A stretch of 52,926 nt of DNA from Bacteroidales bacterium. Lineage in GTDB: Bacteria > Bacteroidota > Bacteroidia > Bacteroidales > UBA932. Positions within the stretch are counted from its first letter, which is position 1, and the number at the start of each line of letters is the position of its first letter. The notes beneath the pieces are model-generated. The model had not been told where the DNA came from. It saw only the letters and a program-made list of their open reading frames with translations, and ran no database searches. Below, piece after piece: positions 1 through 52,926 of this stretch. The stretch is taken from contig JAGAHD010000136.1 of the NCBI GenBank assembly GCA_017627255.1, forward strand, positions 1-52,926. The letters are read 5' to 3'. The position numbers and the translations under genes are program-made.

Positions 1-947
1 AACTTGCCGTCGCGGACCTCCGGATACACCTTGCGGATGCTGGTGGAGAAGGTCTCTCCCTGGCGCTCAAACGTCGCCTCCAGGCCCGCCACGACGCGGT
101 CGATGTAGTGCTCGTCAATCTGGGCCTCCACTTTGTAAGTGCCTACGGAATTGATCTGGCCGATTTTGGTGCCGCTGGCGATGCTCTGGCCCAGCACCAC
201 GTCCAGAAGGCCCAGTTCTCCGTCGATGGGTGCCTTCACGATGAGGTTCGACTTGCGTTTGCGGATCATCTGCATGTTGAGCTGCATGTTCTCCAGACTC
301 TCTTCCATCCGGTCGATCTGCGTGCCCCGGTACAGGCTGTCCTGCCTGGAGCGTTCCGTCATCAGGTCGTATTTCTGCTTGGCCAGCTTGTAGTCTTCTT
401 CTGCCTTCAGGTATTCTTCCCGGGCGATCAGTTTGTCCTCATACAGGGCTTTCTGCTGCTCGTACGCGCGCTTGAGCCGGTCAACCTGCATGCCATATTC
501 CAGCACATTCTGGCGGACGTCCAGTTTCTGCTGCTCCATCTGGATCTGCGTGTTGCGGAGGATGTTCTCCTTCTCGGCCAGTTCGGCCTCGGAATTCAGG
601 ATGGAAAGGTCCAGGTTGTCATTGTTGAGGACCAGGATGGCATCGCCGGCCTTCACCGGGGAACCCTCCTCGATGAGGATCTTCTCCACGATGCCGCCTT
701 CCTGCGGGCTCAGCTGGATGGTGGTCATCGGCTGGACGCGGCCGCTGATGCGGATATAGTCGTTGAACTCTCCCTTCACAGCGGAGGAAACCGTAATCGA
801 GTCTCCGTCTACCCGCAGTGTCTTGTTGTTCGGCCTGGCAATCAGGTACACGATAAATGCCGCCAGCAATGCGCCCAGCCACCAGGGCAGGGCCTTCTTG
901 GTAAACGCGACGCGCCATCCTGTTTTCTTTTCAATAAGCTTATCCAT
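1..947 (-). CDS. HlyD/MacA-type periplasmic adaptor of an efflux system (3' end cut by window)
   Basis: The reading frame starts at the ATG at 945-947 (protein begins MDKLIEKKTGWRV) and runs off the left edge, so the C-terminus is missing. One membrane segment lies at about residues 17-36 (LPWWLGALLAAFIVYLIA). It is followed by a biotinyl-lipoyl-like half (VEKILIEEGSPVKAGDAILVL), a long heptad-rich alpha-hairpin (about residues 95-200), the second lipoyl half (IVKAPIDGELGLLDVVLGQ) and the start of the beta-barrel domain. This is the layout of membrane fusion proteins that bridge an inner-membrane pump and TolC. A sigma-54-type promoter and an activator array lie directly upstream, so it is probably transcribed separately from the beta-barrel gene. 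Family knowledge: in Bacteroidota such genes are usually followed by MacB-type permeases, which would lie beyond the window. The substrate is unknown. Confidence 0.9.
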   Translation of the reverse strand, partial: MDKLIEKKTGWRVAFTKKALPWWLGALLAAFIVYLIARPNNKTLRVDGDSITVSSAVKGEFNDYIRISGRVQPMTTIQLSPQEGGIVEKILIEEGSPVKAGDAILVLNNDNLDLSILNSEAELAEKENILRNTQIQMEQQKLDVRQNVLEYGMQVDRLKRAYEQQKALYEDKLIAREEYLKAEEDYKLAKQKYDLMTERSRQDSLYRGTQIDRMEESLENMQLNMQMIRKRKSNLIVKAPIDGELGLLDVVLGQSIASGTKIGQINSVGTYKVEAQIDEHYIDRVVAGLEATFERQGETFSTSIRKVYPEVRDGK

Positions 948-983
948 ATCTTTTTATCGCATGTTTTCTCATGTGCGTGACAA

Positions 984-997
984 GCACGCTCCGTGCC
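984..997 (-). promoter_or_regulatory. sigma-54 (-24/-12) promoter of the HlyD gene
   Basis: Read on the minus strand the sequence is TTGGCACGGAGCGTGCTTG. The GG (-24) is at 996-997 and the GC (-12) at 984-985, with exactly 10 bases between, so it matches the TGGCACG-N4-TTGCW consensus closely. The expected start of transcription is near 972, about 25 bases before the ATG at 947. An NtrC-type regulator encoded at 6436-7800 in the same cluster is the natural activator. Confidence 0.75.
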
Positions 998-1039
998 AAA
1001 TGATTATATGATTGATTTACAGGATGATACAAAAAGAAA

Positions 1040-1091
1040 GGAGTGTAAAATGCTGTAAAACACTTTACACTCCTTTACAGAATCTTTACAG
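1040..1091. promoter_or_regulatory. phased half-site array, probable activator (UAS) site before HlyD
   Basis: Five 7-bp units of GTGTAAA/CTGTAAA or the reverse complement TTTACAC/TTTACAG start at 1043, 1053, 1064, 1074 and 1085. They are 10-11 bp apart, that is one DNA turn. The units at 1040-1049 and 1064-1073 form a perfect 10-bp inverted repeat (GGAGTGTAAA / TTTACACTCC). The array lies 46-94 bp upstream of the -24 GG of the HlyD promoter, a normal position for NtrC-family enhancer sites. Related clusters precede the TolC and regulator genes. Binding by the local regulator is inferred. Confidence 0.6.
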
Positions 1092-1093
1092 TC

Positions 1094-3979
1094 TTACCAC
1101 GCCGTGTTCCAGGCAGCCTGCTGGGCGCGCTGGCTGTGGATAGCATTCATTTTACCGAAATTCCATTTGATTCCGAAAAGAACATACCGTCCCATGATGA
1201 GCCTGTAGGAATCTTCTTCGTAATTGGCGGTCACCGTGTGGGTCAGGTTCCGCGTCTGGTCCAGGATGTCATGGACTTTGACGCTCAGGTTGAAAGCGCC
1301 GATGTTCCTGGAGATTTCAGCATTCCACTGCCATTCCGGCTGTCCATACCCTTGTGCATAGCCGTGGTACTGAACATAACTGATATCCGAATTGAGGTCA
1401 AACTCATGCCTGGTGGTATAGGAGCCCCGGGCCGAGAGCCGGGTATCCAGCGTATTCAGGTCAGCCCTGGGGTCCAGGGAATAGCGGGCGATGCGTCCCT
1501 GGGCGCTGGCTCCGGCACTGAAGGAACAGCGGTCTTCATTGTACCTGACCGAAAAACTGGCTTGGGGGCTGACAGACCGCGTACGGCTCTCCCCGAATCC
1601 GCTGGCGCCGCCGTAGAAGCGGTCCCCCTGTGCCTCTCCCCAGAAATCGCTCATGAACTCCGAGTAATCAAAGGCGTCCTTGTCCAGGGCAGGTCGTGTC
1701 GTCCTGGCTTGGTAACTGACCGTAGAAGAATAGGACGCGGAACCGCTGAGGCTCAGGGACCAGATCTTCCGGGAGTCAAGCGGGGTGGTATAATTCGCTG
1801 AAAGCGAGGAGGAAAGCCCGGGCTTTCTGGCATTGACGGGAAGGGAGTACCGGATGCCGTCCGAATCGTACCACTGGGCGGAAATGATGGGGGAATATGT
1901 CATCTGCCCGAAAAGGTACACCATCAGGGTAGAAAACTTTTCCCGGTTGTTCCGTGTCCAGTCAGCATTGAAATAGGTGTATGAATAGGGCTTCAGATAC
2001 ACGTTTCCAAGGCTCAGCCGGGCTGGATCAGTGATGTTCAGTACCGGTTGCATGCGGGAAGGGGAAGGATTCTGGGTGTAACCGGAAACAGACAGGGAGA
2101 AGCGGTCCTTGTCCTTTCCGTGCTGAAGGCGGACGGTCGGGGAGACAAACCAGTTCCATTCATCCTTGCCCGTGACTTCCTCGATCCCGAAACTTTTGGA
2201 GTACGTCTCGATGAGACGGCCGGACAGGCTGCTTCCGACCGTGATCCAGCTGCTCTGCCCGAATTTGTACTGGGCTGTCAGGCTGTATTCCTGGGAAAGG
2301 GAAGGGGAGCGGCTTATGGAAGAATAGTAATCGTTCCGTCCGGCGTGGTCGTAAGCGTCACGGACGCTTTCACGGCGCGCCCATGACAGGTTCGCCGCCG
2401 TGGAAAGGGACCATTTCTCTCCTAACGGTTCCGTATACCGGAGCCCTCCTTCCAGCCCGTAACGATGGCCTTCCGAGACGTATTTCATGGATCGGATGTC
2501 CTTGCCCGCCGTTGCGGTCAGGACGGAGGATTCTGTGCTCTCTCCGGTGTTGCTGCTGTAACTGGAGGAGATATCCAACTGGATCGTCCTGTTCTTCTTG
2601 CCCCCTAGTTCGCGGAGCGTCATGTCGGCGTAAAAGGACGCAGACTTGTCCCATGTCAGGCTGTGTGACGAGTTGTCTGCGCTGTTCAGGAAGGTTCCTT
2701 GCCGGAACACTTCCGATGAACTGTTGCTGAAGGCATCGTTCTGGTTGTATCGGAAGGAAGGGCGGACATGGAACCAGACGCGGCCTTTCTCTTTTTCGAA
2801 TTCCAGGTTGGTGCTCATGGAGTTGGAATAGGATTTCCCCCAATTCTCCGTTGCGGAGGACAAGTTCCCGTCTTCCTGGAAAGTGGTCCGGCTGGCACGG
2901 GTGCCGGAGTCCGTGTCCGAGTATTTGTAATTGACGCTGACGGTGGTCTCCACGTCCCTGATACGGGACGTGTTGGCGTTCAGGCCCAGCTGTGCGGCGG
3001 AAGAAATGCCCTGGTTCAGGTTGGTGCTTTCACCGCTGTCGTCGATCATGATGACAATGGCATTGGAATCGTTGACGTTCTGGGCATTGCCGACGACGGT
3101 TACCTGGTCTTTTTCGGTATAGGCCGACACCAGCGTATTGCCGCTCCACAGCAGGCCCCGGCTGTCCCGGAGCATATCGTCTCCGTCTTTCCGGCCCAGC
3201 GTAGACCCGCCCTTGAGCCCCACGTTACCGAACCAGCCCTGCTCATACTCTTTCTTGAGGGATACGTCCAGCACTTTTTCGCGGGATCCGTCCTGTACTC
3301 CGGAAGCGCGTGTGGATTCACTTTCGCGGTCGATGACGCGGATTTTATCCACGATGGAGGCCGGCAGGTTGTTCAGTGCCGTGCTCTGGTCGTTGAAGAA
3401 GAAGGTTCGGCCCCCGACCGTGAGTTTGTCAATTTCCTCTCCATTGAATTTCACTTTGCCGTTTTCGGTGATTTCCATACCGGGCATCCGCTGCAGGAGA
3501 TCCTTCAGCATGGCATTGGTTCCGCCCCGGAAGGAAGAAGCATTGAACTCAACCGTATCTTTCTTGACGACGATGGGATTGCCGACGTCGGAAACGACAG
3601 CCGCCTGCAGGAACTGCTCGTCCACCTGGAGCCGGATCGTTCCCATGTCCACCTGTCTTTCCCTGAAATACTTTTCTTTGACATAGGGCTTGTATCCCAT
3701 CATTTCCACGTGGAAGATATAGCTGCCGAACGGCACCTCCTCCAGTTTTGCTTCGCCTTTGGCATCCGTCAGGGTGAAATTGGTGATGACGGTATCCTTG
3801 GAGGGGATGACGTACACGGAAGCGAAGCCGACCGGTTCGTTGGTCAGGGAGTCTACGACGGTGGTTTTGATTTCACCGAGCCGGCTGTTCATCATGTTGT
3901 CATTGATGATGACGACCTGCGCCCGTGCAGGTACACTCAGGCAAAGGCACAGCAGGAAGGCGATCAGAATTCTTTTCAT
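1094..3979 (-). CDS. outer-membrane beta-barrel protein with N-terminal carboxypeptidase-regulatory-like domain (TonB-receptor-like)
   Basis: This is a 961-residue protein. The start is taken at the ATG at 3979 because it opens a clean signal peptide (MKRILIAFLLCLCLSVPARA, cleavage before QVVI); the next in-frame ATG upstream would add 14 unlikely residues. A CarboxypepD_reg-like domain follows (about 35-115; DAKGEAKLEEVPFGSYIFHV), then a plug-like segment (LLQRMPGMEITENGKVKFNG, KIRVIDRES), then a long run of alternating beta-strands ending in the C-terminal barrel (FGIKWNFGKMNA). The layout fits the OMP_b-brl_3 / TonB-dependent-receptor-like family common in Bacteroidota. It lies about 100 bases downstream of TolC on the same strand and is probably cotranscribed with it. 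Presence in a sigma-54 efflux cluster suggests an envelope role rather than simple nutrient uptake, but its ligand is unknown. Confidence 0.8.
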   Translation of the reverse strand: MKRILIAFLLCLCLSVPARAQVVIINDNMMNSRLGEIKTTVVDSLTNEPVGFASVYVIPSKDTVITNFTLTDAKGEAKLEEVPFGSYIFHVEMMGYKPYVKEKYFRERQVDMGTIRLQVDEQFLQAAVVSDVGNPIVVKKDTVEFNASSFRGGTNAMLKDLLQRMPGMEITENGKVKFNGEEIDKLTVGGRTFFFNDQSTALNNLPASIVDKIRVIDRESESTRASGVQDGSREKVLDVSLKKEYEQGWFGNVGLKGGSTLGRKDGDDMLRDSRGLLWSGNTLVSAYTEKDQVTVVGNAQNVNDSNAIVIMIDDSGESTNLNQGISSAAQLGLNANTSRIRDVETTVSVNYKYSDTDSGTRASRTTFQEDGNLSSATENWGKSYSNSMSTNLEFEKEKGRVWFHVRPSFRYNQNDAFSNSSSEVFRQGTFLNSADNSSHSLTWDKSASFYADMTLRELGGKKNRTIQLDISSSYSSNTGESTESSVLTATAGKDIRSMKYVSEGHRYGLEGGLRYTEPLGEKWSLSTAANLSWARRESVRDAYDHAGRNDYYSSISRSPSLSQEYSLTAQYKFGQSSWITVGSSLSGRLIETYSKSFGIEEVTGKDEWNWFVSPTVRLQHGKDKDRFSLSVSGYTQNPSPSRMQPVLNITDPARLSLGNVYLKPYSYTYFNADWTRNNREKFSTLMVYLFGQMTYSPIISAQWYDSDGIRYSLPVNARKPGLSSSLSANYTTPLDSRKIWSLSLSGSASYSSTVSYQARTTRPALDKDAFDYSEFMSDFWGEAQGDRFYGGASGFGESRTRSVSPQASFSVRYNEDRCSFSAGASAQGRIARYSLDPRADLNTLDTRLSARGSYTTRHEFDLNSDISYVQYHGYAQGYGQPEWQWNAEISRNIGAFNLSVKVHDILDQTRNLTHTVTANYEEDSYRLIMGRYVLFGIKWNFGKMNAIHSQRAQQAAWNTAW

Positions 3980-4079
3980 TCCATGACGGTATAAGGTGGG
4001 AAAAGTCCCATCAAATATCATGCTGCGGGGAGGGTTTCAGGACAATCACTATGACAGATTCTGCATCTGTGAGAGCCTG

Positions 4080-5411
4080 TTACTGATTGACATACTCCTG
4101 CCCGTTATAATATTTGACGACAGCCTGTTTGATCAGGTATTTGAACAGACTGTTCATTTCGTCTGTCTGCGCCTTCAGGTAATTGCTGCTGGCGGTCTGG
4201 AATTCAAGCGGCGAGATGAGTCCTTGCTCCAGTTTCTTGAGATGCAGCGAGTAGGCTTCCGACTGGACTTCCGCCTTCGTGCGGGCCTGCTGCCAGGCGG
4301 CGGCACTCCCGTCGCGGTCCCGGATGGCCCTGCGGACTTCACTTTCGATGTCACGGCGCTTCTGGTCCAGTTCGGCGGTCGCTTTTTCGTAGGCGTGGCG
4401 TTTCCGGGAAATGCGGGAGGCCTTTCCCAACCGGTCCCAGATCGGAATGGAGAGCGAAAGTTCCACGTATTCACCGCCGTTGTTGCGGAACTGCTCGCGG
4501 AACGGAGCGGTCGACGAGCCTTGGTAGGTATAGTAGCTGGTGCTCCATCCGGCATACAGGCCGATGGATGGCAGGACCTGCCAGCGGGCGGTCTGGAGTT
4601 CCCGCCTGGCGTTGAGCTGCTTCCAGGACGCGATCCTCACGGCGGGATTGTGGTCGAGGGCGAATTCCACGACGGCGTTTTCCGCAACCGGCTCCAGTTC
4701 CGCTTCGGGCAGGGAGGTGTCGATCACCAACTCCTCGTCCACCGGCCAGAACATCAGGTCGGCTAATGTCATTTTCTGGCTCTCATACGTGTTGAAGGCA
4801 TTGATGACGTCATATTGGCGGTCAGCCAGGTCCGCCTCCATCTGGACGACGTCGGCATGTCCTTTCTGGCCCAGCTGTTCCTGGCGCTTCGCTTTCTTCA
4901 AGGAAGCCTCGGCGGTTGCCAGCTGTTCTTCACAGACATCCGCCAGGCGCTTGTAATACACGACATTGTAATAGGCCTCCATCACGGCCAGGCAGATGTC
5001 CGCTTCCACCTGCTTTTCCTGGGAATCGACAATCAGGAGGCCGGTGCGGGAAATCTTGTAATTGTTCACTGCCTGGAAACCGTCGAAGAGGTCATAACCT
5101 GCCGAAACGCCATAATTGTTGTGGAAGGACGTTGTATTGAAATACGTATTCGTCTGCGGGTCGATGCTTCGCCCGAAATTGTAGTAGGCATACGTCTGGG
5201 CATCGATCCGCGGGGTGAACAGGGCGAGGGCGGCATCCCGGCGGTCAAGCCGTGCATCGCCGGTCTCGGCCTGCTGGATCCGTACTTTTGTGGAATTGGA
5301 TACCGCATACCGCATGCAGTCCCGGAGGGTCATGGTAGTCTGGGCGCCGGCACACACTGTCACAGCGGATGCCAGCACCATAACTACACATTCTTTGAAA
5401 AGGTTTTTCAT
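4080..5411 (-). CDS. TolC-family outer-membrane efflux protein
   Basis: A 443-residue protein starting at ATG 5411, which begins the signal peptide MKNLFKECVVMVLASAVTVCAGAQ. The body has the two-fold OEP pattern: LRDCMRYAVSNSTKVRIQQAE near the N-terminus, FGRSIDPQTNTYFN and SAGYDLFDGFQAVNNYK typical of Bacteroidota TolC proteins, and a second repeat (ALDHNPAVRIASWK; LSLSIPIWDRLGK). It would form the trimeric channel paired with the HlyD adaptor at 1-947. It is preceded by a sigma-54-like element (5445-5458) and an upstream half-site cluster. The histidine kinase ends about 146 bases upstream on the same strand. Confidence 0.9.
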   Translation of the reverse strand: MKNLFKECVVMVLASAVTVCAGAQTTMTLRDCMRYAVSNSTKVRIQQAETGDARLDRRDAALALFTPRIDAQTYAYYNFGRSIDPQTNTYFNTTSFHNNYGVSAGYDLFDGFQAVNNYKISRTGLLIVDSQEKQVEADICLAVMEAYYNVVYYKRLADVCEEQLATAEASLKKAKRQEQLGQKGHADVVQMEADLADRQYDVINAFNTYESQKMTLADLMFWPVDEELVIDTSLPEAELEPVAENAVVEFALDHNPAVRIASWKQLNARRELQTARWQVLPSIGLYAGWSTSYYTYQGSSTAPFREQFRNNGGEYVELSLSIPIWDRLGKASRISRKRHAYEKATAELDQKRRDIESEVRRAIRDRDGSAAAWQQARTKAEVQSEAYSLHLKKLEQGLISPLEFQTASSNYLKAQTDEMNSLFKYLIKQAVVKYYNGQEYVNQ

Positions 5412-5444
5412 ATCAATATTTTGTTTAACCGCCTGAAAAAGGAA

Positions 5445-5458
5445 ACACCCATCGTGCC
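5445..5458 (-). promoter_or_regulatory. sigma-54-like promoter of TolC
   Basis: On the minus strand the site reads TTGGCACGATGGGTGTTT. The -24 block TTGGCACG is perfect (GG at 5457-5458). The -12 dinucleotide, 10 bases on at 5445-5446, is GT rather than the usual GC. Transcription would start near 5433, about 20 bases before the ATG. The matching distance to the upstream half-site array supports the call despite the weaker -12. Confidence 0.5.
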
Positions 5459-5515
5459 AAAATAGATAACATATTGACATGCAGGTGTTTATAGAATTTA
5501 TTCCTAGAGAAAAAA

Positions 5516-5556
5516 GTGTAAAGTTTACATTCCGCTTTACACTTTCGGGTTTACAC
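5516..5556. promoter_or_regulatory. half-site cluster (UAS) before TolC
   Basis: Units are GTGTAAA 5516-5522, TTTACAT 5524-5530, TTTACAC 5536-5542 and TTTACAC 5550-5556. The first two form a tight palindrome (GTGTAAAGTTTACAT). The cluster lies 58-98 bp upstream of the -24 GG at 5457-5458 and ends one base before the histidine-kinase stop codon. The motif is the same as in the arrays at 1040-1091 and 7902-7950. Confidence 0.55.
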
Positions 5557-5557
5557 T

Positions 5558-6439
5558 TTAGCGGAACCTGAGCTCGAAGACCGTCTCGCTGAGGTCGCTT
5601 TTGATGAGGTCGATGCTGCCGTTGTGCTGCCGCATGACTTGGCGGGCCAGGGAGAGCCCGATACCGGAGCCTTCTTTCTTGGTGGTAAAGAAGGGAACGA
5701 AGATCTCTCCTTGGCTGGCGATGGGAATCGGCTCGCCGTCATTGGCGACCCGGATGACGGTTTCGTCGTCCTTGTCGAGGGATGCTGTGATGGAAATGTG
5801 CTTTGCACCTGCCTGCAGGGCGTTCTTGATCAGATTAATCAGGATCTGGGAAATCTGCCCTTCGTCCGCATAGAGCATCAGGTCCGATTCCTGCGGGCAG
5901 TAGGTGCAGGTCGCACCCTTCGCCGCCAGTGCCTCGCTGTTGAGGCCGATGGTCATATCCATCAGTTCCTGCAGTTCGACGGCTTTCTTGACCGGTTTGG
6001 CAACGCCGCTGAGTTCCCGGTACGTCTCCACGAACTTGATGAGGTTCCTGGAGGAATCGGAGATGGTCTCCAGGCCCGCTTTCACGTCCAGTTCGCTGTG
6101 GCCTTCCCCGTCCATGGAACGGGCGAGGGCGTCGCTCAGCGATGAGATCGGTGCAACGGTGTTCATGATTTCGTGGGTGAGCACGCGGATCAGTTTGGTC
6201 CAGGAATCCTGTTCGTGCGCCTGGCGCTGTTTTTCGAAAATAGTACGGATACGGTTCAGGGTCCGGTTGAACTTGTTTTTGTCCTGGAAGCGGAAATTCA
6301 GTTCCCCGTCCTCCAGCGCATCCATCATGTAGGCCACTTTCTGGATATCTTTCCGGCGGGTCCGGAGCGATGCGACCACCGCCACGACAATCGCGACGAT
6401 GACGGACACCCCGATGATATGCCAGAGGGAAAAGGTCAC
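5558..6439 (-). CDS. short membrane-anchored sensor histidine kinase
   Basis: A 293-residue kinase. A single membrane segment at residues 6-25 (WHIIGVSVIVAIVVAVVASL) is followed directly by a linker (ALEDGELNFRFQDKNKFN) and the dimerisation/phosphoacceptor box LIRVLTHEIMNTVAPI, with His89. The catalytic domain shows the N box (LINLIKNALQAGA), G1 (RVANDGEPIP) and G2 (GSGIGLSLARQVM). There is no periplasmic sensing domain, so the signal may come from the membrane or a partner. The gene overlaps the response regulator by four bases (ATGA at 6436-6439), which implies translational coupling. It is the cognate partner of the sigma-54 activator upstream. Confidence 0.9.
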   Translation of the reverse strand: MTFSLWHIIGVSVIVAIVVAVVASLRTRRKDIQKVAYMMDALEDGELNFRFQDKNKFNRTLNRIRTIFEKQRQAHEQDSWTKLIRVLTHEIMNTVAPISSLSDALARSMDGEGHSELDVKAGLETISDSSRNLIKFVETYRELSGVAKPVKKAVELQELMDMTIGLNSEALAAKGATCTYCPQESDLMLYADEGQISQILINLIKNALQAGAKHISITASLDKDDETVIRVANDGEPIPIASQGEIFVPFFTTKKEGSGIGLSLARQVMRQHNGSIDLIKSDLSETVFELRFR

Positions 6440-7800
6440 AGGCCGTATTTCTTCAGTTTCGCGTACAGGGTAGGCCGGCTTACGCCCAGCATTTTGGCGG
6501 CCGCTGAAATATTGCCTCCGTGGCGCTGCAGGGCATCCCTGACCAGTCGCTCTTCCTCAGCCTCGCTGATCGCCTTCAGCGATCCGGCGCTGCCCCTGGA
6601 GGACTCCAGCTGGATATCCTTCCCCGTCAGGATACTGCCTTCCGAAAGGATGACCGCCTTTTCCATTACATTCTGAAGCTCCCGGATATTGCCGCTCCAG
6701 CGGTGCGCTTCCAGGGCTTCCCGGGCCGTTGCGTCCATCCCTTCCAGGGCCCGGTGGTATTTCCGGGCAAACTGCGAGAGGAAGCGTTCCGCCAGCGGTA
6801 CGATGTCCTCCCGGCGTTCCCGGAGTGCGGGAAGGGTAATGTGGAGTGTGTTGATGCGGTAGTACAGATCCTCCCGGAACCGGCCTTCCCGGACCAGTGC
6901 CTCCAGGTCCATGTTGGTGGCGCAGATGAGGCGGATATTGACCGGGATGGCCTGTGTTCCGCCGACACGGACGATACTGCGGCTCTGGATGGCACGCAGC
7001 AGCTTGGCCTGCAAGTGCAGCGGAATATTGCCGATTTCGTCGAGGAACAGCGTCCCTCCGTCCGCCTGCTCGAATTTGCCGGCATGGTCGGTGTGCGCAT
7101 CGGTAAAGGCGCCTTTCACATGGCCGAAAAGTTCACTTTCAAACAGGGTCTCCGTAATGGCACCGGCGTCGACGGCGACCATCGGTTTCCCGCTGCGGAG
7201 GCTTGCGGCGTGGATTTCCCTTGCCAGCACGTCCTTGCCGGTGCCGTTCTCTCCGGTGATGAGGACCGTGGCGTCGGTCGGAGCGATTTTGGCGATGGTT
7301 TTCCGGATGGCATTCATGGCATGTCCGGTTCCCCAGTACATGGTGCTTTGACCCTGGCCGGCATCGTTGTCCGCAGGAGCCTTGGAGGAGGATCCTTTGC
7401 CCAGCGTTTTCCGGGCCTTGTCCCTGGCGGCAGACAGGGTGGCGACCAGTTTTTCATTGTCCCAGGGCTTTACGATGAAGTCGAAGGCTCCGCGCTTCAT
7501 CCCTTCCACGGCCAGCTGGATGTCTGCGTAGGCGGTGAAAAGCACAACTTCCACATCCGGCGCCATCTTCTTGAGTTCCGTGGTCCAGTACAGGCCCTCG
7601 TTTCCGGTATTGATTTCCGTGTGGAAATTCATGTCCAGCAGCACGACGTCCGGCCGGAAGCGCTCCAGCGCCGCTACCAGCGTGGAAGGAGAGGGAAGGG
7701 TCTCCACCGCTTCGAAATACAGGGGCAGGAGGATTTTCAGCGCCTGGCGGATGCCGGCGTTGTCATCAACAACGAGAATCTTTCCTTTTTTCGGTGCCAT
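6436..7800 (-). CDS. NtrC-family sigma-54-dependent response regulator
   Basis: A 454-residue, three-domain activator. The receiver domain (residues about 6-125) has the acidic pair D12-D13, phosphoacceptor D56 (DVVLLDMNF) and the conserved lysine in FIVKPWDNEKL. The AAA+ domain (about 150-385) has Walker A GENGTGKD, the sigma-54 contact loop as GAFTDA, and Walker B GGTLFLDEIGN. The C-terminal Fis-type helix-turn-helix reads GGNISAAAKMLGVSRPTLYA. The start at 7800 gives MAPKKGKILVVDDN, the normal beginning of a receiver domain. The gene heads the minus-strand cluster of kinase, TolC, beta-barrel protein and HlyD. It probably binds the repeated GTGTAAA-type sites at 1040-1091, 5516-5556 and 7902-7950, including its own upstream region. 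Confidence 0.93.
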   Translation of the reverse strand: MAPKKGKILVVDDNAGIRQALKILLPLYFEAVETLPSPSTLVAALERFRPDVVLLDMNFHTEINTGNEGLYWTTELKKMAPDVEVVLFTAYADIQLAVEGMKRGAFDFIVKPWDNEKLVATLSAARDKARKTLGKGSSSKAPADNDAGQGQSTMYWGTGHAMNAIRKTIAKIAPTDATVLITGENGTGKDVLAREIHAASLRSGKPMVAVDAGAITETLFESELFGHVKGAFTDAHTDHAGKFEQADGGTLFLDEIGNIPLHLQAKLLRAIQSRSIVRVGGTQAIPVNIRLICATNMDLEALVREGRFREDLYYRINTLHITLPALRERREDIVPLAERFLSQFARKYHRALEGMDATAREALEAHRWSGNIRELQNVMEKAVILSEGSILTGKDIQLESSRGSAGSLKAISEAEEERLVRDALQRHGGNISAAAKMLGVSRPTLYAKLKKYGL

Positions 7801-7842
7801 AAGAACAAGCGAATTTACGTTATTTTTGTTTCCTGACCAAAT

Positions 7843-7856
7843 ACAATCCTTATGCC
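7843..7856 (-). promoter_or_regulatory. weak sigma-54-like element before the response regulator
   Basis: The minus strand reads TCGGCATAAGGATTGTATT: GG at 7855-7856 and GT at 7843-7844 with 10 bases between, the same GG-N10-GT geometry as the TolC promoter. Match to consensus is poor by sequence. The half-site array starts 46 bp upstream, exactly as at the HlyD promoter. A primary-sigma -7-like TGTATTTG overlaps the same place, so basal transcription by either route is possible. Confidence 0.35.
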
Positions 7857-7901
7857 GACTCGGTATATTGTTATCTATCAGTTGTTTACTGTTTTTCTGC
7901 C

Positions 7902-7950
7902 GTGTAAAGAGTGTAAAGGTGTTTCGTGAAAGTGTAAGGATTCTTTACAG
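7902..7950. promoter_or_regulatory. half-site array (UAS) in the regulator/exonuclease divergent region
   Basis: Units are GTGTAAA 7902-7908, GTGTAAA 7911-7917, GTGTAAG 7932-7938 and TTTACAG 7944-7950. They share the sequence and the distance (46-94 bp from the -24-like GG) of the array before HlyD. The position fits autoregulation of the two-component genes. The divergent exonuclease promoter lies about 50 bp further along. Confidence 0.55.
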
Positions 7951-7999
7951 TGAAACGGGAGCCGGTGGGAGGTGTATGGGATGTCCGTCGGAAAATGAC

Positions 8000-8007
8000 T
8001 ATCTTTG
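8000..8007 (+). promoter_or_regulatory. -7 element of the exonuclease promoter
   Basis: TATCTTTG is an exact match to the Bacteroidota TAnnTTTG -7 element. No TTTG is seen at the -33 position. The implied start near 8013 leaves a leader of about 30 bases before the ATG at 8044. Confidence 0.45.
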
Positions 8008-8043
8008 CAGCGCGGGGGAGACCCCGGACAAGGCAGATTTCCG

Positions 8044-8541
8044 ATGTTGACTGATTTTGCAGCGATTGATTTTGAAACGGCGAATGAGTGCCTCTCCAGC
8101 GTATGCAGCGTGGGGGTGGTGGTCGTGCGCGGCGGAGAGGTCGTGGATTCCTATTACAGCCTCATCCATCCGGAGCCGGAGTATTACCAATGGTTCTGCC
8201 GCCGGGTGCACGGGCTTTCTGAAAAGGATACGGAAGATGCCCCTTCCTTCCCTTCCGTCTGGGAGAAAATCGCCCCGAAGATTGAGGGGCTCCCGCTGGT
8301 GGCACACAATGCCCGGTTCGACGAAGGGTGCCTGAAAGCGGTCTTCAAGGTCTATCAGATGGATTATCCGGACTATGTGTTCCATGATACACTGAAGGCG
8401 TCGCGCCGTTTTTTCGGGCAACGCCTTCCGAATCATCAACTGCAGACCGTGGCCGCAGCCTGCGGATATGAATTGACGCGGCATCATCACGCCCTGGCCG
8501 ATGCCGAAGCGTGTGCGCAGATTGCGCTCCGGTTACTGTAA
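8044..8541 (+). CDS. DnaQ-like 3'-5' exonuclease (Pol III epsilon-type)
   Basis: A 165-residue DEDDh exonuclease. The ATG at 8044 is chosen because the protein then opens with MLTDFAAIDFETAN, the ExoI motif right at the N-terminus; the -7 element at 8000-8007 also fits only this start. ExoII-like residues are in PLVAHNARFDEGCL and ExoIII in HHHALADAEACAQIAL (His and Asp). The single domain is similar in size to stand-alone epsilon-like proteins found beside DNA repair or polymerase genes, and there is no helicase or BRCT extension. The likely role is trimming or proofreading of DNA 3' ends in the cytoplasm. Its 3' end overlaps the convergent permease gene by nine bases. Confidence 0.88.
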   Translation: MLTDFAAIDFETANECLSSVCSVGVVVVRGGEVVDSYYSLIHPEPEYYQWFCRRVHGLSEKDTEDAPSFPSVWEKIAPKIEGLPLVAHNARFDEGCLKAVFKVYQMDYPDYVFHDTLKASRRFFGQRLPNHQLQTVAAACGYELTRHHHALADAEACAQIALRLL

Positions 8542-9750
8542 CTGCAGCGCTCCTTTCCGTTTGAGCACGTAGTTTTCGACATACACCGACACGCAGGCCA
8601 GAAAATAGTAGACGACTCCCTGGATACAGAGGGCGCGCAGCAGCGGCGCGACGATCTCGAGATCGGCGCCGGCCGTATTCAGGTTGATGAAGGCCTGGCA
8701 GCCGAAAGTGGAGGGGAAGAGCCAGGAAAACCATTTCCACACGGTCGGGAATGCACTGGTAGGCCAGCTGAATCCGGTCAGGAACACACAGATCGGGCTC
8801 ATGAACAGGAATAGCAGGAAAGCGGATTCCCGGCGGGTCACCAGGGTGCTCCAGCTCATGCAGAAGAACACGCAGACCGTTACGAAAATGGAGAGCAGGA
8901 CCAGGATGTCTCCATAACTGCCGCGCTGCGGGAAATGGAACATGGCCGGTACGATGCACGTTACGTAAATGCCGATAATCATGAATATCAGCCAATAAAC
9001 AGCACCGCGGCCCAGGACGACCCTGCCGACGCCATGTCCTTCGAGCGTGTCCGGCAATGAGGCGAAACTGCGGTTCTCTTCCCGCATGGTTCCCACCGAC
9101 ATGCTCATTCCGTAAAACATCACCTGCTGGACGATCAGCATCAGGATGGCGGAAATCAGGAAAATACTGTAAGAAAAAGCCCGGTTATAGGGGTTGATGT
9201 CCTCATAGGCGACGGTATTCACGGCCTGGTCGGCCTGGGCGTCCGTCAGCCCATCGAACGTGTAGCGGTCAATCTTGATCTGGTTCACTTCGTGCAGCAT
9301 CACGAATTCGGATCCCATGAGCAGGTTCTTGTAATACAGGAAGCTGCTCATGTCTGCATAGATGCTGAATGTAGCTGTCTCCCGGTGGGCGAGCCGGTCC
9401 CCGAAATCTGCGGGGAAATAAATGATTCCGTTGACTTTCCGCTGCTGGAAGAGGGTACGGGCTTCTTCCATCGAGTTGCAGTGGGCGGCGATGCCGATCT
9501 CCCGGGTCGCGTCCATTTCGCGGATCATCCGGCGGGAGTCACTGCAGTCGGCATGGTCCACCACCGCAATGGGGGTATCCTCCAGGATTCCGTTCTTGTA
9601 CACGAAATTGTAGAGAATCGGATACAGGAAGCCGGCCACGATGAAAATAATCATGACGCCTCCGTCGTGCAGGATGTTCCGGAGTTCCAGGTTGAAGATG
9701 CCCAGGGCGTCCCGGAACCACCTTCCCAGATATGTGTCAGTTCCTTTCAT
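8533..9750 (-). CDS. ABC-2-type permease of an efflux system (second permease)
   Basis: A 405-residue membrane protein. The start at ATG 9750 (MKGTDTYLGRWFRD) gives a 14-base overlap with the upstream permease. One N-terminal membrane helix (VMIIFIVAGFLYPILYN) is followed by a large extracytoplasmic domain (about 45-175) and five to six C-terminal helices, including FSYSIFLISAILMLIVQQVMFY and the SPICVFLTGFSWP region. This is the DrrB/YhgE/YbhR-like ABC2_membrane_3 layout. It pairs with the paralogous permease at 9737-10906, with HlyD (10908-11891) and TolC (11903-13492). No ATPase gene is present in the operon, so an ATPase encoded elsewhere would be needed. The exported substrate is unknown. 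Confidence 0.85.
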   Translation of the reverse strand: MKGTDTYLGRWFRDALGIFNLELRNILHDGGVMIIFIVAGFLYPILYNFVYKNGILEDTPIAVVDHADCSDSRRMIREMDATREIGIAAHCNSMEEARTLFQQRKVNGIIYFPADFGDRLAHRETATFSIYADMSSFLYYKNLLMGSEFVMLHEVNQIKIDRYTFDGLTDAQADQAVNTVAYEDINPYNRAFSYSIFLISAILMLIVQQVMFYGMSMSVGTMREENRSFASLPDTLEGHGVGRVVLGRGAVYWLIFMIIGIYVTCIVPAMFHFPQRGSYGDILVLLSIFVTVCVFFCMSWSTLVTRRESAFLLFLFMSPICVFLTGFSWPTSAFPTVWKWFSWLFPSTFGCQAFINLNTAGADLEIVAPLLRALCIQGVVYYFLACVSVYVENYVLKRKGALQLQ

Positions 9751-10906
9751 AATCCAAATATTCGTAAGCATGGGCAAGGCGCTTCATGACCGTGAACGGG
9801 AGGAAACAGAAGGCCAGCAGGGAGATGACGTACGGGTACCAGGCTCCGAAACCGCTTCCGAAGATGCCTGCCTGTACATAAAACTGGTAGTAGAAACGCA
9901 GGGGGTAGATCCATGTCAGCGAACGGAGGGCGCCCGGCATCGCCTCCACCGGAAGGGTGAATCCCGTCAGGGAAAGGCCCAGAACGCTGTATAGGGCACC
10001 GATGCTGAGGGCAAAGCGACACACAGGCACGCAGCCGATGATCAGGACCGCCACGCTTTCGGATGCGATCACCAAGAGGAACATGGCCAGCAGCATCTGT
10101 CCGATACTCCCTGCCAGCGGAAAGTGCATCCATTTGTACAGGATGAACACGAGTGTCCAGCCGATCATTGTGAAGAGGGCGGTATACAGGGCCAGTTTCC
10201 CGCTGAGGGCGGCATAGATGTCGCCGTCTACCGAGCGGAGCAGATGGCGTCCGGTTCCGTATTTCAATTCGATGCCGAGGGAATAGATCATCACGATGAC
10301 AATGACCATCTGCAGCATGCCCGGCAGCATCATGTTCGCCAGATAGGCCCCGTAATTCATGGTGGCATTGCCGATCTGGTGCACGTCGACGTCCACGGGG
10401 CGCAGCAGGCCTCCCATCTGGCTTTCGGGGACGCCTTTCATCCGCAGCACTTCCCGCTGGACGGCTCCGGATGTCAGGTTGACCATGGTCAGGATATCCT
10501 TCCATGCAAGGGAACCTCCCAAAAAATACAATCCATTGATATAGAAGCTCATCTGTGGCTGACGCTGCCCCTGGATGTCGCGGTTGAAGCCCTTCGGGAT
10601 CACGCAGACGGATGTGACGCGTCCACCTTGCAGGTCCATCCGTGCCCGGCTGAAATCCTCGTAGGGAATGACGCGGCCCAACTGAGTGGCGTCCAGCTGC
10701 CGGCAGAAATTGCGGGAGGTGGCGCTCTGGTCCAGGTCCACGACGGCGATCGGAACGTCCGACGGTACGCCGTCCTGCAGGAAGCTCAGGTAGAAGACGG
10801 TACAGAAGGCCATCACGAATACCGTTCCCAGCAGGAAGATCGGCCGGTGCTCCCAAATCCGCACCTCGCGCCGGATTACCTTGCGTATTTTATCAACAAA
10901 GCGCAT
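9737..10906 (-). CDS. ABC-2-type permease of an efflux system (first permease)
   Basis: A 389-residue protein beginning MRFVDKIRKVIRREVRIW at ATG 10906, one base after the HlyD stop; a TTG 15 bases upstream is less likely. The architecture matches its neighbour: helix 1 (PIFLLGTVFVMAFCTVFYL), a large external domain with VPIAVVDLDQSATSRNF near its start, then a cluster of C-terminal helices (MLPGMLQMVIVIVMIYSLG; LLAMFLLVIASESVAVLIIG; LSLTGFTLPVEAMPG). In YbhS/YbhR-type systems two such permeases form the inner-membrane heterodimer. Tight spacing with HlyD and the next permease indicates one operon. Confidence 0.87.
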   Translation of the reverse strand: MRFVDKIRKVIRREVRIWEHRPIFLLGTVFVMAFCTVFYLSFLQDGVPSDVPIAVVDLDQSATSRNFCRQLDATQLGRVIPYEDFSRARMDLQGGRVTSVCVIPKGFNRDIQGQRQPQMSFYINGLYFLGGSLAWKDILTMVNLTSGAVQREVLRMKGVPESQMGGLLRPVDVDVHQIGNATMNYGAYLANMMLPGMLQMVIVIVMIYSLGIELKYGTGRHLLRSVDGDIYAALSGKLALYTALFTMIGWTLVFILYKWMHFPLAGSIGQMLLAMFLLVIASESVAVLIIGCVPVCRFALSIGALYSVLGLSLTGFTLPVEAMPGALRSLTWIYPLRFYYQFYVQAGIFGSGFGAWYPYVISLLAFCFLPFTVMKRLAHAYEYLDYERN

Positions 10907-10907
10907 T

Positions 10908-11891
10908 TTATTCAACAACAAGAACGGTCATTCCCGGACGGAGGCCTTCTACCGGGCTGTCCGGGACGGCCCGCACCTCGAAGGTTTTGGCATCATAGCG
11001 ATCGGTCTCCTTGGTCGCTTTCCAAGTGGCGTAGGATTCCCGGACGGCCATGTGGTTGACAGTCGCCTGGAGGCGTGCGCCGTCCAGGGCGGGGATGCTG
11101 ACATTCAGCTTGTCGCCGACTTTCATCGCGTGCAGCTGGTCTTCCCGGATGTTGAAGGTGAACCAGATGTCCGACAGGTCTGTCACGGTCATGACCGGGC
11201 TTCCTTCACCGACGAGTTCTCCCTGACGGGGATAGACATCGGAAATGATGCCGCCGGAGGGTGCGGTCAAGTAAAGTTCCTGCAGGTAGGAGTTCACTTC
11301 CTGGATCGCTCCATCTGCCTGATGGACCAGCGCTTCCGCTGCGGCCTTGTCCTCGCTGCGGGCTCCTTTCAGGGCACGGTCATACTGGCTCTTGGCTGCC
11401 CGCGCCTGGGCGACGGCGGCGTCATACTGCGCCTTGGTTTCGTCATATTTCTGGGCGGCGACAACATGCTGGTCATACAGTTGCTGCACGCGGTCCAAGG
11501 ACTTTTTGAGGATTTCTTCCTGCACGAGGGCCTGCTGCCATAATTCATAGGCTCCGGCAATCTGTTCCTGCTCGGCGCCGTTGCGGGCTTTCAGGCTTTG
11601 CGCCCGTGCTGCGGAGCGGGCGGCCTGGGCCTGCGCCAGTTTGGCCTTCACCTGGGGTGAGTCGATAAAAGCGACAGTGTCGCCGCGCTGTACGGTCTGG
11701 CCTTCACGGACATAGAGTTCGGTCACATGGCCGGGCACCATGCAGGAGATCCTGTATTCCGTGGCCTCGGTTTCCCCCTGGATAACTTGGGGCCGGGGCC
11801 TGCTGACGAGATATCCGACGAATGAAATGATCAGCACGATGGTCACCAGGGCACTGATGCCGATGACGAGGTTGTAGTTTTTCTTTGCCAT
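10908..11891 (-). CDS. HlyD/EmrA-type membrane fusion protein
   Basis: A 327-residue adaptor. An N-terminal membrane anchor (about 8-29, VIGISALVTIVLIISFVGYL) is followed by the first lipoyl half (VPGHVTELYVREGQTVQRGDT), a coiled-coil hairpin rich in Ala/Gln/Glu (about 75-190), the second lipoyl half (APSGGIISDVYPRQGELV) and the beta-barrel segment (DIWFTFNIREDQLHAMKVGD). It lies 11 bases after TolC and one base before the permease, so it is in the same operon. It should link the ABC-2 permeases to TolC across the periplasm, as YbhG does. Confidence 0.92.
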   Translation of the reverse strand: MAKKNYNLVIGISALVTIVLIISFVGYLVSRPRPQVIQGETEATEYRISCMVPGHVTELYVREGQTVQRGDTVAFIDSPQVKAKLAQAQAARSAARAQSLKARNGAEQEQIAGAYELWQQALVQEEILKKSLDRVQQLYDQHVVAAQKYDETKAQYDAAVAQARAAKSQYDRALKGARSEDKAAAEALVHQADGAIQEVNSYLQELYLTAPSGGIISDVYPRQGELVGEGSPVMTVTDLSDIWFTFNIREDQLHAMKVGDKLNVSIPALDGARLQATVNHMAVRESYATWKATKETDRYDAKTFEVRAVPDSPVEGLRPGMTVLVVE

Positions 11892-11902
11892 ATTTCGTTT
11901 TT

Positions 11903-13492
11903 TTATTGTTCTCTGTAATTGCCTTCTGCTTTCTGCAACGCGTCACAGGCCATCTGCAGTCCGATTCCGGCGTCGATGTAGTCGCTGTGGGCGCTGAGCC
12001 ATGCGGTATGCGCGGCGAGCACGACATCCGTCGGGGTGACGCCCGCCTCGAAACCGACCGTGGCCTGCCGCAGGTTCTCTTCGGCGCTGGCGAGGTTGGA
12101 TTCCGTCATGGCGAGTTTCTCGTGCGCCTCCTTCAGCTGTTTCCGCTCTCTGGCCACCTGCAGTTCGACGAGTTCGCGGGCGTCTTGGTACTGGTCCTGG
12201 TACAGGCGTGCTTCAGCCTTGGCCTTGCGGAACTGGTTCAGGGTTCCTCCTCCGTGGAAAAGCGGTACGCTGACCATGACTCCCACCGTGAACATCCCAC
12301 CGTTCCAGGTGTTCTGGATGCCGTTGAAGGCATTGGGATTGGAAAGGAGATAGTTGGCTGTCAGGGCAAGTGTCGGCATCAAGTCGGCGCGGGCGACCTT
12401 CGCCTTGCGGTCGTAGATTTCACCGGCCAGTTGGAGGCTGCGTGTCTCCGGGCGGTCGGAATAGATCTGCTCGAGTTCTTTCACGGACGGTTCCACCGGC
12501 TGCGGAATGATGTCCAGGGCTTCGTCGACGAGCCGGATGTCACTTTCAAGCGGCAGGCCGATCCGTTTGCAGAGGAGCATTTTGGCCAGTTCGAGGCCGT
12601 TGCCGGCCTTGGTCAGGAGCATGTCCGCTTCATTGGCCTTGACCTTGATCTGAAGGATGTCGGACTCCGTTGCCAAGCCGGCTTCTGCCGTCCGTTCCAT
12701 GTCCTTTTCCATATGGTGAAGGAGTTCGGCATAGGCTTCCGCCAGTTTCTTCTTGTTCGCAATGGAGACGATCTGCCAGTATGCCTGGTCTACGTCGACG
12801 ATCACATCGGCGTACTGCATGTCATACTTGGATTGTGCCAGTTCCTCGGAAAGTGCAGCCATCTGGTTGGAATAGAGGATCTTGCCTCCGGCGAAAACCG
12901 GCTGCTGGAGCGTTATCGCCCCCAGCCAGAGGTTGTGCATGTCCGGATGGAGGGCGTCATTCAGGTCTGCTCCGATGGCATTGACCGGCGTTGCAATGTC
13001 GGGAAGCTGTCCGGCCAGGGTGCCGGGATCCGTTCCCTGCAGCATGCCGATGACCGTTTGCCACATCGGGCTTCCCATATACTCTGCGGCCAGCGCAGGA
13101 TTGGTCTGGATCGCCGTCATCAACTGGGTCATCTTGTCTGTCATGGCCGCCTGGAACTGTCCGGCAGCCCCGGCGAGGGCACTTTCCATCTGTCCCTGGA
13201 GCAGGGTGCCTGCCATGGGGAGAAGGTCCGATTTCTCATCACTGATGAGGGCGATGTCCCTGTTATTGTACAGGTAGGCGCCCGTGGCGTTGATGCTCGG
13301 CAGATAGTGGGCGCGGGCAATCTTCCGGTCGTACCCCGCCATTTCCATCCGAATGCGGGCCTGGTCCAGTTCCCGGGACGTACGGACGGCCCGGTCGCGG
13401 CACTCATCCAGACTCAGGGTGATTTGTGCGGAAGCGGCGGTCACGTTCAGTATTCCCAGCATGCCGGCGATTAAGATTGTTTTTCTCATCAT
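11903..13492 (-). CDS. TolC-family outer-membrane channel heading the ABC efflux operon
   Basis: A 529-residue protein starting at the tandem ATGs 13492/13489 (MMRKTILIAGMLGILNVTAASAQ, signal peptide; cleavage after ASA). It shows the OEP repeats (LSLDECRDRAVRTSRELDQAR; LWLGAITLQQPVFAGGKILY; GMFTVGVMVSVPLFHGGG) and long coiled-coil helices. It carries an insert at about residues 75-150 (QMESALAGAAGQFQAAMTDK) that is rich in Ala, Gln and Met, making it longer than the 443-residue TolC at 4080-5411. It is the first gene of the operon and is followed after 11 bases by HlyD. Confidence 0.9.
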   Translation of the reverse strand: MMRKTILIAGMLGILNVTAASAQITLSLDECRDRAVRTSRELDQARIRMEMAGYDRKIARAHYLPSINATGAYLYNNRDIALISDEKSDLLPMAGTLLQGQMESALAGAAGQFQAAMTDKMTQLMTAIQTNPALAAEYMGSPMWQTVIGMLQGTDPGTLAGQLPDIATPVNAIGADLNDALHPDMHNLWLGAITLQQPVFAGGKILYSNQMAALSEELAQSKYDMQYADVIVDVDQAYWQIVSIANKKKLAEAYAELLHHMEKDMERTAEAGLATESDILQIKVKANEADMLLTKAGNGLELAKMLLCKRIGLPLESDIRLVDEALDIIPQPVEPSVKELEQIYSDRPETRSLQLAGEIYDRKAKVARADLMPTLALTANYLLSNPNAFNGIQNTWNGGMFTVGVMVSVPLFHGGGTLNQFRKAKAEARLYQDQYQDARELVELQVARERKQLKEAHEKLAMTESNLASAEENLRQATVGFEAGVTPTDVVLAAHTAWLSAHSDYIDAGIGLQMACDALQKAEGNYREQ

Positions 13493-13601
13493 ACTTCGTT
13501 TCTGTTTTTTCAGCGGGAGAGATAACAAAATACTTGCCTTATTTTCCTCCAAAAGAGATAAAATTAGCCTTAAAAATGTCGAAAAGGTTGTTTTTTTAAT
13601 C

Positions 13602-13609
13602 CAAATATG
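13602..13609 (-). promoter_or_regulatory. possible -7 element for the TolC-HlyD-permease operon
   Basis: The minus strand reads CATATTTG, seven of eight matches to TAnnTTTG, about 110 bases before the ATG at 13492. No -33 TTTG is visible. A second weak candidate (TAATTTTA, 13559-13566) is closer. Both are in an AT-rich leader, so the exact start is uncertain. Confidence 0.25.
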
Positions 13610-13621
13610 TCTGTGTGACGT

Positions 13622-13657
13622 AAAAAAGAGGACGGACACAGTTTCGTGTCCGCCCTC
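13622..13657 (-). terminator. intrinsic terminator of the long GalNAc-locus operon
   Basis: Two 12-base arms (13628-13639 and 13646-13657; GAGGACGGACAC on the plus strand) pair with one mismatch around a six-base loop. On the minus strand the hairpin is followed by six U residues (13622-13627). It lies 38 bases after the kinase stop codon and is the only clear terminator seen on the minus strand between 34230 and this point. Confidence 0.85.
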
Positions 13658-13695
13658 AAAATGGACTGGAATATGACGTTTTGTCAGGTGGAGAA

Positions 13696-14760
13696 CTACA
13701 GCCCGATGCTCTTCCGCATGGCGGGTACATGTGCCGTTGCGGCATGAAAGAGAGCGACCTGGTTGCGGGTGCGCACCAGATTGTGGCTGGGATACCGGAT
13801 CTTGTAATAGATATCTCCGTTGATATAGTCCGTGAAGAAGCGGACAGCCTGCATATACGGGAACAGGCAGGCGGCATACGGCAGGTTCTCTTTCTCCACC
13901 GGCGTCAGGAAGCCCCCGGCAGATTCCAGGTACCCCCGCGAGAAAGCGTCGAAAATGTCCATCCGGAAGTCCACTTTGGCGATATCAGGGTCGTCTTCGG
14001 CGACCGGATTGGCCGCGGTGCGGAGGAAATCCCCGAAATCGGAGAAGACGAACGACGGCATGACCGTATCCAAGTCGATGACACAGAGAATTTCACCGTT
14101 CGCATCGAACAGCATGTTGTTTACTTTGGTGTCGCAGTGGCAGATCCGCTTGGGAAGAATCCCTTCCCGGTACATCCGCTCCGCCTTGCACATCTCTTCT
14201 TCATAGGGCAGCAGATCCTTCAGGATGGCCTGCACTTCCGGTTCCGCCATCCTGCCGGCGCGATTCGCCGATACGGCTTCATGGAGCTGGCGGGCGCGCA
14301 GTTCCATGTTGTGGAAATCCGGGATGGTTTCGCCCAGGGTGTCCGGAATGTCGGCCAGCATCGCCTCGAAATGACCGAATGCCTTTCCTGCGGAATAGGA
14401 GTACTGCGGATCCACCGTCTCATAGGTGAAGGCGTCCTTGATGAACACCGATAAGCGCCAATACGTATTCCCGTCCGTCCAATACGTCTTTCCCGTTTCC
14501 TTGCAGGGAAGGAAGCGAAGAACTTTGCGTTCGATGTCCGGATCCCCGGCCAGTTTGCGGCGGATGTGGGCTGTGGCGCAGTCGATATTGTGCTGGAGCA
14601 GTTCCACGTCTTTGAAAATGGCATGATTGATCTTCTGCAGGACATAATTGTCGGGACCGTCGGTTTTGACGAGCAGGGTGTCATTGATGAGACCCTTTCC
14701 GAGCGGCTGGATGTCCAGGACCTTTCCCGGAATGGCAAAGTGGTTGACGATGGATTGCAT
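13696..14760 (-). CDS. N-acetylhexosamine kinase of the NahK/aminoglycoside-phosphotransferase fold
   Basis: A 354-residue protein, the same size as Bifidobacterium NahK (about 359). It opens with HFAIPGKVLDIQPLGKGLIN and YVLQKINHAIFKDV, the NahK-type nucleotide-binding region. The catalytic loop is HCDTKVNNMLFD and the metal-binding loop VIDLDTVMPSFVFSDFGD. The C-terminal FFTDYINGDIYYKIRYPSHN stretch is characteristic of this family. Known members phosphorylate GlcNAc/GalNAc at O1; many Bacteroidota copies are mislabelled in databases as mucin-desulfating proteins. It has no signal peptide and is cytoplasmic. As the last gene of the operon it would trap imported GalNAc. AgaS downstream needs a 6-phosphate, so either this enzyme's regiochemistry differs or another step exists. 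Confidence 0.8.
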   Translation of the reverse strand: MQSIVNHFAIPGKVLDIQPLGKGLINDTLLVKTDGPDNYVLQKINHAIFKDVELLQHNIDCATAHIRRKLAGDPDIERKVLRFLPCKETGKTYWTDGNTYWRLSVFIKDAFTYETVDPQYSYSAGKAFGHFEAMLADIPDTLGETIPDFHNMELRARQLHEAVSANRAGRMAEPEVQAILKDLLPYEEEMCKAERMYREGILPKRICHCDTKVNNMLFDANGEILCVIDLDTVMPSFVFSDFGDFLRTAANPVAEDDPDIAKVDFRMDIFDAFSRGYLESAGGFLTPVEKENLPYAACLFPYMQAVRFFTDYINGDIYYKIRYPSHNLVRTRNQVALFHAATAHVPAMRKSIGL

Positions 14761-14765
14761 GGTGG

Positions 14766-16208
14766 TTATCGGTTTTTAATACGGGTTTTGAAGAATTGCA
14801 TGATGTCACTGTTCCAGGAACGCGGATAATCGTGCTGCATTTCCGGGTAAAAGTTCATCTGTTTATCTGAGCTGGGAAGGTTGTTGAACGGCGCCATGTT
14901 GGTGTGTGGCGGACAGGTTCCGTCCTGAAGGCCGCTGGTCGCCCAGACGGCACAGGAGATGCGGGTGGCCAGGTTCTTCGTGTCGAAGTAGGACAGGAAG
15001 GCAAACATTTCTTCGTCCGTCATGGAACCCTGGTTCGCCCGGGCCGTATCGCCGGGCCAGGAAACGATTCTGAAATAGTCCGGAAAATCTCCCAGGAAGG
15101 CCACGTTGGGGGCGATCGCCGTAAACGGGATATCGCTCAAGGCCGCCGCGGCGTAGCAGAGCGCTCCGCCCTGGCTGGAACCTTCGGCAAACAGGTTCTC
15201 CATGTCGCTGGTCGGACGGGTGGCCATGAAGCGTACTCCCTGTACGCAGTCCAGGAAGGCGCCGCGGTAATAATAGCTGTCCTTGTCACCGAAATGGTAC
15301 GCGAACCAATCACCGTAGATGTTCTCGAAGTCACCTTTCCCGTCCGGCTCCCGCTTGTCCGCAGGGCGGTTGTTGATGTACTGTCCGCGGTGGGAGAGGT
15401 AGAGTTCCGCAAAATCTCCGTTGTTGGCCCCGGGACAGGAAAGCTTGGCGGGATTCTTTTGGGTGTCGTAGCCGTAGAAGTGCATCAGCACCGGATGTGG
15501 CTTCCCGTCCTGCGGCTCCAGGTAGTATCCCCGGATGACCACCGGCTCTCCGTCCAGGCCGTCCGGTACGGAATTCATTTCCACCAGGTACACTTTGCAT
15601 TTGTCGGTGCTTTTCCGGGTGATTTCCGTGAGTTCGGCGTTCATGTCCACAGCGGCCAGCTGCGCCTTGCCGGTCTCCCAGAATGAGTCGAAGTCCGGCT
15701 GTTTGTCCGGAGCCGATTCGATCTGGAAAGGGGAGATGCCGAAAACGAAATAGCGGGCTGCCTTTTTGTTGACAAAACAGGTGGCTCTGTAAAAGCCGGG
15801 GGCAAGATCCTGCTCCGTGGAAATCTCCATCTCCACCGTGGCGCCGGCCGGAACGTCCATGCTTTTTTCGACAACGCAGATTTCCTGTTTCATGTCGGAG
15901 AAAATGCGGACCTTGGCATCGGCTGTCACTGCCACGGCATTGGGATTCTCCATGCGGATAATAATCGACGGGCGGTTGGAAAAAATCCAGTCCTGGGTAA
16001 CCGGGACCGTACTTTTCAGGTCTTCCAGATCTTCCGGCTGGCCATCATCCTGCCCTTCCTTACCCTGCTGTTCTTCTGCTTTATGTTCCTGCTCCTCTTT
16101 CTGTTCCTCCGGCAGGGTAGTCTCCGGATCCGGATGGACACAGGAACAACCGGCAAGCATGATGAGCACGATGGCGACGGACGCCTCAAGCTGATTCAGT
16201 CTTTTCAT
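14766..16208 (-). CDS. CE7-type acetyl esterase lipoprotein (acetylxylan esterase/cephalosporin-C deacetylase fold)
   Basis: A 480-residue protein. The lipobox LAGC puts the lipid on Cys21, followed by an acidic, Glu/Gln-rich linker (about 30-65), a beta-sandwich-like region (about 70-160; SIIIRMENPNAVAVTADAKV) and an alpha/beta-hydrolase domain (about 170-480). The nucleophile motif is AEGSSQGGAL (GxSxG), the likely acid is in LQDGTCPPHTNMAPFN, and the His is in EMQHDYP. CE7 enzymes remove acetyl groups from short sugars, suggesting O-deacetylation of the imported or surface glycan. The start codon is three bases after the transporter stop; the kinase follows after five bases. Confidence 0.8.
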   Translation of the reverse strand: MKRLNQLEASVAIVLIMLAGCSCVHPDPETTLPEEQKEEQEHKAEEQQGKEGQDDGQPEDLEDLKSTVPVTQDWIFSNRPSIIIRMENPNAVAVTADAKVRIFSDMKQEICVVEKSMDVPAGATVEMEISTEQDLAPGFYRATCFVNKKAARYFVFGISPFQIESAPDKQPDFDSFWETGKAQLAAVDMNAELTEITRKSTDKCKVYLVEMNSVPDGLDGEPVVIRGYYLEPQDGKPHPVLMHFYGYDTQKNPAKLSCPGANNGDFAELYLSHRGQYINNRPADKREPDGKGDFENIYGDWFAYHFGDKDSYYYRGAFLDCVQGVRFMATRPTSDMENLFAEGSSQGGALCYAAAALSDIPFTAIAPNVAFLGDFPDYFRIVSWPGDTARANQGSMTDEEMFAFLSYFDTKNLATRISCAVWATSGLQDGTCPPHTNMAPFNNLPSSDKQMNFYPEMQHDYPRSWNSDIMQFFKTRIKNR

Positions 16209-16211
16209 CGC

Positions 16212-17078
16212 TTATTCTCTTGAAAAAATCAACACGCAGGAAATGGCGGACACAATGCCGATGATCTGGGCCGGTGACGGCACGTGGGCGTACAGGACCA
16301 GCGAGATGGCGCAGCTGATGACGGGCGCGCAGGCATCCGCAAGCGGAGCTACGATCATGGCTTTCCCGTACCGGTTGGCGTAGACCAGCGTATAGGCGCC
16401 GATGGCATTCAGGATCTGGACGCAGAACGTCATCCAGGGACCGTTCCAACCATGGTTGACGGGCACCGACCAGTCGGTCATGGCCAAGGCGGCAGGAATG
16501 AGCAACACGGCCGAGACGGCCATGTACACGAAGACGCTTTCCGCATCGGGGGTGTGGTTGTTGGCCAGTTTCATCACGAAAGCCTGGATACCCCAGGAGA
16601 TGAAGACGACGGCCGCAAACACGATCCAGAGATAGCTTTTGATGGATTCGTCTGTCTTTCCGGACAGGGAGAAGCATACGATGGCCACGAATGCCAGCAG
16701 GATGCCCAGGTAGCCGAGCTTGCTGACCCGTTCCTTCAGGAAGAGGGCAGACAGCACCACCGTTACGATGGGGGCTACAGAAATCATGGGAAGGACCAGG
16801 TATCCCGGTCCGTATTTGAGCGCCTCGAACAGCGCGAGCTGACCGCCGGCTCCCAGAAGGCCCACGCCCATGGAAAGCCAGACACTCTTGCGGCGGACGT
16901 CGAGCTTGAACCTGATGTTCCACAAAGCGACCAGCGCGCAGGGAATCATGCTGATGGCCCACACTACGTAGGTGAGGGTGGCGGGATAATCCGGCTGGTC
17001 CGAAAAAGCGCCCCAGATACCCCAGGTAATCATTGTCACCAGGGCATACAGCAACCAGTTGTGTTTTTTTCCAGTCAT
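16212..17078 (-). CDS. DMT-superfamily (EamA-type) inner-membrane transporter
   Basis: A 288-residue protein from ATG 17078 (MTGKKHNWLLYALVTMITWG). It has about ten membrane helices in two five-helix halves; the first half opens with YALVTMITWGIWGAF and the second with YLWIVFAAVVFISWGIQAFV. The region PGYLVLPMISVAPIVTVVLSALFLKERV is the classical EamA signature. It is the only inner-membrane carrier in the PUL and lies four bases from the alkaline phosphatase and three from the esterase. Import of the released amino sugar is an inference from context; DMT proteins also export metabolites. Confidence 0.85.
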   Translation of the reverse strand: MTGKKHNWLLYALVTMITWGIWGAFSDQPDYPATLTYVVWAISMIPCALVALWNIRFKLDVRRKSVWLSMGVGLLGAGGQLALFEALKYGPGYLVLPMISVAPIVTVVLSALFLKERVSKLGYLGILLAFVAIVCFSLSGKTDESIKSYLWIVFAAVVFISWGIQAFVMKLANNHTPDAESVFVYMAVSAVLLIPAALAMTDWSVPVNHGWNGPWMTFCVQILNAIGAYTLVYANRYGKAMIVAPLADACAPVISCAISLVLYAHVPSPAQIIGIVSAISCVLIFSRE

Positions 17079-17082
17079 GGCC

Positions 17083-18219
17083 TTATTGTACGAATGATGA
17101 AATGAGCCGGCCCCATTCGTCGTTCTCACGGATGCCGGTGAACTGATCCGAACCGGGCCCCCAGGCATAGACGGGCACGGCGATCCCGTTATGCCCTTCG
17201 CTGGCAAAATGGATGCCGATGCGGCCTTCTTCCAGGTCTCCGTCCTGCAAGGTGAGGCTGCCGGTGGCATGGTCCGCGGTGACCACTACCAGGGTATGGC
17301 CGTCGGAAGCCGCCCATTCCAGGACATCGCCGATGGTCCTGTCAAAGTCCAGCAGTTCCTCCATGGCGAGGTCGATCCGGTTGCCGTGCAGCCAGTCGTC
17401 GATGCAGGAGCCTTCGATCATCATGACGAAACCCTTGTCCCCGGACTGTGCGGACAGCTCGCGGAGCCCTTTCGTCACCATGTGGCGGAAAAGGTCTCCC
17501 CGTTCTCCGGCAACGGGGAGGTTGTCGGGTGAGAGGATTCCGATAACCGGGAGTCCGGCCTGCATCAGCTCGTCTTCCGTCAGTGCGACGCGGTAGCCTG
17601 CCGCCGCCATTTCCCCGGCAATGTCCCGGCCGTCGGTCCGTTTGGTGGTAAACCAGTCCAGGCCTCCGCCGGCAAGGTAGTCCGTACCGCATTCGAGATA
17701 GTCGGCAATCAGGTCTTCCTGGTTGTAGCGGTATTCATTGTGACAGCAGAAATCACAGGGTGTGGCGTCGGCGAAATGGCAGGTGACAGCGACTCCGGTC
17801 TTCTTTCCGAGCTGTTGCGCCTTGACCAGGACCGAGGGAATGTCCGTACTGTCCGGGGCCGTCCCGATATGACTGTAGGCGGTTTTGATGCCGGATGATA
17901 GGGCGGTTCCTCCTGCCCCGGAGTCGGTAATGAGCCGGTTCGTGCACCAGGTTCGGGAAATGCCGACGGACGGGAACAGGTCGAAATTCAGTTTCCCGTG
18001 GTTGAGGACCCATGCGCAGCTGACCTGTTCCATTCCCATGCCGTCACCGATCATGATGATGACGTTTTTCACTTCATTGGTCACGGGCGGCATCTGTACG
18101 TCAATCGTTTCATACGGATGCGGCGTGACGTAGTACTGGAGCTTCACCTCCTCTTCCTGGTTCTTGCAGGCGGCTGCGGCGAAGAGGGCGGCAAGGGCGG
18201 TGAACACGATTCTTTTCAT
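17083..18219 (-). CDS. alkaline phosphatase lipoprotein
   Basis: A 378-residue protein whose start at ATG 18219 gives a lipoprotein signal (MKRIVFTALAALFAAAAC, Cys18). Metal and catalytic motifs of the alkaline phosphatase superfamily are complete: IIMIGDGMG (first Asp), LITDSGAGGTALSSG with the nucleophilic Ser, MIEGSCIDDWLH, DRTIGDVLEWA and VVVTADHATGSL, with the last His in ASEGHNG. Cys-rich AVTCHFADATPCDFCCH in the middle is notable. It should hydrolyse phosphomonoesters in the periplasm or at the cell surface. Its place inside a glycan operon, next to a second phosphatase, suggests dephosphorylation of a phosphorylated sugar or glycan. Confidence 0.88.
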   Translation of the reverse strand: MKRIVFTALAALFAAAACKNQEEEVKLQYYVTPHPYETIDVQMPPVTNEVKNVIIMIGDGMGMEQVSCAWVLNHGKLNFDLFPSVGISRTWCTNRLITDSGAGGTALSSGIKTAYSHIGTAPDSTDIPSVLVKAQQLGKKTGVAVTCHFADATPCDFCCHNEYRYNQEDLIADYLECGTDYLAGGGLDWFTTKRTDGRDIAGEMAAAGYRVALTEDELMQAGLPVIGILSPDNLPVAGERGDLFRHMVTKGLRELSAQSGDKGFVMMIEGSCIDDWLHGNRIDLAMEELLDFDRTIGDVLEWAASDGHTLVVVTADHATGSLTLQDGDLEEGRIGIHFASEGHNGIAVPVYAWGPGSDQFTGIRENDEWGRLISSFVQ

Positions 18220-18247
18220 GGCAGACGGTTTTCGGATGCGTCGAACG

Positions 18248-19672
18248 CTACTGGAGCATGTTCTGCTTGAATTTGTCGATATCTTCCTGGGTGATGCCGA
18301 TTTCGAGGAGGTAGCTGTTGACCCCGTCTTGGAAAGAACCGTCGCCGGCGTATTCCCAGATGACATTGGCGGCGCCCTTGTAATCCACAAGGCGGGTCAT
18401 CTTGCTCCTCTCTCCATCGGATGTGGCATAGCCGTGGGGGGCGAACTGGGTGAGTTCATACTCTTGCGATATGTCGCCTTCCGGAACGCCCAGGATGCCC
18501 AGGGTGAGCATGGCGATGGTGCCCGTCCGGTCACGGCCGAGGGAGCAGTGGAAGTAAACGGGTTTGTCCTTGTCGACACAGTCCATGATGAACTGCATGC
18601 ACTGGCGGGTCTTTTCCTTGTCATTCCTGAGCATCTGTGAATAACCTTCTTCGATGACGGGGGCACAGAACTCATAGTCGTCGACAATACCCTTGAGCGT
18701 ACTTTCCGCCTGGACATCACTGTGGCCACGGAGGTCCAGCTGGGCCTTGATACCCTCGGTCTTGAGGGTCGCTTTCCCGGACTTGGCCAGGTAGGTGGGC
18801 TCCAGGCGGCCGCCACGATAGACCATGCGGTATTTCACGGTTTTTCCGTCTTCGGTCTTCCAGCCACCCAGATCCCGGCAGTTGCGGATCCGGGTGCGGA
18901 AATACACTTGATGCACTTTGCCCACCGTGTCGAATTCTCCTTCCGTGAGTACCTTGCTGCCGGCAGTTACCTTATAGGTGTAGTGCGTGTTGGGCAGCAG
19001 GTTGGTGACCGTTACGTACGACTCTCCCTCGGAGGGAGTATACACCCATTCGCGGGTGGGTTCGGTGAGGGTCGCCGTAATGTCGGAAGCCGAGGGATCC
19101 GGGGTCCACCTGATGGTATACTCCTGCGGCCTGTCGGAATTGCCGGGGCAGACTTTCACCTCATTGGCCTCCGCCCACTTGAGCAGTTCCGTGGCCGTAT
19201 AGTCGTGGGTGTTGTAATGGACGTCGGTGAGGAACTTCTCAACATCCGCATTGGGGGCTACGATAATGTCGCCATCCTTGATCTGAGGAGGCAGGTCATC
19301 GTCGACGGGCTCGGGAGGTGTTTCCACGCCGGTTACCGTCACGTTGATGGTTTTCTCGGCGGCCGTGAACTTGCCTTCCACGGCAGCGACACTCAGGTTG
19401 ACGGTGGTGTTGCCGGCCTTGACGCCTGTCACTTCTCCCGAGGCGGAAACCGTAGCCACAGATGCATCCGCCGTTTGGTAAGTAATCGTGGCGGTGGAGT
19501 TGGTCGTGGCGCTGATCTGGGCGGTCTTGCCCTCTTCCACGCTGATGTCACTGGCAGAGAGAGTGGCGGTCACTGCCGGTTCCGGTTGGGGCTCCGGCTG
19601 GGGTTCCGGCGTCTTGTTGCAGCCGAGAAGGGCCGGGACCAGAAGCATAGAAAGGAAGAGTCTCGATTTCAT
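18248..19672 (-). CDS. lipoprotein with Big_2 domain, Fn3-like domain and Y_phosphatase3-type phosphatase
   Basis: A 474-residue protein from ATG 19672. The lipobox is ALLGC (Cys18), followed by a PEPQPEP linker, a group-2 bacterial Ig-like domain (about 33-115; VTATLSASDISVEEGKTAQI), a spacer, an Fn3-like domain (about 185-250) and the phosphatase (about 255-474). The phosphatase has RNCRDLGGWKTEDG and VYRGGRL, typical of Y_phosphatase3 (PF13350) enzymes, and the P-loop HCSLGRDRTG with Cys376 and Arg382. Relatives act on phosphotyrosine and phosphoinositides. The Big_2 domain and surface-lipoprotein form suggest an extracellular or periplasmic substrate linked to glycan use rather than signalling. 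It is 28 bases before the alkaline phosphatase gene. Confidence 0.85.
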   Translation of the reverse strand: MKSRLFLSMLLVPALLGCNKTPEPQPEPQPEPAVTATLSASDISVEEGKTAQISATTNSTATITYQTADASVATVSASGEVTGVKAGNTTVNLSVAAVEGKFTAAEKTINVTVTGVETPPEPVDDDLPPQIKDGDIIVAPNADVEKFLTDVHYNTHDYTATELLKWAEANEVKVCPGNSDRPQEYTIRWTPDPSASDITATLTEPTREWVYTPSEGESYVTVTNLLPNTHYTYKVTAGSKVLTEGEFDTVGKVHQVYFRTRIRNCRDLGGWKTEDGKTVKYRMVYRGGRLEPTYLAKSGKATLKTEGIKAQLDLRGHSDVQAESTLKGIVDDYEFCAPVIEEGYSQMLRNDKEKTRQCMQFIMDCVDKDKPVYFHCSLGRDRTGTIAMLTLGILGVPEGDISQEYELTQFAPHGYATSDGERSKMTRLVDYKGAANVIWEYAGDGSFQDGVNSYLLEIGITQEDIDKFKQNMLQ

Positions 19673-19706
19673 GGTATGATGCTTTAAAATGGATAGCGTT
19701 GATGTA

Positions 19707-20978
19707 TTACTCGATAGATGCTTGATATTCAATATGCTGTCCGGATACCAAATGGTCGCATTCAATCGTGGGGACGGATTCCTTCGAAGCGGGGCAGGGG
19801 ATACGGATCCAGACTTCGTCCCCGGGCATCAGGGTCCGGAGGTTGTACTCACCTCTCCGGCCTTCCACTGCCACATAGGCGTCGCGGTAGATGGGCGCCA
19901 CCCCTGCATTGGCCACCAGCACGGATGCCCATTCTCCTTCCTTGATGCGGTAATCGCGGATTTCGAACCGGTATCCCAGGGACATGGCGGCTTCCTGGAT
20001 ACGGTCGGCTTTCTGGTAACGGGGTTGATCGTTCCCGATGATAAAGGTCATGTGCACGCGGGCGGCCAGCTGCTCAAAGACGCGGCCGTGCATGCCGGCG
20101 GTATCGAGGCAGTGACGCTGGTCGGACGTCGTATAGTAGCTGAACTCTCCGCCCAGCGGCGCTTTCCTGTAACGGTCTTCGCCGAAGAACTGCCAGCTTT
20201 CGAAATTGTAGCCGTCCCAGTCCTCACACATGAAAGAATCGTCAAAATTTCCGAAACGCAGCTCCAGCAGGTCTTTCTGCTTGTGGAAGGGCGCATATTT
20301 CCTGTCGGCGGCGTCGATGGAAAACAGCCAGGGCGTATCGGTGAACCACTGGTCCATAGCGGTCAGGAACCGGGCCTGGAAATCATGGGACGGGAACGTC
20401 CTGCCTATCACGCAGGGACCGTCGTAGATATGGTATTCAGCCCAGAGCCCGAATCCCGTCTCCACAAATGCCAGACGGGGATCCCTGTCATAGCGTTCGG
20501 CGAATCGCCGGTGAAATTCCAGGTGGAAACGCTGGAGTTCTTCGCAGCGCCAGTCGGGAAACTCGGTTTTCCTGCCCTCGCTCAGGGCCTCGGTCACCTC
20601 ATATCCGGGCCAATTCTTGATGTAGTCCGGAACGGCGCAGGAGTAGCCCGGGTACGTATAGCGGAACCGCACGACTGCCTGGTGGCCGCGGGAGGCTACG
20701 TCATTGAGGAGGTTTTCCATGGGTGTCCAGTCAAAGACATCCTTTTCCTTGCATACGTCGTTATACAGCATGTAGGCGAACTCCAGCTGGACGTAGTCGC
20801 TGTTGCGGGCGTTGCTGGTCGTCCACAGGACGATGCCCGTCATGGGCTGCACATGGGTCAGCGAGGCCTTCAACGGAACGCGGAGACCTTCGTCGTCCTC
20901 TCCGGTCCCTTCTCTCCCGCAGGTGCAGGAAGAAAGGGCCAGCAATGCAATGGACAGATAGGTAAGCAGATGGCGCAT
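19707..20978 (-). CDS. DUF4832-like lipoprotein, probable TIM-barrel glycosidase-like protein
   Basis: A 423-residue protein starting at ATG 20978 (MRHLLTYLSIALLALSSC, lipid Cys18). The central part resembles a glycoside hydrolase barrel: GHQAVVRFRYTYPGYS, a helix LEFHRRFAERYDRDP, then VETGFGLWAEYHIYDG with Glu173 and Glu181 as candidate catalytic residues. The C-terminal 90 residues look like a beta-sandwich (VLVANAGVAPIYRDAYVAVEG, GDEVWIRIPC). A related protein with a similar WGEW motif is encoded at 24323-25744. No enzymatic function has been read directly from sequence; the family assignment is by motif memory and moderate. Confidence 0.6.
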   Translation of the reverse strand: MRHLLTYLSIALLALSSCTCGREGTGEDDEGLRVPLKASLTHVQPMTGIVLWTTSNARNSDYVQLEFAYMLYNDVCKEKDVFDWTPMENLLNDVASRGHQAVVRFRYTYPGYSCAVPDYIKNWPGYEVTEALSEGRKTEFPDWRCEELQRFHLEFHRRFAERYDRDPRLAFVETGFGLWAEYHIYDGPCVIGRTFPSHDFQARFLTAMDQWFTDTPWLFSIDAADRKYAPFHKQKDLLELRFGNFDDSFMCEDWDGYNFESWQFFGEDRYRKAPLGGEFSYYTTSDQRHCLDTAGMHGRVFEQLAARVHMTFIIGNDQPRYQKADRIQEAAMSLGYRFEIRDYRIKEGEWASVLVANAGVAPIYRDAYVAVEGRRGEYNLRTLMPGDEVWIRIPCPASKESVPTIECDHLVSGQHIEYQASIE

Positions 20979-20988
20979 GACGGAGCTG

Positions 20989-22842
20989 TTAAGGGCGGGC
21001 TGTGATGACGGCGTCATCCAGGCCCGTAAAATCGTATTTGTACAGATAAGAGGTGGAACCGTAGTCGTCGCCGATCCAGATACAGCTGTTCACATGGTCC
21101 ACGCAGATCGCTTCCGGATTGGAGGTCCCCTTGATGGAATAGGTCCCCAGCATCCGTTCCGCATCGCCGGAAAGGGCGAAAAAGCGTTTGGATTCGGAAT
21201 CTACCACCCACAGCCAGTCGGTGAGAGGGTCGTAACAGAGGCCGGCGATTTCCGTCACGGCGGGATACATTTCCCGCAGGCCCTTCCTCCAGAGTACCTC
21301 TCCGGTTTCCAGGTCGCAGAGGTAGAGATAGGAGCCGGTCTGGGTTCCGCAGTAAGCCTTTCCGTCTTTGTAATAGGTCATCCCTTCGAGGCCGGCATTG
21401 CCGTACCCTTTGGCATCGGCGATGCTGAAGAGCGATTCGACACCCCTGAACAGGCTCTCCGTAAAGATACTGTCGATTTTACTGCCGGGAATCCGGCACA
21501 CGACATGGGGTTCCCCGCCGATCAGGAGATCGCCCGTGTCATAATTGACGGACATGCCTTCCGAATCGATCGTAGATTTGTCCGTAGTCCGTAATCCTGC
21601 CTTGTCAAGCACTTCTCCGGCAAATGAGATCCGGGCGATTTCACCGCTGTCGCCCAAGCCCCACAGAAACTGCGAGTCCAGGCTGACACACAAGCCGGAC
21701 AACTCATTGAATTTCACGGAGAACCGGGTGCGTCCCCCCATTTCGGGCATGGTGGGCTTGGGACCGTCATAGTCGGCCAGGGAACCGCTGATGTCTCCCA
21801 GTTCCAGCGTTTTACCCGCTTTCAAGTCGGCGTCTTCGCCGTAGGTATATGTCGCGCACCACCTGTCGTCCCGGGCGAAATACAGGACGAATCCCTGTTT
21901 CAGGTTGACTCCGCCGGGAAACCAGATGCTGCTGGTGGCTCCTTCGGGGGAAAGTCCGCACTCCCGGAACGGATAGCCGTCGCTGCTGATTTTGGAGGGA
22001 GTGACCTTGGCCGTTGAATACTCGTTTGCATAGTCCGTGAAGCGGAGTCCGGGACGCTGGGCACCGGCGATGAGCACCCTGTCATATCCGCCGGATACCG
22101 TAAAGGAGATACACGAGGAAATGTCCTTGAATACGAATTCTGTCCCGTCCAGATAGGCCTGCGCCAGGGGACCGTCAGCGGCGGAGAAGCGGGTCAGGGC
22201 GTCCATCAGCCCGTCTTCCGGTTGTACGGCGGAAGCAGGCCAGGCGGCGTACAGGTAGTCTGGTCCTGCCAGGTACTCGAAACCGCTTTCCAGCAAGAGG
22301 GTAGCCGTCCTTCCGTCGTCTGAGATATCGGACGGCTTGAGGGTAAATGTCCGGGCGGCAGGGCCGAAGGACCCGTGCACGTAGATCTGGTCACCTTCCT
22401 CCCACTGCCCTTTGAGCGGAGAAACGGTGAAGGTGTACATTCCCGGCCCCGGCTTTTTGTCATCCGGGGGCGTCGGAGGTTCAGGCGCTTCCGTAACAGT
22501 CACGTTGACAGTTTTTTCTGCGGAGGTGAACTTGTTCTCCACGGCCTCCACCTTCAAGGTAATGGTGGTTTCGCCCGCCTTCACGCCTGTAACCTCGCCA
22601 GCCGGGGAGACTGTAGCGACAGCTGCATCCGCCGATGTGTACGTAATCGGGGCGGAGGAATTGGTCACAGCGTCCAGCTGTGCGGTCTTTCCTTCTTCCA
22701 CCGTTACGTCGTGGGCGGCAAGCGTTGCCGTTACGGCCGGTTCAGGTTCGGGGGTGGGTTTCTTTTCGCAGGAGAGGCAGCAGGGGAGGAAGAGGAATGC
22801 CGCACCGGCGAGCAGGACGGGGACAATAAATTTTTTCATCAT
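20989..22842 (-). CDS. Big_2-containing lipoprotein with SdiA-regulated-type beta-propeller
   Basis: A 617-residue protein from ATG 22842 (MMKKFIVPVLLAGAAFLFLP), with lipid Cys25 in CLSC or a neighbouring Cys. It has a PTPEPEP linker, a Big_2 domain (about 36-118; VTVEEGKTAQLDAVTN), a Pro-rich linker, a beta-sandwich (about 130-330) and a propeller-like C-terminal domain (about 365-617) with recurring short blades such as LWGLGDSGEIARISF, GTQTGSYLYLCDLETGEVL and WIGDDYGSTSYLYKYDF. The last domain resembles the SdiA-regulated family (PF06977). A role in surface glycan binding is the most natural guess. It is 10-11 bases from both neighbours. Confidence 0.65.
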   Translation of the reverse strand: MMKKFIVPVLLAGAAFLFLPCCLSCEKKPTPEPEPAVTATLAAHDVTVEEGKTAQLDAVTNSSAPITYTSADAAVATVSPAGEVTGVKAGETTITLKVEAVENKFTSAEKTVNVTVTEAPEPPTPPDDKKPGPGMYTFTVSPLKGQWEEGDQIYVHGSFGPAARTFTLKPSDISDDGRTATLLLESGFEYLAGPDYLYAAWPASAVQPEDGLMDALTRFSAADGPLAQAYLDGTEFVFKDISSCISFTVSGGYDRVLIAGAQRPGLRFTDYANEYSTAKVTPSKISSDGYPFRECGLSPEGATSSIWFPGGVNLKQGFVLYFARDDRWCATYTYGEDADLKAGKTLELGDISGSLADYDGPKPTMPEMGGRTRFSVKFNELSGLCVSLDSQFLWGLGDSGEIARISFAGEVLDKAGLRTTDKSTIDSEGMSVNYDTGDLLIGGEPHVVCRIPGSKIDSIFTESLFRGVESLFSIADAKGYGNAGLEGMTYYKDGKAYCGTQTGSYLYLCDLETGEVLWRKGLREMYPAVTEIAGLCYDPLTDWLWVVDSESKRFFALSGDAERMLGTYSIKGTSNPEAICVDHVNSCIWIGDDYGSTSYLYKYDFTGLDDAVITARP

Positions 22843-22853
22843 GCAGGCAATGA

Positions 22854-23552
22854 TTACAAGGCCGGTTCGTAACCGCTCTCAACGGTACCGTCGGCCGCCA
22901 CGACAAAGAAAACGGGCGAGAGGGATGGGTCAAAGACGTCCGTGGCGTTTTCCGGAAACAGATACTCCCAGCCGGGGACATCAGGCGGGTTTCCGGAACC
23001 GCAGCAGACAGCCATGCGGTGGACATCGGACCACTGAGGATCGGAGGCAAGCTTCCTGAGCGCATCCCTGCAGGAGGGACAGCTTACGTCCAGGACCAGG
23101 ACGAGCGTCCGTCCGGGAAAGGGAGTTCCCCCTGGAACAAAGGCACGCGCTCCCGGCCGGTTGTACTGGATCCAATCCCGCCGCTGCAGGAAAGGTTCGC
23201 ATTCATCCGGAGGGAGGACGGCGTCCGTAATGATCCGTTCCACGGCTTTGTTATAGAGCGTTGCGCTCCGGCAGGGAGAAAGCGGGCTGTAGAATGCCCC
23301 GTCCAACCAGTCGGAATAGATATAGTAGGCCACCGTGTCCTGCTTCAGTTTATCGAAGAGGGCATCCATGGCTGCAAGGGCCTCAGCCTCGGGCGCTGCC
23401 GCAGCCTGCTCGGCAAAAACGGCGAAGCGGTCCTGGCTGAGCTGGACATCGTCTTCCTGTAAAGGGAAACGGTCCCAATAACCGCGGACACCTGATGCCT
23501 GGCACCCCGCAAGGAGTGCCAGGCACAGGAGTATATCCACGGCATGTTTCAT
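22854..23552 (-). CDS. thioredoxin-like lipoprotein (DUF5106-type)
   Basis: A 232-residue protein. The signal MKHAVDILLCLALLAGC gives lipid Cys17. The N-terminal half is helical (DRFAVFAEQAAAAPEAEALAAM; KQDTVAYYIYSDWLDGAF), as in DUF5106 proteins. The C-terminal half is a thioredoxin fold with LVLVLDVSCPSCRDALRKLA (redox motif CPSC) and a cis-Pro region SLSPVFFVVAADG. It probably works in the periplasm on thiols of secreted proteins; its operon-mates include Cys-rich secreted phosphatases. No Dsb-type partner gene is nearby. Confidence 0.75.
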   Translation of the reverse strand: MKHAVDILLCLALLAGCQASGVRGYWDRFPLQEDDVQLSQDRFAVFAEQAAAAPEAEALAAMDALFDKLKQDTVAYYIYSDWLDGAFYSPLSPCRSATLYNKAVERIITDAVLPPDECEPFLQRRDWIQYNRPGARAFVPGGTPFPGRTLVLVLDVSCPSCRDALRKLASDPQWSDVHRMAVCCGSGNPPDVPGWEYLFPENATDVFDPSLSPVFFVVAADGTVESGYEPAL

Positions 23553-23561
23553 TACCCGGGT

Positions 23562-24296
23562 TTACTTGTTGGTGCTGATTCTCATCAGGTAACCCCAACC
23601 GTTACCCATTTCTTCATCGATGGAAGAGTTCGGCATGTTGGAGAACTCATCCCAGCCGTTGTAGTAGAAGCGGATACCGGTCTGGAACTCATCGCCCATC
23701 GGCATGGGGACATCACTGGTGTTCGCCGCCTCGTTGAATTTGGCGCGGTCCAGGGAGATCTCATATTCGACGCCGTTGCCGACACCGTGGACCAGTCCGT
23801 TCCCCGGTTCCAGGAGCGCTACCCAGCTTCCGATTCTCTGATGGAGCGTTCCGTCATATTCAACGAAAGCACCTTCACCGGCGATGGCTCCTTCGATGAT
23901 GAAATCGTAGGCTTCGAGGAAGTAGTTGGCGTAGCCGGATTCATACTCGCCGTCAGTATTGATGCAAAGACGGATATGCATCGCCGGATTCTCCATTGCG
24001 AACGCATCGGCAAGGGATTCCTCGTCGAACTTGATGTAGTAGTAGACAGTTTCTTCCGTGGAGTAGCAGCGGATTTCCTTGACGCCTTCCCACGGGGCAT
24101 CGGGATCACAGACGGACTTCTTGAAAGTGCCCTCTTCCAGTTCGCCCCAGTCGTCGAATTCACCGTCGACGGTGATGGTCGCGACCGGTGCCGGCGGGAT
24201 CTCGACGGCGTTCACCGTCACCTTGATGGTCTTCTCGGCTGCAGTGAACTTGCCTTCCACGGCAGATGCTGCCAGCAGTGTTAAGGTTTTTTTCAT
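23562..24296 (-). CDS. DOMON/CBM9-like glycan-binding protein with internally deleted N-terminus
   Basis: A 244-residue protein starting MKKTLTLLAASAVEGKFTAA. The first eight or nine residues match the signal peptide of the paralogue at 25821-26816, and the sequence then jumps straight to the last strand of a Big_2 domain (EGKFTAAEKTIKVTVNAVE). About 75-80 codons, including the lipobox Cys and most of the Big_2 domain, are missing in frame. The C-terminal domain (about 40-244; ITVDGEFDDWGELEEGTF) is a sandwich found in CBM9/DOMON-like proteins. As encoded there is no convincing export signal, so the product may be non-functional, wrongly localised, or the sequence may be an assembly collapse. 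It is otherwise open and in the operon. Confidence 0.7.
   Translation of the reverse strand: MKKTLTLLAASAVEGKFTAAEKTIKVTVNAVEIPPAPVATITVDGEFDDWGELEEGTFKKSVCDPDAPWEGVKEIRCYSTEETVYYYIKFDEESLADAFAMENPAMHIRLCINTDGEYESGYANYFLEAYDFIIEGAIAGEGAFVEYDGTLHQRIGSWVALLEPGNGLVHGVGNGVEYEISLDRAKFNEAANTSDVPMPMGDEFQTGIRFYYNGWDEFSNMPNSSIDEEMGNGWGYLMRISTNK
24208..24264. repeat. 57-base exact repeat, copy 1
   Basis: Identical base for base to 26470-26526. Both copies encode the last Big_2 strand (GKFTAAEKTIKVTVNAVE region). In this copy the repeat ends at the deletion junction, only about 30 bases from the start codon. A similar but diverged stretch occurs near 19335-19390 in the phosphatase gene. Confidence 0.9.
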
Positions 24297-24322
24297 GGGG
24301 ATACGGTTTTGGGAAGATAAAA

Positions 24323-25744
24323 CTACAGGTTGAAATGATAAAGCAGATTATATCCGGTATTTTCATCCCATACCTCCTCGTTGGCGAGGCGGATGGAGAA
24401 CATGGGATTGCCATGCAATGTTTCGCAAGGATCAGGTAGGTTCAGGTACAGCGTCAAAGATCCGGAAAGCCCGTCTGGCAGGGTAACGGTCCGGCTGATA
24501 GCGGTCTTTTCTCCGGGCATCCAGTAGCGGGGGTCGCTTTCCAGCGGCCAGGTGGCCACAACTTTGCCGGAGGCATCGGTGAGGACCAGTTCGGCGTCAC
24601 GGGGATTCTGGGCAGGGGCGAAACCGTCGTTGCGCAGGGTCAGCTTGATCTCGAAGGGTTTGCCGGCCTTGGGCGCCTTCGTGAACTGTCCCTCCTCGAG
24701 GACATAGCGGTAGCCCAGCCGCCTTTTGATCTCTTCCATGCAGCCTTCCTCTCTCCAGCGTTTGAGAACGCCTTGGTGGTACCCGTTGTTCAGGTACGTG
24801 AAATGGTACATGGCCAGGTCCTTGAGCGCTCCGTTGTATTTTTCGCTTCCTTCACAGTGGCAGTAAGCGGTCAGTTCGCAGGATTCCCCGCCCATAATGG
24901 TATACAGGCTTTCAGCGCCCCAGTACTTGCGTTCGTTCGAGTTATTGTAGGTTCCGACGTCATTCGCGCTGGAAAGATAGCAGTCATTGTGCCCGCCGAT
25001 ACGTGCCTTCACCGTGGGCTGGTGGGCCTCTTCCCGAGTCAGCGAATCGGCGAGGGCGTAGCCGAACAGACGCATTTTGTAGCTGGGCGTGCGAAGCTCG
25101 ATCTGGCGGTCCTCAGGAACCGCGTCCAGAAGCGCTTCCATGAGGACTTTACGGGAGTCGTTGTCCTTGAAGTTATCGGTGTAATACCATTCGCCCCAGC
25201 TGCCGATAAATCCGGCTTGGACGACCAGGATCACATCGTAATATTCCTGGATAAGCGGTTTAACCTGGGCGATATGCCGGAGCACCTGCTCCAGGGTCGC
25301 ATCCCAGGGTTTGTCCTTCTCATCCATTCCGTTGGAATAGCAGAAGCGGAGGATGCATTTGGCGCCGCCGTCGCGCAGCGACTGGAACCGGGCGCGGATA
25401 GTCTGCAGATACTCCTCCGAGATATCCGTCTCCACAAAATCCTTGAGATGGAATTCCAGCAGGAAGAGGGTGCGCCCCTGCAGCCGGGCCGCCCTCAGGC
25501 TGGCTTCAGCAATCCCTTTCCCGTTCGCTTCGAACACTTCGGATGCGACATAAAACCCCCGTTCTGGATTGGGGAAATCCGCATCGGAGGCCGTATAGGA
25601 GACGGTCTCCCATTCTTCAACGGGTACCGGTTCCGGAGTAGGCTCCGGTCCGGGTACCGGGTCATCAGGGGTCTTGCCGCAGGATGCCGCCAGCAGTGGT
25701 GCGAGGGCAGCAAGGAACAAAAGGAAGCTGCTGATTCTTTTCAC
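24323..25744 (-). CDS. DUF4874/DUF4832 lipoprotein, candidate glycosidase
   Basis: A 473-residue protein with a GTG start at 25742-25744; the signal MKRISSFLLFLAALAPLLAASC gives lipid Cys22. The motif FPNPERGFY (about 57-65) is the hallmark of DUF4874. The barrel-like part contains TLFLLEFHLKDF, CILRFCYSNG and VVQAGFIGSWGEWYYTD, where Glu185 sits in a WGEW motif like a glycosidase acid/base. The C-terminal DUF4832-type beta domain (about 350-473; FEIKLTLRNDGFAPAQNPR) follows. Members are common in Bacteroidota glycan loci but uncharacterised as far as I know. It lies between the two DOMON-like lipoprotein genes. Catalysis is inferred, not shown. Confidence 0.75.
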   Translation of the reverse strand: MKRISSFLLFLAALAPLLAASCGKTPDDPVPGPEPTPEPVPVEEWETVSYTASDADFPNPERGFYVASEVFEANGKGIAEASLRAARLQGRTLFLLEFHLKDFVETDISEEYLQTIRARFQSLRDGGAKCILRFCYSNGMDEKDKPWDATLEQVLRHIAQVKPLIQEYYDVILVVQAGFIGSWGEWYYTDNFKDNDSRKVLMEALLDAVPEDRQIELRTPSYKMRLFGYALADSLTREEAHQPTVKARIGGHNDCYLSSANDVGTYNNSNERKYWGAESLYTIMGGESCELTAYCHCEGSEKYNGALKDLAMYHFTYLNNGYHQGVLKRWREEGCMEEIKRRLGYRYVLEEGQFTKAPKAGKPFEIKLTLRNDGFAPAQNPRDAELVLTDASGKVVATWPLESDPRYWMPGEKTAISRTVTLPDGLSGSLTLYLNLPDPCETLHGNPMFSIRLANEEVWDENTGYNLLYHFNL

Positions 25745-25820
25745 GGGATTTGTGTTTTATAACCACAGGCATGCCCCGGACCCGCCGGGGCACCGCCTAT
25801 GGCCATGTCATCAAAAGCGT

Positions 25821-26816
25821 TTACTTCACGGTCTTGACCTTGAGGGAAGGAACAACGCCGGAAGGATTGTCTTCGCTGGGCGCTGCGTTCGGGAGGATAC
25901 CTACGGATTCCCAGTTCTGCTGGATATCGAAGCCGATGGAGAATTCGTCGGCCACCGGGAAGCCGAGGCCTGCAAGCGTGGCACGGTCAAGTGAGAATTC
26001 ATACTTGCCTTCCACACCTGCACCTACACCAAGTCCCTGTCCATCAGGAAGGATTGCTTCTCCCCAGCCCCAGCCGTGACCGTTGGGCTCACCGGTCCAA
26101 GGATACACACCGGGATCATAGCTGCCCATGCCGGCGCTGTCGTACAGCCAGCCCTCGGTCAGGATATCGGAGCAGGCGTCGGAGAACTGGTCGTCATATC
26201 CACCGGTCGAAGCATCGCCGTCACTGTTGATATAGCAGTGGAACGGGACGTGCTCTACGTCAGGCTCATACGTGACCTGGTCGGTATCCCATTCGATATA
26301 GACAAAGATCTTCTCGGCTGTTGCGTACACCTTGCAGTGGGTGAGGGCCGGGTGAGTGGCATCCTCGTCGCCGTAGGTCTTGGAGAAGGAACCGTCAGCG
26401 AGTTCAGCCCAGTCGGCGAAGTCACCGTCGATCGTAATGTCCTTGATTTCTGCCGGAGGAGCTTCCACAGCGTTCACCGTCACCTTGATGGTCTTCTCGG
26501 CTGCAGTGAACTTGCCTTCCACGGCAGCGACCTTGAGGGAGATGTTGGCGGTTCCGGCCTTGACACCGGTCACTTCACCGGAAGAGGAAACAGTGGCTAC
26601 TGCCGTGTTGTCGGAGGAGTAGGTGATGGCAGCGGAGGAGTTGGTGGTGGCGCCGATCTTCACGGTGCTGCCTTCATCAACCGTTACATCATTGGCTGTG
26701 ATGGTTGCAGTTACGGCCTTTGCAGGCTCGGGTTGGGGTTCGGGTTTCGGATCCTTTTTGCAAGAAACGAAGCCAACCATGGCGGCGAGTGCCAGCAATG
26801 TTAAAACTTTTTTCAT
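25821..26816 (-). CDS. Big_2 plus DOMON/CBM9-like surface lipoprotein
   Basis: A 331-residue protein from ATG 26816. The signal is MKKVLTLLALAAMVGFVSC (lipid Cys19), followed by a KPEPQPEP linker, Big_2 domain (about 35-118) and a C-terminal sandwich (about 120-331; ITIDGDFADWAELADGSF, YEFSLDRATLAGLGFPVADEF). It is encoded directly after SusD, the place where SusE/SusF-like or surface glycan-binding proteins normally sit, so glycan capture at the cell surface is likely. The protein is Gly/Asp-rich around WTGEPNGHGWGWGEAI. It is the intact paralogue of the shortened protein at 23562-24296. Confidence 0.8.
   Translation of the reverse strand: MKKVLTLLALAAMVGFVSCKKDPKPEPQPEPAKAVTATITANDVTVDEGSTVKIGATTNSSAAITYSSDNTAVATVSSSGEVTGVKAGTANISLKVAAVEGKFTAAEKTIKVTVNAVEAPPAEIKDITIDGDFADWAELADGSFSKTYGDEDATHPALTHCKVYATAEKIFVYIEWDTDQVTYEPDVEHVPFHCYINSDGDASTGGYDDQFSDACSDILTEGWLYDSAGMGSYDPGVYPWTGEPNGHGWGWGEAILPDGQGLGVGAGVEGKYEFSLDRATLAGLGFPVADEFSIGFDIQQNWESVGILPNAAPSEDNPSGVVPSLKVKTVK
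26470..26526. repeat. 57-base exact repeat, copy 2
   Basis: Exact match to 24208-24264; here it lies inside an intact Big_2 coding region. The perfect identity contrasts with the diverged flanking domains and suggests recent duplication or gene conversion. Confidence 0.9.
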
Positions 26817-26860
26817 AAGACTTTGATTAAAAGGTTAATAAAATGATGTTTAACAGTTCT

Positions 26861-28816
26861 TTATCTGGGATTCTGCGGAATACCGGCAGAATTGATTTCG
26901 TCCTGGGGAATCAGCAGGGCGATCCGGGGATCGCCGGGCTGGATTATCTCCCAGGTGTGGTATCCGATATAGCGGCGGTCCATCGGGAGGCGGTTGCGGA
27001 ATACATCGAAGAAACGATGGCCTTCGAAGCAGAGTTCCATGCGACGCTCATCCAGGACGAGATCCAGCATACTGCCGTATCCGAGGCCTGAGAGGTCACC
27101 GGAGCCCAGCTCGGGATTCCCGGCGCGGCGGCGGATCGTATTCACGTCCTCGAGGGCATTTCCGTCCTGTCCGAGCTTGGCATACGCTTCGGCGCGGTTC
27201 AGCACGACCTCGCCCCAGCGGAGGAAGACCGGAGAGGTCATCATTACCTTACCGTCCTGGCCGCTGAACTTGGTGTTATAGTAGCGCATGTAGAAACCGC
27301 CGTTGTCCGTACGGCCGATTGCCGCTTTGTACCGGGCGTCCGCATCGGCCTGGGTCTCGGGATACTTTTCTCCCGTATCCGGATTGGTCTTGTTCTTCGG
27401 CTTCGGATGGGCAGGACCGGGGCGGACCCACACGCGTTTCACGCCGTTGATATCCTTTCCAGGGAAGTGCGTGTCGGAATTGTCGACATAGTAGATGGTA
27501 TCCCGTCCGTGCTCAATCTTGCGCTTCGCGATGTGGTCGTAGTATTTGAAGACCGGAATTTCCTTGCCCATGCCATCCAGCGTGGTTCCGATCTGTTCGC
27601 CCTGCGACTGGAAACTGACGGATCCGTCCGCGTTGTATTTACAGCCGATGGCCGCAGAACCGGTGCAGTATTCTCCCGAACCGCCGGGGATGGGGTAGAC
27701 GACCGAAAGATTGCCGTCCATTGCCTTCTGCATTTCCGCATACGTCTTGAGGGGCTTATACTCTTCACCTGCTTTCAGGTCTTTTTCGGGGCGGGGATCG
27801 ACCATCCGGAAATAGGCGTTGAACCGCTTGTCGTCCGGATTGCGGCGGAACAGGTCAATCAGGTCTTCCCGCCAGTAGTGTTCACCCCAGCCGATACCGT
27901 CCTTGATGTACATCGAAGCGATCGATGCCTCGCCATGGTCGACGGCCCACTCGAAAGTCGGTTCCAGGCGGATGCACCAGATGGTCTCCGGATGATCGTA
28001 GGTGTGGGTGGGGTAGTCGGCGAAATCATAGCCGGAAGTGACGGAAGAGGGAGCATGGTCCAGGAGTTCATTGCACTCGTCGATACACTTCTGGTTCTCT
28101 CCCATATAGAGATATACGCGGGCGAGAAGAGCCCTGGCCGCATCCAGAGAAATGTAAGCCTTGCTGCCTCCCGGGTTTCGTTCGGCTTCGCCCTTGGAGA
28201 GGAACTCCTTGGCGGTGATGAGGTCGTTCACGATGGCGTCATATACTTCGCCGACCGTGGCACGGGTCGTCGTGAACGTATCCGTGCTCAGACGCAGCGG
28301 AACGCCCATGTTGTCCCTTCCGTCGGCATACGGCATGGCGTAAAGCGTGACCATGTGGAAATGGGCGATGGCACGGAAGAAATAATTCTCGCCGATGAGA
28401 TGGTCCGTCACGTTGGAAACGCCGGGCTTGATGCTCTCGATGTTGGAATTGGCGGAATAGATGATCTTGTAGGCTATCCACCAGCTGTAGTAAATGTTCT
28501 TGGCGGTGTTGTCGTCCGTGTAGCGGTACGGATTGATGAACGGGTCCTCGGTAATACCCGAAACCGTTACATTGTCTCCGCGAAGCTCCGCAAGCTGGAA
28601 ATAATGGCGGATATAGTAGTTGCCGCTTTCTCCGCCGGACTGGCCCTTGTAGGCGATCTTGTCCATGAAATAGGTGTAGATACCGTCCGTGGTGTAGAAC
28701 GCGGCATCCGGATTCTGGGCGAGCTGATCACCGGTCATGGCGTCAGAGGAATAGAAATCCATGTTGCAGGAGGCCAGCGCCAGGGCGGCAAGCCCGATTA
28801 CAAATATCTTCTTCAT
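26861..28816 (-). CDS. SusD/RagB-family surface glycan-binding lipoprotein
   Basis: A 651-residue protein from ATG 28816, which starts the lipoprotein signal MKKIFVIGLAALALASC (Cys17). The N-terminal SusD-like part (YSSDAMTGDQLAQNPDAAFY) is followed by TPR-like helices (GENYFFRAIAHFHMVTLYAMPYA; LDAARALLARVYLYMGENQK) and the RagB/SusD C-terminal region (VVLNRAEAYAKLGQDGNALEDVNTIRRRAG; LDERRMELCFEGHRFFDVFR). These are diagnostic of the family. It pairs with SusC 13 bases upstream and would cap that transporter and select the glycan. Ligand specificity cannot be read from sequence. Confidence 0.97.
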   Translation of the reverse strand: MKKIFVIGLAALALASCNMDFYSSDAMTGDQLAQNPDAAFYTTDGIYTYFMDKIAYKGQSGGESGNYYIRHYFQLAELRGDNVTVSGITEDPFINPYRYTDDNTAKNIYYSWWIAYKIIYSANSNIESIKPGVSNVTDHLIGENYFFRAIAHFHMVTLYAMPYADGRDNMGVPLRLSTDTFTTTRATVGEVYDAIVNDLITAKEFLSKGEAERNPGGSKAYISLDAARALLARVYLYMGENQKCIDECNELLDHAPSSVTSGYDFADYPTHTYDHPETIWCIRLEPTFEWAVDHGEASIASMYIKDGIGWGEHYWREDLIDLFRRNPDDKRFNAYFRMVDPRPEKDLKAGEEYKPLKTYAEMQKAMDGNLSVVYPIPGGSGEYCTGSAAIGCKYNADGSVSFQSQGEQIGTTLDGMGKEIPVFKYYDHIAKRKIEHGRDTIYYVDNSDTHFPGKDINGVKRVWVRPGPAHPKPKNKTNPDTGEKYPETQADADARYKAAIGRTDNGGFYMRYYNTKFSGQDGKVMMTSPVFLRWGEVVLNRAEAYAKLGQDGNALEDVNTIRRRAGNPELGSGDLSGLGYGSMLDLVLDERRMELCFEGHRFFDVFRNRLPMDRRYIGYHTWEIIQPGDPRIALLIPQDEINSAGIPQNPR

Positions 28817-28829
28817 AGTGCGATTTCCA

Positions 28830-31820
28830 TTAGAAATTGACATCAATACCGAGAACGACCGTCATCGGGATGGGGTAGTTCTGGGAATACATGCCGGCGT
28901 GGTGATAGGTATCTCCATCCAGGCGGACCTCCGGGTCCATGCCGGAGAACCGGGTCAGGGTATAGAGATTGTCGGCGGAGACATAGAAGCGCGCTCCGGA
29001 CATCTTGACCCGCTCGAGGAAACGCTGCGGCAGGTTGTAGGAGAGCGTGACGTTCCTCAGACGGAAGAAGCTGCCGTCCTCGAGGAAGCGGGAAGATGTC
29101 TTTTCTGCACCATCCTTGCGGCCGCTGGACGGCTTCGGATGCGTGGCGATGTCACCGGGCTGCTGCCAGCGGCTCCAGCCCAGGCCGTTGTCGATGGACA
29201 TCAGGTTCATGCCGATGTAGGCGCCGTCATGGTCCATTGATTCACGGGTCTTGTTGTAAATGGTGTTGCCGACCACGAAGTTCCCGTTGGCGCTGAGGGA
29301 GAATCCCTTCCAGCGGAGAACCGTGTTAAGGCCGCCGCTGAACGCCGGAGAAGCGACGCCGACGATCTGGTTGGTCGCGCTGGCCCATTCGTTTACGAGG
29401 GTGACGGAACCGTCTTCTTCGATCTTCTCCCACTGCGGGAGACCGTTCTCGGAGTTGACGCCGGCCCACTTGGGCATGTACCAGGAATAGACATCCTGTC
29501 CTTCCTTGATGATCTGGTTGACGTCACCGCGGGACATCACGATGTCCTGGTGCTCGGGAAGATCCAGCACACGGTTCTGGTTGAAGCCCATGTTGAATCC
29601 GATGGTCCAGCCGAAATCCTTCCTGTTGACGATGGCTCCGTCGACGGCGATCTCGGCACCCATGTTCCGAACCTTTCCGACATTGTCCATCACGGCATAG
29701 AATCCGGAAGACGTCGGCATCGGGGACTGGAGGAGGATCTTGCTGTTGATGGTGTGGTAGAGGTCTACGGTCACGTTCCAGTTGTTCCTGATGGTGGCAT
29801 CGAGGCCGACGCTGGCCATATAGGCTTCTTCCCATCCCAGATAGGGATTGGCCATCCGCTCCAGGGTGCCGGCCTTGGCGCCGTTGTACTGGTTGCTCAT
29901 GCTGTATGTCTCCTGGTAGGCGAAGTTGGGGATGTTGTCATTGCCCGTCTTGCCGTAACCGGCACGGAGTTTCAGGAAAGTAAGGTTCTTGTTTCCGTTC
30001 AGGAACTTCTCGCGGGAGATGATCCAGGCTGCGGAAGCACCCGGGAAATAACCGCCGCGGTTCTTGGGACCGAACTTGGAACTCTCATCGTAGCGGATGG
30101 AGGCCGTGGCGATGTATTTGCCCTGATAGGCATACTGGACCTGCCCCAGCAGCGCCCATGCACGGGTGCGGTAGTCACTGCCGCTGGCAATCCAGTTGGC
30201 CGTATTGGAAAGGGCGCGCTGGCCCTGCGGGATGTTGTCGCCGGAAGCGGCCATGCTGCGGGAGTATCCTTCGCCGAATTCCCAGCCGAGGATACCGTTG
30301 AGGTCATGGTTGCCGAACGTTTGGTGCAGTTTGGCCAGGTTTGTCGTGCCCCAGCCGTTCCACTCGGAGTCGCTGTTGCCCAGGTAACCGCCCGTCGTGG
30401 CTCCGTCATAGGTACGGGGATCCGTATAGTCTTCCCAGAAGGAGTTGGACGTGTCATAACGGTTCATGGAAGTAAGCGTCAGCCAGTCGGTTACGTTCCA
30501 GACCAGCTGGAGGTCTCCGGTGAGGCTTTCCCCCCAGCCGCGGCCGTAGTTGTACTGCTCGGAATGAAGGATGTTGGACGGGTTCTGGGTCCACCACTTC
30601 TCCCCATTGTCGGGACGGATGTTGTCCTTCATGAAAACAAGTTCATCGGTGTAGTTCCCGTTCTCGTCCATGACATAGGGGATATCCCAAGGCATGGCGT
30701 AGTACGAATACTCAACCAGCCGGTAGGAGGATTCAGTCCTGTCGTGCGATTTGGCATAATTCAGCCGGAGCGTCATGTTGAGGCGGTCCGTGATTGGGGC
30801 GGACAGGTTCATGCGGCCGGACGTCTTGCGGAAATACGTATTGACGGCCGTACCGAGCTCATTGTAATGGTCGGCGCTGATGAAATAGCTGACCTTGCCT
30901 GACTTGCCGGAAACCGAAGCGTAGTAATCCTGTACGACGCCCGTCTTGAAACAGTTGGAGAGCCAGTCAAAGTCCTGGTTCAGAAGCGATTCCGGATAAT
31001 TGGACGCAAAGGCCGAGGGGTCCGTCATGGACTGTGTGAATTCGTAGAGCTGGGAGGAACTCATGGGATGGAAACGTCCCATCAGGGCCCGCTTGATGCC
31101 GCCGCTGGCCTTGAATTCCACGCTGGTCTTGTCCTGCTGCCCGCTCTTGGTGGTGACCACGATGACACCGCCGGAAGCGGCAGCACCATACAACGCCGTG
31201 GCGGAGGCATCCTTCAGGACTGTAATCGTTTCAATGTCATTGGGGTTGAAACTGCCGCCGGCCACGCCGTCGACAACGTACAGCGGACCTGCGCCGGCTG
31301 TGATGGAACCGGTACCGCGGACGCGGATATCCGCCGTTTCGCCCGGACGACCGGAGCCGTTCATGACGACGACGCCAGCTACTTTGCCCTGCAGCATGTT
31401 GCCGACATCGTTGGTGGATACGTCGCGGAGTTTTTCACCGCTCATGGTAACCACGGCACTGGAAAGCTCCGCTTTCTTCTGGGTCGTGTAACCCAGCACC
31501 ACCACCTCGTCGAGCGCTTCAGTGTCGGGACTCAGGGCTATATTGATCAGTGTACGGCCGTTCACAGGTTCCGAGACACTGACATAACCCAGGGAGGAGA
31601 AAGTGATCGTTGCGTCCGCGGGCGCCTGGATCACGAATTTTCCGTCGTAGTCGGTAACGGTGCCGCTACCGCCGGAGAGCATGACGCCCGCCCCGATGAG
31701 GGGCTGGCCGTCCGTGGCGTCCGTGACCTGGCCCGAGATTGTAATCCGCTGGGCCCATGCAGGGACGGCAAGCATCGCGGCTGCCAGTACTGCAAACAGG
31801 TAGGAATGGAGATTTCTCAT
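28830..31820 (-). CDS. SusC/RagA-family TonB-linked outer-membrane transporter
   Basis: A 996-residue protein. The signal peptide ends AVPAWA/QRITI. A CarboxypepD_reg-like domain (about 25-105; ISGQVTDATDGQPLIGAGVML) leads to the TonB box region (EALDEVVVLGYTTQKK), then the plug (LQGKVAGVVVMNGSGRPGETADIRVRG; PLYVVDGVAGG; LYGAAASGGVIVVTTKSG) and a 22-strand-type barrel ending in VVLGIDVNF. Imports oligosaccharides across the outer membrane with SusD. It is the third gene of the minus-strand operon, 50 bases after the aldolase subunit gene, which is unusual: cytoplasmic catabolic genes come first. Confidence 0.97.
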   Translation of the reverse strand: MRNLHSYLFAVLAAAMLAVPAWAQRITISGQVTDATDGQPLIGAGVMLSGGSGTVTDYDGKFVIQAPADATITFSSLGYVSVSEPVNGRTLINIALSPDTEALDEVVVLGYTTQKKAELSSAVVTMSGEKLRDVSTNDVGNMLQGKVAGVVVMNGSGRPGETADIRVRGTGSITAGAGPLYVVDGVAGGSFNPNDIETITVLKDASATALYGAAASGGVIVVTTKSGQQDKTSVEFKASGGIKRALMGRFHPMSSSQLYEFTQSMTDPSAFASNYPESLLNQDFDWLSNCFKTGVVQDYYASVSGKSGKVSYFISADHYNELGTAVNTYFRKTSGRMNLSAPITDRLNMTLRLNYAKSHDRTESSYRLVEYSYYAMPWDIPYVMDENGNYTDELVFMKDNIRPDNGEKWWTQNPSNILHSEQYNYGRGWGESLTGDLQLVWNVTDWLTLTSMNRYDTSNSFWEDYTDPRTYDGATTGGYLGNSDSEWNGWGTTNLAKLHQTFGNHDLNGILGWEFGEGYSRSMAASGDNIPQGQRALSNTANWIASGSDYRTRAWALLGQVQYAYQGKYIATASIRYDESSKFGPKNRGGYFPGASAAWIISREKFLNGNKNLTFLKLRAGYGKTGNDNIPNFAYQETYSMSNQYNGAKAGTLERMANPYLGWEEAYMASVGLDATIRNNWNVTVDLYHTINSKILLQSPMPTSSGFYAVMDNVGKVRNMGAEIAVDGAIVNRKDFGWTIGFNMGFNQNRVLDLPEHQDIVMSRGDVNQIIKEGQDVYSWYMPKWAGVNSENGLPQWEKIEEDGSVTLVNEWASATNQIVGVASPAFSGGLNTVLRWKGFSLSANGNFVVGNTIYNKTRESMDHDGAYIGMNLMSIDNGLGWSRWQQPGDIATHPKPSSGRKDGAEKTSSRFLEDGSFFRLRNVTLSYNLPQRFLERVKMSGARFYVSADNLYTLTRFSGMDPEVRLDGDTYHHAGMYSQNYPIPMTVVLGIDVNF

Positions 31821-31870
31821 ATCGAGACCAATTGGTTATAGTTAAAAATTAAGAATATCCTTTCTGGGAA

Positions 31871-33097
31871 CTACAGCAGGTCGTTCAGGCCGATCAGGTT
31901 GAAGGCCCGGAAATACTTGTCCATGTCCCGTTCGATGCGTCCCAGGACGATTCCTTCGGCATCGATGCCCAGCCGGGACAGGTTGTCATACAGGAAACTG
32001 CGGGCTGCGAGGGGGCGAGGCTGCTGCCAGATGTAGCGGCAGCAGGTGGCGACGATCCAGTCTTGACGCTCCGGAGTGAGTTCGCCGAGATCCTTTCCCT
32101 GCTCGTCTTCGTGGAGCCATTTTTCCCAGCGGTGGGAGGCATGCACCTCATCCCGGAGGGTCTCCCGCATCCGGGAGGGGACGGCGACCCGGCCTTCCGC
32201 AGAGGCCTGGGTTTCCAGATCCTCCAGCTCGCACAGGGCGCGGTACTCACTGATGGTGAATTCGGGACCGACGTTCGCGGCACCCATGCCGCACAGGGGA
32301 TACTCCTCGGGGTTGGCTACATCATCGGTATAGTGGCCTTTGATGTAGCTCCCCAGAGGACGTACTTTAGCGGTGAGCTTTTTCGCGACCTCGCCGTCGA
32401 AGACCGTCGTGTCGAGGTCGGTGCCCACCTTCCCGACAATGAAGCATGGCCATATGTCGGGCAAACCAACACTTATTAACCCTTTTTTCAGCTCTCGTAT
32501 AAATGTATCGAAAGTTGTCTCGTCAGCGAGGCCTCCATGGACCTCTTCCGTGCCCACTTCATAGGAGATAGGGGCCAAACCCCCGTCCTTCCGGAATTTC
32601 TCCACATGGGCGATCAACTCCACCGTGCGGGCTGCCACCAGGTGGATGTCGATGATTTCCCCCTTGGGGACATTGATGTCAACGGTCGGGTCGACGTGGA
32701 TCAGGTCGTATCCCGCCAGAACGGCAGCCTCAAAGGATTTCTTGACGCCGTTCATGGCGTCTTCGACGCTCCAGCGCTCCGTGCGCTGGCAGTCTTTCAG
32801 CCAGGGACCGCCGTGGTCGATGGCGATGATGACCGGTCCGGTGAAATGGACCCGCTCCGTTTCGAAACGGACCAGGCGGGTGAATGCTTCCTGGGTCATC
32901 CCCGTATAGCCCCCGTCGCAGTCGACCTGGTTCAGCGTGGCTGCGAAATAGATGGGAGCGTTGTTCCGTTTGGCGGCGCGGAGGGCAGCCCGGATAACGG
33001 ACGGGGAATTCGGACAGGCGGCGAAGATGGTGCGGGGAACACCGGTCTGCGCCTTCAGTTCTTCGATTCGGTGGAGTAATTGTTCCGTTTTTCTCAT
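31871..33097 (-). CDS. KbaZ/GatZ/AgaZ-like tagatose-1,6-bisphosphate aldolase subunit
   Basis: A 408-residue cytoplasmic protein of the PF08013 family. Family-defining blocks are NNAPIYFAATLNQVDCDGGYTGM near the N-terminus, GPVIIAIDHGGPWLKD, DLIHVDPTVDINV, YEVGTEEVHGGL and NVGPEFTISEYRAL. In E. coli, GatZ/KbaZ support the catalytic class II aldolases GatY/KbaY that split tagatose-1,6-bisphosphate into dihydroxyacetone phosphate and glyceraldehyde-3-phosphate. No GatY/KbaY gene lies in the window, so either it is elsewhere or this subfamily works alone. Eight bases separate it from agaS. Confidence 0.88.
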   Translation of the reverse strand: MRKTEQLLHRIEELKAQTGVPRTIFAACPNSPSVIRAALRAAKRNNAPIYFAATLNQVDCDGGYTGMTQEAFTRLVRFETERVHFTGPVIIAIDHGGPWLKDCQRTERWSVEDAMNGVKKSFEAAVLAGYDLIHVDPTVDINVPKGEIIDIHLVAARTVELIAHVEKFRKDGGLAPISYEVGTEEVHGGLADETTFDTFIRELKKGLISVGLPDIWPCFIVGKVGTDLDTTVFDGEVAKKLTAKVRPLGSYIKGHYTDDVANPEEYPLCGMGAANVGPEFTISEYRALCELEDLETQASAEGRVAVPSRMRETLRDEVHASHRWEKWLHEDEQGKDLGELTPERQDWIVATCCRYIWQQPRPLAARSFLYDNLSRLGIDAEGIVLGRIERDMDKYFRAFNLIGLNDLL

Positions 33098-33105
33098 AGT
33101 CGTTT

Positions 33106-34230
33106 TCAGATATATAAGGTAACGCCTTCGACTACTCTGGAAATGTTCCCGGAAACGGACGGCGTATCCGGATTCAGGCCGCAGTCAATGGATTTGAAAA
33201 ATCCCAGCAGTTGGCCGGCGACGACATAACTGACGCAGCCGTAGCAGGGGGGTATGTCTTGGGGCATGCCTGTTTCAATGCAGAGATCGTATTCGGAAGG
33301 GTCCAGGCCGGGATTCTTCGTGCACACGACCAGTACGCCTGTGACTTTGTTGCCCTTCTGGACCTGGCGGATGAGATCGAGCTCGTAGCGCCGTACGGAT
33401 GGATTGGGAGAGAGCAGATAGACCAGCAGGGAATCTCCGTTGACGACGGCCTTGGGGCCGTGCCGGAATCCCAGATAGGAATCAAAGGAACACATGACGG
33501 AACCGTCGGTGAGCTCCTGCAATTTGAGATGGCATTCTTCCGCGACTCCTTTCAGCGGGCCGGAACCGAGGAAAATGGCCCGCTTGAAATCGAGGGTCGC
33601 AATCTTCCGGATAGCCGCTTCGTAACGGTCAAGCACTTTCTCCACGCAGGAGGAGACCTCTTCGACAAGCGGAATATCCTGTTCCAGGCGGTCGATGTTG
33701 GCAATCAGCGCGCAACTCAGGAACATGGTCGAGTAGCTGCTGGTCATGGCCAGGGAGAGGTCATTGGTGGCGGGAGGAAGCAGGATGGTCAGGATATTGT
33801 CTCCATGCATCTGCGCGAGCTGGCCATCCTTGTTGCACGTGATGAAGATGTGGGCGACTTCTCCCGCAATCTTTTCCACGGCCTTGACTGCGCCCACACT
33901 TTCCGGACTGTTCCCGGAGCGGGCGAAAGAGACAAGCAGCACCTTGCTGGATGAATCGAAATACATCTGCGGGTTCGTGATGATGTCCGTCGTGGCAATG
34001 GCGCGCGCTCCCTTGAATCGGGTTTCGTGCAAAGCGGGCTCCAGCGCATCGCCAATATAGGCGGACGTTCCGGCTCCGGTGAGAATGACGGCATAGCCTT
34101 CATTCAGGTATTTGTCAGTGAATGAACGGATTTCCGCTTTTCTTCCGCCGATCAGCCGGACGGCGTCCCGCCACACGGCAGGCTGCTGCCTGATTTCCCG
34201 GTAGGTATGATAATTCTGTGTCATTGACAT
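33106..34230 (-). CDS. agaS: AgaS-type SIS-domain galactosamine-6-phosphate deaminase/isomerase
   Basis: A 374-residue protein (start at ATG 34230, or 34224 giving two fewer residues). It aligns by eye with E. coli AgaS along its whole length: REIRQQPAVWRDAV, ILTGAGTSAYIGD, SFARSGNSPESVGAV, AMTSSYSTM, GFRHGPKAVV and NPDTPSVSGNISRVVEGV. AgaS converts galactosamine-6-phosphate to tagatose-6-phosphate with release of ammonia. There are two SIS domains and no signal peptide. It is the first gene of the minus-strand operon, with a DeoR-type operator at its promoter. Its presence is the strongest single pointer to GalNAc/GalN as the substrate. Confidence 0.93.
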   Translation of the reverse strand: MSMTQNYHTYREIRQQPAVWRDAVRLIGGRKAEIRSFTDKYLNEGYAVILTGAGTSAYIGDALEPALHETRFKGARAIATTDIITNPQMYFDSSSKVLLVSFARSGNSPESVGAVKAVEKIAGEVAHIFITCNKDGQLAQMHGDNILTILLPPATNDLSLAMTSSYSTMFLSCALIANIDRLEQDIPLVEEVSSCVEKVLDRYEAAIRKIATLDFKRAIFLGSGPLKGVAEECHLKLQELTDGSVMCSFDSYLGFRHGPKAVVNGDSLLVYLLSPNPSVRRYELDLIRQVQKGNKVTGVLVVCTKNPGLDPSEYDLCIETGMPQDIPPCYGCVSYVVAGQLLGFFKSIDCGLNPDTPSVSGNISRVVEGVTLYI

Positions 34231-34253
34231 GTCGATTGAGAATGTTAACGACA

Positions 34254-34261
34254 CAAAAATA
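34254..34261 (-). promoter_or_regulatory. -7 element of the agaS operon promoter
   Basis: The minus strand reads TATTTTTG, an exact TAnnTTTG match, which would start transcription near 34248, about 20 bases before the ATG at 34230. No TTTG lies at the ideal -33 distance; instead the palindromic operator 34282-34296 covers that position. Confidence 0.55.
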
Positions 34262-34281
34262 TGAAATGAAAATCAAAAACG

Positions 34282-34396
34282 TTTCGATTATCGAAAGAAA
34301 TTCAAAATCGAAATGATAGAAAAAAGAGTAATTGCGCTTTAATCAATTTACAATCAGGTGGTTACGCTAAAATCAAAAATGTTTCGTAATGTTTCG
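34282..34396. promoter_or_regulatory. DeoR-type operator cluster before agaS
   Basis: TTTCGATTATCGAAA at 34282-34296 is a perfect 15-base palindrome over the -33 region. ATCGAAAT repeats the half-site at 34307-34314. Two direct repeats of AATGTTTCG lie at 34378-34386 and 34388-34396, 10 bases apart, just after the deoR stop codon. All share the TTTCG/CGAAA core with the operators before deoR and pfkB. Binding by the neighbouring repressor is inferred. Confidence 0.55.
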
Positions 34397-34404
34397 GTTT
34401 TTAG

Positions 34405-35196
34405 CTATACAGCGACGGTCTCCACGTTTACCTTCATGGCTTTCAGCTGGTTGCGGATGTTGGAAGGGATGTGGTTGTCCGTGATGATTGTATTGATCTT
34501 GTCCGGCATGGCGATGAAGGCGAGGGCCCGTTTGTTGATTTTGGAAGAATCAAAGACGGCAATCACTTCGCGTGCGCGCGATATCATTACTTGATTGGTG
34601 CTGGCTTCTTCCATGCTGGGAGTGGACAGACCGGCTTCCAGGCTGAAGCTGTCTACACCGAGGAACAACTTGTCACAATAGAAAAGTTTCAGGTTGGATT
34701 CTGCGAGGGGACCGACGATGGAATTGCTGGATTCCCGCACGCTCCCTCCCAGCAGAATGACCTTGAAACGTTTGTATTTCAAGGCGTCCATCATGGCGTT
34801 CACCGAGTTTGTAATGATTGTTAAATCATTGAATTTATGTAGGTTGTGAACGACTTCCAGCGCTGTTGTTCCCGAGTCGATGAGGATGGTGTCTCCGTTT
34901 TTGATATGGGCGGCGGCCGCACGGCCGATGGCTTCTTTCTCCCGGGCGTTCACCAGGCGTTTGAAGCTGAAATTCCGCTCCTCTTCCTCGCTCCGGGCTT
35001 CGCTGGCCTGGGTAATGGCGCCTCCATGGACCCGGATCAGCAACTTCCTCTCCTTGAGGATCCGGAGGTCTTTCCGGATGGTGACTTCCGAGACTCCGAA
35101 ATCCCGGCTGAGCTCGGTGACATTGACCGTGGAGTCTTCTTTCAGTCTTTGGAGAATAGCGGACCGGCGTCCCTGGGCAGAATCGTAAATGTTCAT
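34405..35196 (-). CDS. DeoR-family (AgaR-like) transcriptional repressor
   Basis: A 263-residue protein. The start at ATG 35196 gives MNIYDSAQGRRSAILQRL, the normal N-terminus of the family, and fits the promoter at 35223-35254; longer forms would read through that promoter. The winged helix is residues about 8-60 (VTELSRDFGVSEVTIRKDL, LLIRVHGGAI). The C-terminal effector domain contains the phosphosugar-binding motif ILIDSGTTALEVV. Family members sense phosphorylated sugars. AgaR of E. coli controls GalNAc/GalN genes, and similar operators occur here before deoR, pfkB and agaS, so a local repressor of the whole locus is the simplest reading. PULs are more often run by HTCS or sigma/anti-sigma systems, neither of which is seen here. 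Confidence 0.92.
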   Translation of the reverse strand: MNIYDSAQGRRSAILQRLKEDSTVNVTELSRDFGVSEVTIRKDLRILKERKLLIRVHGGAITQASEARSEEEERNFSFKRLVNAREKEAIGRAAAAHIKNGDTILIDSGTTALEVVHNLHKFNDLTIITNSVNAMMDALKYKRFKVILLGGSVRESSNSIVGPLAESNLKLFYCDKLFLGVDSFSLEAGLSTPSMEEASTNQVMISRAREVIAVFDSSKINKRALAFIAMPDKINTIITDNHIPSNIRNQLKAMKVNVETVAV

Positions 35197-35222
35197 GCTG
35201 ATGGTTTTGTTTAAGTTTGGTG

Positions 35223-35254
35223 CAAAGATACCCATTTTTTTTAAATGAAACAAA
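35223..35254 (-). promoter_or_regulatory. promoter of the deoR-type repressor gene
   Basis: On the minus strand TTTG (35251-35254), exactly 20 bases, then TATCTTTG (35223-35230): an ideal Bacteroidota promoter. The start of transcription would be near 35217, about 20 bases before the ATG. The operator at 35247-35260 overlaps the -33 element, which predicts autorepression. Confidence 0.8.
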
Positions 35255-35289
35255 ACGAAATATTTTTTTCGCGAAAAACTTCGTTTTGT
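35247..35289. promoter_or_regulatory. AgaR-like operator between deoR and pfkB
   Basis: The minus strand of 35247-35260 is TTTCGTTTTGTTTC, an exact match to the core of the E. coli AgaR operator as I remember it (TTTCRTTTYRTTTY). A 10-base inverted repeat joins ACAAAACGAA (35250-35259) and TTCGTTTTGT (35280-35289), centres 30 bp apart. Between them lies a palindrome TTTTTCGCGAAAAA (35265-35278). Confidence 0.65.
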
Positions 35290-35304
35290 GTTACTTTTTT
35301 TCGA

Positions 35305-35337
35305 TATATTTCGGATATTAGCACAGTAAAACGAAAT
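35305..35337 (+). promoter_or_regulatory. pfkB promoter and overlapping operator half-site
   Basis: TATATTTC (35305-35312) matches seven of eight positions of TAnnTTTG; transcription would begin near 35318. A further AAAACGAAAT half-site at 35328-35337 lies in the leader just before the ATG at 35342, so repressor binding could block transcription of the plus-strand unit. Confidence 0.45.
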
Positions 35338-35341
35338 CGTT

Positions 35342-36295
35342 ATGAAACGCTTTGACATCGCAGCTATCGGAGAGCTCAACGTGGACGTCATCCTGAACGG
35401 CATCGAATCGGAACCGGAGATTGGAAAGGAGAAATTTGCCAGGGAGATGACGGTCACCCTGGGCAGTTCCACAGCCATTTTTGCGGCCAATGCCTCTGCG
35501 CTTGGCAGCCGTGTCTGTTTTGTCGGTATGGTGGGCCGGGACAGTTTCGGGGATCTTGTGCGGGCGTCACTTGCTGCCCGGGGTGTCGATACCGGTTTCT
35601 TGATCGAGGGGGATACCCCGACCGGTGCGACGATCTGCATGAATTACGGGGAGGACCGGGCCAACCTGACCTATCAGGGAGCCATGGATGTCATGGGCTT
35701 TGATGACATCGACCCCGGCGTTTTCGATGCCGCCCGCCATATCCATCTTTCATCCCTGTTCATGCAGTCCGGCCTGCTCCGGGATATCGGGAAGGTACTG
35801 GACATGGCCGCGGGAAAGGGGATGACGGTGTCGCTGGATACACAGTGGGATCCGCTGGAGACTTGGCGGCTGGATTACCGCGAGGTCCTTCCGAAAGTCA
35901 CAGTCTTCCTGCCCAATGAAAAAGAGTTGCAGGCCCTGACTGGAACCCGGGATCTTGAGAGTGCCGTCGCGGCGGTTGCTCCCTGGCTCGGAGGGGCCAT
36001 GGTCGTGAAATGCGGATCCAGGGGGTCGCTTCTTGTGAAGAAGGACGGCAGCAGGGTCCACCTGCCCGCTTTCCTGAACCGTTCCGTCGTGGACGCCATC
36101 GGCGCCGGCGACAGTTTCAATGCCGGCTTTATCAGCGCTTTCGTAAAGGGGTATTCCCTGGAAGACTGCCAGGTGACAGGAAACCTGACGGGCGCCGTCA
36201 ATACGACGGCCGCCGGCGGTACCGGTGCTTTTACGTCATTGGAGGCGGTCCGTGCCCTGTGCCGGGAGCGTTTCGGATGTCCTATCAAACTCTAG
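35342..36295 (+). CDS. PfkB-family sugar kinase, probable tagatose-6-phosphate kinase
   Basis: A 317-residue ribokinase-fold protein. It begins FDIAAIGELNVDVI (PfkB signature 1 region), has the Gly-rich VTLGSSTAIFAANASALG substrate-binding stretch, PNEKELQALTG, and the ATP/catalytic motif VDAIGAGDSFNAGF with catalytic Asp257. Neighbouring AgaS and KbaZ-like genes place it at tagatose-6-phosphate to tagatose-1,6-bisphosphate, the step done by PfkA or AgaV/LacC-type kinases elsewhere. A role on a free sugar is the alternative. It is the first gene of the plus unit; the glycosidase starts seven bases after its stop. Confidence 0.88.
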   Translation: MKRFDIAAIGELNVDVILNGIESEPEIGKEKFAREMTVTLGSSTAIFAANASALGSRVCFVGMVGRDSFGDLVRASLAARGVDTGFLIEGDTPTGATICMNYGEDRANLTYQGAMDVMGFDDIDPGVFDAARHIHLSSLFMQSGLLRDIGKVLDMAAGKGMTVSLDTQWDPLETWRLDYREVLPKVTVFLPNEKELQALTGTRDLESAVAAVAPWLGGAMVVKCGSRGSLLVKKDGSRVHLPAFLNRSVVDAIGAGDSFNAGFISAFVKGYSLEDCQVTGNLTGAVNTTAAGGTGAFTSLEAVRALCRERFGCPIKL

Positions 36296-36302
36296 GAGAG
36301 AT

Positions 36303-38120
36303 ATGAAGAAAATCGTATTTCCGGTTGTCCTGGTCCTTGTGGCCGCAGCCTGCCAGCGTCCTGGTCCGGACCGTCTCCTGTCGGACGGGAAGGCCTTGTC
36401 CGGAATCCGGGTGCTTACTGAAGAGCAGTCTCCGGAGGGCTTTCCGGGCCTGATCGTCCGGACGGTCCGCTTCGTCAATACCGGCTCCGCCCCGGTCCGG
36501 GTGGATGCCATGGAAACATCCTGCACGGAGGTCTCCGGACAGGAGGTATGGACCTTCCAGCCGACTTCCTCTGCGGAGCGGAAGGACTGGGCTTTCCCGG
36601 TCGAAGATGGTTTCTATCAGCGTAATTACTTGGGAATGAATGACAGCGACTACGGGGGAGGTATTCCGATGGTTACGCTCTGGACCCGGGAAACCAACCG
36701 GAGTGTGGGTATCGCGGAACCTTGCCTGAAATTGGTTTCGATGCCGGTCCGCCGGGAGGGAAACCGGACGTGGGCGCTGATCCGCCAGGATTTCGATACG
36801 CCTGTCGTCCTTGCTCCCGGCGACACGCTTTCCTCCTGCCGGCAGTTTGTCCTGAAGGGGGAGGGCGATTTCTTCCAGCCGCTGCAAGTATTCGCCCGCT
36901 ACATGCATGAGACATTCGGATACCAGGCCCCGGTGTCGCCCGAAGACGCCTACGAGGCAGTCTGGTGCGCTTGGGGATATGAGCGGACTTTCACCGTAGA
37001 TGAAGTGATCGGCACGCTGCCCAAGGTGAAGGAACTCGGTTTCAAGTGGGTGGATGTCGATGACGGTTACCAGCGCTGTGAAGGAGACTGGGAGGCCAAC
37101 GACCGGATCGGTCCCGACGGCATGCGCCGGCTTACCGACGCCATCCATGCGGCGGGACTCAAGGCCAAATTATGGTGGGCTCCCATGGCGGCCGACCCGG
37201 GCAGCGACCTGGCGCGGGAACATCCTGAACTGCTCCTCGTCCAGGAAGACGGTTCCCATGAAGATATCAGCTGGTGGGACAGCTGGTACCTTTCTCCCGT
37301 CAATCCCGGTACCCGTGCGTATACGGAAAGATTGGTGGACATGTTCCTGAATGAGTGGGATTTCGACGGCTTCAAGCTGGACGGCCAGCATCTGAACCTG
37401 TCTGCCCCGGACTACAATCCCTTGAGCGGCCTGGCCCGTCCCGAAGAAGCCTGCGAACGCCATCCGGAGTTTTTCCGGAACCTGTATTTACGTGCGCAGG
37501 CAGACAAACCCGGCGCCGTGGTCCAGATCTGCCCCTGCGGCTGTGCCGTAAACTTTTTCTATACTCCTTACATGAACCAGGCCGTGGCCTCCGACCCTAC
37601 ATCCAGCGCCCAGATCCGCATGAAACGGAAGGTATATGCCGCCCTCTGTCCGGATCTCGCCTATTATGCCGACCATGTGGAACTGAGTGACGGCGGACTG
37701 GATTTCCCCTCCCAGATCGGCGTGGGCGGAATCATCGGCACCAAGTTCACCTGGCCCAAGGCCAATCCCGATGCACAGGAGAACGGCGGCAGCCTGCTGA
37801 CGCCCGAGAAGGAGGCGCTGCTGAAGAAATGGGTCCCTATCTATACGGAGAAAATGCTTTCCCGTGGAAATTACCTGAACCTGTATGATTTCGGCTTTGA
37901 CAAGCCTGAGGCGCATGTCATTGAGAAAGACGGGGCCATGTACTATGCTTTCTACGCGCCGCGGTGGGATGGAGAACCCATCGAACTCCGGGGCTTGTCT
38001 CCCCGCACTTATACCGTAACGGAATACGCGTCCGATGCACCCCGGAGCTATGAGCTCGACGGGACAAACCCTGTCATCCGTCCCCGGTTCGAGGGCAGCT
38101 ATCTGATCGAAGTCAAGTAA
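36303..38120 (+). CDS. GH36-like (clan GH-D) alpha-galactosidase/alpha-N-acetylgalactosaminidase lipoprotein
   Basis: A 605-residue protein from ATG 36303, whose signal MKKIVFPVVLVLVAAAC gives lipid Cys17. An N-terminal beta-sandwich (about 30-195) precedes a TIM barrel (about 210-520) with KWVDVDDGYQ (249-257), LKAKLWWAPM, and the strand-end FDGFKLDGQ, whose Asp360 matches the nucleophile position of clan GH-D enzymes. ASDPTSSAQIRMK offers Asp431 as acid/base. A C-terminal beta-domain closes the protein. In this context cleavage of alpha-linked Gal or GalNAc is likely. The GH family number is from motif resemblance, so it could be an unassigned subgroup. Confidence 0.75.
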   Translation: MKKIVFPVVLVLVAAACQRPGPDRLLSDGKALSGIRVLTEEQSPEGFPGLIVRTVRFVNTGSAPVRVDAMETSCTEVSGQEVWTFQPTSSAERKDWAFPVEDGFYQRNYLGMNDSDYGGGIPMVTLWTRETNRSVGIAEPCLKLVSMPVRREGNRTWALIRQDFDTPVVLAPGDTLSSCRQFVLKGEGDFFQPLQVFARYMHETFGYQAPVSPEDAYEAVWCAWGYERTFTVDEVIGTLPKVKELGFKWVDVDDGYQRCEGDWEANDRIGPDGMRRLTDAIHAAGLKAKLWWAPMAADPGSDLAREHPELLLVQEDGSHEDISWWDSWYLSPVNPGTRAYTERLVDMFLNEWDFDGFKLDGQHLNLSAPDYNPLSGLARPEEACERHPEFFRNLYLRAQADKPGAVVQICPCGCAVNFFYTPYMNQAVASDPTSSAQIRMKRKVYAALCPDLAYYADHVELSDGGLDFPSQIGVGGIIGTKFTWPKANPDAQENGGSLLTPEKEALLKKWVPIYTEKMLSRGNYLNLYDFGFDKPEAHVIEKDGAMYYAFYAPRWDGEPIELRGLSPRTYTVTEYASDAPRSYELDGTNPVIRPRFEGSYLIEVK

Positions 38121-38133
38121 AAAACCATTCAAT

Positions 38134-39537
38134 ATGTTCAAATTCAGATTCATTCTCGCGGCATCCCTGGCCGCCGTCGTCCTTTCCTGTTCAGGAGGGA
38201 ACGAGTATGGTTACAAGATAAAGGACAACAAGATTGTCTACAATACGCCGCCCCGCCCGGCGGACCAGCAGTCCATGCTCGGTTTCGCCTGTGATCCCAT
38301 CGAGAACGTCCGGGTCGGTTTCATCGGACTCGGCATGCGTGGCCCTGGTGCCGTCGAACGGTTCTGCTATCTGGAGGATGCGACCATCGTCGCCCTTTGT
38401 GACCTGTATCCGGAACGTGTGGAAGATGCCCAGAAAATCCTGGACAGCCATGGCGTCCCCCGTGCCGCGGAATACTCGGGCGAAGACGGCTACAAGGAGC
38501 TGTGTGCCCGGGAAGACATCGATCTCGTGTACCTTGCCGTTCCCTGGCAGTTGCATACGCCGATCGCAGTGTATGCCATGGAGCACGGAAAACATGTGGC
38601 CATCGAGGTTCCGGCTGCCACCAGCATCGAAGAGTGCTGGGCGCTGGTGAATACATCCGAACGGACCCGCAAACACTGCATGATGCTGGAAAACTGCTGC
38701 TATGACTTCTTCGAACTTACCTGCCTGAACATGATCCAGCAGGGACTCTTCGGCGAGATCGTGCATGCGGAGGGATCCTATTGCCATAACCTGGACCCGT
38801 ATTGGGACCGTTACCAGGGTGACTGGCGGATGATCTACAACCGGGAACACCACGGTGACGTTTACCCGACCCACGGGATCGGCCCTATCTGCCAGGATCT
38901 CAACATCCACCGGGGGGATAAAATGGATATCCTCGTGTCCATGGACAGCGGGGCCTTCAAGGGACAGGAAACGGCAGATGCGCGTTATGGTAAAGGAACG
39001 TACACCTATGCGAACGGGGACAATACCAGTACCCTGATCCGTACCCGAAAGGGAAAGACTCTCCTGGTGGAGCATGGCGTCGTTACGCCGCGTCCGTACA
39101 GCCGCATGTACCAGGTGACCGGAACGGAAGGCTTTGCCAACAAGTATCCCAACGAAGGACTTGCGCTGGGCGGAGAGCCGCTGAAGGATGTGGACGTAGA
39201 GGACCTGGATGCTGAAGAATACATGAGCGATGCCGCCCGGGACGCGCTGATGGAAGCCTATCAGCATCCCATCACCCGTGAGGGCGGTCTGGCAGAGAAG
39301 GCAAAGGAAGTCGGCGGTCATGGCGGCATGGATTTCATCATGGATTACCGCCTGATCTACTGCCTGCACAATGGCCTCCCGCTGGACCAGGACGTGTATG
39401 ACGCCGCCGAATGGAGCAGCTTGGTCGAACTGACGGAAGTGTCGATCAACCATGGTTCCATGCCGGTTGTCATGCCGGATTTCACCCGTGGGGAATGGAA
39501 CAAGATCGACGGCCTTACTTTTGCCTTGAAGAAATAA
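38134..39537 (+). CDS. GH109 alpha-N-acetylgalactosaminidase (Gfo/Idh/MocA fold), lipoprotein
   Basis: A 467-residue protein. The N-terminus MFKFRFILAASLAAVVLSC gives lipid Cys19, unlike the Tat signals of the classical GH109 enzymes. It contains the NAD-binding VRVGFIGLGMRGPGAVERF, CDLYPERVEDAQ, EDIDLVYLAVPWQLHTPIAVYAMEHGKHVAIEVPAA, HCMMLENCCYDFFEL, YPTHGIGPICQ and the C-terminal YRLIYCLHNGLPLDQDVYDAA, all matching GH109 block by block. The family hydrolyses alpha-linked GalNAc (for example the blood-group A determinant or Tn antigen) by an NAD-dependent elimination mechanism, in the periplasm or at the surface. Gap to the preceding gene is 13 bases. Confidence 0.93.
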   Translation: MFKFRFILAASLAAVVLSCSGGNEYGYKIKDNKIVYNTPPRPADQQSMLGFACDPIENVRVGFIGLGMRGPGAVERFCYLEDATIVALCDLYPERVEDAQKILDSHGVPRAAEYSGEDGYKELCAREDIDLVYLAVPWQLHTPIAVYAMEHGKHVAIEVPAATSIEECWALVNTSERTRKHCMMLENCCYDFFELTCLNMIQQGLFGEIVHAEGSYCHNLDPYWDRYQGDWRMIYNREHHGDVYPTHGIGPICQDLNIHRGDKMDILVSMDSGAFKGQETADARYGKGTYTYANGDNTSTLIRTRKGKTLLVEHGVVTPRPYSRMYQVTGTEGFANKYPNEGLALGGEPLKDVDVEDLDAEEYMSDAARDALMEAYQHPITREGGLAEKAKEVGGHGGMDFIMDYRLIYCLHNGLPLDQDVYDAAEWSSLVELTEVSINHGSMPVVMPDFTRGEWNKIDGLTFALKK

Positions 39538-39540
39538 GCG

Positions 39541-40215
39541 ATGGTTGATGAATTGGTAGTTTGCAGGGTGAAGGTCCCTGCAGGAAAAGCGGCCGGGGAA
39601 ATCCCGGCCGCTTTGGATAGCGCCGGTGTCCCGTTCCGGCAGATCGGATGTGTCAATTGGCCGGATGGGTTTCCGTATCGGCCTGATGTCTTTTTCCGGA
39701 CGGCCCATAACGGGGAGGAGCTTTTCCTGGAGTTCCGGGTAAGCGAACAAAGTGCCAGGGCTGTGACGGATACGGACCAGGGGCCGGTCTGGAAGGATTC
39801 CTGCGTGGAGTTTTTCGCCGCCATCCCCGGAGGAGAAGGAAATCCGGCCGGAGAGGCGTACTATAATTTCGAATGCAACTGTATCGGCCGGCTGCTTCTC
39901 CATCATGGGATCAAGGGAGACCGGAAACCCGCTCCCGAGGAAACGGTGCGTTCTGTCCGTCGCTGGTCATCCTTGGGAGACCGCCCCTTCGCGGAAAAGG
40001 GGCCGCTGTCCTGGAGCCTGGTGGAAATCATACCGGCCGGTGCCTTTTTCAAGGACCGGCCGGAAGGACTGGGCGGTATGCGGATGCGGGCGAATTTCTA
40101 CAAGTGCGGCGACGACCTTGCCGTGCCCCATTTCCTGTCCTGGGCTCCGGTCAGGACAGCCAAGCCCGATTTCCATGTGCCGGCATTTTTCGGCCGGCTG
40201 GTTTTCGAACCGTAA
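39541..40215 (+). CDS. family-9-like carbohydrate-binding protein without signal peptide
   Basis: A 224-residue protein starting three bases after the GH109 stop. The sequence RPDVFFRTAHNGEELFLEFRV, PVWKDSCVEFFAAIPG, EAYYNFECNCIGRLLL and MRMRANFYKCGDDLAVPHFLSWAPV is typical of the CBM9-like/DOMON-like proteins often found in Bacteroidota glycan loci. It lacks any N-terminal signal and would therefore be cytoplasmic, where a conventional glycan-binding role makes little sense. It ends the plus-strand unit; the convergent esterase ends seven bases further on. Confidence 0.82.
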   Translation: MVDELVVCRVKVPAGKAAGEIPAALDSAGVPFRQIGCVNWPDGFPYRPDVFFRTAHNGEELFLEFRVSEQSARAVTDTDQGPVWKDSCVEFFAAIPGGEGNPAGEAYYNFECNCIGRLLLHHGIKGDRKPAPEETVRSVRRWSSLGDRPFAEKGPLSWSLVEIIPAGAFFKDRPEGLGGMRMRANFYKCGDDLAVPHFLSWAPVRTAKPDFHVPAFFGRLVFEP

Positions 40216-40221
40216 AAGCCT

Positions 40222-43992
<3,771 letters not shown>

Positions 43993-44012
43993 CACTTTTA
44001 ACCCTTGTTTAT

Positions 44013-45278
44013 ATGCATGCTTTCAAGACCTTGGTAACCGTCCTTGTGGCGACGGTGAGCCTGTTCTCCTGCAGCCAGCAGGAGAAAACGCCCCAGCAGT
44101 TCATCTATGGTGAGGATCCTGCCCAATTCGGCGTCACGCCGGAGCGCATTGCAGCCCTCGATTCCGTTCTCCAGTCCTTCGTGGCGGACCGGAAAGTTCC
44201 CTGTGTGACGGCCTTTGTCGCCAAAGGCGGTCATGTCGTCTATGAGAAGTCCTTTGGTATCAAGAATCTGGAGACCGGCGCTCCGGCCCGGACGGATGAC
44301 ATCTATGTGCTTTTCTCCCAGACCAAAGCAATCGTAGCCGTCGCCCTGATGACCCTCTATGAGCAGGGACTGGTGGGAATTGAGGATCCGATTTCCAAGT
44401 GGATCCCCGGTTTCTCCGAGGAAGTCCTGACCGAGGTGAATGATGACGGAACGTATAAGACTGTTCCTGCAGACCGTCCGGTCAGGGTGGGGGACCTTCT
44501 CTGCCACTCATCCGGTTACATGGCTCCGCTCACCAATAAACTGGCCCGCCTGCAGGGTGAGGGAGGAATGCGCGGTGCTCCCCGTACGACCGTCGGCGCT
44601 TCCGTGGAAGCCAACAAGGTGCGTCCGCTCGGTTTCCAGCCGGGAACGGACTGGAATTACAACGTGGATATGGACGTGATCGCCTACCTGATTGAAATCG
44701 TGTCCGGAAAGACACTTCAGGAATATCTCAAGGAGGTCATCTTCACCCCGCTGGGTATGGACCATACCGCTTACTATTATGATGACCCGTCACTTCGCGA
44801 CCGTATCGTCACGACATACAGCAAGGCTGACGGTGAGTTCGTGACGTCACCCTGGTCCAGCCTGGACAGTGTCTTCGAAGGTCCCAAGACGTATGCCGGC
44901 GGCACGTTCGGCCTCTATGGCCCGATCGAGGATTATGCCAAGTTCTGCCAGATGCTCATGAACGGAGGTGAATTCAACGGCCACCGGATCATCCACCCTG
45001 AGACCATCGCCCTCATGACGACCAACCGTCTCCCGGAAGTCAACAGCGGCGGCGAAGGGTTCCAGTTCGGCCTGGGTTTCGAACTCTTCGGAAACGATAT
45101 CCGGAAGAATGTCCCCGCCATGTCTTCCCGCTGCTTCCGCTGGGGCGGAGCTGCCGGCACGGAATACCTGATGGATCCGGAAAACGACCTGGTGATCCTG
45201 TATTACATCAGCATGTGGGGCGCTACGCATACGTATGACGATTATCTGAAAGCCGCTTACGGCCTTTTCGGACTCTGA
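44013..45278 (+). CDS. class-C beta-lactamase-fold serine hydrolase lipoprotein
   Basis: A 421-residue protein. The lipoprotein signal is MHAFKTLVTVLVATVSLFSC (Cys20). Catalytic motifs of the beta-lactamase/DD-peptidase fold are SQTK (Ser102, Lys105), YNV in GTDWNYNVDMDV, and a C-terminal segment WGGAAGTEYLMD in place of the KTG box. Such proteins include esterases, D-amino-peptidases and peptidoglycan hydrolases; true beta-lactamases are rare among them. It lies 20 bases after the MscS gene and ends at a terminator (45294-45313). Substrate not predicted. Confidence 0.88.
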   Translation: MHAFKTLVTVLVATVSLFSCSQQEKTPQQFIYGEDPAQFGVTPERIAALDSVLQSFVADRKVPCVTAFVAKGGHVVYEKSFGIKNLETGAPARTDDIYVLFSQTKAIVAVALMTLYEQGLVGIEDPISKWIPGFSEEVLTEVNDDGTYKTVPADRPVRVGDLLCHSSGYMAPLTNKLARLQGEGGMRGAPRTTVGASVEANKVRPLGFQPGTDWNYNVDMDVIAYLIEIVSGKTLQEYLKEVIFTPLGMDHTAYYYDDPSLRDRIVTTYSKADGEFVTSPWSSLDSVFEGPKTYAGGTFGLYGPIEDYAKFCQMLMNGGEFNGHRIIHPETIALMTTNRLPEVNSGGEGFQFGLGFELFGNDIRKNVPAMSSRCFRWGGAAGTEYLMDPENDLVILYYISMWGATHTYDDYLKAAYGLFGL

Positions 45279-45293
45279 TTTCTACCACATTAT

Positions 45294-45313
45294 AAGGGAT
45301 TTCGTCCCTTTTT
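45294..45313 (+). terminator. intrinsic terminator after the serine hydrolase
   Basis: AAGGGA (45294-45299), loop TTTCG, TCCCTT (45305-45310), continuing into a five-T run (45309-45313). The stem is short (six pairs), but the U-tract and position 16 bases after the stop support it. Confidence 0.6.
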
Positions 45314-45333
45314 CCCGGTGTTCGCCACTTTCT

Positions 45334-45365
45334 TTTGGCCGGTTTCGGGGCCTTTTCTACCTTCG
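45334..45365 (+). promoter_or_regulatory. promoter of the acyltransferase gene
   Basis: TTTG (45334-45337), 20 bases, then TACCTTCG (45358-45365), seven of eight matches to TAnnTTTG. The spacing is ideal and the ATG at 45389 lies 24 bases downstream. Confidence 0.65.
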
Positions 45366-45388
45366 AACCAACCCAAAGAAAGTTGGCT

Positions 45389-46675
45389 ATGGAACAAGTC
45401 CTGCAGATTCCGGCCCGCATGCGGATTGACAATGCGGCCAACATCTATCCTGCTTCGCTGAGCAAGCGTTATGCTTCCTTGTACAGGATGAGCGTGACCT
45501 TGTGCGAGCCGGTTGATACGAATTGCCTCCAGCAGGCGCTCGAAACTGTATCCCTGCGCATCCCCACCTTCCGGTGCGGGCTGCGCAGCGGTGCTGTCTG
45601 GTGGCATCTCCGCCGTTTGCGGAAGACGCCGCTGGTCCGTTCCCTGGTACCGTTGAACCAAGTGCATTTCATGGATAACGGTGGTTTCCTCTACCGGGTC
45701 AGTCCGGATGGATGCCGCATTGTCCTGGATGTTTTCCATGCGCTGGCCGATGGCGGCGGAGCCCAGGTTTTCCTGTTGACCCTGACCGGGGAGTATCTCC
45801 GTCTCCGGTACGGGATTACAATATCCTATGGAGGAAAAGTATGGGATCCCGCCTGCGAGCCTTCCCCAGAAGAGATCGAGGACAGTTTCAAGACGATTTT
45901 TTCAGGCAGGAGCGGAGAACTGGAGAAAAACGACCGGGCTTACCACCTGAAAGGAAAGAAGCTGCCCTTTGCCGGGTTGCGGGATGTCCGGGTGGTGATG
46001 TCTCTCCCGGAGGTGAAGGAAACCTGCCGGAAGCTGGATTGTTCGGTGACGGATCTCCTGACATCCCTAATGCTGCAGGCACTGCAGGAAGTCCATGGGC
46101 GGGATGATGGGAAACGGAAGGCGGACGTGCTGAAAGTCAGTGTTCCGGTTGATCTGCGTCCGATGTATGGCTGCCGGACGGTCCGGAATTTCTCATCGTA
46201 TGTCAATCTCGGGTTCGATGCCGGGGAAAAAGGATACCATTCCCTTCCGGAGCTGGTCCGCAAGATACAGAAGCAGAAAGGGGAGATGCTGGCCCTCAGG
46301 AACCTGGAACCGAAAATCGCCGCCAACGTCGAGCTGGAAGAGAATATTGCCGTACGGTGCCTGCCCCTTTTCATCAAACGCCCGGTCATCGATCTGATCA
46401 ACCGCCATCATGGAGATGTCTATTGTTCACACACCCTCTCCAACCTCGGACTGGTGCAGCTGCCGCAATCGATGCGCCCGTATGTAAAGGAGATGGATTT
46501 CGTCCTGGGACGGCAGCGTGGAAACAGCGGAGCCGCCTCCTGCGTCGGTTATGACGGGAAGCTTTTCCTGCATTTCTCCCGTAAGATCACAGGCGATGAG
46601 TTTGAACGGTGTTTTCTGAAAAGACTGGCCGCCTTGGAGATTCCCTTCGAGACGGCCGACCATATCCTGGCCTGA
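45389..46675 (+). CDS. condensation/acyltransferase-superfamily protein with HxxxDG motif
   Basis: A 428-residue soluble protein (ATG 45389; the earlier in-frame start would place the promoter inside the gene). The motif HALADG (His117, Asp121, Gly122) is the HxxxDG active site of CoA-dependent acyltransferases such as alcohol acetyltransferases, wax-ester synthases and condensation domains. Other family-like stretches are LYRMSVTLCEPVDTNCLQQALE at the N-terminus and KVSVPVDLRPMYGCRTVRNFSSY in the middle. No membrane segment. It probably transfers an acyl chain to an alcohol or lipid acceptor, but neither donor nor acceptor can be told. It meets the convergent rhodanese gene with three bases between. 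Confidence 0.75.
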   Translation: MEQVLQIPARMRIDNAANIYPASLSKRYASLYRMSVTLCEPVDTNCLQQALETVSLRIPTFRCGLRSGAVWWHLRRLRKTPLVRSLVPLNQVHFMDNGGFLYRVSPDGCRIVLDVFHALADGGGAQVFLLTLTGEYLRLRYGITISYGGKVWDPACEPSPEEIEDSFKTIFSGRSGELEKNDRAYHLKGKKLPFAGLRDVRVVMSLPEVKETCRKLDCSVTDLLTSLMLQALQEVHGRDDGKRKADVLKVSVPVDLRPMYGCRTVRNFSSYVNLGFDAGEKGYHSLPELVRKIQKQKGEMLALRNLEPKIAANVELEENIAVRCLPLFIKRPVIDLINRHHGDVYCSHTLSNLGLVQLPQSMRPYVKEMDFVLGRQRGNSGAASCVGYDGKLFLHFSRKITGDEFERCFLKRLAALEIPFETADHILA

Positions 46676-46678
46676 GTC

Positions 46679-47716
46679 TTATTGCATGTTCCGGAGCCGG
46701 ACGTCGATGCCCGGAAGCTGATCCGGAATCGGCGTCAGGTCGGTATTGCTGGAATGGTAGGGGATCAGCACCTTGGGCGCGATGATCCTGGCGGCAGCCA
46801 CGCACTGCTCCACTGTCATGGTGTAGGGCTGATTGACCGGGAGGAAAGCGACGTCAATATCCTTGAGATCAGCCATTTCCGGAACATCTTCCGTATCGCC
46901 TGCGACATAGATGCGAAGACCGTCAATCGTCAGTACGTAGCCGTTTCCATTCCCTTTCGGATGGAATTTCTCCCGTCCGGGCGTGGTGTTATACGCAGGA
47001 ACAGCTTCCAGCCGGATGCCCTCGGGCAGGTCGCGGACCTCACCGTTACCGATGACTTCACCGCGCCCGATCTGGTTGCGGCTGGTCTGGTTGAGGATCA
47101 GGAGGGTGCCTTCCCGGGAGAGCGTGGCCAGTGTCGCATCATCCAGGTGGTCACCATGCTCGTGGGTGACCAGGAGGACATCGGCCTTGGGGAATTCGAC
47201 GGCGTAGTCCGTCGGTTTCCCGAGACCGGCGACGGGATCCACATGGAGGGTGAGGCCGCGGTAGGCCAATGCCAGGGACCCGTGCTTGACCAGGGTAATG
47301 TCCACCCGTTCCCCGCTGTCCGTGAGGAAGGTTTCGACGTCATATTTGGTGACGGGCATGCCGGATTCCGTCCAGGCGAGATATCCGCCCAACAGGTTGA
47401 AAACGCTGAAGCCGGCCTTGGAGAGTTCCTTGGAAGCGGATGCGCTGCGGCGGCCGCTCCGGCAGTACAGGTATACCGGACGGGTCGCATCGAGGCGTTC
47501 CCGTGCCTGGGAGAGGAAGGCGCCGCCGTTCCAGTCGATATTGACGGCTCCGGGAATCCGGCCTTCTGCAAACTCTTCGGGTGTCCGTACGTCCACTAGC
47601 TGGACATAGGGCTGGAGTGCTTCTGCAAACTGGTTGACATCCAGGTCATTGTAGGCCTTGCAAGAGAACAGGCCGAAAAGGGAAAGTGCCATGAAGAGGG
47701 TGAAAATCTTGTTCAT
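46679..47716 (-). CDS. lipoprotein with rhodanese domain fused to metallo-beta-lactamase-fold hydrolase
   Basis: A 345-residue protein from ATG 47716. The signal MNKIFTLFMALSLFGLFSC gives lipid Cys19. A rhodanese domain (about 25-120) has the active-site loop YLYCRSGRRSA and GGYLAWTESGMP. The UlaG/Lactamase_B_2-type domain (about 130-345) has VTHEHGDHL, the metal Asp in YVAGDTEDVPEM and the final His in IPYHSSN. Fusion of these two folds occurs in sulfur-handling enzymes such as persulfide dioxygenase-rhodanese, but the hydrolase here is of the UlaG branch, so the reaction is open. Transcribed from its own promoter, divergent from the Y-polymerase gene. Confidence 0.85.
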   Translation of the reverse strand: MNKIFTLFMALSLFGLFSCKAYNDLDVNQFAEALQPYVQLVDVRTPEEFAEGRIPGAVNIDWNGGAFLSQARERLDATRPVYLYCRSGRRSASASKELSKAGFSVFNLLGGYLAWTESGMPVTKYDVETFLTDSGERVDITLVKHGSLALAYRGLTLHVDPVAGLGKPTDYAVEFPKADVLLVTHEHGDHLDDATLATLSREGTLLILNQTSRNQIGRGEVIGNGEVRDLPEGIRLEAVPAYNTTPGREKFHPKGNGNGYVLTIDGLRIYVAGDTEDVPEMADLKDIDVAFLPVNQPYTMTVEQCVAAARIIAPKVLIPYHSSNTDLTPIPDQLPGIDVRLRNMQ

Positions 47717-47736
47717 ACTTGTGTCGGTTGAATAGA

Positions 47737-47763
47737 CAAATGTACACTTTTTTTGTAAATTTG
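47737..47763. promoter_or_regulatory. back-to-back promoters of rhodanese-MBL gene (-) and Y-polymerase (+)
   Basis: The minus strand of 47737-47744 is TACATTTG and the plus strand of 47756-47763 is TAAATTTG; both are exact TAnnTTTG matches only 11 bases apart. The minus promoter has TTTC at the -33 position. The two polymerases would compete for overlapping DNA, so the two genes may be expressed at each other's expense. Confidence 0.55.
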
Positions 47764-47777
47764 TGAAAATACTGCCT

Positions 47778-49163
47778 ATGCTGCCGCCGACTTTCATTGC
47801 CATCGACTTGAAATCGTTCTACGCCTCCGTCGAGTGCGTAGACCGGGGGCTGGATCCATTGACAGCCCGGCTCGTCGTGGCGGATCCCACGCGGACGGAC
47901 AAGACGATCTGCCTGGCGGTATCCCCGGCCCTGAAGGCGTACGGCATTCCAGGACGCGCCCGCCTGTTCGAGGTGAACCGGCGTGTCCGGGAAATCAACC
48001 GGGGAATCCGGGAACCTTCCCGGAAACTGGATTTCATCGTTGCTCCGCCCCGGATGGCCCACTACATGGAGGTCAGCAGCCGGGTGTATGCCGTCTATCT
48101 CAAGTATGTCGCTCCGGAAGACATCCACGTTTATTCCATCGATGAGGTGTTCATGGATGTTACCCGTTACCTGCCGCTGTATGGGCTGGATGCGCATGAC
48201 CTGGCGATGAAGATGGTCCGGGATGTGCTGGAGACGACCGGCATTACCGCGACGGCGGGAATCGGCACCAACCTGTATCTGGCCAAGATCGCGATGGATA
48301 TCGAAGCCAAACACTCCCCGGCAGACAAGGATGGGGTTCGGGTAGCTTCCCTGGATGAGATGACCTACCGGCAGAAATATTGGAGCCATCGTCCGCTGAC
48401 GGATTTCTGGCGGGTCGGGCGGGGAATCGCCGCCCGCCTGGAGGCGAACGGGATGTATACGATGGGGGATGTGGCGCGCTGTTCCGTGCGGAATGAGGCG
48501 GTGCTGTACCGCCTGTTCGGTGTCAATGCGGAACTGCTCATCGACCATGCCTGGGGATGGGAGCCATGTACGATGGCCGCCATCAAGGCATACCGCCCGT
48601 CTGCCAACAGTCTCAGCAGCGGGCAGGTGCTGCAGAGCCCGTATGATTTTGCCAAGGCGGCCATCATTGTCCGGGAGATGACGGACTTGCTGGTGCTGGA
48701 CCTGGTGGAAAAACGCCTGGTGACCGACCAGATGGTCCTTCACGTCGGCTACGACATGGAAAGCGACCTGGAAGCATATGGAGGGCCCGTCTCGGAAGAT
48801 TATTACGGACGCAAAGTCCCGAAACCTGCGCACGGCTCCGTGAATCTCGGACGCCAGACTTCATCGACCCGGCTTATCGTGGATGCCGTCATGGATCTGT
48901 ATGACCGTATCGTGGACCGGCGCCTTCTGGTGCGCAGGATTTACGTCGTGGCCAACCACGTTGTGGATGAGTCCCGGACAGACGGGGTTCAGTTGAACCT
49001 TTTCGAAGAAATGCAGGACGATACCCGGGAGCGGAGCCGGCAGGAGGCTATTCTGGCGATCCGCCGCAGATTCGGGAAGAATGCCATCCTGCACGGCATC
49101 GATTTCGAAGACGGGGCGACGACCCGGGAGAGGAACAACCAGATCGGAGGACATAAGGCATGA
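47778..49163 (+). CDS. Y-family (UmuC/DinB-type) DNA polymerase
   Basis: A 461-residue protein. The ATG at 47778 begins MLPPTFIAIDLKSFYASVE, the palm motif with the first metal Asp at the N-terminus; a GTG 15 bases earlier overlaps the -7 element. The second catalytic motif is VYSIDEVFMD. Helix-hairpin-helix and little-finger regions follow (TDFWRVGRGIAARLEANGMYTMGDVA; QVLQSPYDFAKAAIIVREM). The C-terminus ending GATTRERNNQIGGHKA is typical of a Gram-positive/mobile-element-type UmuC-like group rather than E. coli DinB. It makes translesion DNA synthesis. It overlaps the small gene downstream by four bases (ATGA). Confidence 0.9.
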   Translation: MLPPTFIAIDLKSFYASVECVDRGLDPLTARLVVADPTRTDKTICLAVSPALKAYGIPGRARLFEVNRRVREINRGIREPSRKLDFIVAPPRMAHYMEVSSRVYAVYLKYVAPEDIHVYSIDEVFMDVTRYLPLYGLDAHDLAMKMVRDVLETTGITATAGIGTNLYLAKIAMDIEAKHSPADKDGVRVASLDEMTYRQKYWSHRPLTDFWRVGRGIAARLEANGMYTMGDVARCSVRNEAVLYRLFGVNAELLIDHAWGWEPCTMAAIKAYRPSANSLSSGQVLQSPYDFAKAAIIVREMTDLLVLDLVEKRLVTDQMVLHVGYDMESDLEAYGGPVSEDYYGRKVPKPAHGSVNLGRQTSSTRLIVDAVMDLYDRIVDRRLLVRRIYVVANHVVDESRTDGVQLNLFEEMQDDTRERSRQEAILAIRRRFGKNAILHGIDFEDGATTRERNNQIGGHKA

Positions 49164-49354
49164 ATTACGACGACATCATCGGCTTGCCGCACCCCACCTC
49201 GAAAGTCCATCCGCGGATGCCTATGGCGGACCGGGCAGCCCAGTTCTCACCCTTCGCTGCGCTGACCGGTTTCGAGGCCGTTATCGAGGAAACGGCCCGT
49301 ACGGAAGCCCTGAAATGGGAACCGGATGACGAGGCCTGGGTGGAATCTCCTTGA
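49160..49354 (+). CDS. small partner protein of the Y-family polymerase
   Basis: A 64-residue protein starting in the ATGA overlap with the polymerase stop (translational coupling). The core LPHPTSKVHPRMPMADRAAQFSPFAALTGFEA is a known small companion pattern found after UmuC-type polymerases in Clostridia and Bacteroidota; it may play a YolD-like regulatory role. No domain with known chemistry is visible. Function is inferred from the coupled position only. Confidence 0.8.
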   Translation: MNYDDIIGLPHPTSKVHPRMPMADRAAQFSPFAALTGFEAVIEETARTEALKWEPDDEAWVESP

Positions 49355-49366
49355 AGCGGGGAGGCT

Positions 49367-51043
49367 TTACTCCATCAGTTTCTTGTACTTGAACCGCTTG
49401 GGCTCGACATTCCCTAGGCGGGCTTTCTTGTTTTCTTCGTATTCAGCGTAATTGCCTTCAAAGAAAACAACCTGCCCGTCGCCTTCATAGGCGAGGATGT
49501 GGGTGGCGATGCGGTCCAGGAACCAGCGGTCATGGCTCACGACGACGGCACAGCCGGCGAAGGAATCCAGACCTTCCTCTAGAGCCCGTATGGTGTTCAC
49601 GTCCACGTCGTTGGTCGGCTCGTCCAGGAGAAGGACATTGCCCTCGTCCTTGAGTGTCAGGGCCAGGTGCAGGCGGTTCCGTTCGCCGCCGGAAAGGATT
49701 CCGCAGCGTTTCTCCTGGTCGGATCCGCTGAAATTGAAGCGGGATACCCAGGCACGGGCATTGATGTCCCGGTTGCCGAGGCGGATCCATTCAGAATTGC
49801 CTGCGATGGTTTCATAGACGGTTTTGTCCGGATCGATGGAACGGTGCTGCTGGTCCACGTAGGCGATCTTGACGGTTTCGCCGATTTCGATTTCGCCATG
49901 GTCCGGCTTCTCGATGCCCATGATGAGGCGGAAGAGCGTCGTTTTCCCGGCTCCGTTCGGCCCGATGACGCCCACAATACCGGCAGGCGGAAGCTCGAAG
50001 CTCAGGTGCTCGAACAGCAGTTTGCCGTCATAGGCCTTGGAGACGTCATGGAAGCGGATGACTTTGTTGCCCAGATGCGGTCCGTTGGGGATGTAGATCT
50101 CCAGGTTGGCTTCTTTCTGCTTTGCATCCGCGGACGCCAGTTTTTCATACGCGCCGAGTCGCGCCTTCTGCTTGGCCTGGCGGGCCTTGGGGGCCATGCG
50201 GACCCATTCCAGTTCCCGTTCGAGGGTTTTCCGCCGCTTGGATTCCTGCTTCTCCTCCATGGCCAGTCGCCGGGTTTTCTGGTCCAGCCAGGAAGAGTAG
50301 TTTCCTTTCCAGGGAATCCCTTCCCCGCGGTCCAGTTCCAGGATCCAGCCGGCGACGTTGTCCAGGAAATAGCGGTCATGGGTGACGGCGATCACCGTTC
50401 CCTTGTACTGCTGGAGATGCGCTTCCAGCCACTGGATGCTTTCGGTGTCGAGATGGTTCGTGGGCTCGTCCAGCAGGAGGACGTCCGGCTGCTGGAGCAG
50501 GAGGCGGCACAAGGCCACCCGGCGCCGTTCCCCTCCGGAGAGGAACTTGATTTTCTGCTCGGACGGCGGGCATTGGAGTGCGTCCATGGCCCGTTCCAGC
50601 TTGGCATCGATTTCCCAGCCGTCCAGATGCTCGATTTTCTCGGTCAGTTCACCCTGGCGTTCGATTAGGCGGTTCATCTCGTCGTCATCCAGCGGCTCCA
50701 TGAATTTCATGGAGATTTCGTTGTATTCGTTCAGGACATCCATGACGTCCTGAACCCCTTCCTGGACGACTTCCAGGACGGTCTTTTCCGGATCCATTTC
50801 CGGCTCCTGGGCCAGATACCCGACGGAGTAGCCCGGTGCCCAGACCACTTCACCCTTGTAGGCGGTTTCTACGCCCGCAATGATTTTGAGGAGGGTGGAC
50901 TTTCCGGAACCGTTCAGGCCGATGATGCCGATCTTGGCCCCGTAAAAGAAGGATAGGTAGATATCTTTGAGGATGACTTTGTTGTTGTGCGGGAGGACCT
51001 TGCCCACCCCGTTCATCGAGAAAATAATCTTTTCGTCAGCCAT
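49367..51043 (-). CDS. ettA: ABC-F protein EttA (energy-dependent translational throttle)
   Basis: A 558-residue protein starting at ATG 51043 (MADEKIIFSMNGVGKVLP). It has two ABC domains: Walker A GLNGSGKST and GPNGAGKTT, signatures LSGGERRRVALCRLLL and LSGGERNRLHLALTL, Walker B VLLLDEPTNHLD and VLLLDEPTNDVD. The inter-domain linker MEEKQESKRRKTLERELEWVRM is a charged coiled helix as in EttA, and there is an arm insertion in the first domain. No membrane part. It acts on the ribosome near the E site to gate the first elongation steps according to energy level. Length and motif order match EttA (about 555). Confidence 0.93.
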   Translation of the reverse strand: MADEKIIFSMNGVGKVLPHNNKVILKDIYLSFFYGAKIGIIGLNGSGKSTLLKIIAGVETAYKGEVVWAPGYSVGYLAQEPEMDPEKTVLEVVQEGVQDVMDVLNEYNEISMKFMEPLDDDEMNRLIERQGELTEKIEHLDGWEIDAKLERAMDALQCPPSEQKIKFLSGGERRRVALCRLLLQQPDVLLLDEPTNHLDTESIQWLEAHLQQYKGTVIAVTHDRYFLDNVAGWILELDRGEGIPWKGNYSSWLDQKTRRLAMEEKQESKRRKTLERELEWVRMAPKARQAKQKARLGAYEKLASADAKQKEANLEIYIPNGPHLGNKVIRFHDVSKAYDGKLLFEHLSFELPPAGIVGVIGPNGAGKTTLFRLIMGIEKPDHGEIEIGETVKIAYVDQQHRSIDPDKTVYETIAGNSEWIRLGNRDINARAWVSRFNFSGSDQEKRCGILSGGERNRLHLALTLKDEGNVLLLDEPTNDVDVNTIRALEEGLDSFAGCAVVVSHDRWFLDRIATHILAYEGDGQVVFFEGNYAEYEENKKARLGNVEPKRFKYKKLME

Positions 51044-51058
51044 GGCATGTGGTTTTTG

Positions 51059-51090
51059 CAAAAATAATCATAATCCCGGTGAGTTGCAAA
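51059..51090 (-). promoter_or_regulatory. ettA promoter
   Basis: On the minus strand TTTG (51087-51090), exactly 20 bases, TATTTTTG (51059-51066): full consensus. The -7 ends 15 bases before the ATG at 51043, leaving a leader of only about 10 bases. Confidence 0.75.
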
Positions 51091-51129
51091 CAGCACCTCT
51101 CCGAAGGTCCCGGTTTGCGGATAATTCAG

Positions 51130-51137
51130 TATCTTTG
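51130..51137 (+). promoter_or_regulatory. -7 element of the GH43 gene
   Basis: TATCTTTG is an exact TAnnTTTG match, 22 bases before the ATG at 51160. TTTG occurs only 12 bases upstream, too close to act as the -33 element. Confidence 0.45.
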
Positions 51138-51159
51138 TATCCAAACATCCTTTTATTCC

Positions 51160-52737
51160 ATGAAGAGTCTTTTTTTGAAACAGGGACTGCTGATGGCCTG
51201 CCTTCTGGGAACGCTTGCCCTGTGTGCGGGATGCCGGGAGGCCCCGCGGACACAAGTCGCCGTGAATCCGCTGACGTATACCGATATCCCGGATAATGAC
51301 GTCATCCGGGTAGGGGAGGATTACTATATGGTTTCGACGACCATGTATTTCTGTCCCGGCGCCCCTGTCATGCATTCCCGGGACCTGGTCCATTGGGAAA
51401 TCGTAAGTTACATCTACGATGTGCTGGAGGATGATGACGTGTACAATTTACGGGACGGGAAGAACGCGTATGGGAAAGGACAATGGGCGACCTCCCTGCG
51501 GTATCATGAGGGGGTCTTCTATGCGCTGTTTGTCGCCAATGACCAGCATCGCTCCTATCTGTACCGGACCCGGGACATCGTGAACGGGCCGTGGGAGCGG
51601 ACGGTCTTCGATGACTGGTTCTTCCATGATCCGTCGCTGCTGTTCGAGGACGGCCGGCTCTGGGTCGTCTGGGGGAACGGAGAACTCCGCCTCCTGGAAC
51701 TGGAGCCTGACGGTACCGGTGTGAAGGACGGGGCTGAACCGCAAGTTATCATATCCGCTCCGGCCGAAGGATGGGGCCTGCGGGCGGAGGGCGCTCATTT
51801 CTACCATATCGGGGACTATTATTATGTGCTGGAAATCGACTGGCCGCAGGGGAAGCCCCGTACCGCGACGGTCTGGCGGAGTCGGGAGATAACCGGTCCT
51901 TATGAGTCAAAAGTGGTTCTGCAGGGGACCTTGGGAGGACGTGCGGACGGCATTGCACAGGGACCGATCGTAGATACGCCTTCCGGGGACTGGTATGCCA
52001 TCCAGTTCCAGGATCACGGTGCCGTCGGCCGGATTCCGACCATCCAGCGGGTGACCTGGGAGGACGGCTGGCCCGTGATGGGAGACGGGGGAGTACCGGA
52101 AGAAACGGTGACGGTGAATCTTCCCCCTTCCGGGAGCGATTATGTCTGGGACAGCGACGAATTCGATGGGAATAGCCTGGCCCTGGTCTGGCAGTGGAAC
52201 CACAAGGCTCCTTCCGACTGGTCCCTGGCGGAGCGTCCGGGTTGGCTGCGGCTCCATGCCCATTCCGCTTCCGGCATCGCCGATGCACGGGGAACGCTGA
52301 CCCAGCGCACCGTCGGGCCGCGCTGTGTGAGCGAGGTCCTGCTGGATGCTTCCGCCCTCACGCCTGGGGACCAGGCCGGCCTGTGCGCTTTCCAGAGCGG
52401 CAGTGCCCGTATCGGTGTGGAATGCCGGGAAGACGGGATCCGTGACATTGTCATCCGCGAAAAGGAGGAGATCGTGTACCGTACTCCTCTGGAAGGGAAC
52501 CGGGTCCGTCTCCGTATCCGATATGTCTTTACGCCCCAGGAGTATGGGGAAACGTCCGATACGGCTTTTTTCGGCTGGACGGTAGACGGGGAAAACTGGA
52601 CGGAACCGGATTATTGCCTCCAGATGCGCTATACCCTGGATTATTTTACCGGATACAGAAGTGCCTTGTACTGTTTCAATACGGAGGGTGACGGCGGTGC
52701 CGCTGATTTCGATTACTTCCACCAGGCAGTTTATTGA
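51160..52737 (+). CDS. GH43-family glycoside hydrolase lipoprotein with C-terminal sandwich domain
   Basis: A 525-residue protein from ATG 51160; the signal MKSLFLKQGLLMACLLGTLALCAGC gives lipid Cys25. The five-bladed propeller (about 35-330) has the catalytic base region YTDIPDNDVIRVGEDYYMVST, the pKa-modulating Asp in WFFHDPSLLFEDG and the acid Glu in RAEGAHFYHIGDYYYVLE. A C-terminal beta-sandwich (about 345-525; DEFDGNSLALVWQWNHKAP, WLRLHAHSASG) is the usual GH43 concanavalin-like domain. It would trim arabinose or xylose residues from plant polysaccharides. It stands alone between ettA and the insertion sequence, separate from the GalNAc locus. Confidence 0.9.
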   Translation: MKSLFLKQGLLMACLLGTLALCAGCREAPRTQVAVNPLTYTDIPDNDVIRVGEDYYMVSTTMYFCPGAPVMHSRDLVHWEIVSYIYDVLEDDDVYNLRDGKNAYGKGQWATSLRYHEGVFYALFVANDQHRSYLYRTRDIVNGPWERTVFDDWFFHDPSLLFEDGRLWVVWGNGELRLLELEPDGTGVKDGAEPQVIISAPAEGWGLRAEGAHFYHIGDYYYVLEIDWPQGKPRTATVWRSREITGPYESKVVLQGTLGGRADGIAQGPIVDTPSGDWYAIQFQDHGAVGRIPTIQRVTWEDGWPVMGDGGVPEETVTVNLPPSGSDYVWDSDEFDGNSLALVWQWNHKAPSDWSLAERPGWLRLHAHSASGIADARGTLTQRTVGPRCVSEVLLDASALTPGDQAGLCAFQSGSARIGVECREDGIRDIVIREKEEIVYRTPLEGNRVRLRIRYVFTPQEYGETSDTAFFGWTVDGENWTEPDYCLQMRYTLDYFTGYRSALYCFNTEGDGGAADFDYFHQAVY

Positions 52738-52792
52738 TATCCAACCAGCTTCCCCTTTTGTTAAGGAGAAGAGGTCGACCCAAAATGACATG

Positions 52793-52827
52793 AACCCCGA
52801 AAGTTAGACAAAAAACTTTCGGGGTTT
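52793..52827. repeat. inverted repeat (hairpin) in the IS terminus
   Basis: AACCCCGAAA (52793-52802) and TTTCGGGGTT (52818-52827) are perfect 10-base arms with a 15-base loop, followed by a short T run. The hairpin sits between the IS end and the transposase start and could stop transcription entering from the GH43 side. Confidence 0.7.
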
Positions 52828-52832
52828 TGTTA

Positions 52833-52926
52833 TGAAACACAAGTATGAACAGTTGCTGCATTACATGCATTTAATGGAGGAAGGGTATAGTGCATGGAGT
52901 ATTCACCGCCGGTACGGTATTAATAA
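52833..52926 (+). CDS. IS3-family transposase OrfA (5' part only)
   Basis: The frame opens at ATG 52833 and runs to the window edge (31 codons). The visible part, MKHKYEQLLHYMHLMEEGYS followed by AWSIHRRYGIN, has the spacing of the helix-turn-helix in IS3-family OrfA proteins that recognise the IS ends. Length, frameshift to OrfB and intactness cannot be judged. Confidence 0.7.

Follow-up and report, generated by a model that had tools for sequence, protein, structure and literature searches.

Three clusters of short repeated units in the window (the whole 52,926-nt stretch analysed here, DNA of an uncultured member of the Bacteroidales) are very probably enhancer sites (UAS) through which a neighbouring NtrC-type regulator drives the sigma-54 promoters of an efflux gene cluster. 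The same ladder of units, at the same distances, stands at three promoters and recurs in relatives that hold the regulator; hence, it is very probably the binding site of that regulator. The interpretation rests on sequence, helical register, conservation, co-occurrence and gene identity.

Half-site ladders in a two-component efflux cluster

The sequence-only reading had placed clusters of GTGTAAA/TTTACAC-type 7-mers at 1040–1091, 5516–5556 and 7902–7950, and these proved to be real: all seven exact GTGTAAA 7-mers of the window (both strands; 2.41 expected, sd 1.67) are confined to them rather than common elsewhere. As 3 of 100 window shuffles also reach seven copies, the count alone is modest and it is the clustering that matters. 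The unit is better described as TGTAAA/TTTACA, the half-site of a 17-bp canonical dyad (TGTAAA-N5-TTTACA), with unit starts at 1044, 1054, 1064, 1074 and 1085, plus 1016 (cluster 1), 5517, 5524, 5536 and 5550 (cluster 2) and 7903, 7912 and 7944 (cluster 3). Among 1,887 overlapping 112-bp segments, three or more units occur only over the three clusters, and the observed six, four and three units were reached in 0 of 5000 dinucleotide shuffles per region (means 0.21, 0.25 and 0.16). In the home genome (a 2.16-Mb assembly, 74 % complete), the pair GTGTAAA-N5..25-TTTACAC is found at clusters 1 and 2 only.

The spacing of 10, 11, 10 and 11 bp reported for the first cluster is true of the 7-mer centres (hexamer starts are 10, 10, 10 and 11 bp apart), while the reported 46–58 bp between cluster and GG element was measured as 46, 58 and 46 bp, counted up to the first G. 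The TolC-promoter units are spaced 14, 12 and 7 bp, which are not regular helical turns, and the ladder at the regulator's own promoter also carries an imperfect partner unit that completes TGTAAAGAATCCTTACA.

Each cluster lies upstream of a gene in one two-component efflux cluster, as had been noted, namely at the promoters of the regulator, tolC (OEP) and the adaptor (HlyD) (Table 1). The regulator returned PF00072, PF00158 and PF02954, all over the Pfam cut-off, and its PDB relatives are the NtrC-family structure 4l4u (full-length match) and ZraR (1ojl). Pfam thus upholds the Fis-type DNA-binding domain claimed for it; the claimed sigma-54 contact loop is present in a variant form, GAFTDA and not GAFTGA. 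GAFTDA or GSFTDA was read in 54 of 60 homologues, suggesting a common variant and not decay. The start of the kinase gene and the end of the regulator gene overlap by four bases, and no PAS match was found in the kinase.

A TolC start at 5411 was preferred to 5480 because the latter is upstream of the sigma-54 element, and the start at 3979 of the outer membrane protein is a choice within ORF 1094–4021; a search of loci L041–L100 (60 in all) at E 1e-20 gave no match to this protein. With regard to MacAB-TolC-type efflux components, the window encodes the OEP and HlyD proteins, and the permease and ABC ATPase are seen in relatives only (e.g. L045), where their genes come after that for the adaptor. 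Their absence from the window is accounted for by the contig ending within the adaptor gene.

Table 1. Genes and promoter features of the cluster (unit positions are relative to the -24 element)
Feature	Position	Strand	Remarks
HlyD/MacA-type adaptor	1..947	-	cut by contig end
Sigma-54 -24/-12 element of adaptor gene	983..998	-	TGGCACGGAGCGTGCT
IHF-like site, adaptor promoter	1005..1017	-	AATCAATCATATA, 1 mismatch to WATCAANNNNTTR
Half-site ladder, adaptor (HlyD) promoter	1044..1090	-	units at -92, -81, -71, -61, -51
Outer membrane protein (type by eye), N-terminal CarboxypepD_reg	1097..3979	-	between tolC and adaptor gene
TolC-type outer membrane efflux protein (OEP)	4083..5411	-	Pfam
Sigma-54 -24/-12 element of tolC	5444..5459	-	TGGCACGATGGGTGTT
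IHF-like site, TolC promoter	5467..5479	-	TGTCAATATGTTA, 1 mismatch to WATCAANNNNTTR
Half-site ladder, TolC promoter	5517..5555	-	units at -96, -82, -70, -63
Partner histidine kinase, 293 aa	5561..6439	-	a single hydrophobic segment at the N-terminus (by eye)
NtrC-type response regulator, 454 aa	6439..7800	-	receiver, sigma-54 AAA+, Fis-type HTH
Candidate sigma-54 -24/-12 element of regulator gene	7842..7857	-	CGGCATAAGGATTGTA, weaker
Half-site ladder, regulator's own promoter	7903..7949	-	exact units at -92, -60, -51

Promoter geometry across relatives

The home genome encodes sigma-54 (PF04552 at G000:C126, E 2.9e-52). Consensus matches alone were uninformative as evidence, with 20 observed in the window at two or fewer mismatches against 21.7 expected; it is conservation, and not the consensus match, that makes the -24/-12 elements credible. 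The candidate element of the regulator promoter has GT instead of GC in its -12 element and lacks the first T of -24, and its counterparts read CGGCATAAGGCTTGCA in L041 and CGGCGCAAGGCTTGCA in L048.

Dyad sites stand upstream of the -24/-12 elements in constant helical register, as in sigma-54 enhancers. Across 23 promoters (two from the window and 21 from relatives), units lie near positions -92, -82, -72, -62 and -52 relative to the -24 element, and the 105 units involved are phase-locked to it (resultant 0.67, period 10.25–10.5 bp). The window regulator promoter, which is not among the 23, fits the register, and 27 units in nine regulator promoters outside the 23 (the window and eight relatives, chosen for showing units) gave a resultant of 0.81 at 10.25 bp. 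The register was also recovered at order level: in the 19 of 29 loci where the -24 element is clear and at least two units are present, 64 units gave a resultant of 0.80 at 10.75 bp. Genes downstream of the order-level promoters encode MacAB-TolC-type efflux in 21 of the 29 read. Sites and register are therefore conserved in relatives.

Between ladder and -24 element, WATCAANNNNTTR (the IHF consensus as printed in PMC5963220) was matched at one mismatch or fewer, on either strand, in 21 of 23 spacers (mean 2.5, maximum 9 in 500 mononucleotide shuffles used as control). The best match lies at -19/-20 in 19 of the 23 promoters, one of these with two mismatches. No IHF-like match was found at the usual position in the window regulator promoter. 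One HU/IHF family gene of the home genome scored over the cut-off.

Autoregulation, which the sequence-only reading had included, is the weakest part of the interpretation. The register agrees with it in the window and in the eight relatives picked for showing units, but ladders upstream of the regulator are a minority: of the 18 loci whose regulator shares at least 70 % identity, only five carry two units or more within 230 bp upstream of its gene.

Co-occurrence of sites and regulator

A strict 17-mer with up to two mismatches was tried across 61 genus genomes and rejected as noisy (49/61 matched, and the reversed-pattern control was often non-zero); a profile model of the promoter was therefore used instead. 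In the home genome, the model found four places at E < 1e-4, namely the three clusters and a single gene unlinked to them, with E values of 9.5e-20 and 7.8e-17 for two training sites, 2.6e-6 for the unlinked gene and 4.3e-5 for the regulator promoter; matches at E ≤ 1 totalled eight. The unlinked gene encodes a small protein with five homologues (E ≤ 1e-8) in the 61 genus genomes, and all five lie downstream of a model match, although one of these promoters belonged to the training set. The candidate regulon first proposed is supported but is not purely local, given this small-protein gene and promoters on other contigs; the proposed motif is conserved, with its 7-mer refined to the half-site described above.

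The scan of related genomes, which had been suggested as a check, showed that matches track the regulator in the 61 genomes of the genus and in 295 of the order Bacteroidales; at both levels the cut-offs were picked after the lists were seen, and the p values are overstated as related sequences are not independent. In the genus, 23 of the 32 genomes that hold the regulator have a match, versus 3 of 29 without it (p 1.4e-6), or 14/23 versus 3/29 (p 2e-4) after removal of the nine genomes that supplied training sequences. Two of the three exceptions hold part of a regulator (a fragment where a contig ends in G021, one of 59 residues in G059), and the third, G037, showed only kinase and tolC pieces in the stretch examined, with no regulator of the window type at E 1e-15. 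No match below E 1e-6 was found in 9 of the 32 genomes with the regulator (five at most 80 % complete, two over 90 %).

At order level, a strong match (model E ≤ 2e-9) was returned for 11/11 genomes whose regulator is at least 61 % identical and for 1/284 others (p 4e-19). When the cut-off was set at E ≤ 1e-5, 32 genomes matched, each with a regulator homologue at E ≤ 1e-115 (32/152 with such a homologue versus 0/143 without, p 1e-10); the 120 of 152 that lack a match at 1e-5 mostly have more distant homologues. The absence of arrays beside regulators in the examined flanks of many loci at 54–71 % identity was considered as counter-evidence and set aside: of 19 genomes with a regulator and no array at tolC in the examined locus, 14 have model matches elsewhere. 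The remaining five had no match at E 1e-3, and two of these (the L046 and L075 genomes) resemble, by contig, G002 and G019 from the genus set.

More distant homologues differ. Flavobacterium and Myroides carry another dyad, TGTYC-N6-GRACA (read off the flavobacterial sequences before being counted), upstream of the regulator in 8/8 loci; a count over 154,704 bases gave 10 dyads of this type, every one of them upstream of those regulators. This dyad is absent from at least six non-Flavobacteriia loci with a similar SRxxLYRR helix (L077, L091, L096, L097, L099 and L100), so the helix–site link is loose and the co-variation weaker than first supposed. Inverted repeats of any 6-bp sequence, sought around sigma-54 matches in distant loci, showed no consistent pattern.

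Proposed mechanism, alternatives and known systems

Regulator binding, DNA bending, activation and autoregulation are all predicted steps. Dimers of the phosphorylated regulator would occupy the 17-bp dyads, or alternatively quasi-dyads of adjacent half-sites, the sites being roughly one helical turn apart and located between about -50 and -100 relative to the -24 element. The spacer may be bent at WATCAANNNNTTR by a protein of the IHF/HU type, and the AAA+ hexamer would then reach sigma-54 RNA polymerase. The targets switched on would be MacAB-TolC-type efflux (the genes for TolC and the adaptor, joined in relatives by those for permeases and ATPase), the unlinked small-protein gene and, within the window, the regulator–kinase genes themselves (positive autoregulation). 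A broader version appears unlikely to us, in which a Bacteroidales-wide sigma-54 efflux/envelope regulon would have an activator acting on a continuous half-site ladder, any adjacent pair serving as a dimer site and an oligomer being nucleated along the DNA, with a kinase (PAS-less in the window) controlled by pump activity.

It is quite improbable that another transcription factor sharing these promoters binds the ladders while the NtrC-type regulator binds something else. Binding by the regulator is deduced from co-occurrence, and such a factor would suit the irregular TolC units of the window and the loose helix–site link in distant homologues; however, the ladder register is locked to the -24/-12 elements and the ladders co-occur with the window's NtrC-type regulator. 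Less likely still is their use by another sigma-54 activator of the genome, C178 or C60, both of which have sigma-54 activator domains and so need enhancers somewhere. Homologues resembling C178 (assigned by alignment span only) occur in 58/61 genus genomes with or without arrays, whereas arrays track the window-type regulator; C60-like homologues were removed by the search E threshold, making the test weaker for C60. That the clusters are chance AT-rich repeats in intergenic DNA is hardly credible, since the modest 7-mer total and the lack of excess sigma-54 matches are outweighed by the regional shuffles, the unit density, the home-genome scan and the recurrence of sites and register in relatives.

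Two earlier reports are close to the present system. In Bacteroidia, COG0577 permeases are enriched for predicted sigma-54 promoters, which the authors call first evidence (PLoS One 2025, PMC12316311); the available part of that paper assigns no activator or enhancer site to this FtsX-type ABC permease link, whereas a regulator, motif, geometry and unlinked target are proposed here. The sigma-54 regulon of Flavobacterium psychrophilum, whose promoters are linked to envelope stress and to exported proteins and which includes three PF00158 proteins, likewise has no activator site assigned in the accessible part of its description (PMC9723704), and our flavobacterial homologues carry a different dyad. 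Among the matches listed, we found no DNA site assigned to a Bacteroidota sigma-54 activator in the open-access literature, nor an open-access paper joining sigma-54, Bacteroidetes, enhancer binding and efflux, which is weak evidence of absence. The promoter architecture is very probably classical for sigma-54, and the regulon new and testable. Regulator, motif, promoter geometry, probable bending site and target list are proposed together, predicting how gut and rumen Bacteroidales may turn on TolC-linked ABC efflux, and the promoter model offers a search tool for the regulon in cultured relatives.

The NtrC enhancer dyad is TGCACC-N5-GGTGCA, and IHF-assisted sigma-54 promoters are known. The present sites share with these the 17-bp inverted half-sites, the N5 spacer, a position about 100 bp upstream, the constant helical register and an IHF-type consensus between enhancer and -24 element. 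They differ in the half-site itself (TGTAAA/TTTACA), in the laddering of several half-sites at steps of about one turn (window and near relatives) and in an IHF-like site close to the -24 element. MacAB-TolC is a tripartite efflux system with a TolC-type channel, a MacA-type adaptor and a MacB permease/ATPase. The system described here resembles it in its TolC-type channel, HlyD/MacA-type adaptor, MacB_PCD/FtsX permease and ABC ATPase but differs in that the ATPase and permeases are separate proteins (L045) and in its probable control by sigma-54.

Half-site ladders at sigma-54 promoters

The sequence-only reading had described three clusters of GTGTAAA/TTTACAC 7-mers, each upstream of a gene of one efflux cluster; these genes are the adaptor, tolC and regulator genes (clusters 1, 2 and 3). 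None of the window's seven GTGTAAA matches falls outside the three clusters. The observed number of units (TGTAAA/TTTACA half-sites) was reached in 0/5000 dinucleotide shuffles for each of the three regions; the clusters are far from chance. In the home genome (G000; 2.16 Mb, 185 contigs, 74 % complete, with the window as contig C118), the pair GTGTAAA-N5..25-TTTACAC is confined to clusters 1 and 2. Relatives reduce the unit to TGTAAA or the complementary hexamer; the cleanest form, TGTAAAG-N3-CTTTACA, is perfect in loci L042, L045, L049 and L064 and twice in L065.

We assembled 23 promoters in which a TGGCA element is clear, comprising the window tolC and adaptor promoters and 21 from relatives, one of which (L020) precedes the small-protein gene presented below under target genes. 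Units lie near -92, -82, -72, -62 and -52 from the first base of this element, with a period of 10.25–10.5 bp. The register is kept in nine regulator promoters outside this set, selected for showing units, and in 19/29 order-level loci; ten loci were left uncounted because, by the rule used, they lacked either two units or a clear -24 element. The window regulator promoter has units at -92, -60 and -51. The order-level loci L227, L228 and L230–L232 carry two plain dyads ~21 bp apart; the ladder of the window's near relatives is fuller and less regular.

The spacers from ladder to -24 element have WATCAANNNNTTR in common, an element absent from the sequence-only reading and identical to the IHF consensus that PMC5963220 prints for E. 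coli. This consensus was found at one mismatch or fewer, on either strand, in 21/23 spacers; 500 rounds of mononucleotide shuffling gave a mean of 2.5 and a maximum of 9. In 19/23 the best match lies at -19 or -20, one of these with two mismatches. The window tolC and adaptor promoters each have the IHF-like site with one mismatch, and the window regulator promoter has none at the usual position. Both an HU/IHF-family protein and sigma-54 are encoded in the home genome.

Co-occurrence of the site with the regulator

We searched 61 genus genomes with a sequence-only model built from the 23 promoters; the cut-offs (regulator E value below 1e-140, model E value below 1e-6) were set after viewing the lists. 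Matches were present in 23/32 genomes with the regulator vs 3/29 without (p 1.4e-6), and in 14/23 vs 3/29 (p 2e-4) once the nine genomes that gave training sequences were removed. The exceptions are G021, with part of a regulator at the end of a contig, G059, with a 59-residue fragment, and G037, with just kinase and tolC pieces within the fetched stretch. On G037:C14 (L182), a ladder and sigma-54 element precede a truncated tolC, a kinase piece is present and a window-type regulator was not found; this looks like a decaying copy. Homologues aligning like the other activator, on home-genome contig C178, occur in 58/61 genus genomes by our count, arrays present or not.

Among 295 Bacteroidales genomes, a match at an E value up to 2e-9 was returned for 11/11 with a regulator at least 61 % identical, vs 1/284 others, the sole exception (G071) encoding a 55 % identical homologue. 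At 1e-5, all 32 genomes with a match have a homologue at an E value up to 1e-115; such homologues occur in 152/295 genomes (matches in 32/152 vs 0/143, p 1e-10). Several weaker matches directly adjoin the homologue gene, facing away (e.g. G318:C10, G148:C55, G178:C67, G133:C36 and G232:C11), and 0/29 order-level loci read have a 30-mer (sampled every 5 bases) in common with the training set. Against the pairing, no match was obtained at the chosen cut-off in 9/32 genus genomes with the regulator, including G013 (96 % complete, with 53 % identity of the regulator) and G019 (91 %), at 1e-3 in 5/19 genomes whose locus had no array at tolC, or at 1e-5 in 120/152 order-level genomes with a homologue.

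Eight Flavobacterium/Myroides loci (L079, L080, L081, L083, L084, L086, L088 and L089) have the recognition helix SRxxLYRR vs SRPT(L/F)YxK in nearer homologues. In 8/8, TGTYC-N6-GRACA lies no more than 300 bp ahead of the regulator gene, where all 10 such dyads of these 154,704 bases sit, suggesting that it is probably the flavobacterial counterpart of the TGTAAA site. The dyad is missing, however, from at least six loci that have a similar helix but come from outside Flavobacteriia.

Target genes and predicted mechanism

In 21/29 order-level loci, the gene immediately following the promoter has a match (E value 1e-3) to tolC, adaptor, permease or ATPase; the remaining eight were assessed by eye and include secreted-looking or unassigned proteins as well as two noise-like cases. 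Scanning genomes without an array at tolC gave 15 loci, 11 clear enough for reading, and BLAST placed an efflux-set gene downstream in eight of these 11, one at 641 bp. The L061 genome has eleven model matches spread over contigs.

The proposed local regulon includes the efflux cluster promoters but is not strictly local, as the home genome has one unlinked predicted target on contig C72 (L181:342-695, minus strand). Its product is 118 residues long, begins with what by eye resembles a signal sequence, and matches CarboxypepD_reg at a score that falls short of Pfam's cut-off. All five homologues in the 61 genomes follow a model match 51 to 140 bp away, four of the five promoters lying outside the training set. 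By eye, tRNA-like genes follow the C72 gene.

As predicted from sequence, the system is of the classical sigma-54 enhancer type: activator dimers would sit on the dyads, a bending protein would act between these and the -24/-12 promoter, the target set would comprise efflux and envelope genes, and the regulator would control its own gene in some genomes. On the basis of promoter statistics, PMC12316311 proposed that sigma-54 is linked to FtsX-type permeases in Bacteroidia; to this we add a candidate for the activator, along with its site and the promoter geometry.

Autoregulation, also proposed earlier, is still predicted for the window, where a ladder stands in register at the regulator promoter, but is not general: among loci whose regulator is 70 % identical or more, the 230 bp preceding the regulator contain two or more units in only 5/18 (6/60 over all loci). 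A further point against it is the weakness of the -24/-12 element at the window regulator promoter.

The locus and its genes

Genes of the regulator locus in the window
Feature	Coordinates	Strand	Source
NtrC-type response regulator	6439-7800	-	
Histidine kinase	5561-6439	-	
TolC-type channel	4083-5411	-	Pfam
Outer membrane protein (type by eye) with CarboxypepD_reg domain	1097-3979	-	Pfam
HlyD-type adaptor, broken off by contig end		-	

The closest named relatives of the home genome are uncultured Bacteroidales, many rumen-derived. The order regulator, kinase, tolC, adaptor is found in 10/18 mapped relatives (L044, L045, L048–L053, L073 and L090), the remaining eight being short, divergently arranged or without a labelled tolC/adaptor in that order. 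The window outer membrane protein returned no match at an E value of 1e-20 across 60 loci (L041–L100); a 61 % relative lies near the regulator in one genus genome, G003 (L210). The window adaptor gene is preceded by a ladder and a sigma-54 element that belong to it alone.

The textbook sequence of the AAA+ activator loop is GAFTGA; the window regulator has GAFTDA, which counts against the reading, though FTDA (GAFTDA or GSFTDA) is present in 54/60 homologues read. The window kinase lacks a PAS domain and shows, by eye, a single N-terminal hydrophobic segment; the L064 kinase has a PAS match just below Pfam's cut-off. A second efflux-type cluster, without ladders, lies on the same strand at 8533-13639 and encodes two ABC-2 permeases and a HlyD-type protein (Pfam), with an outer-membrane-factor-like ORF (by eye).
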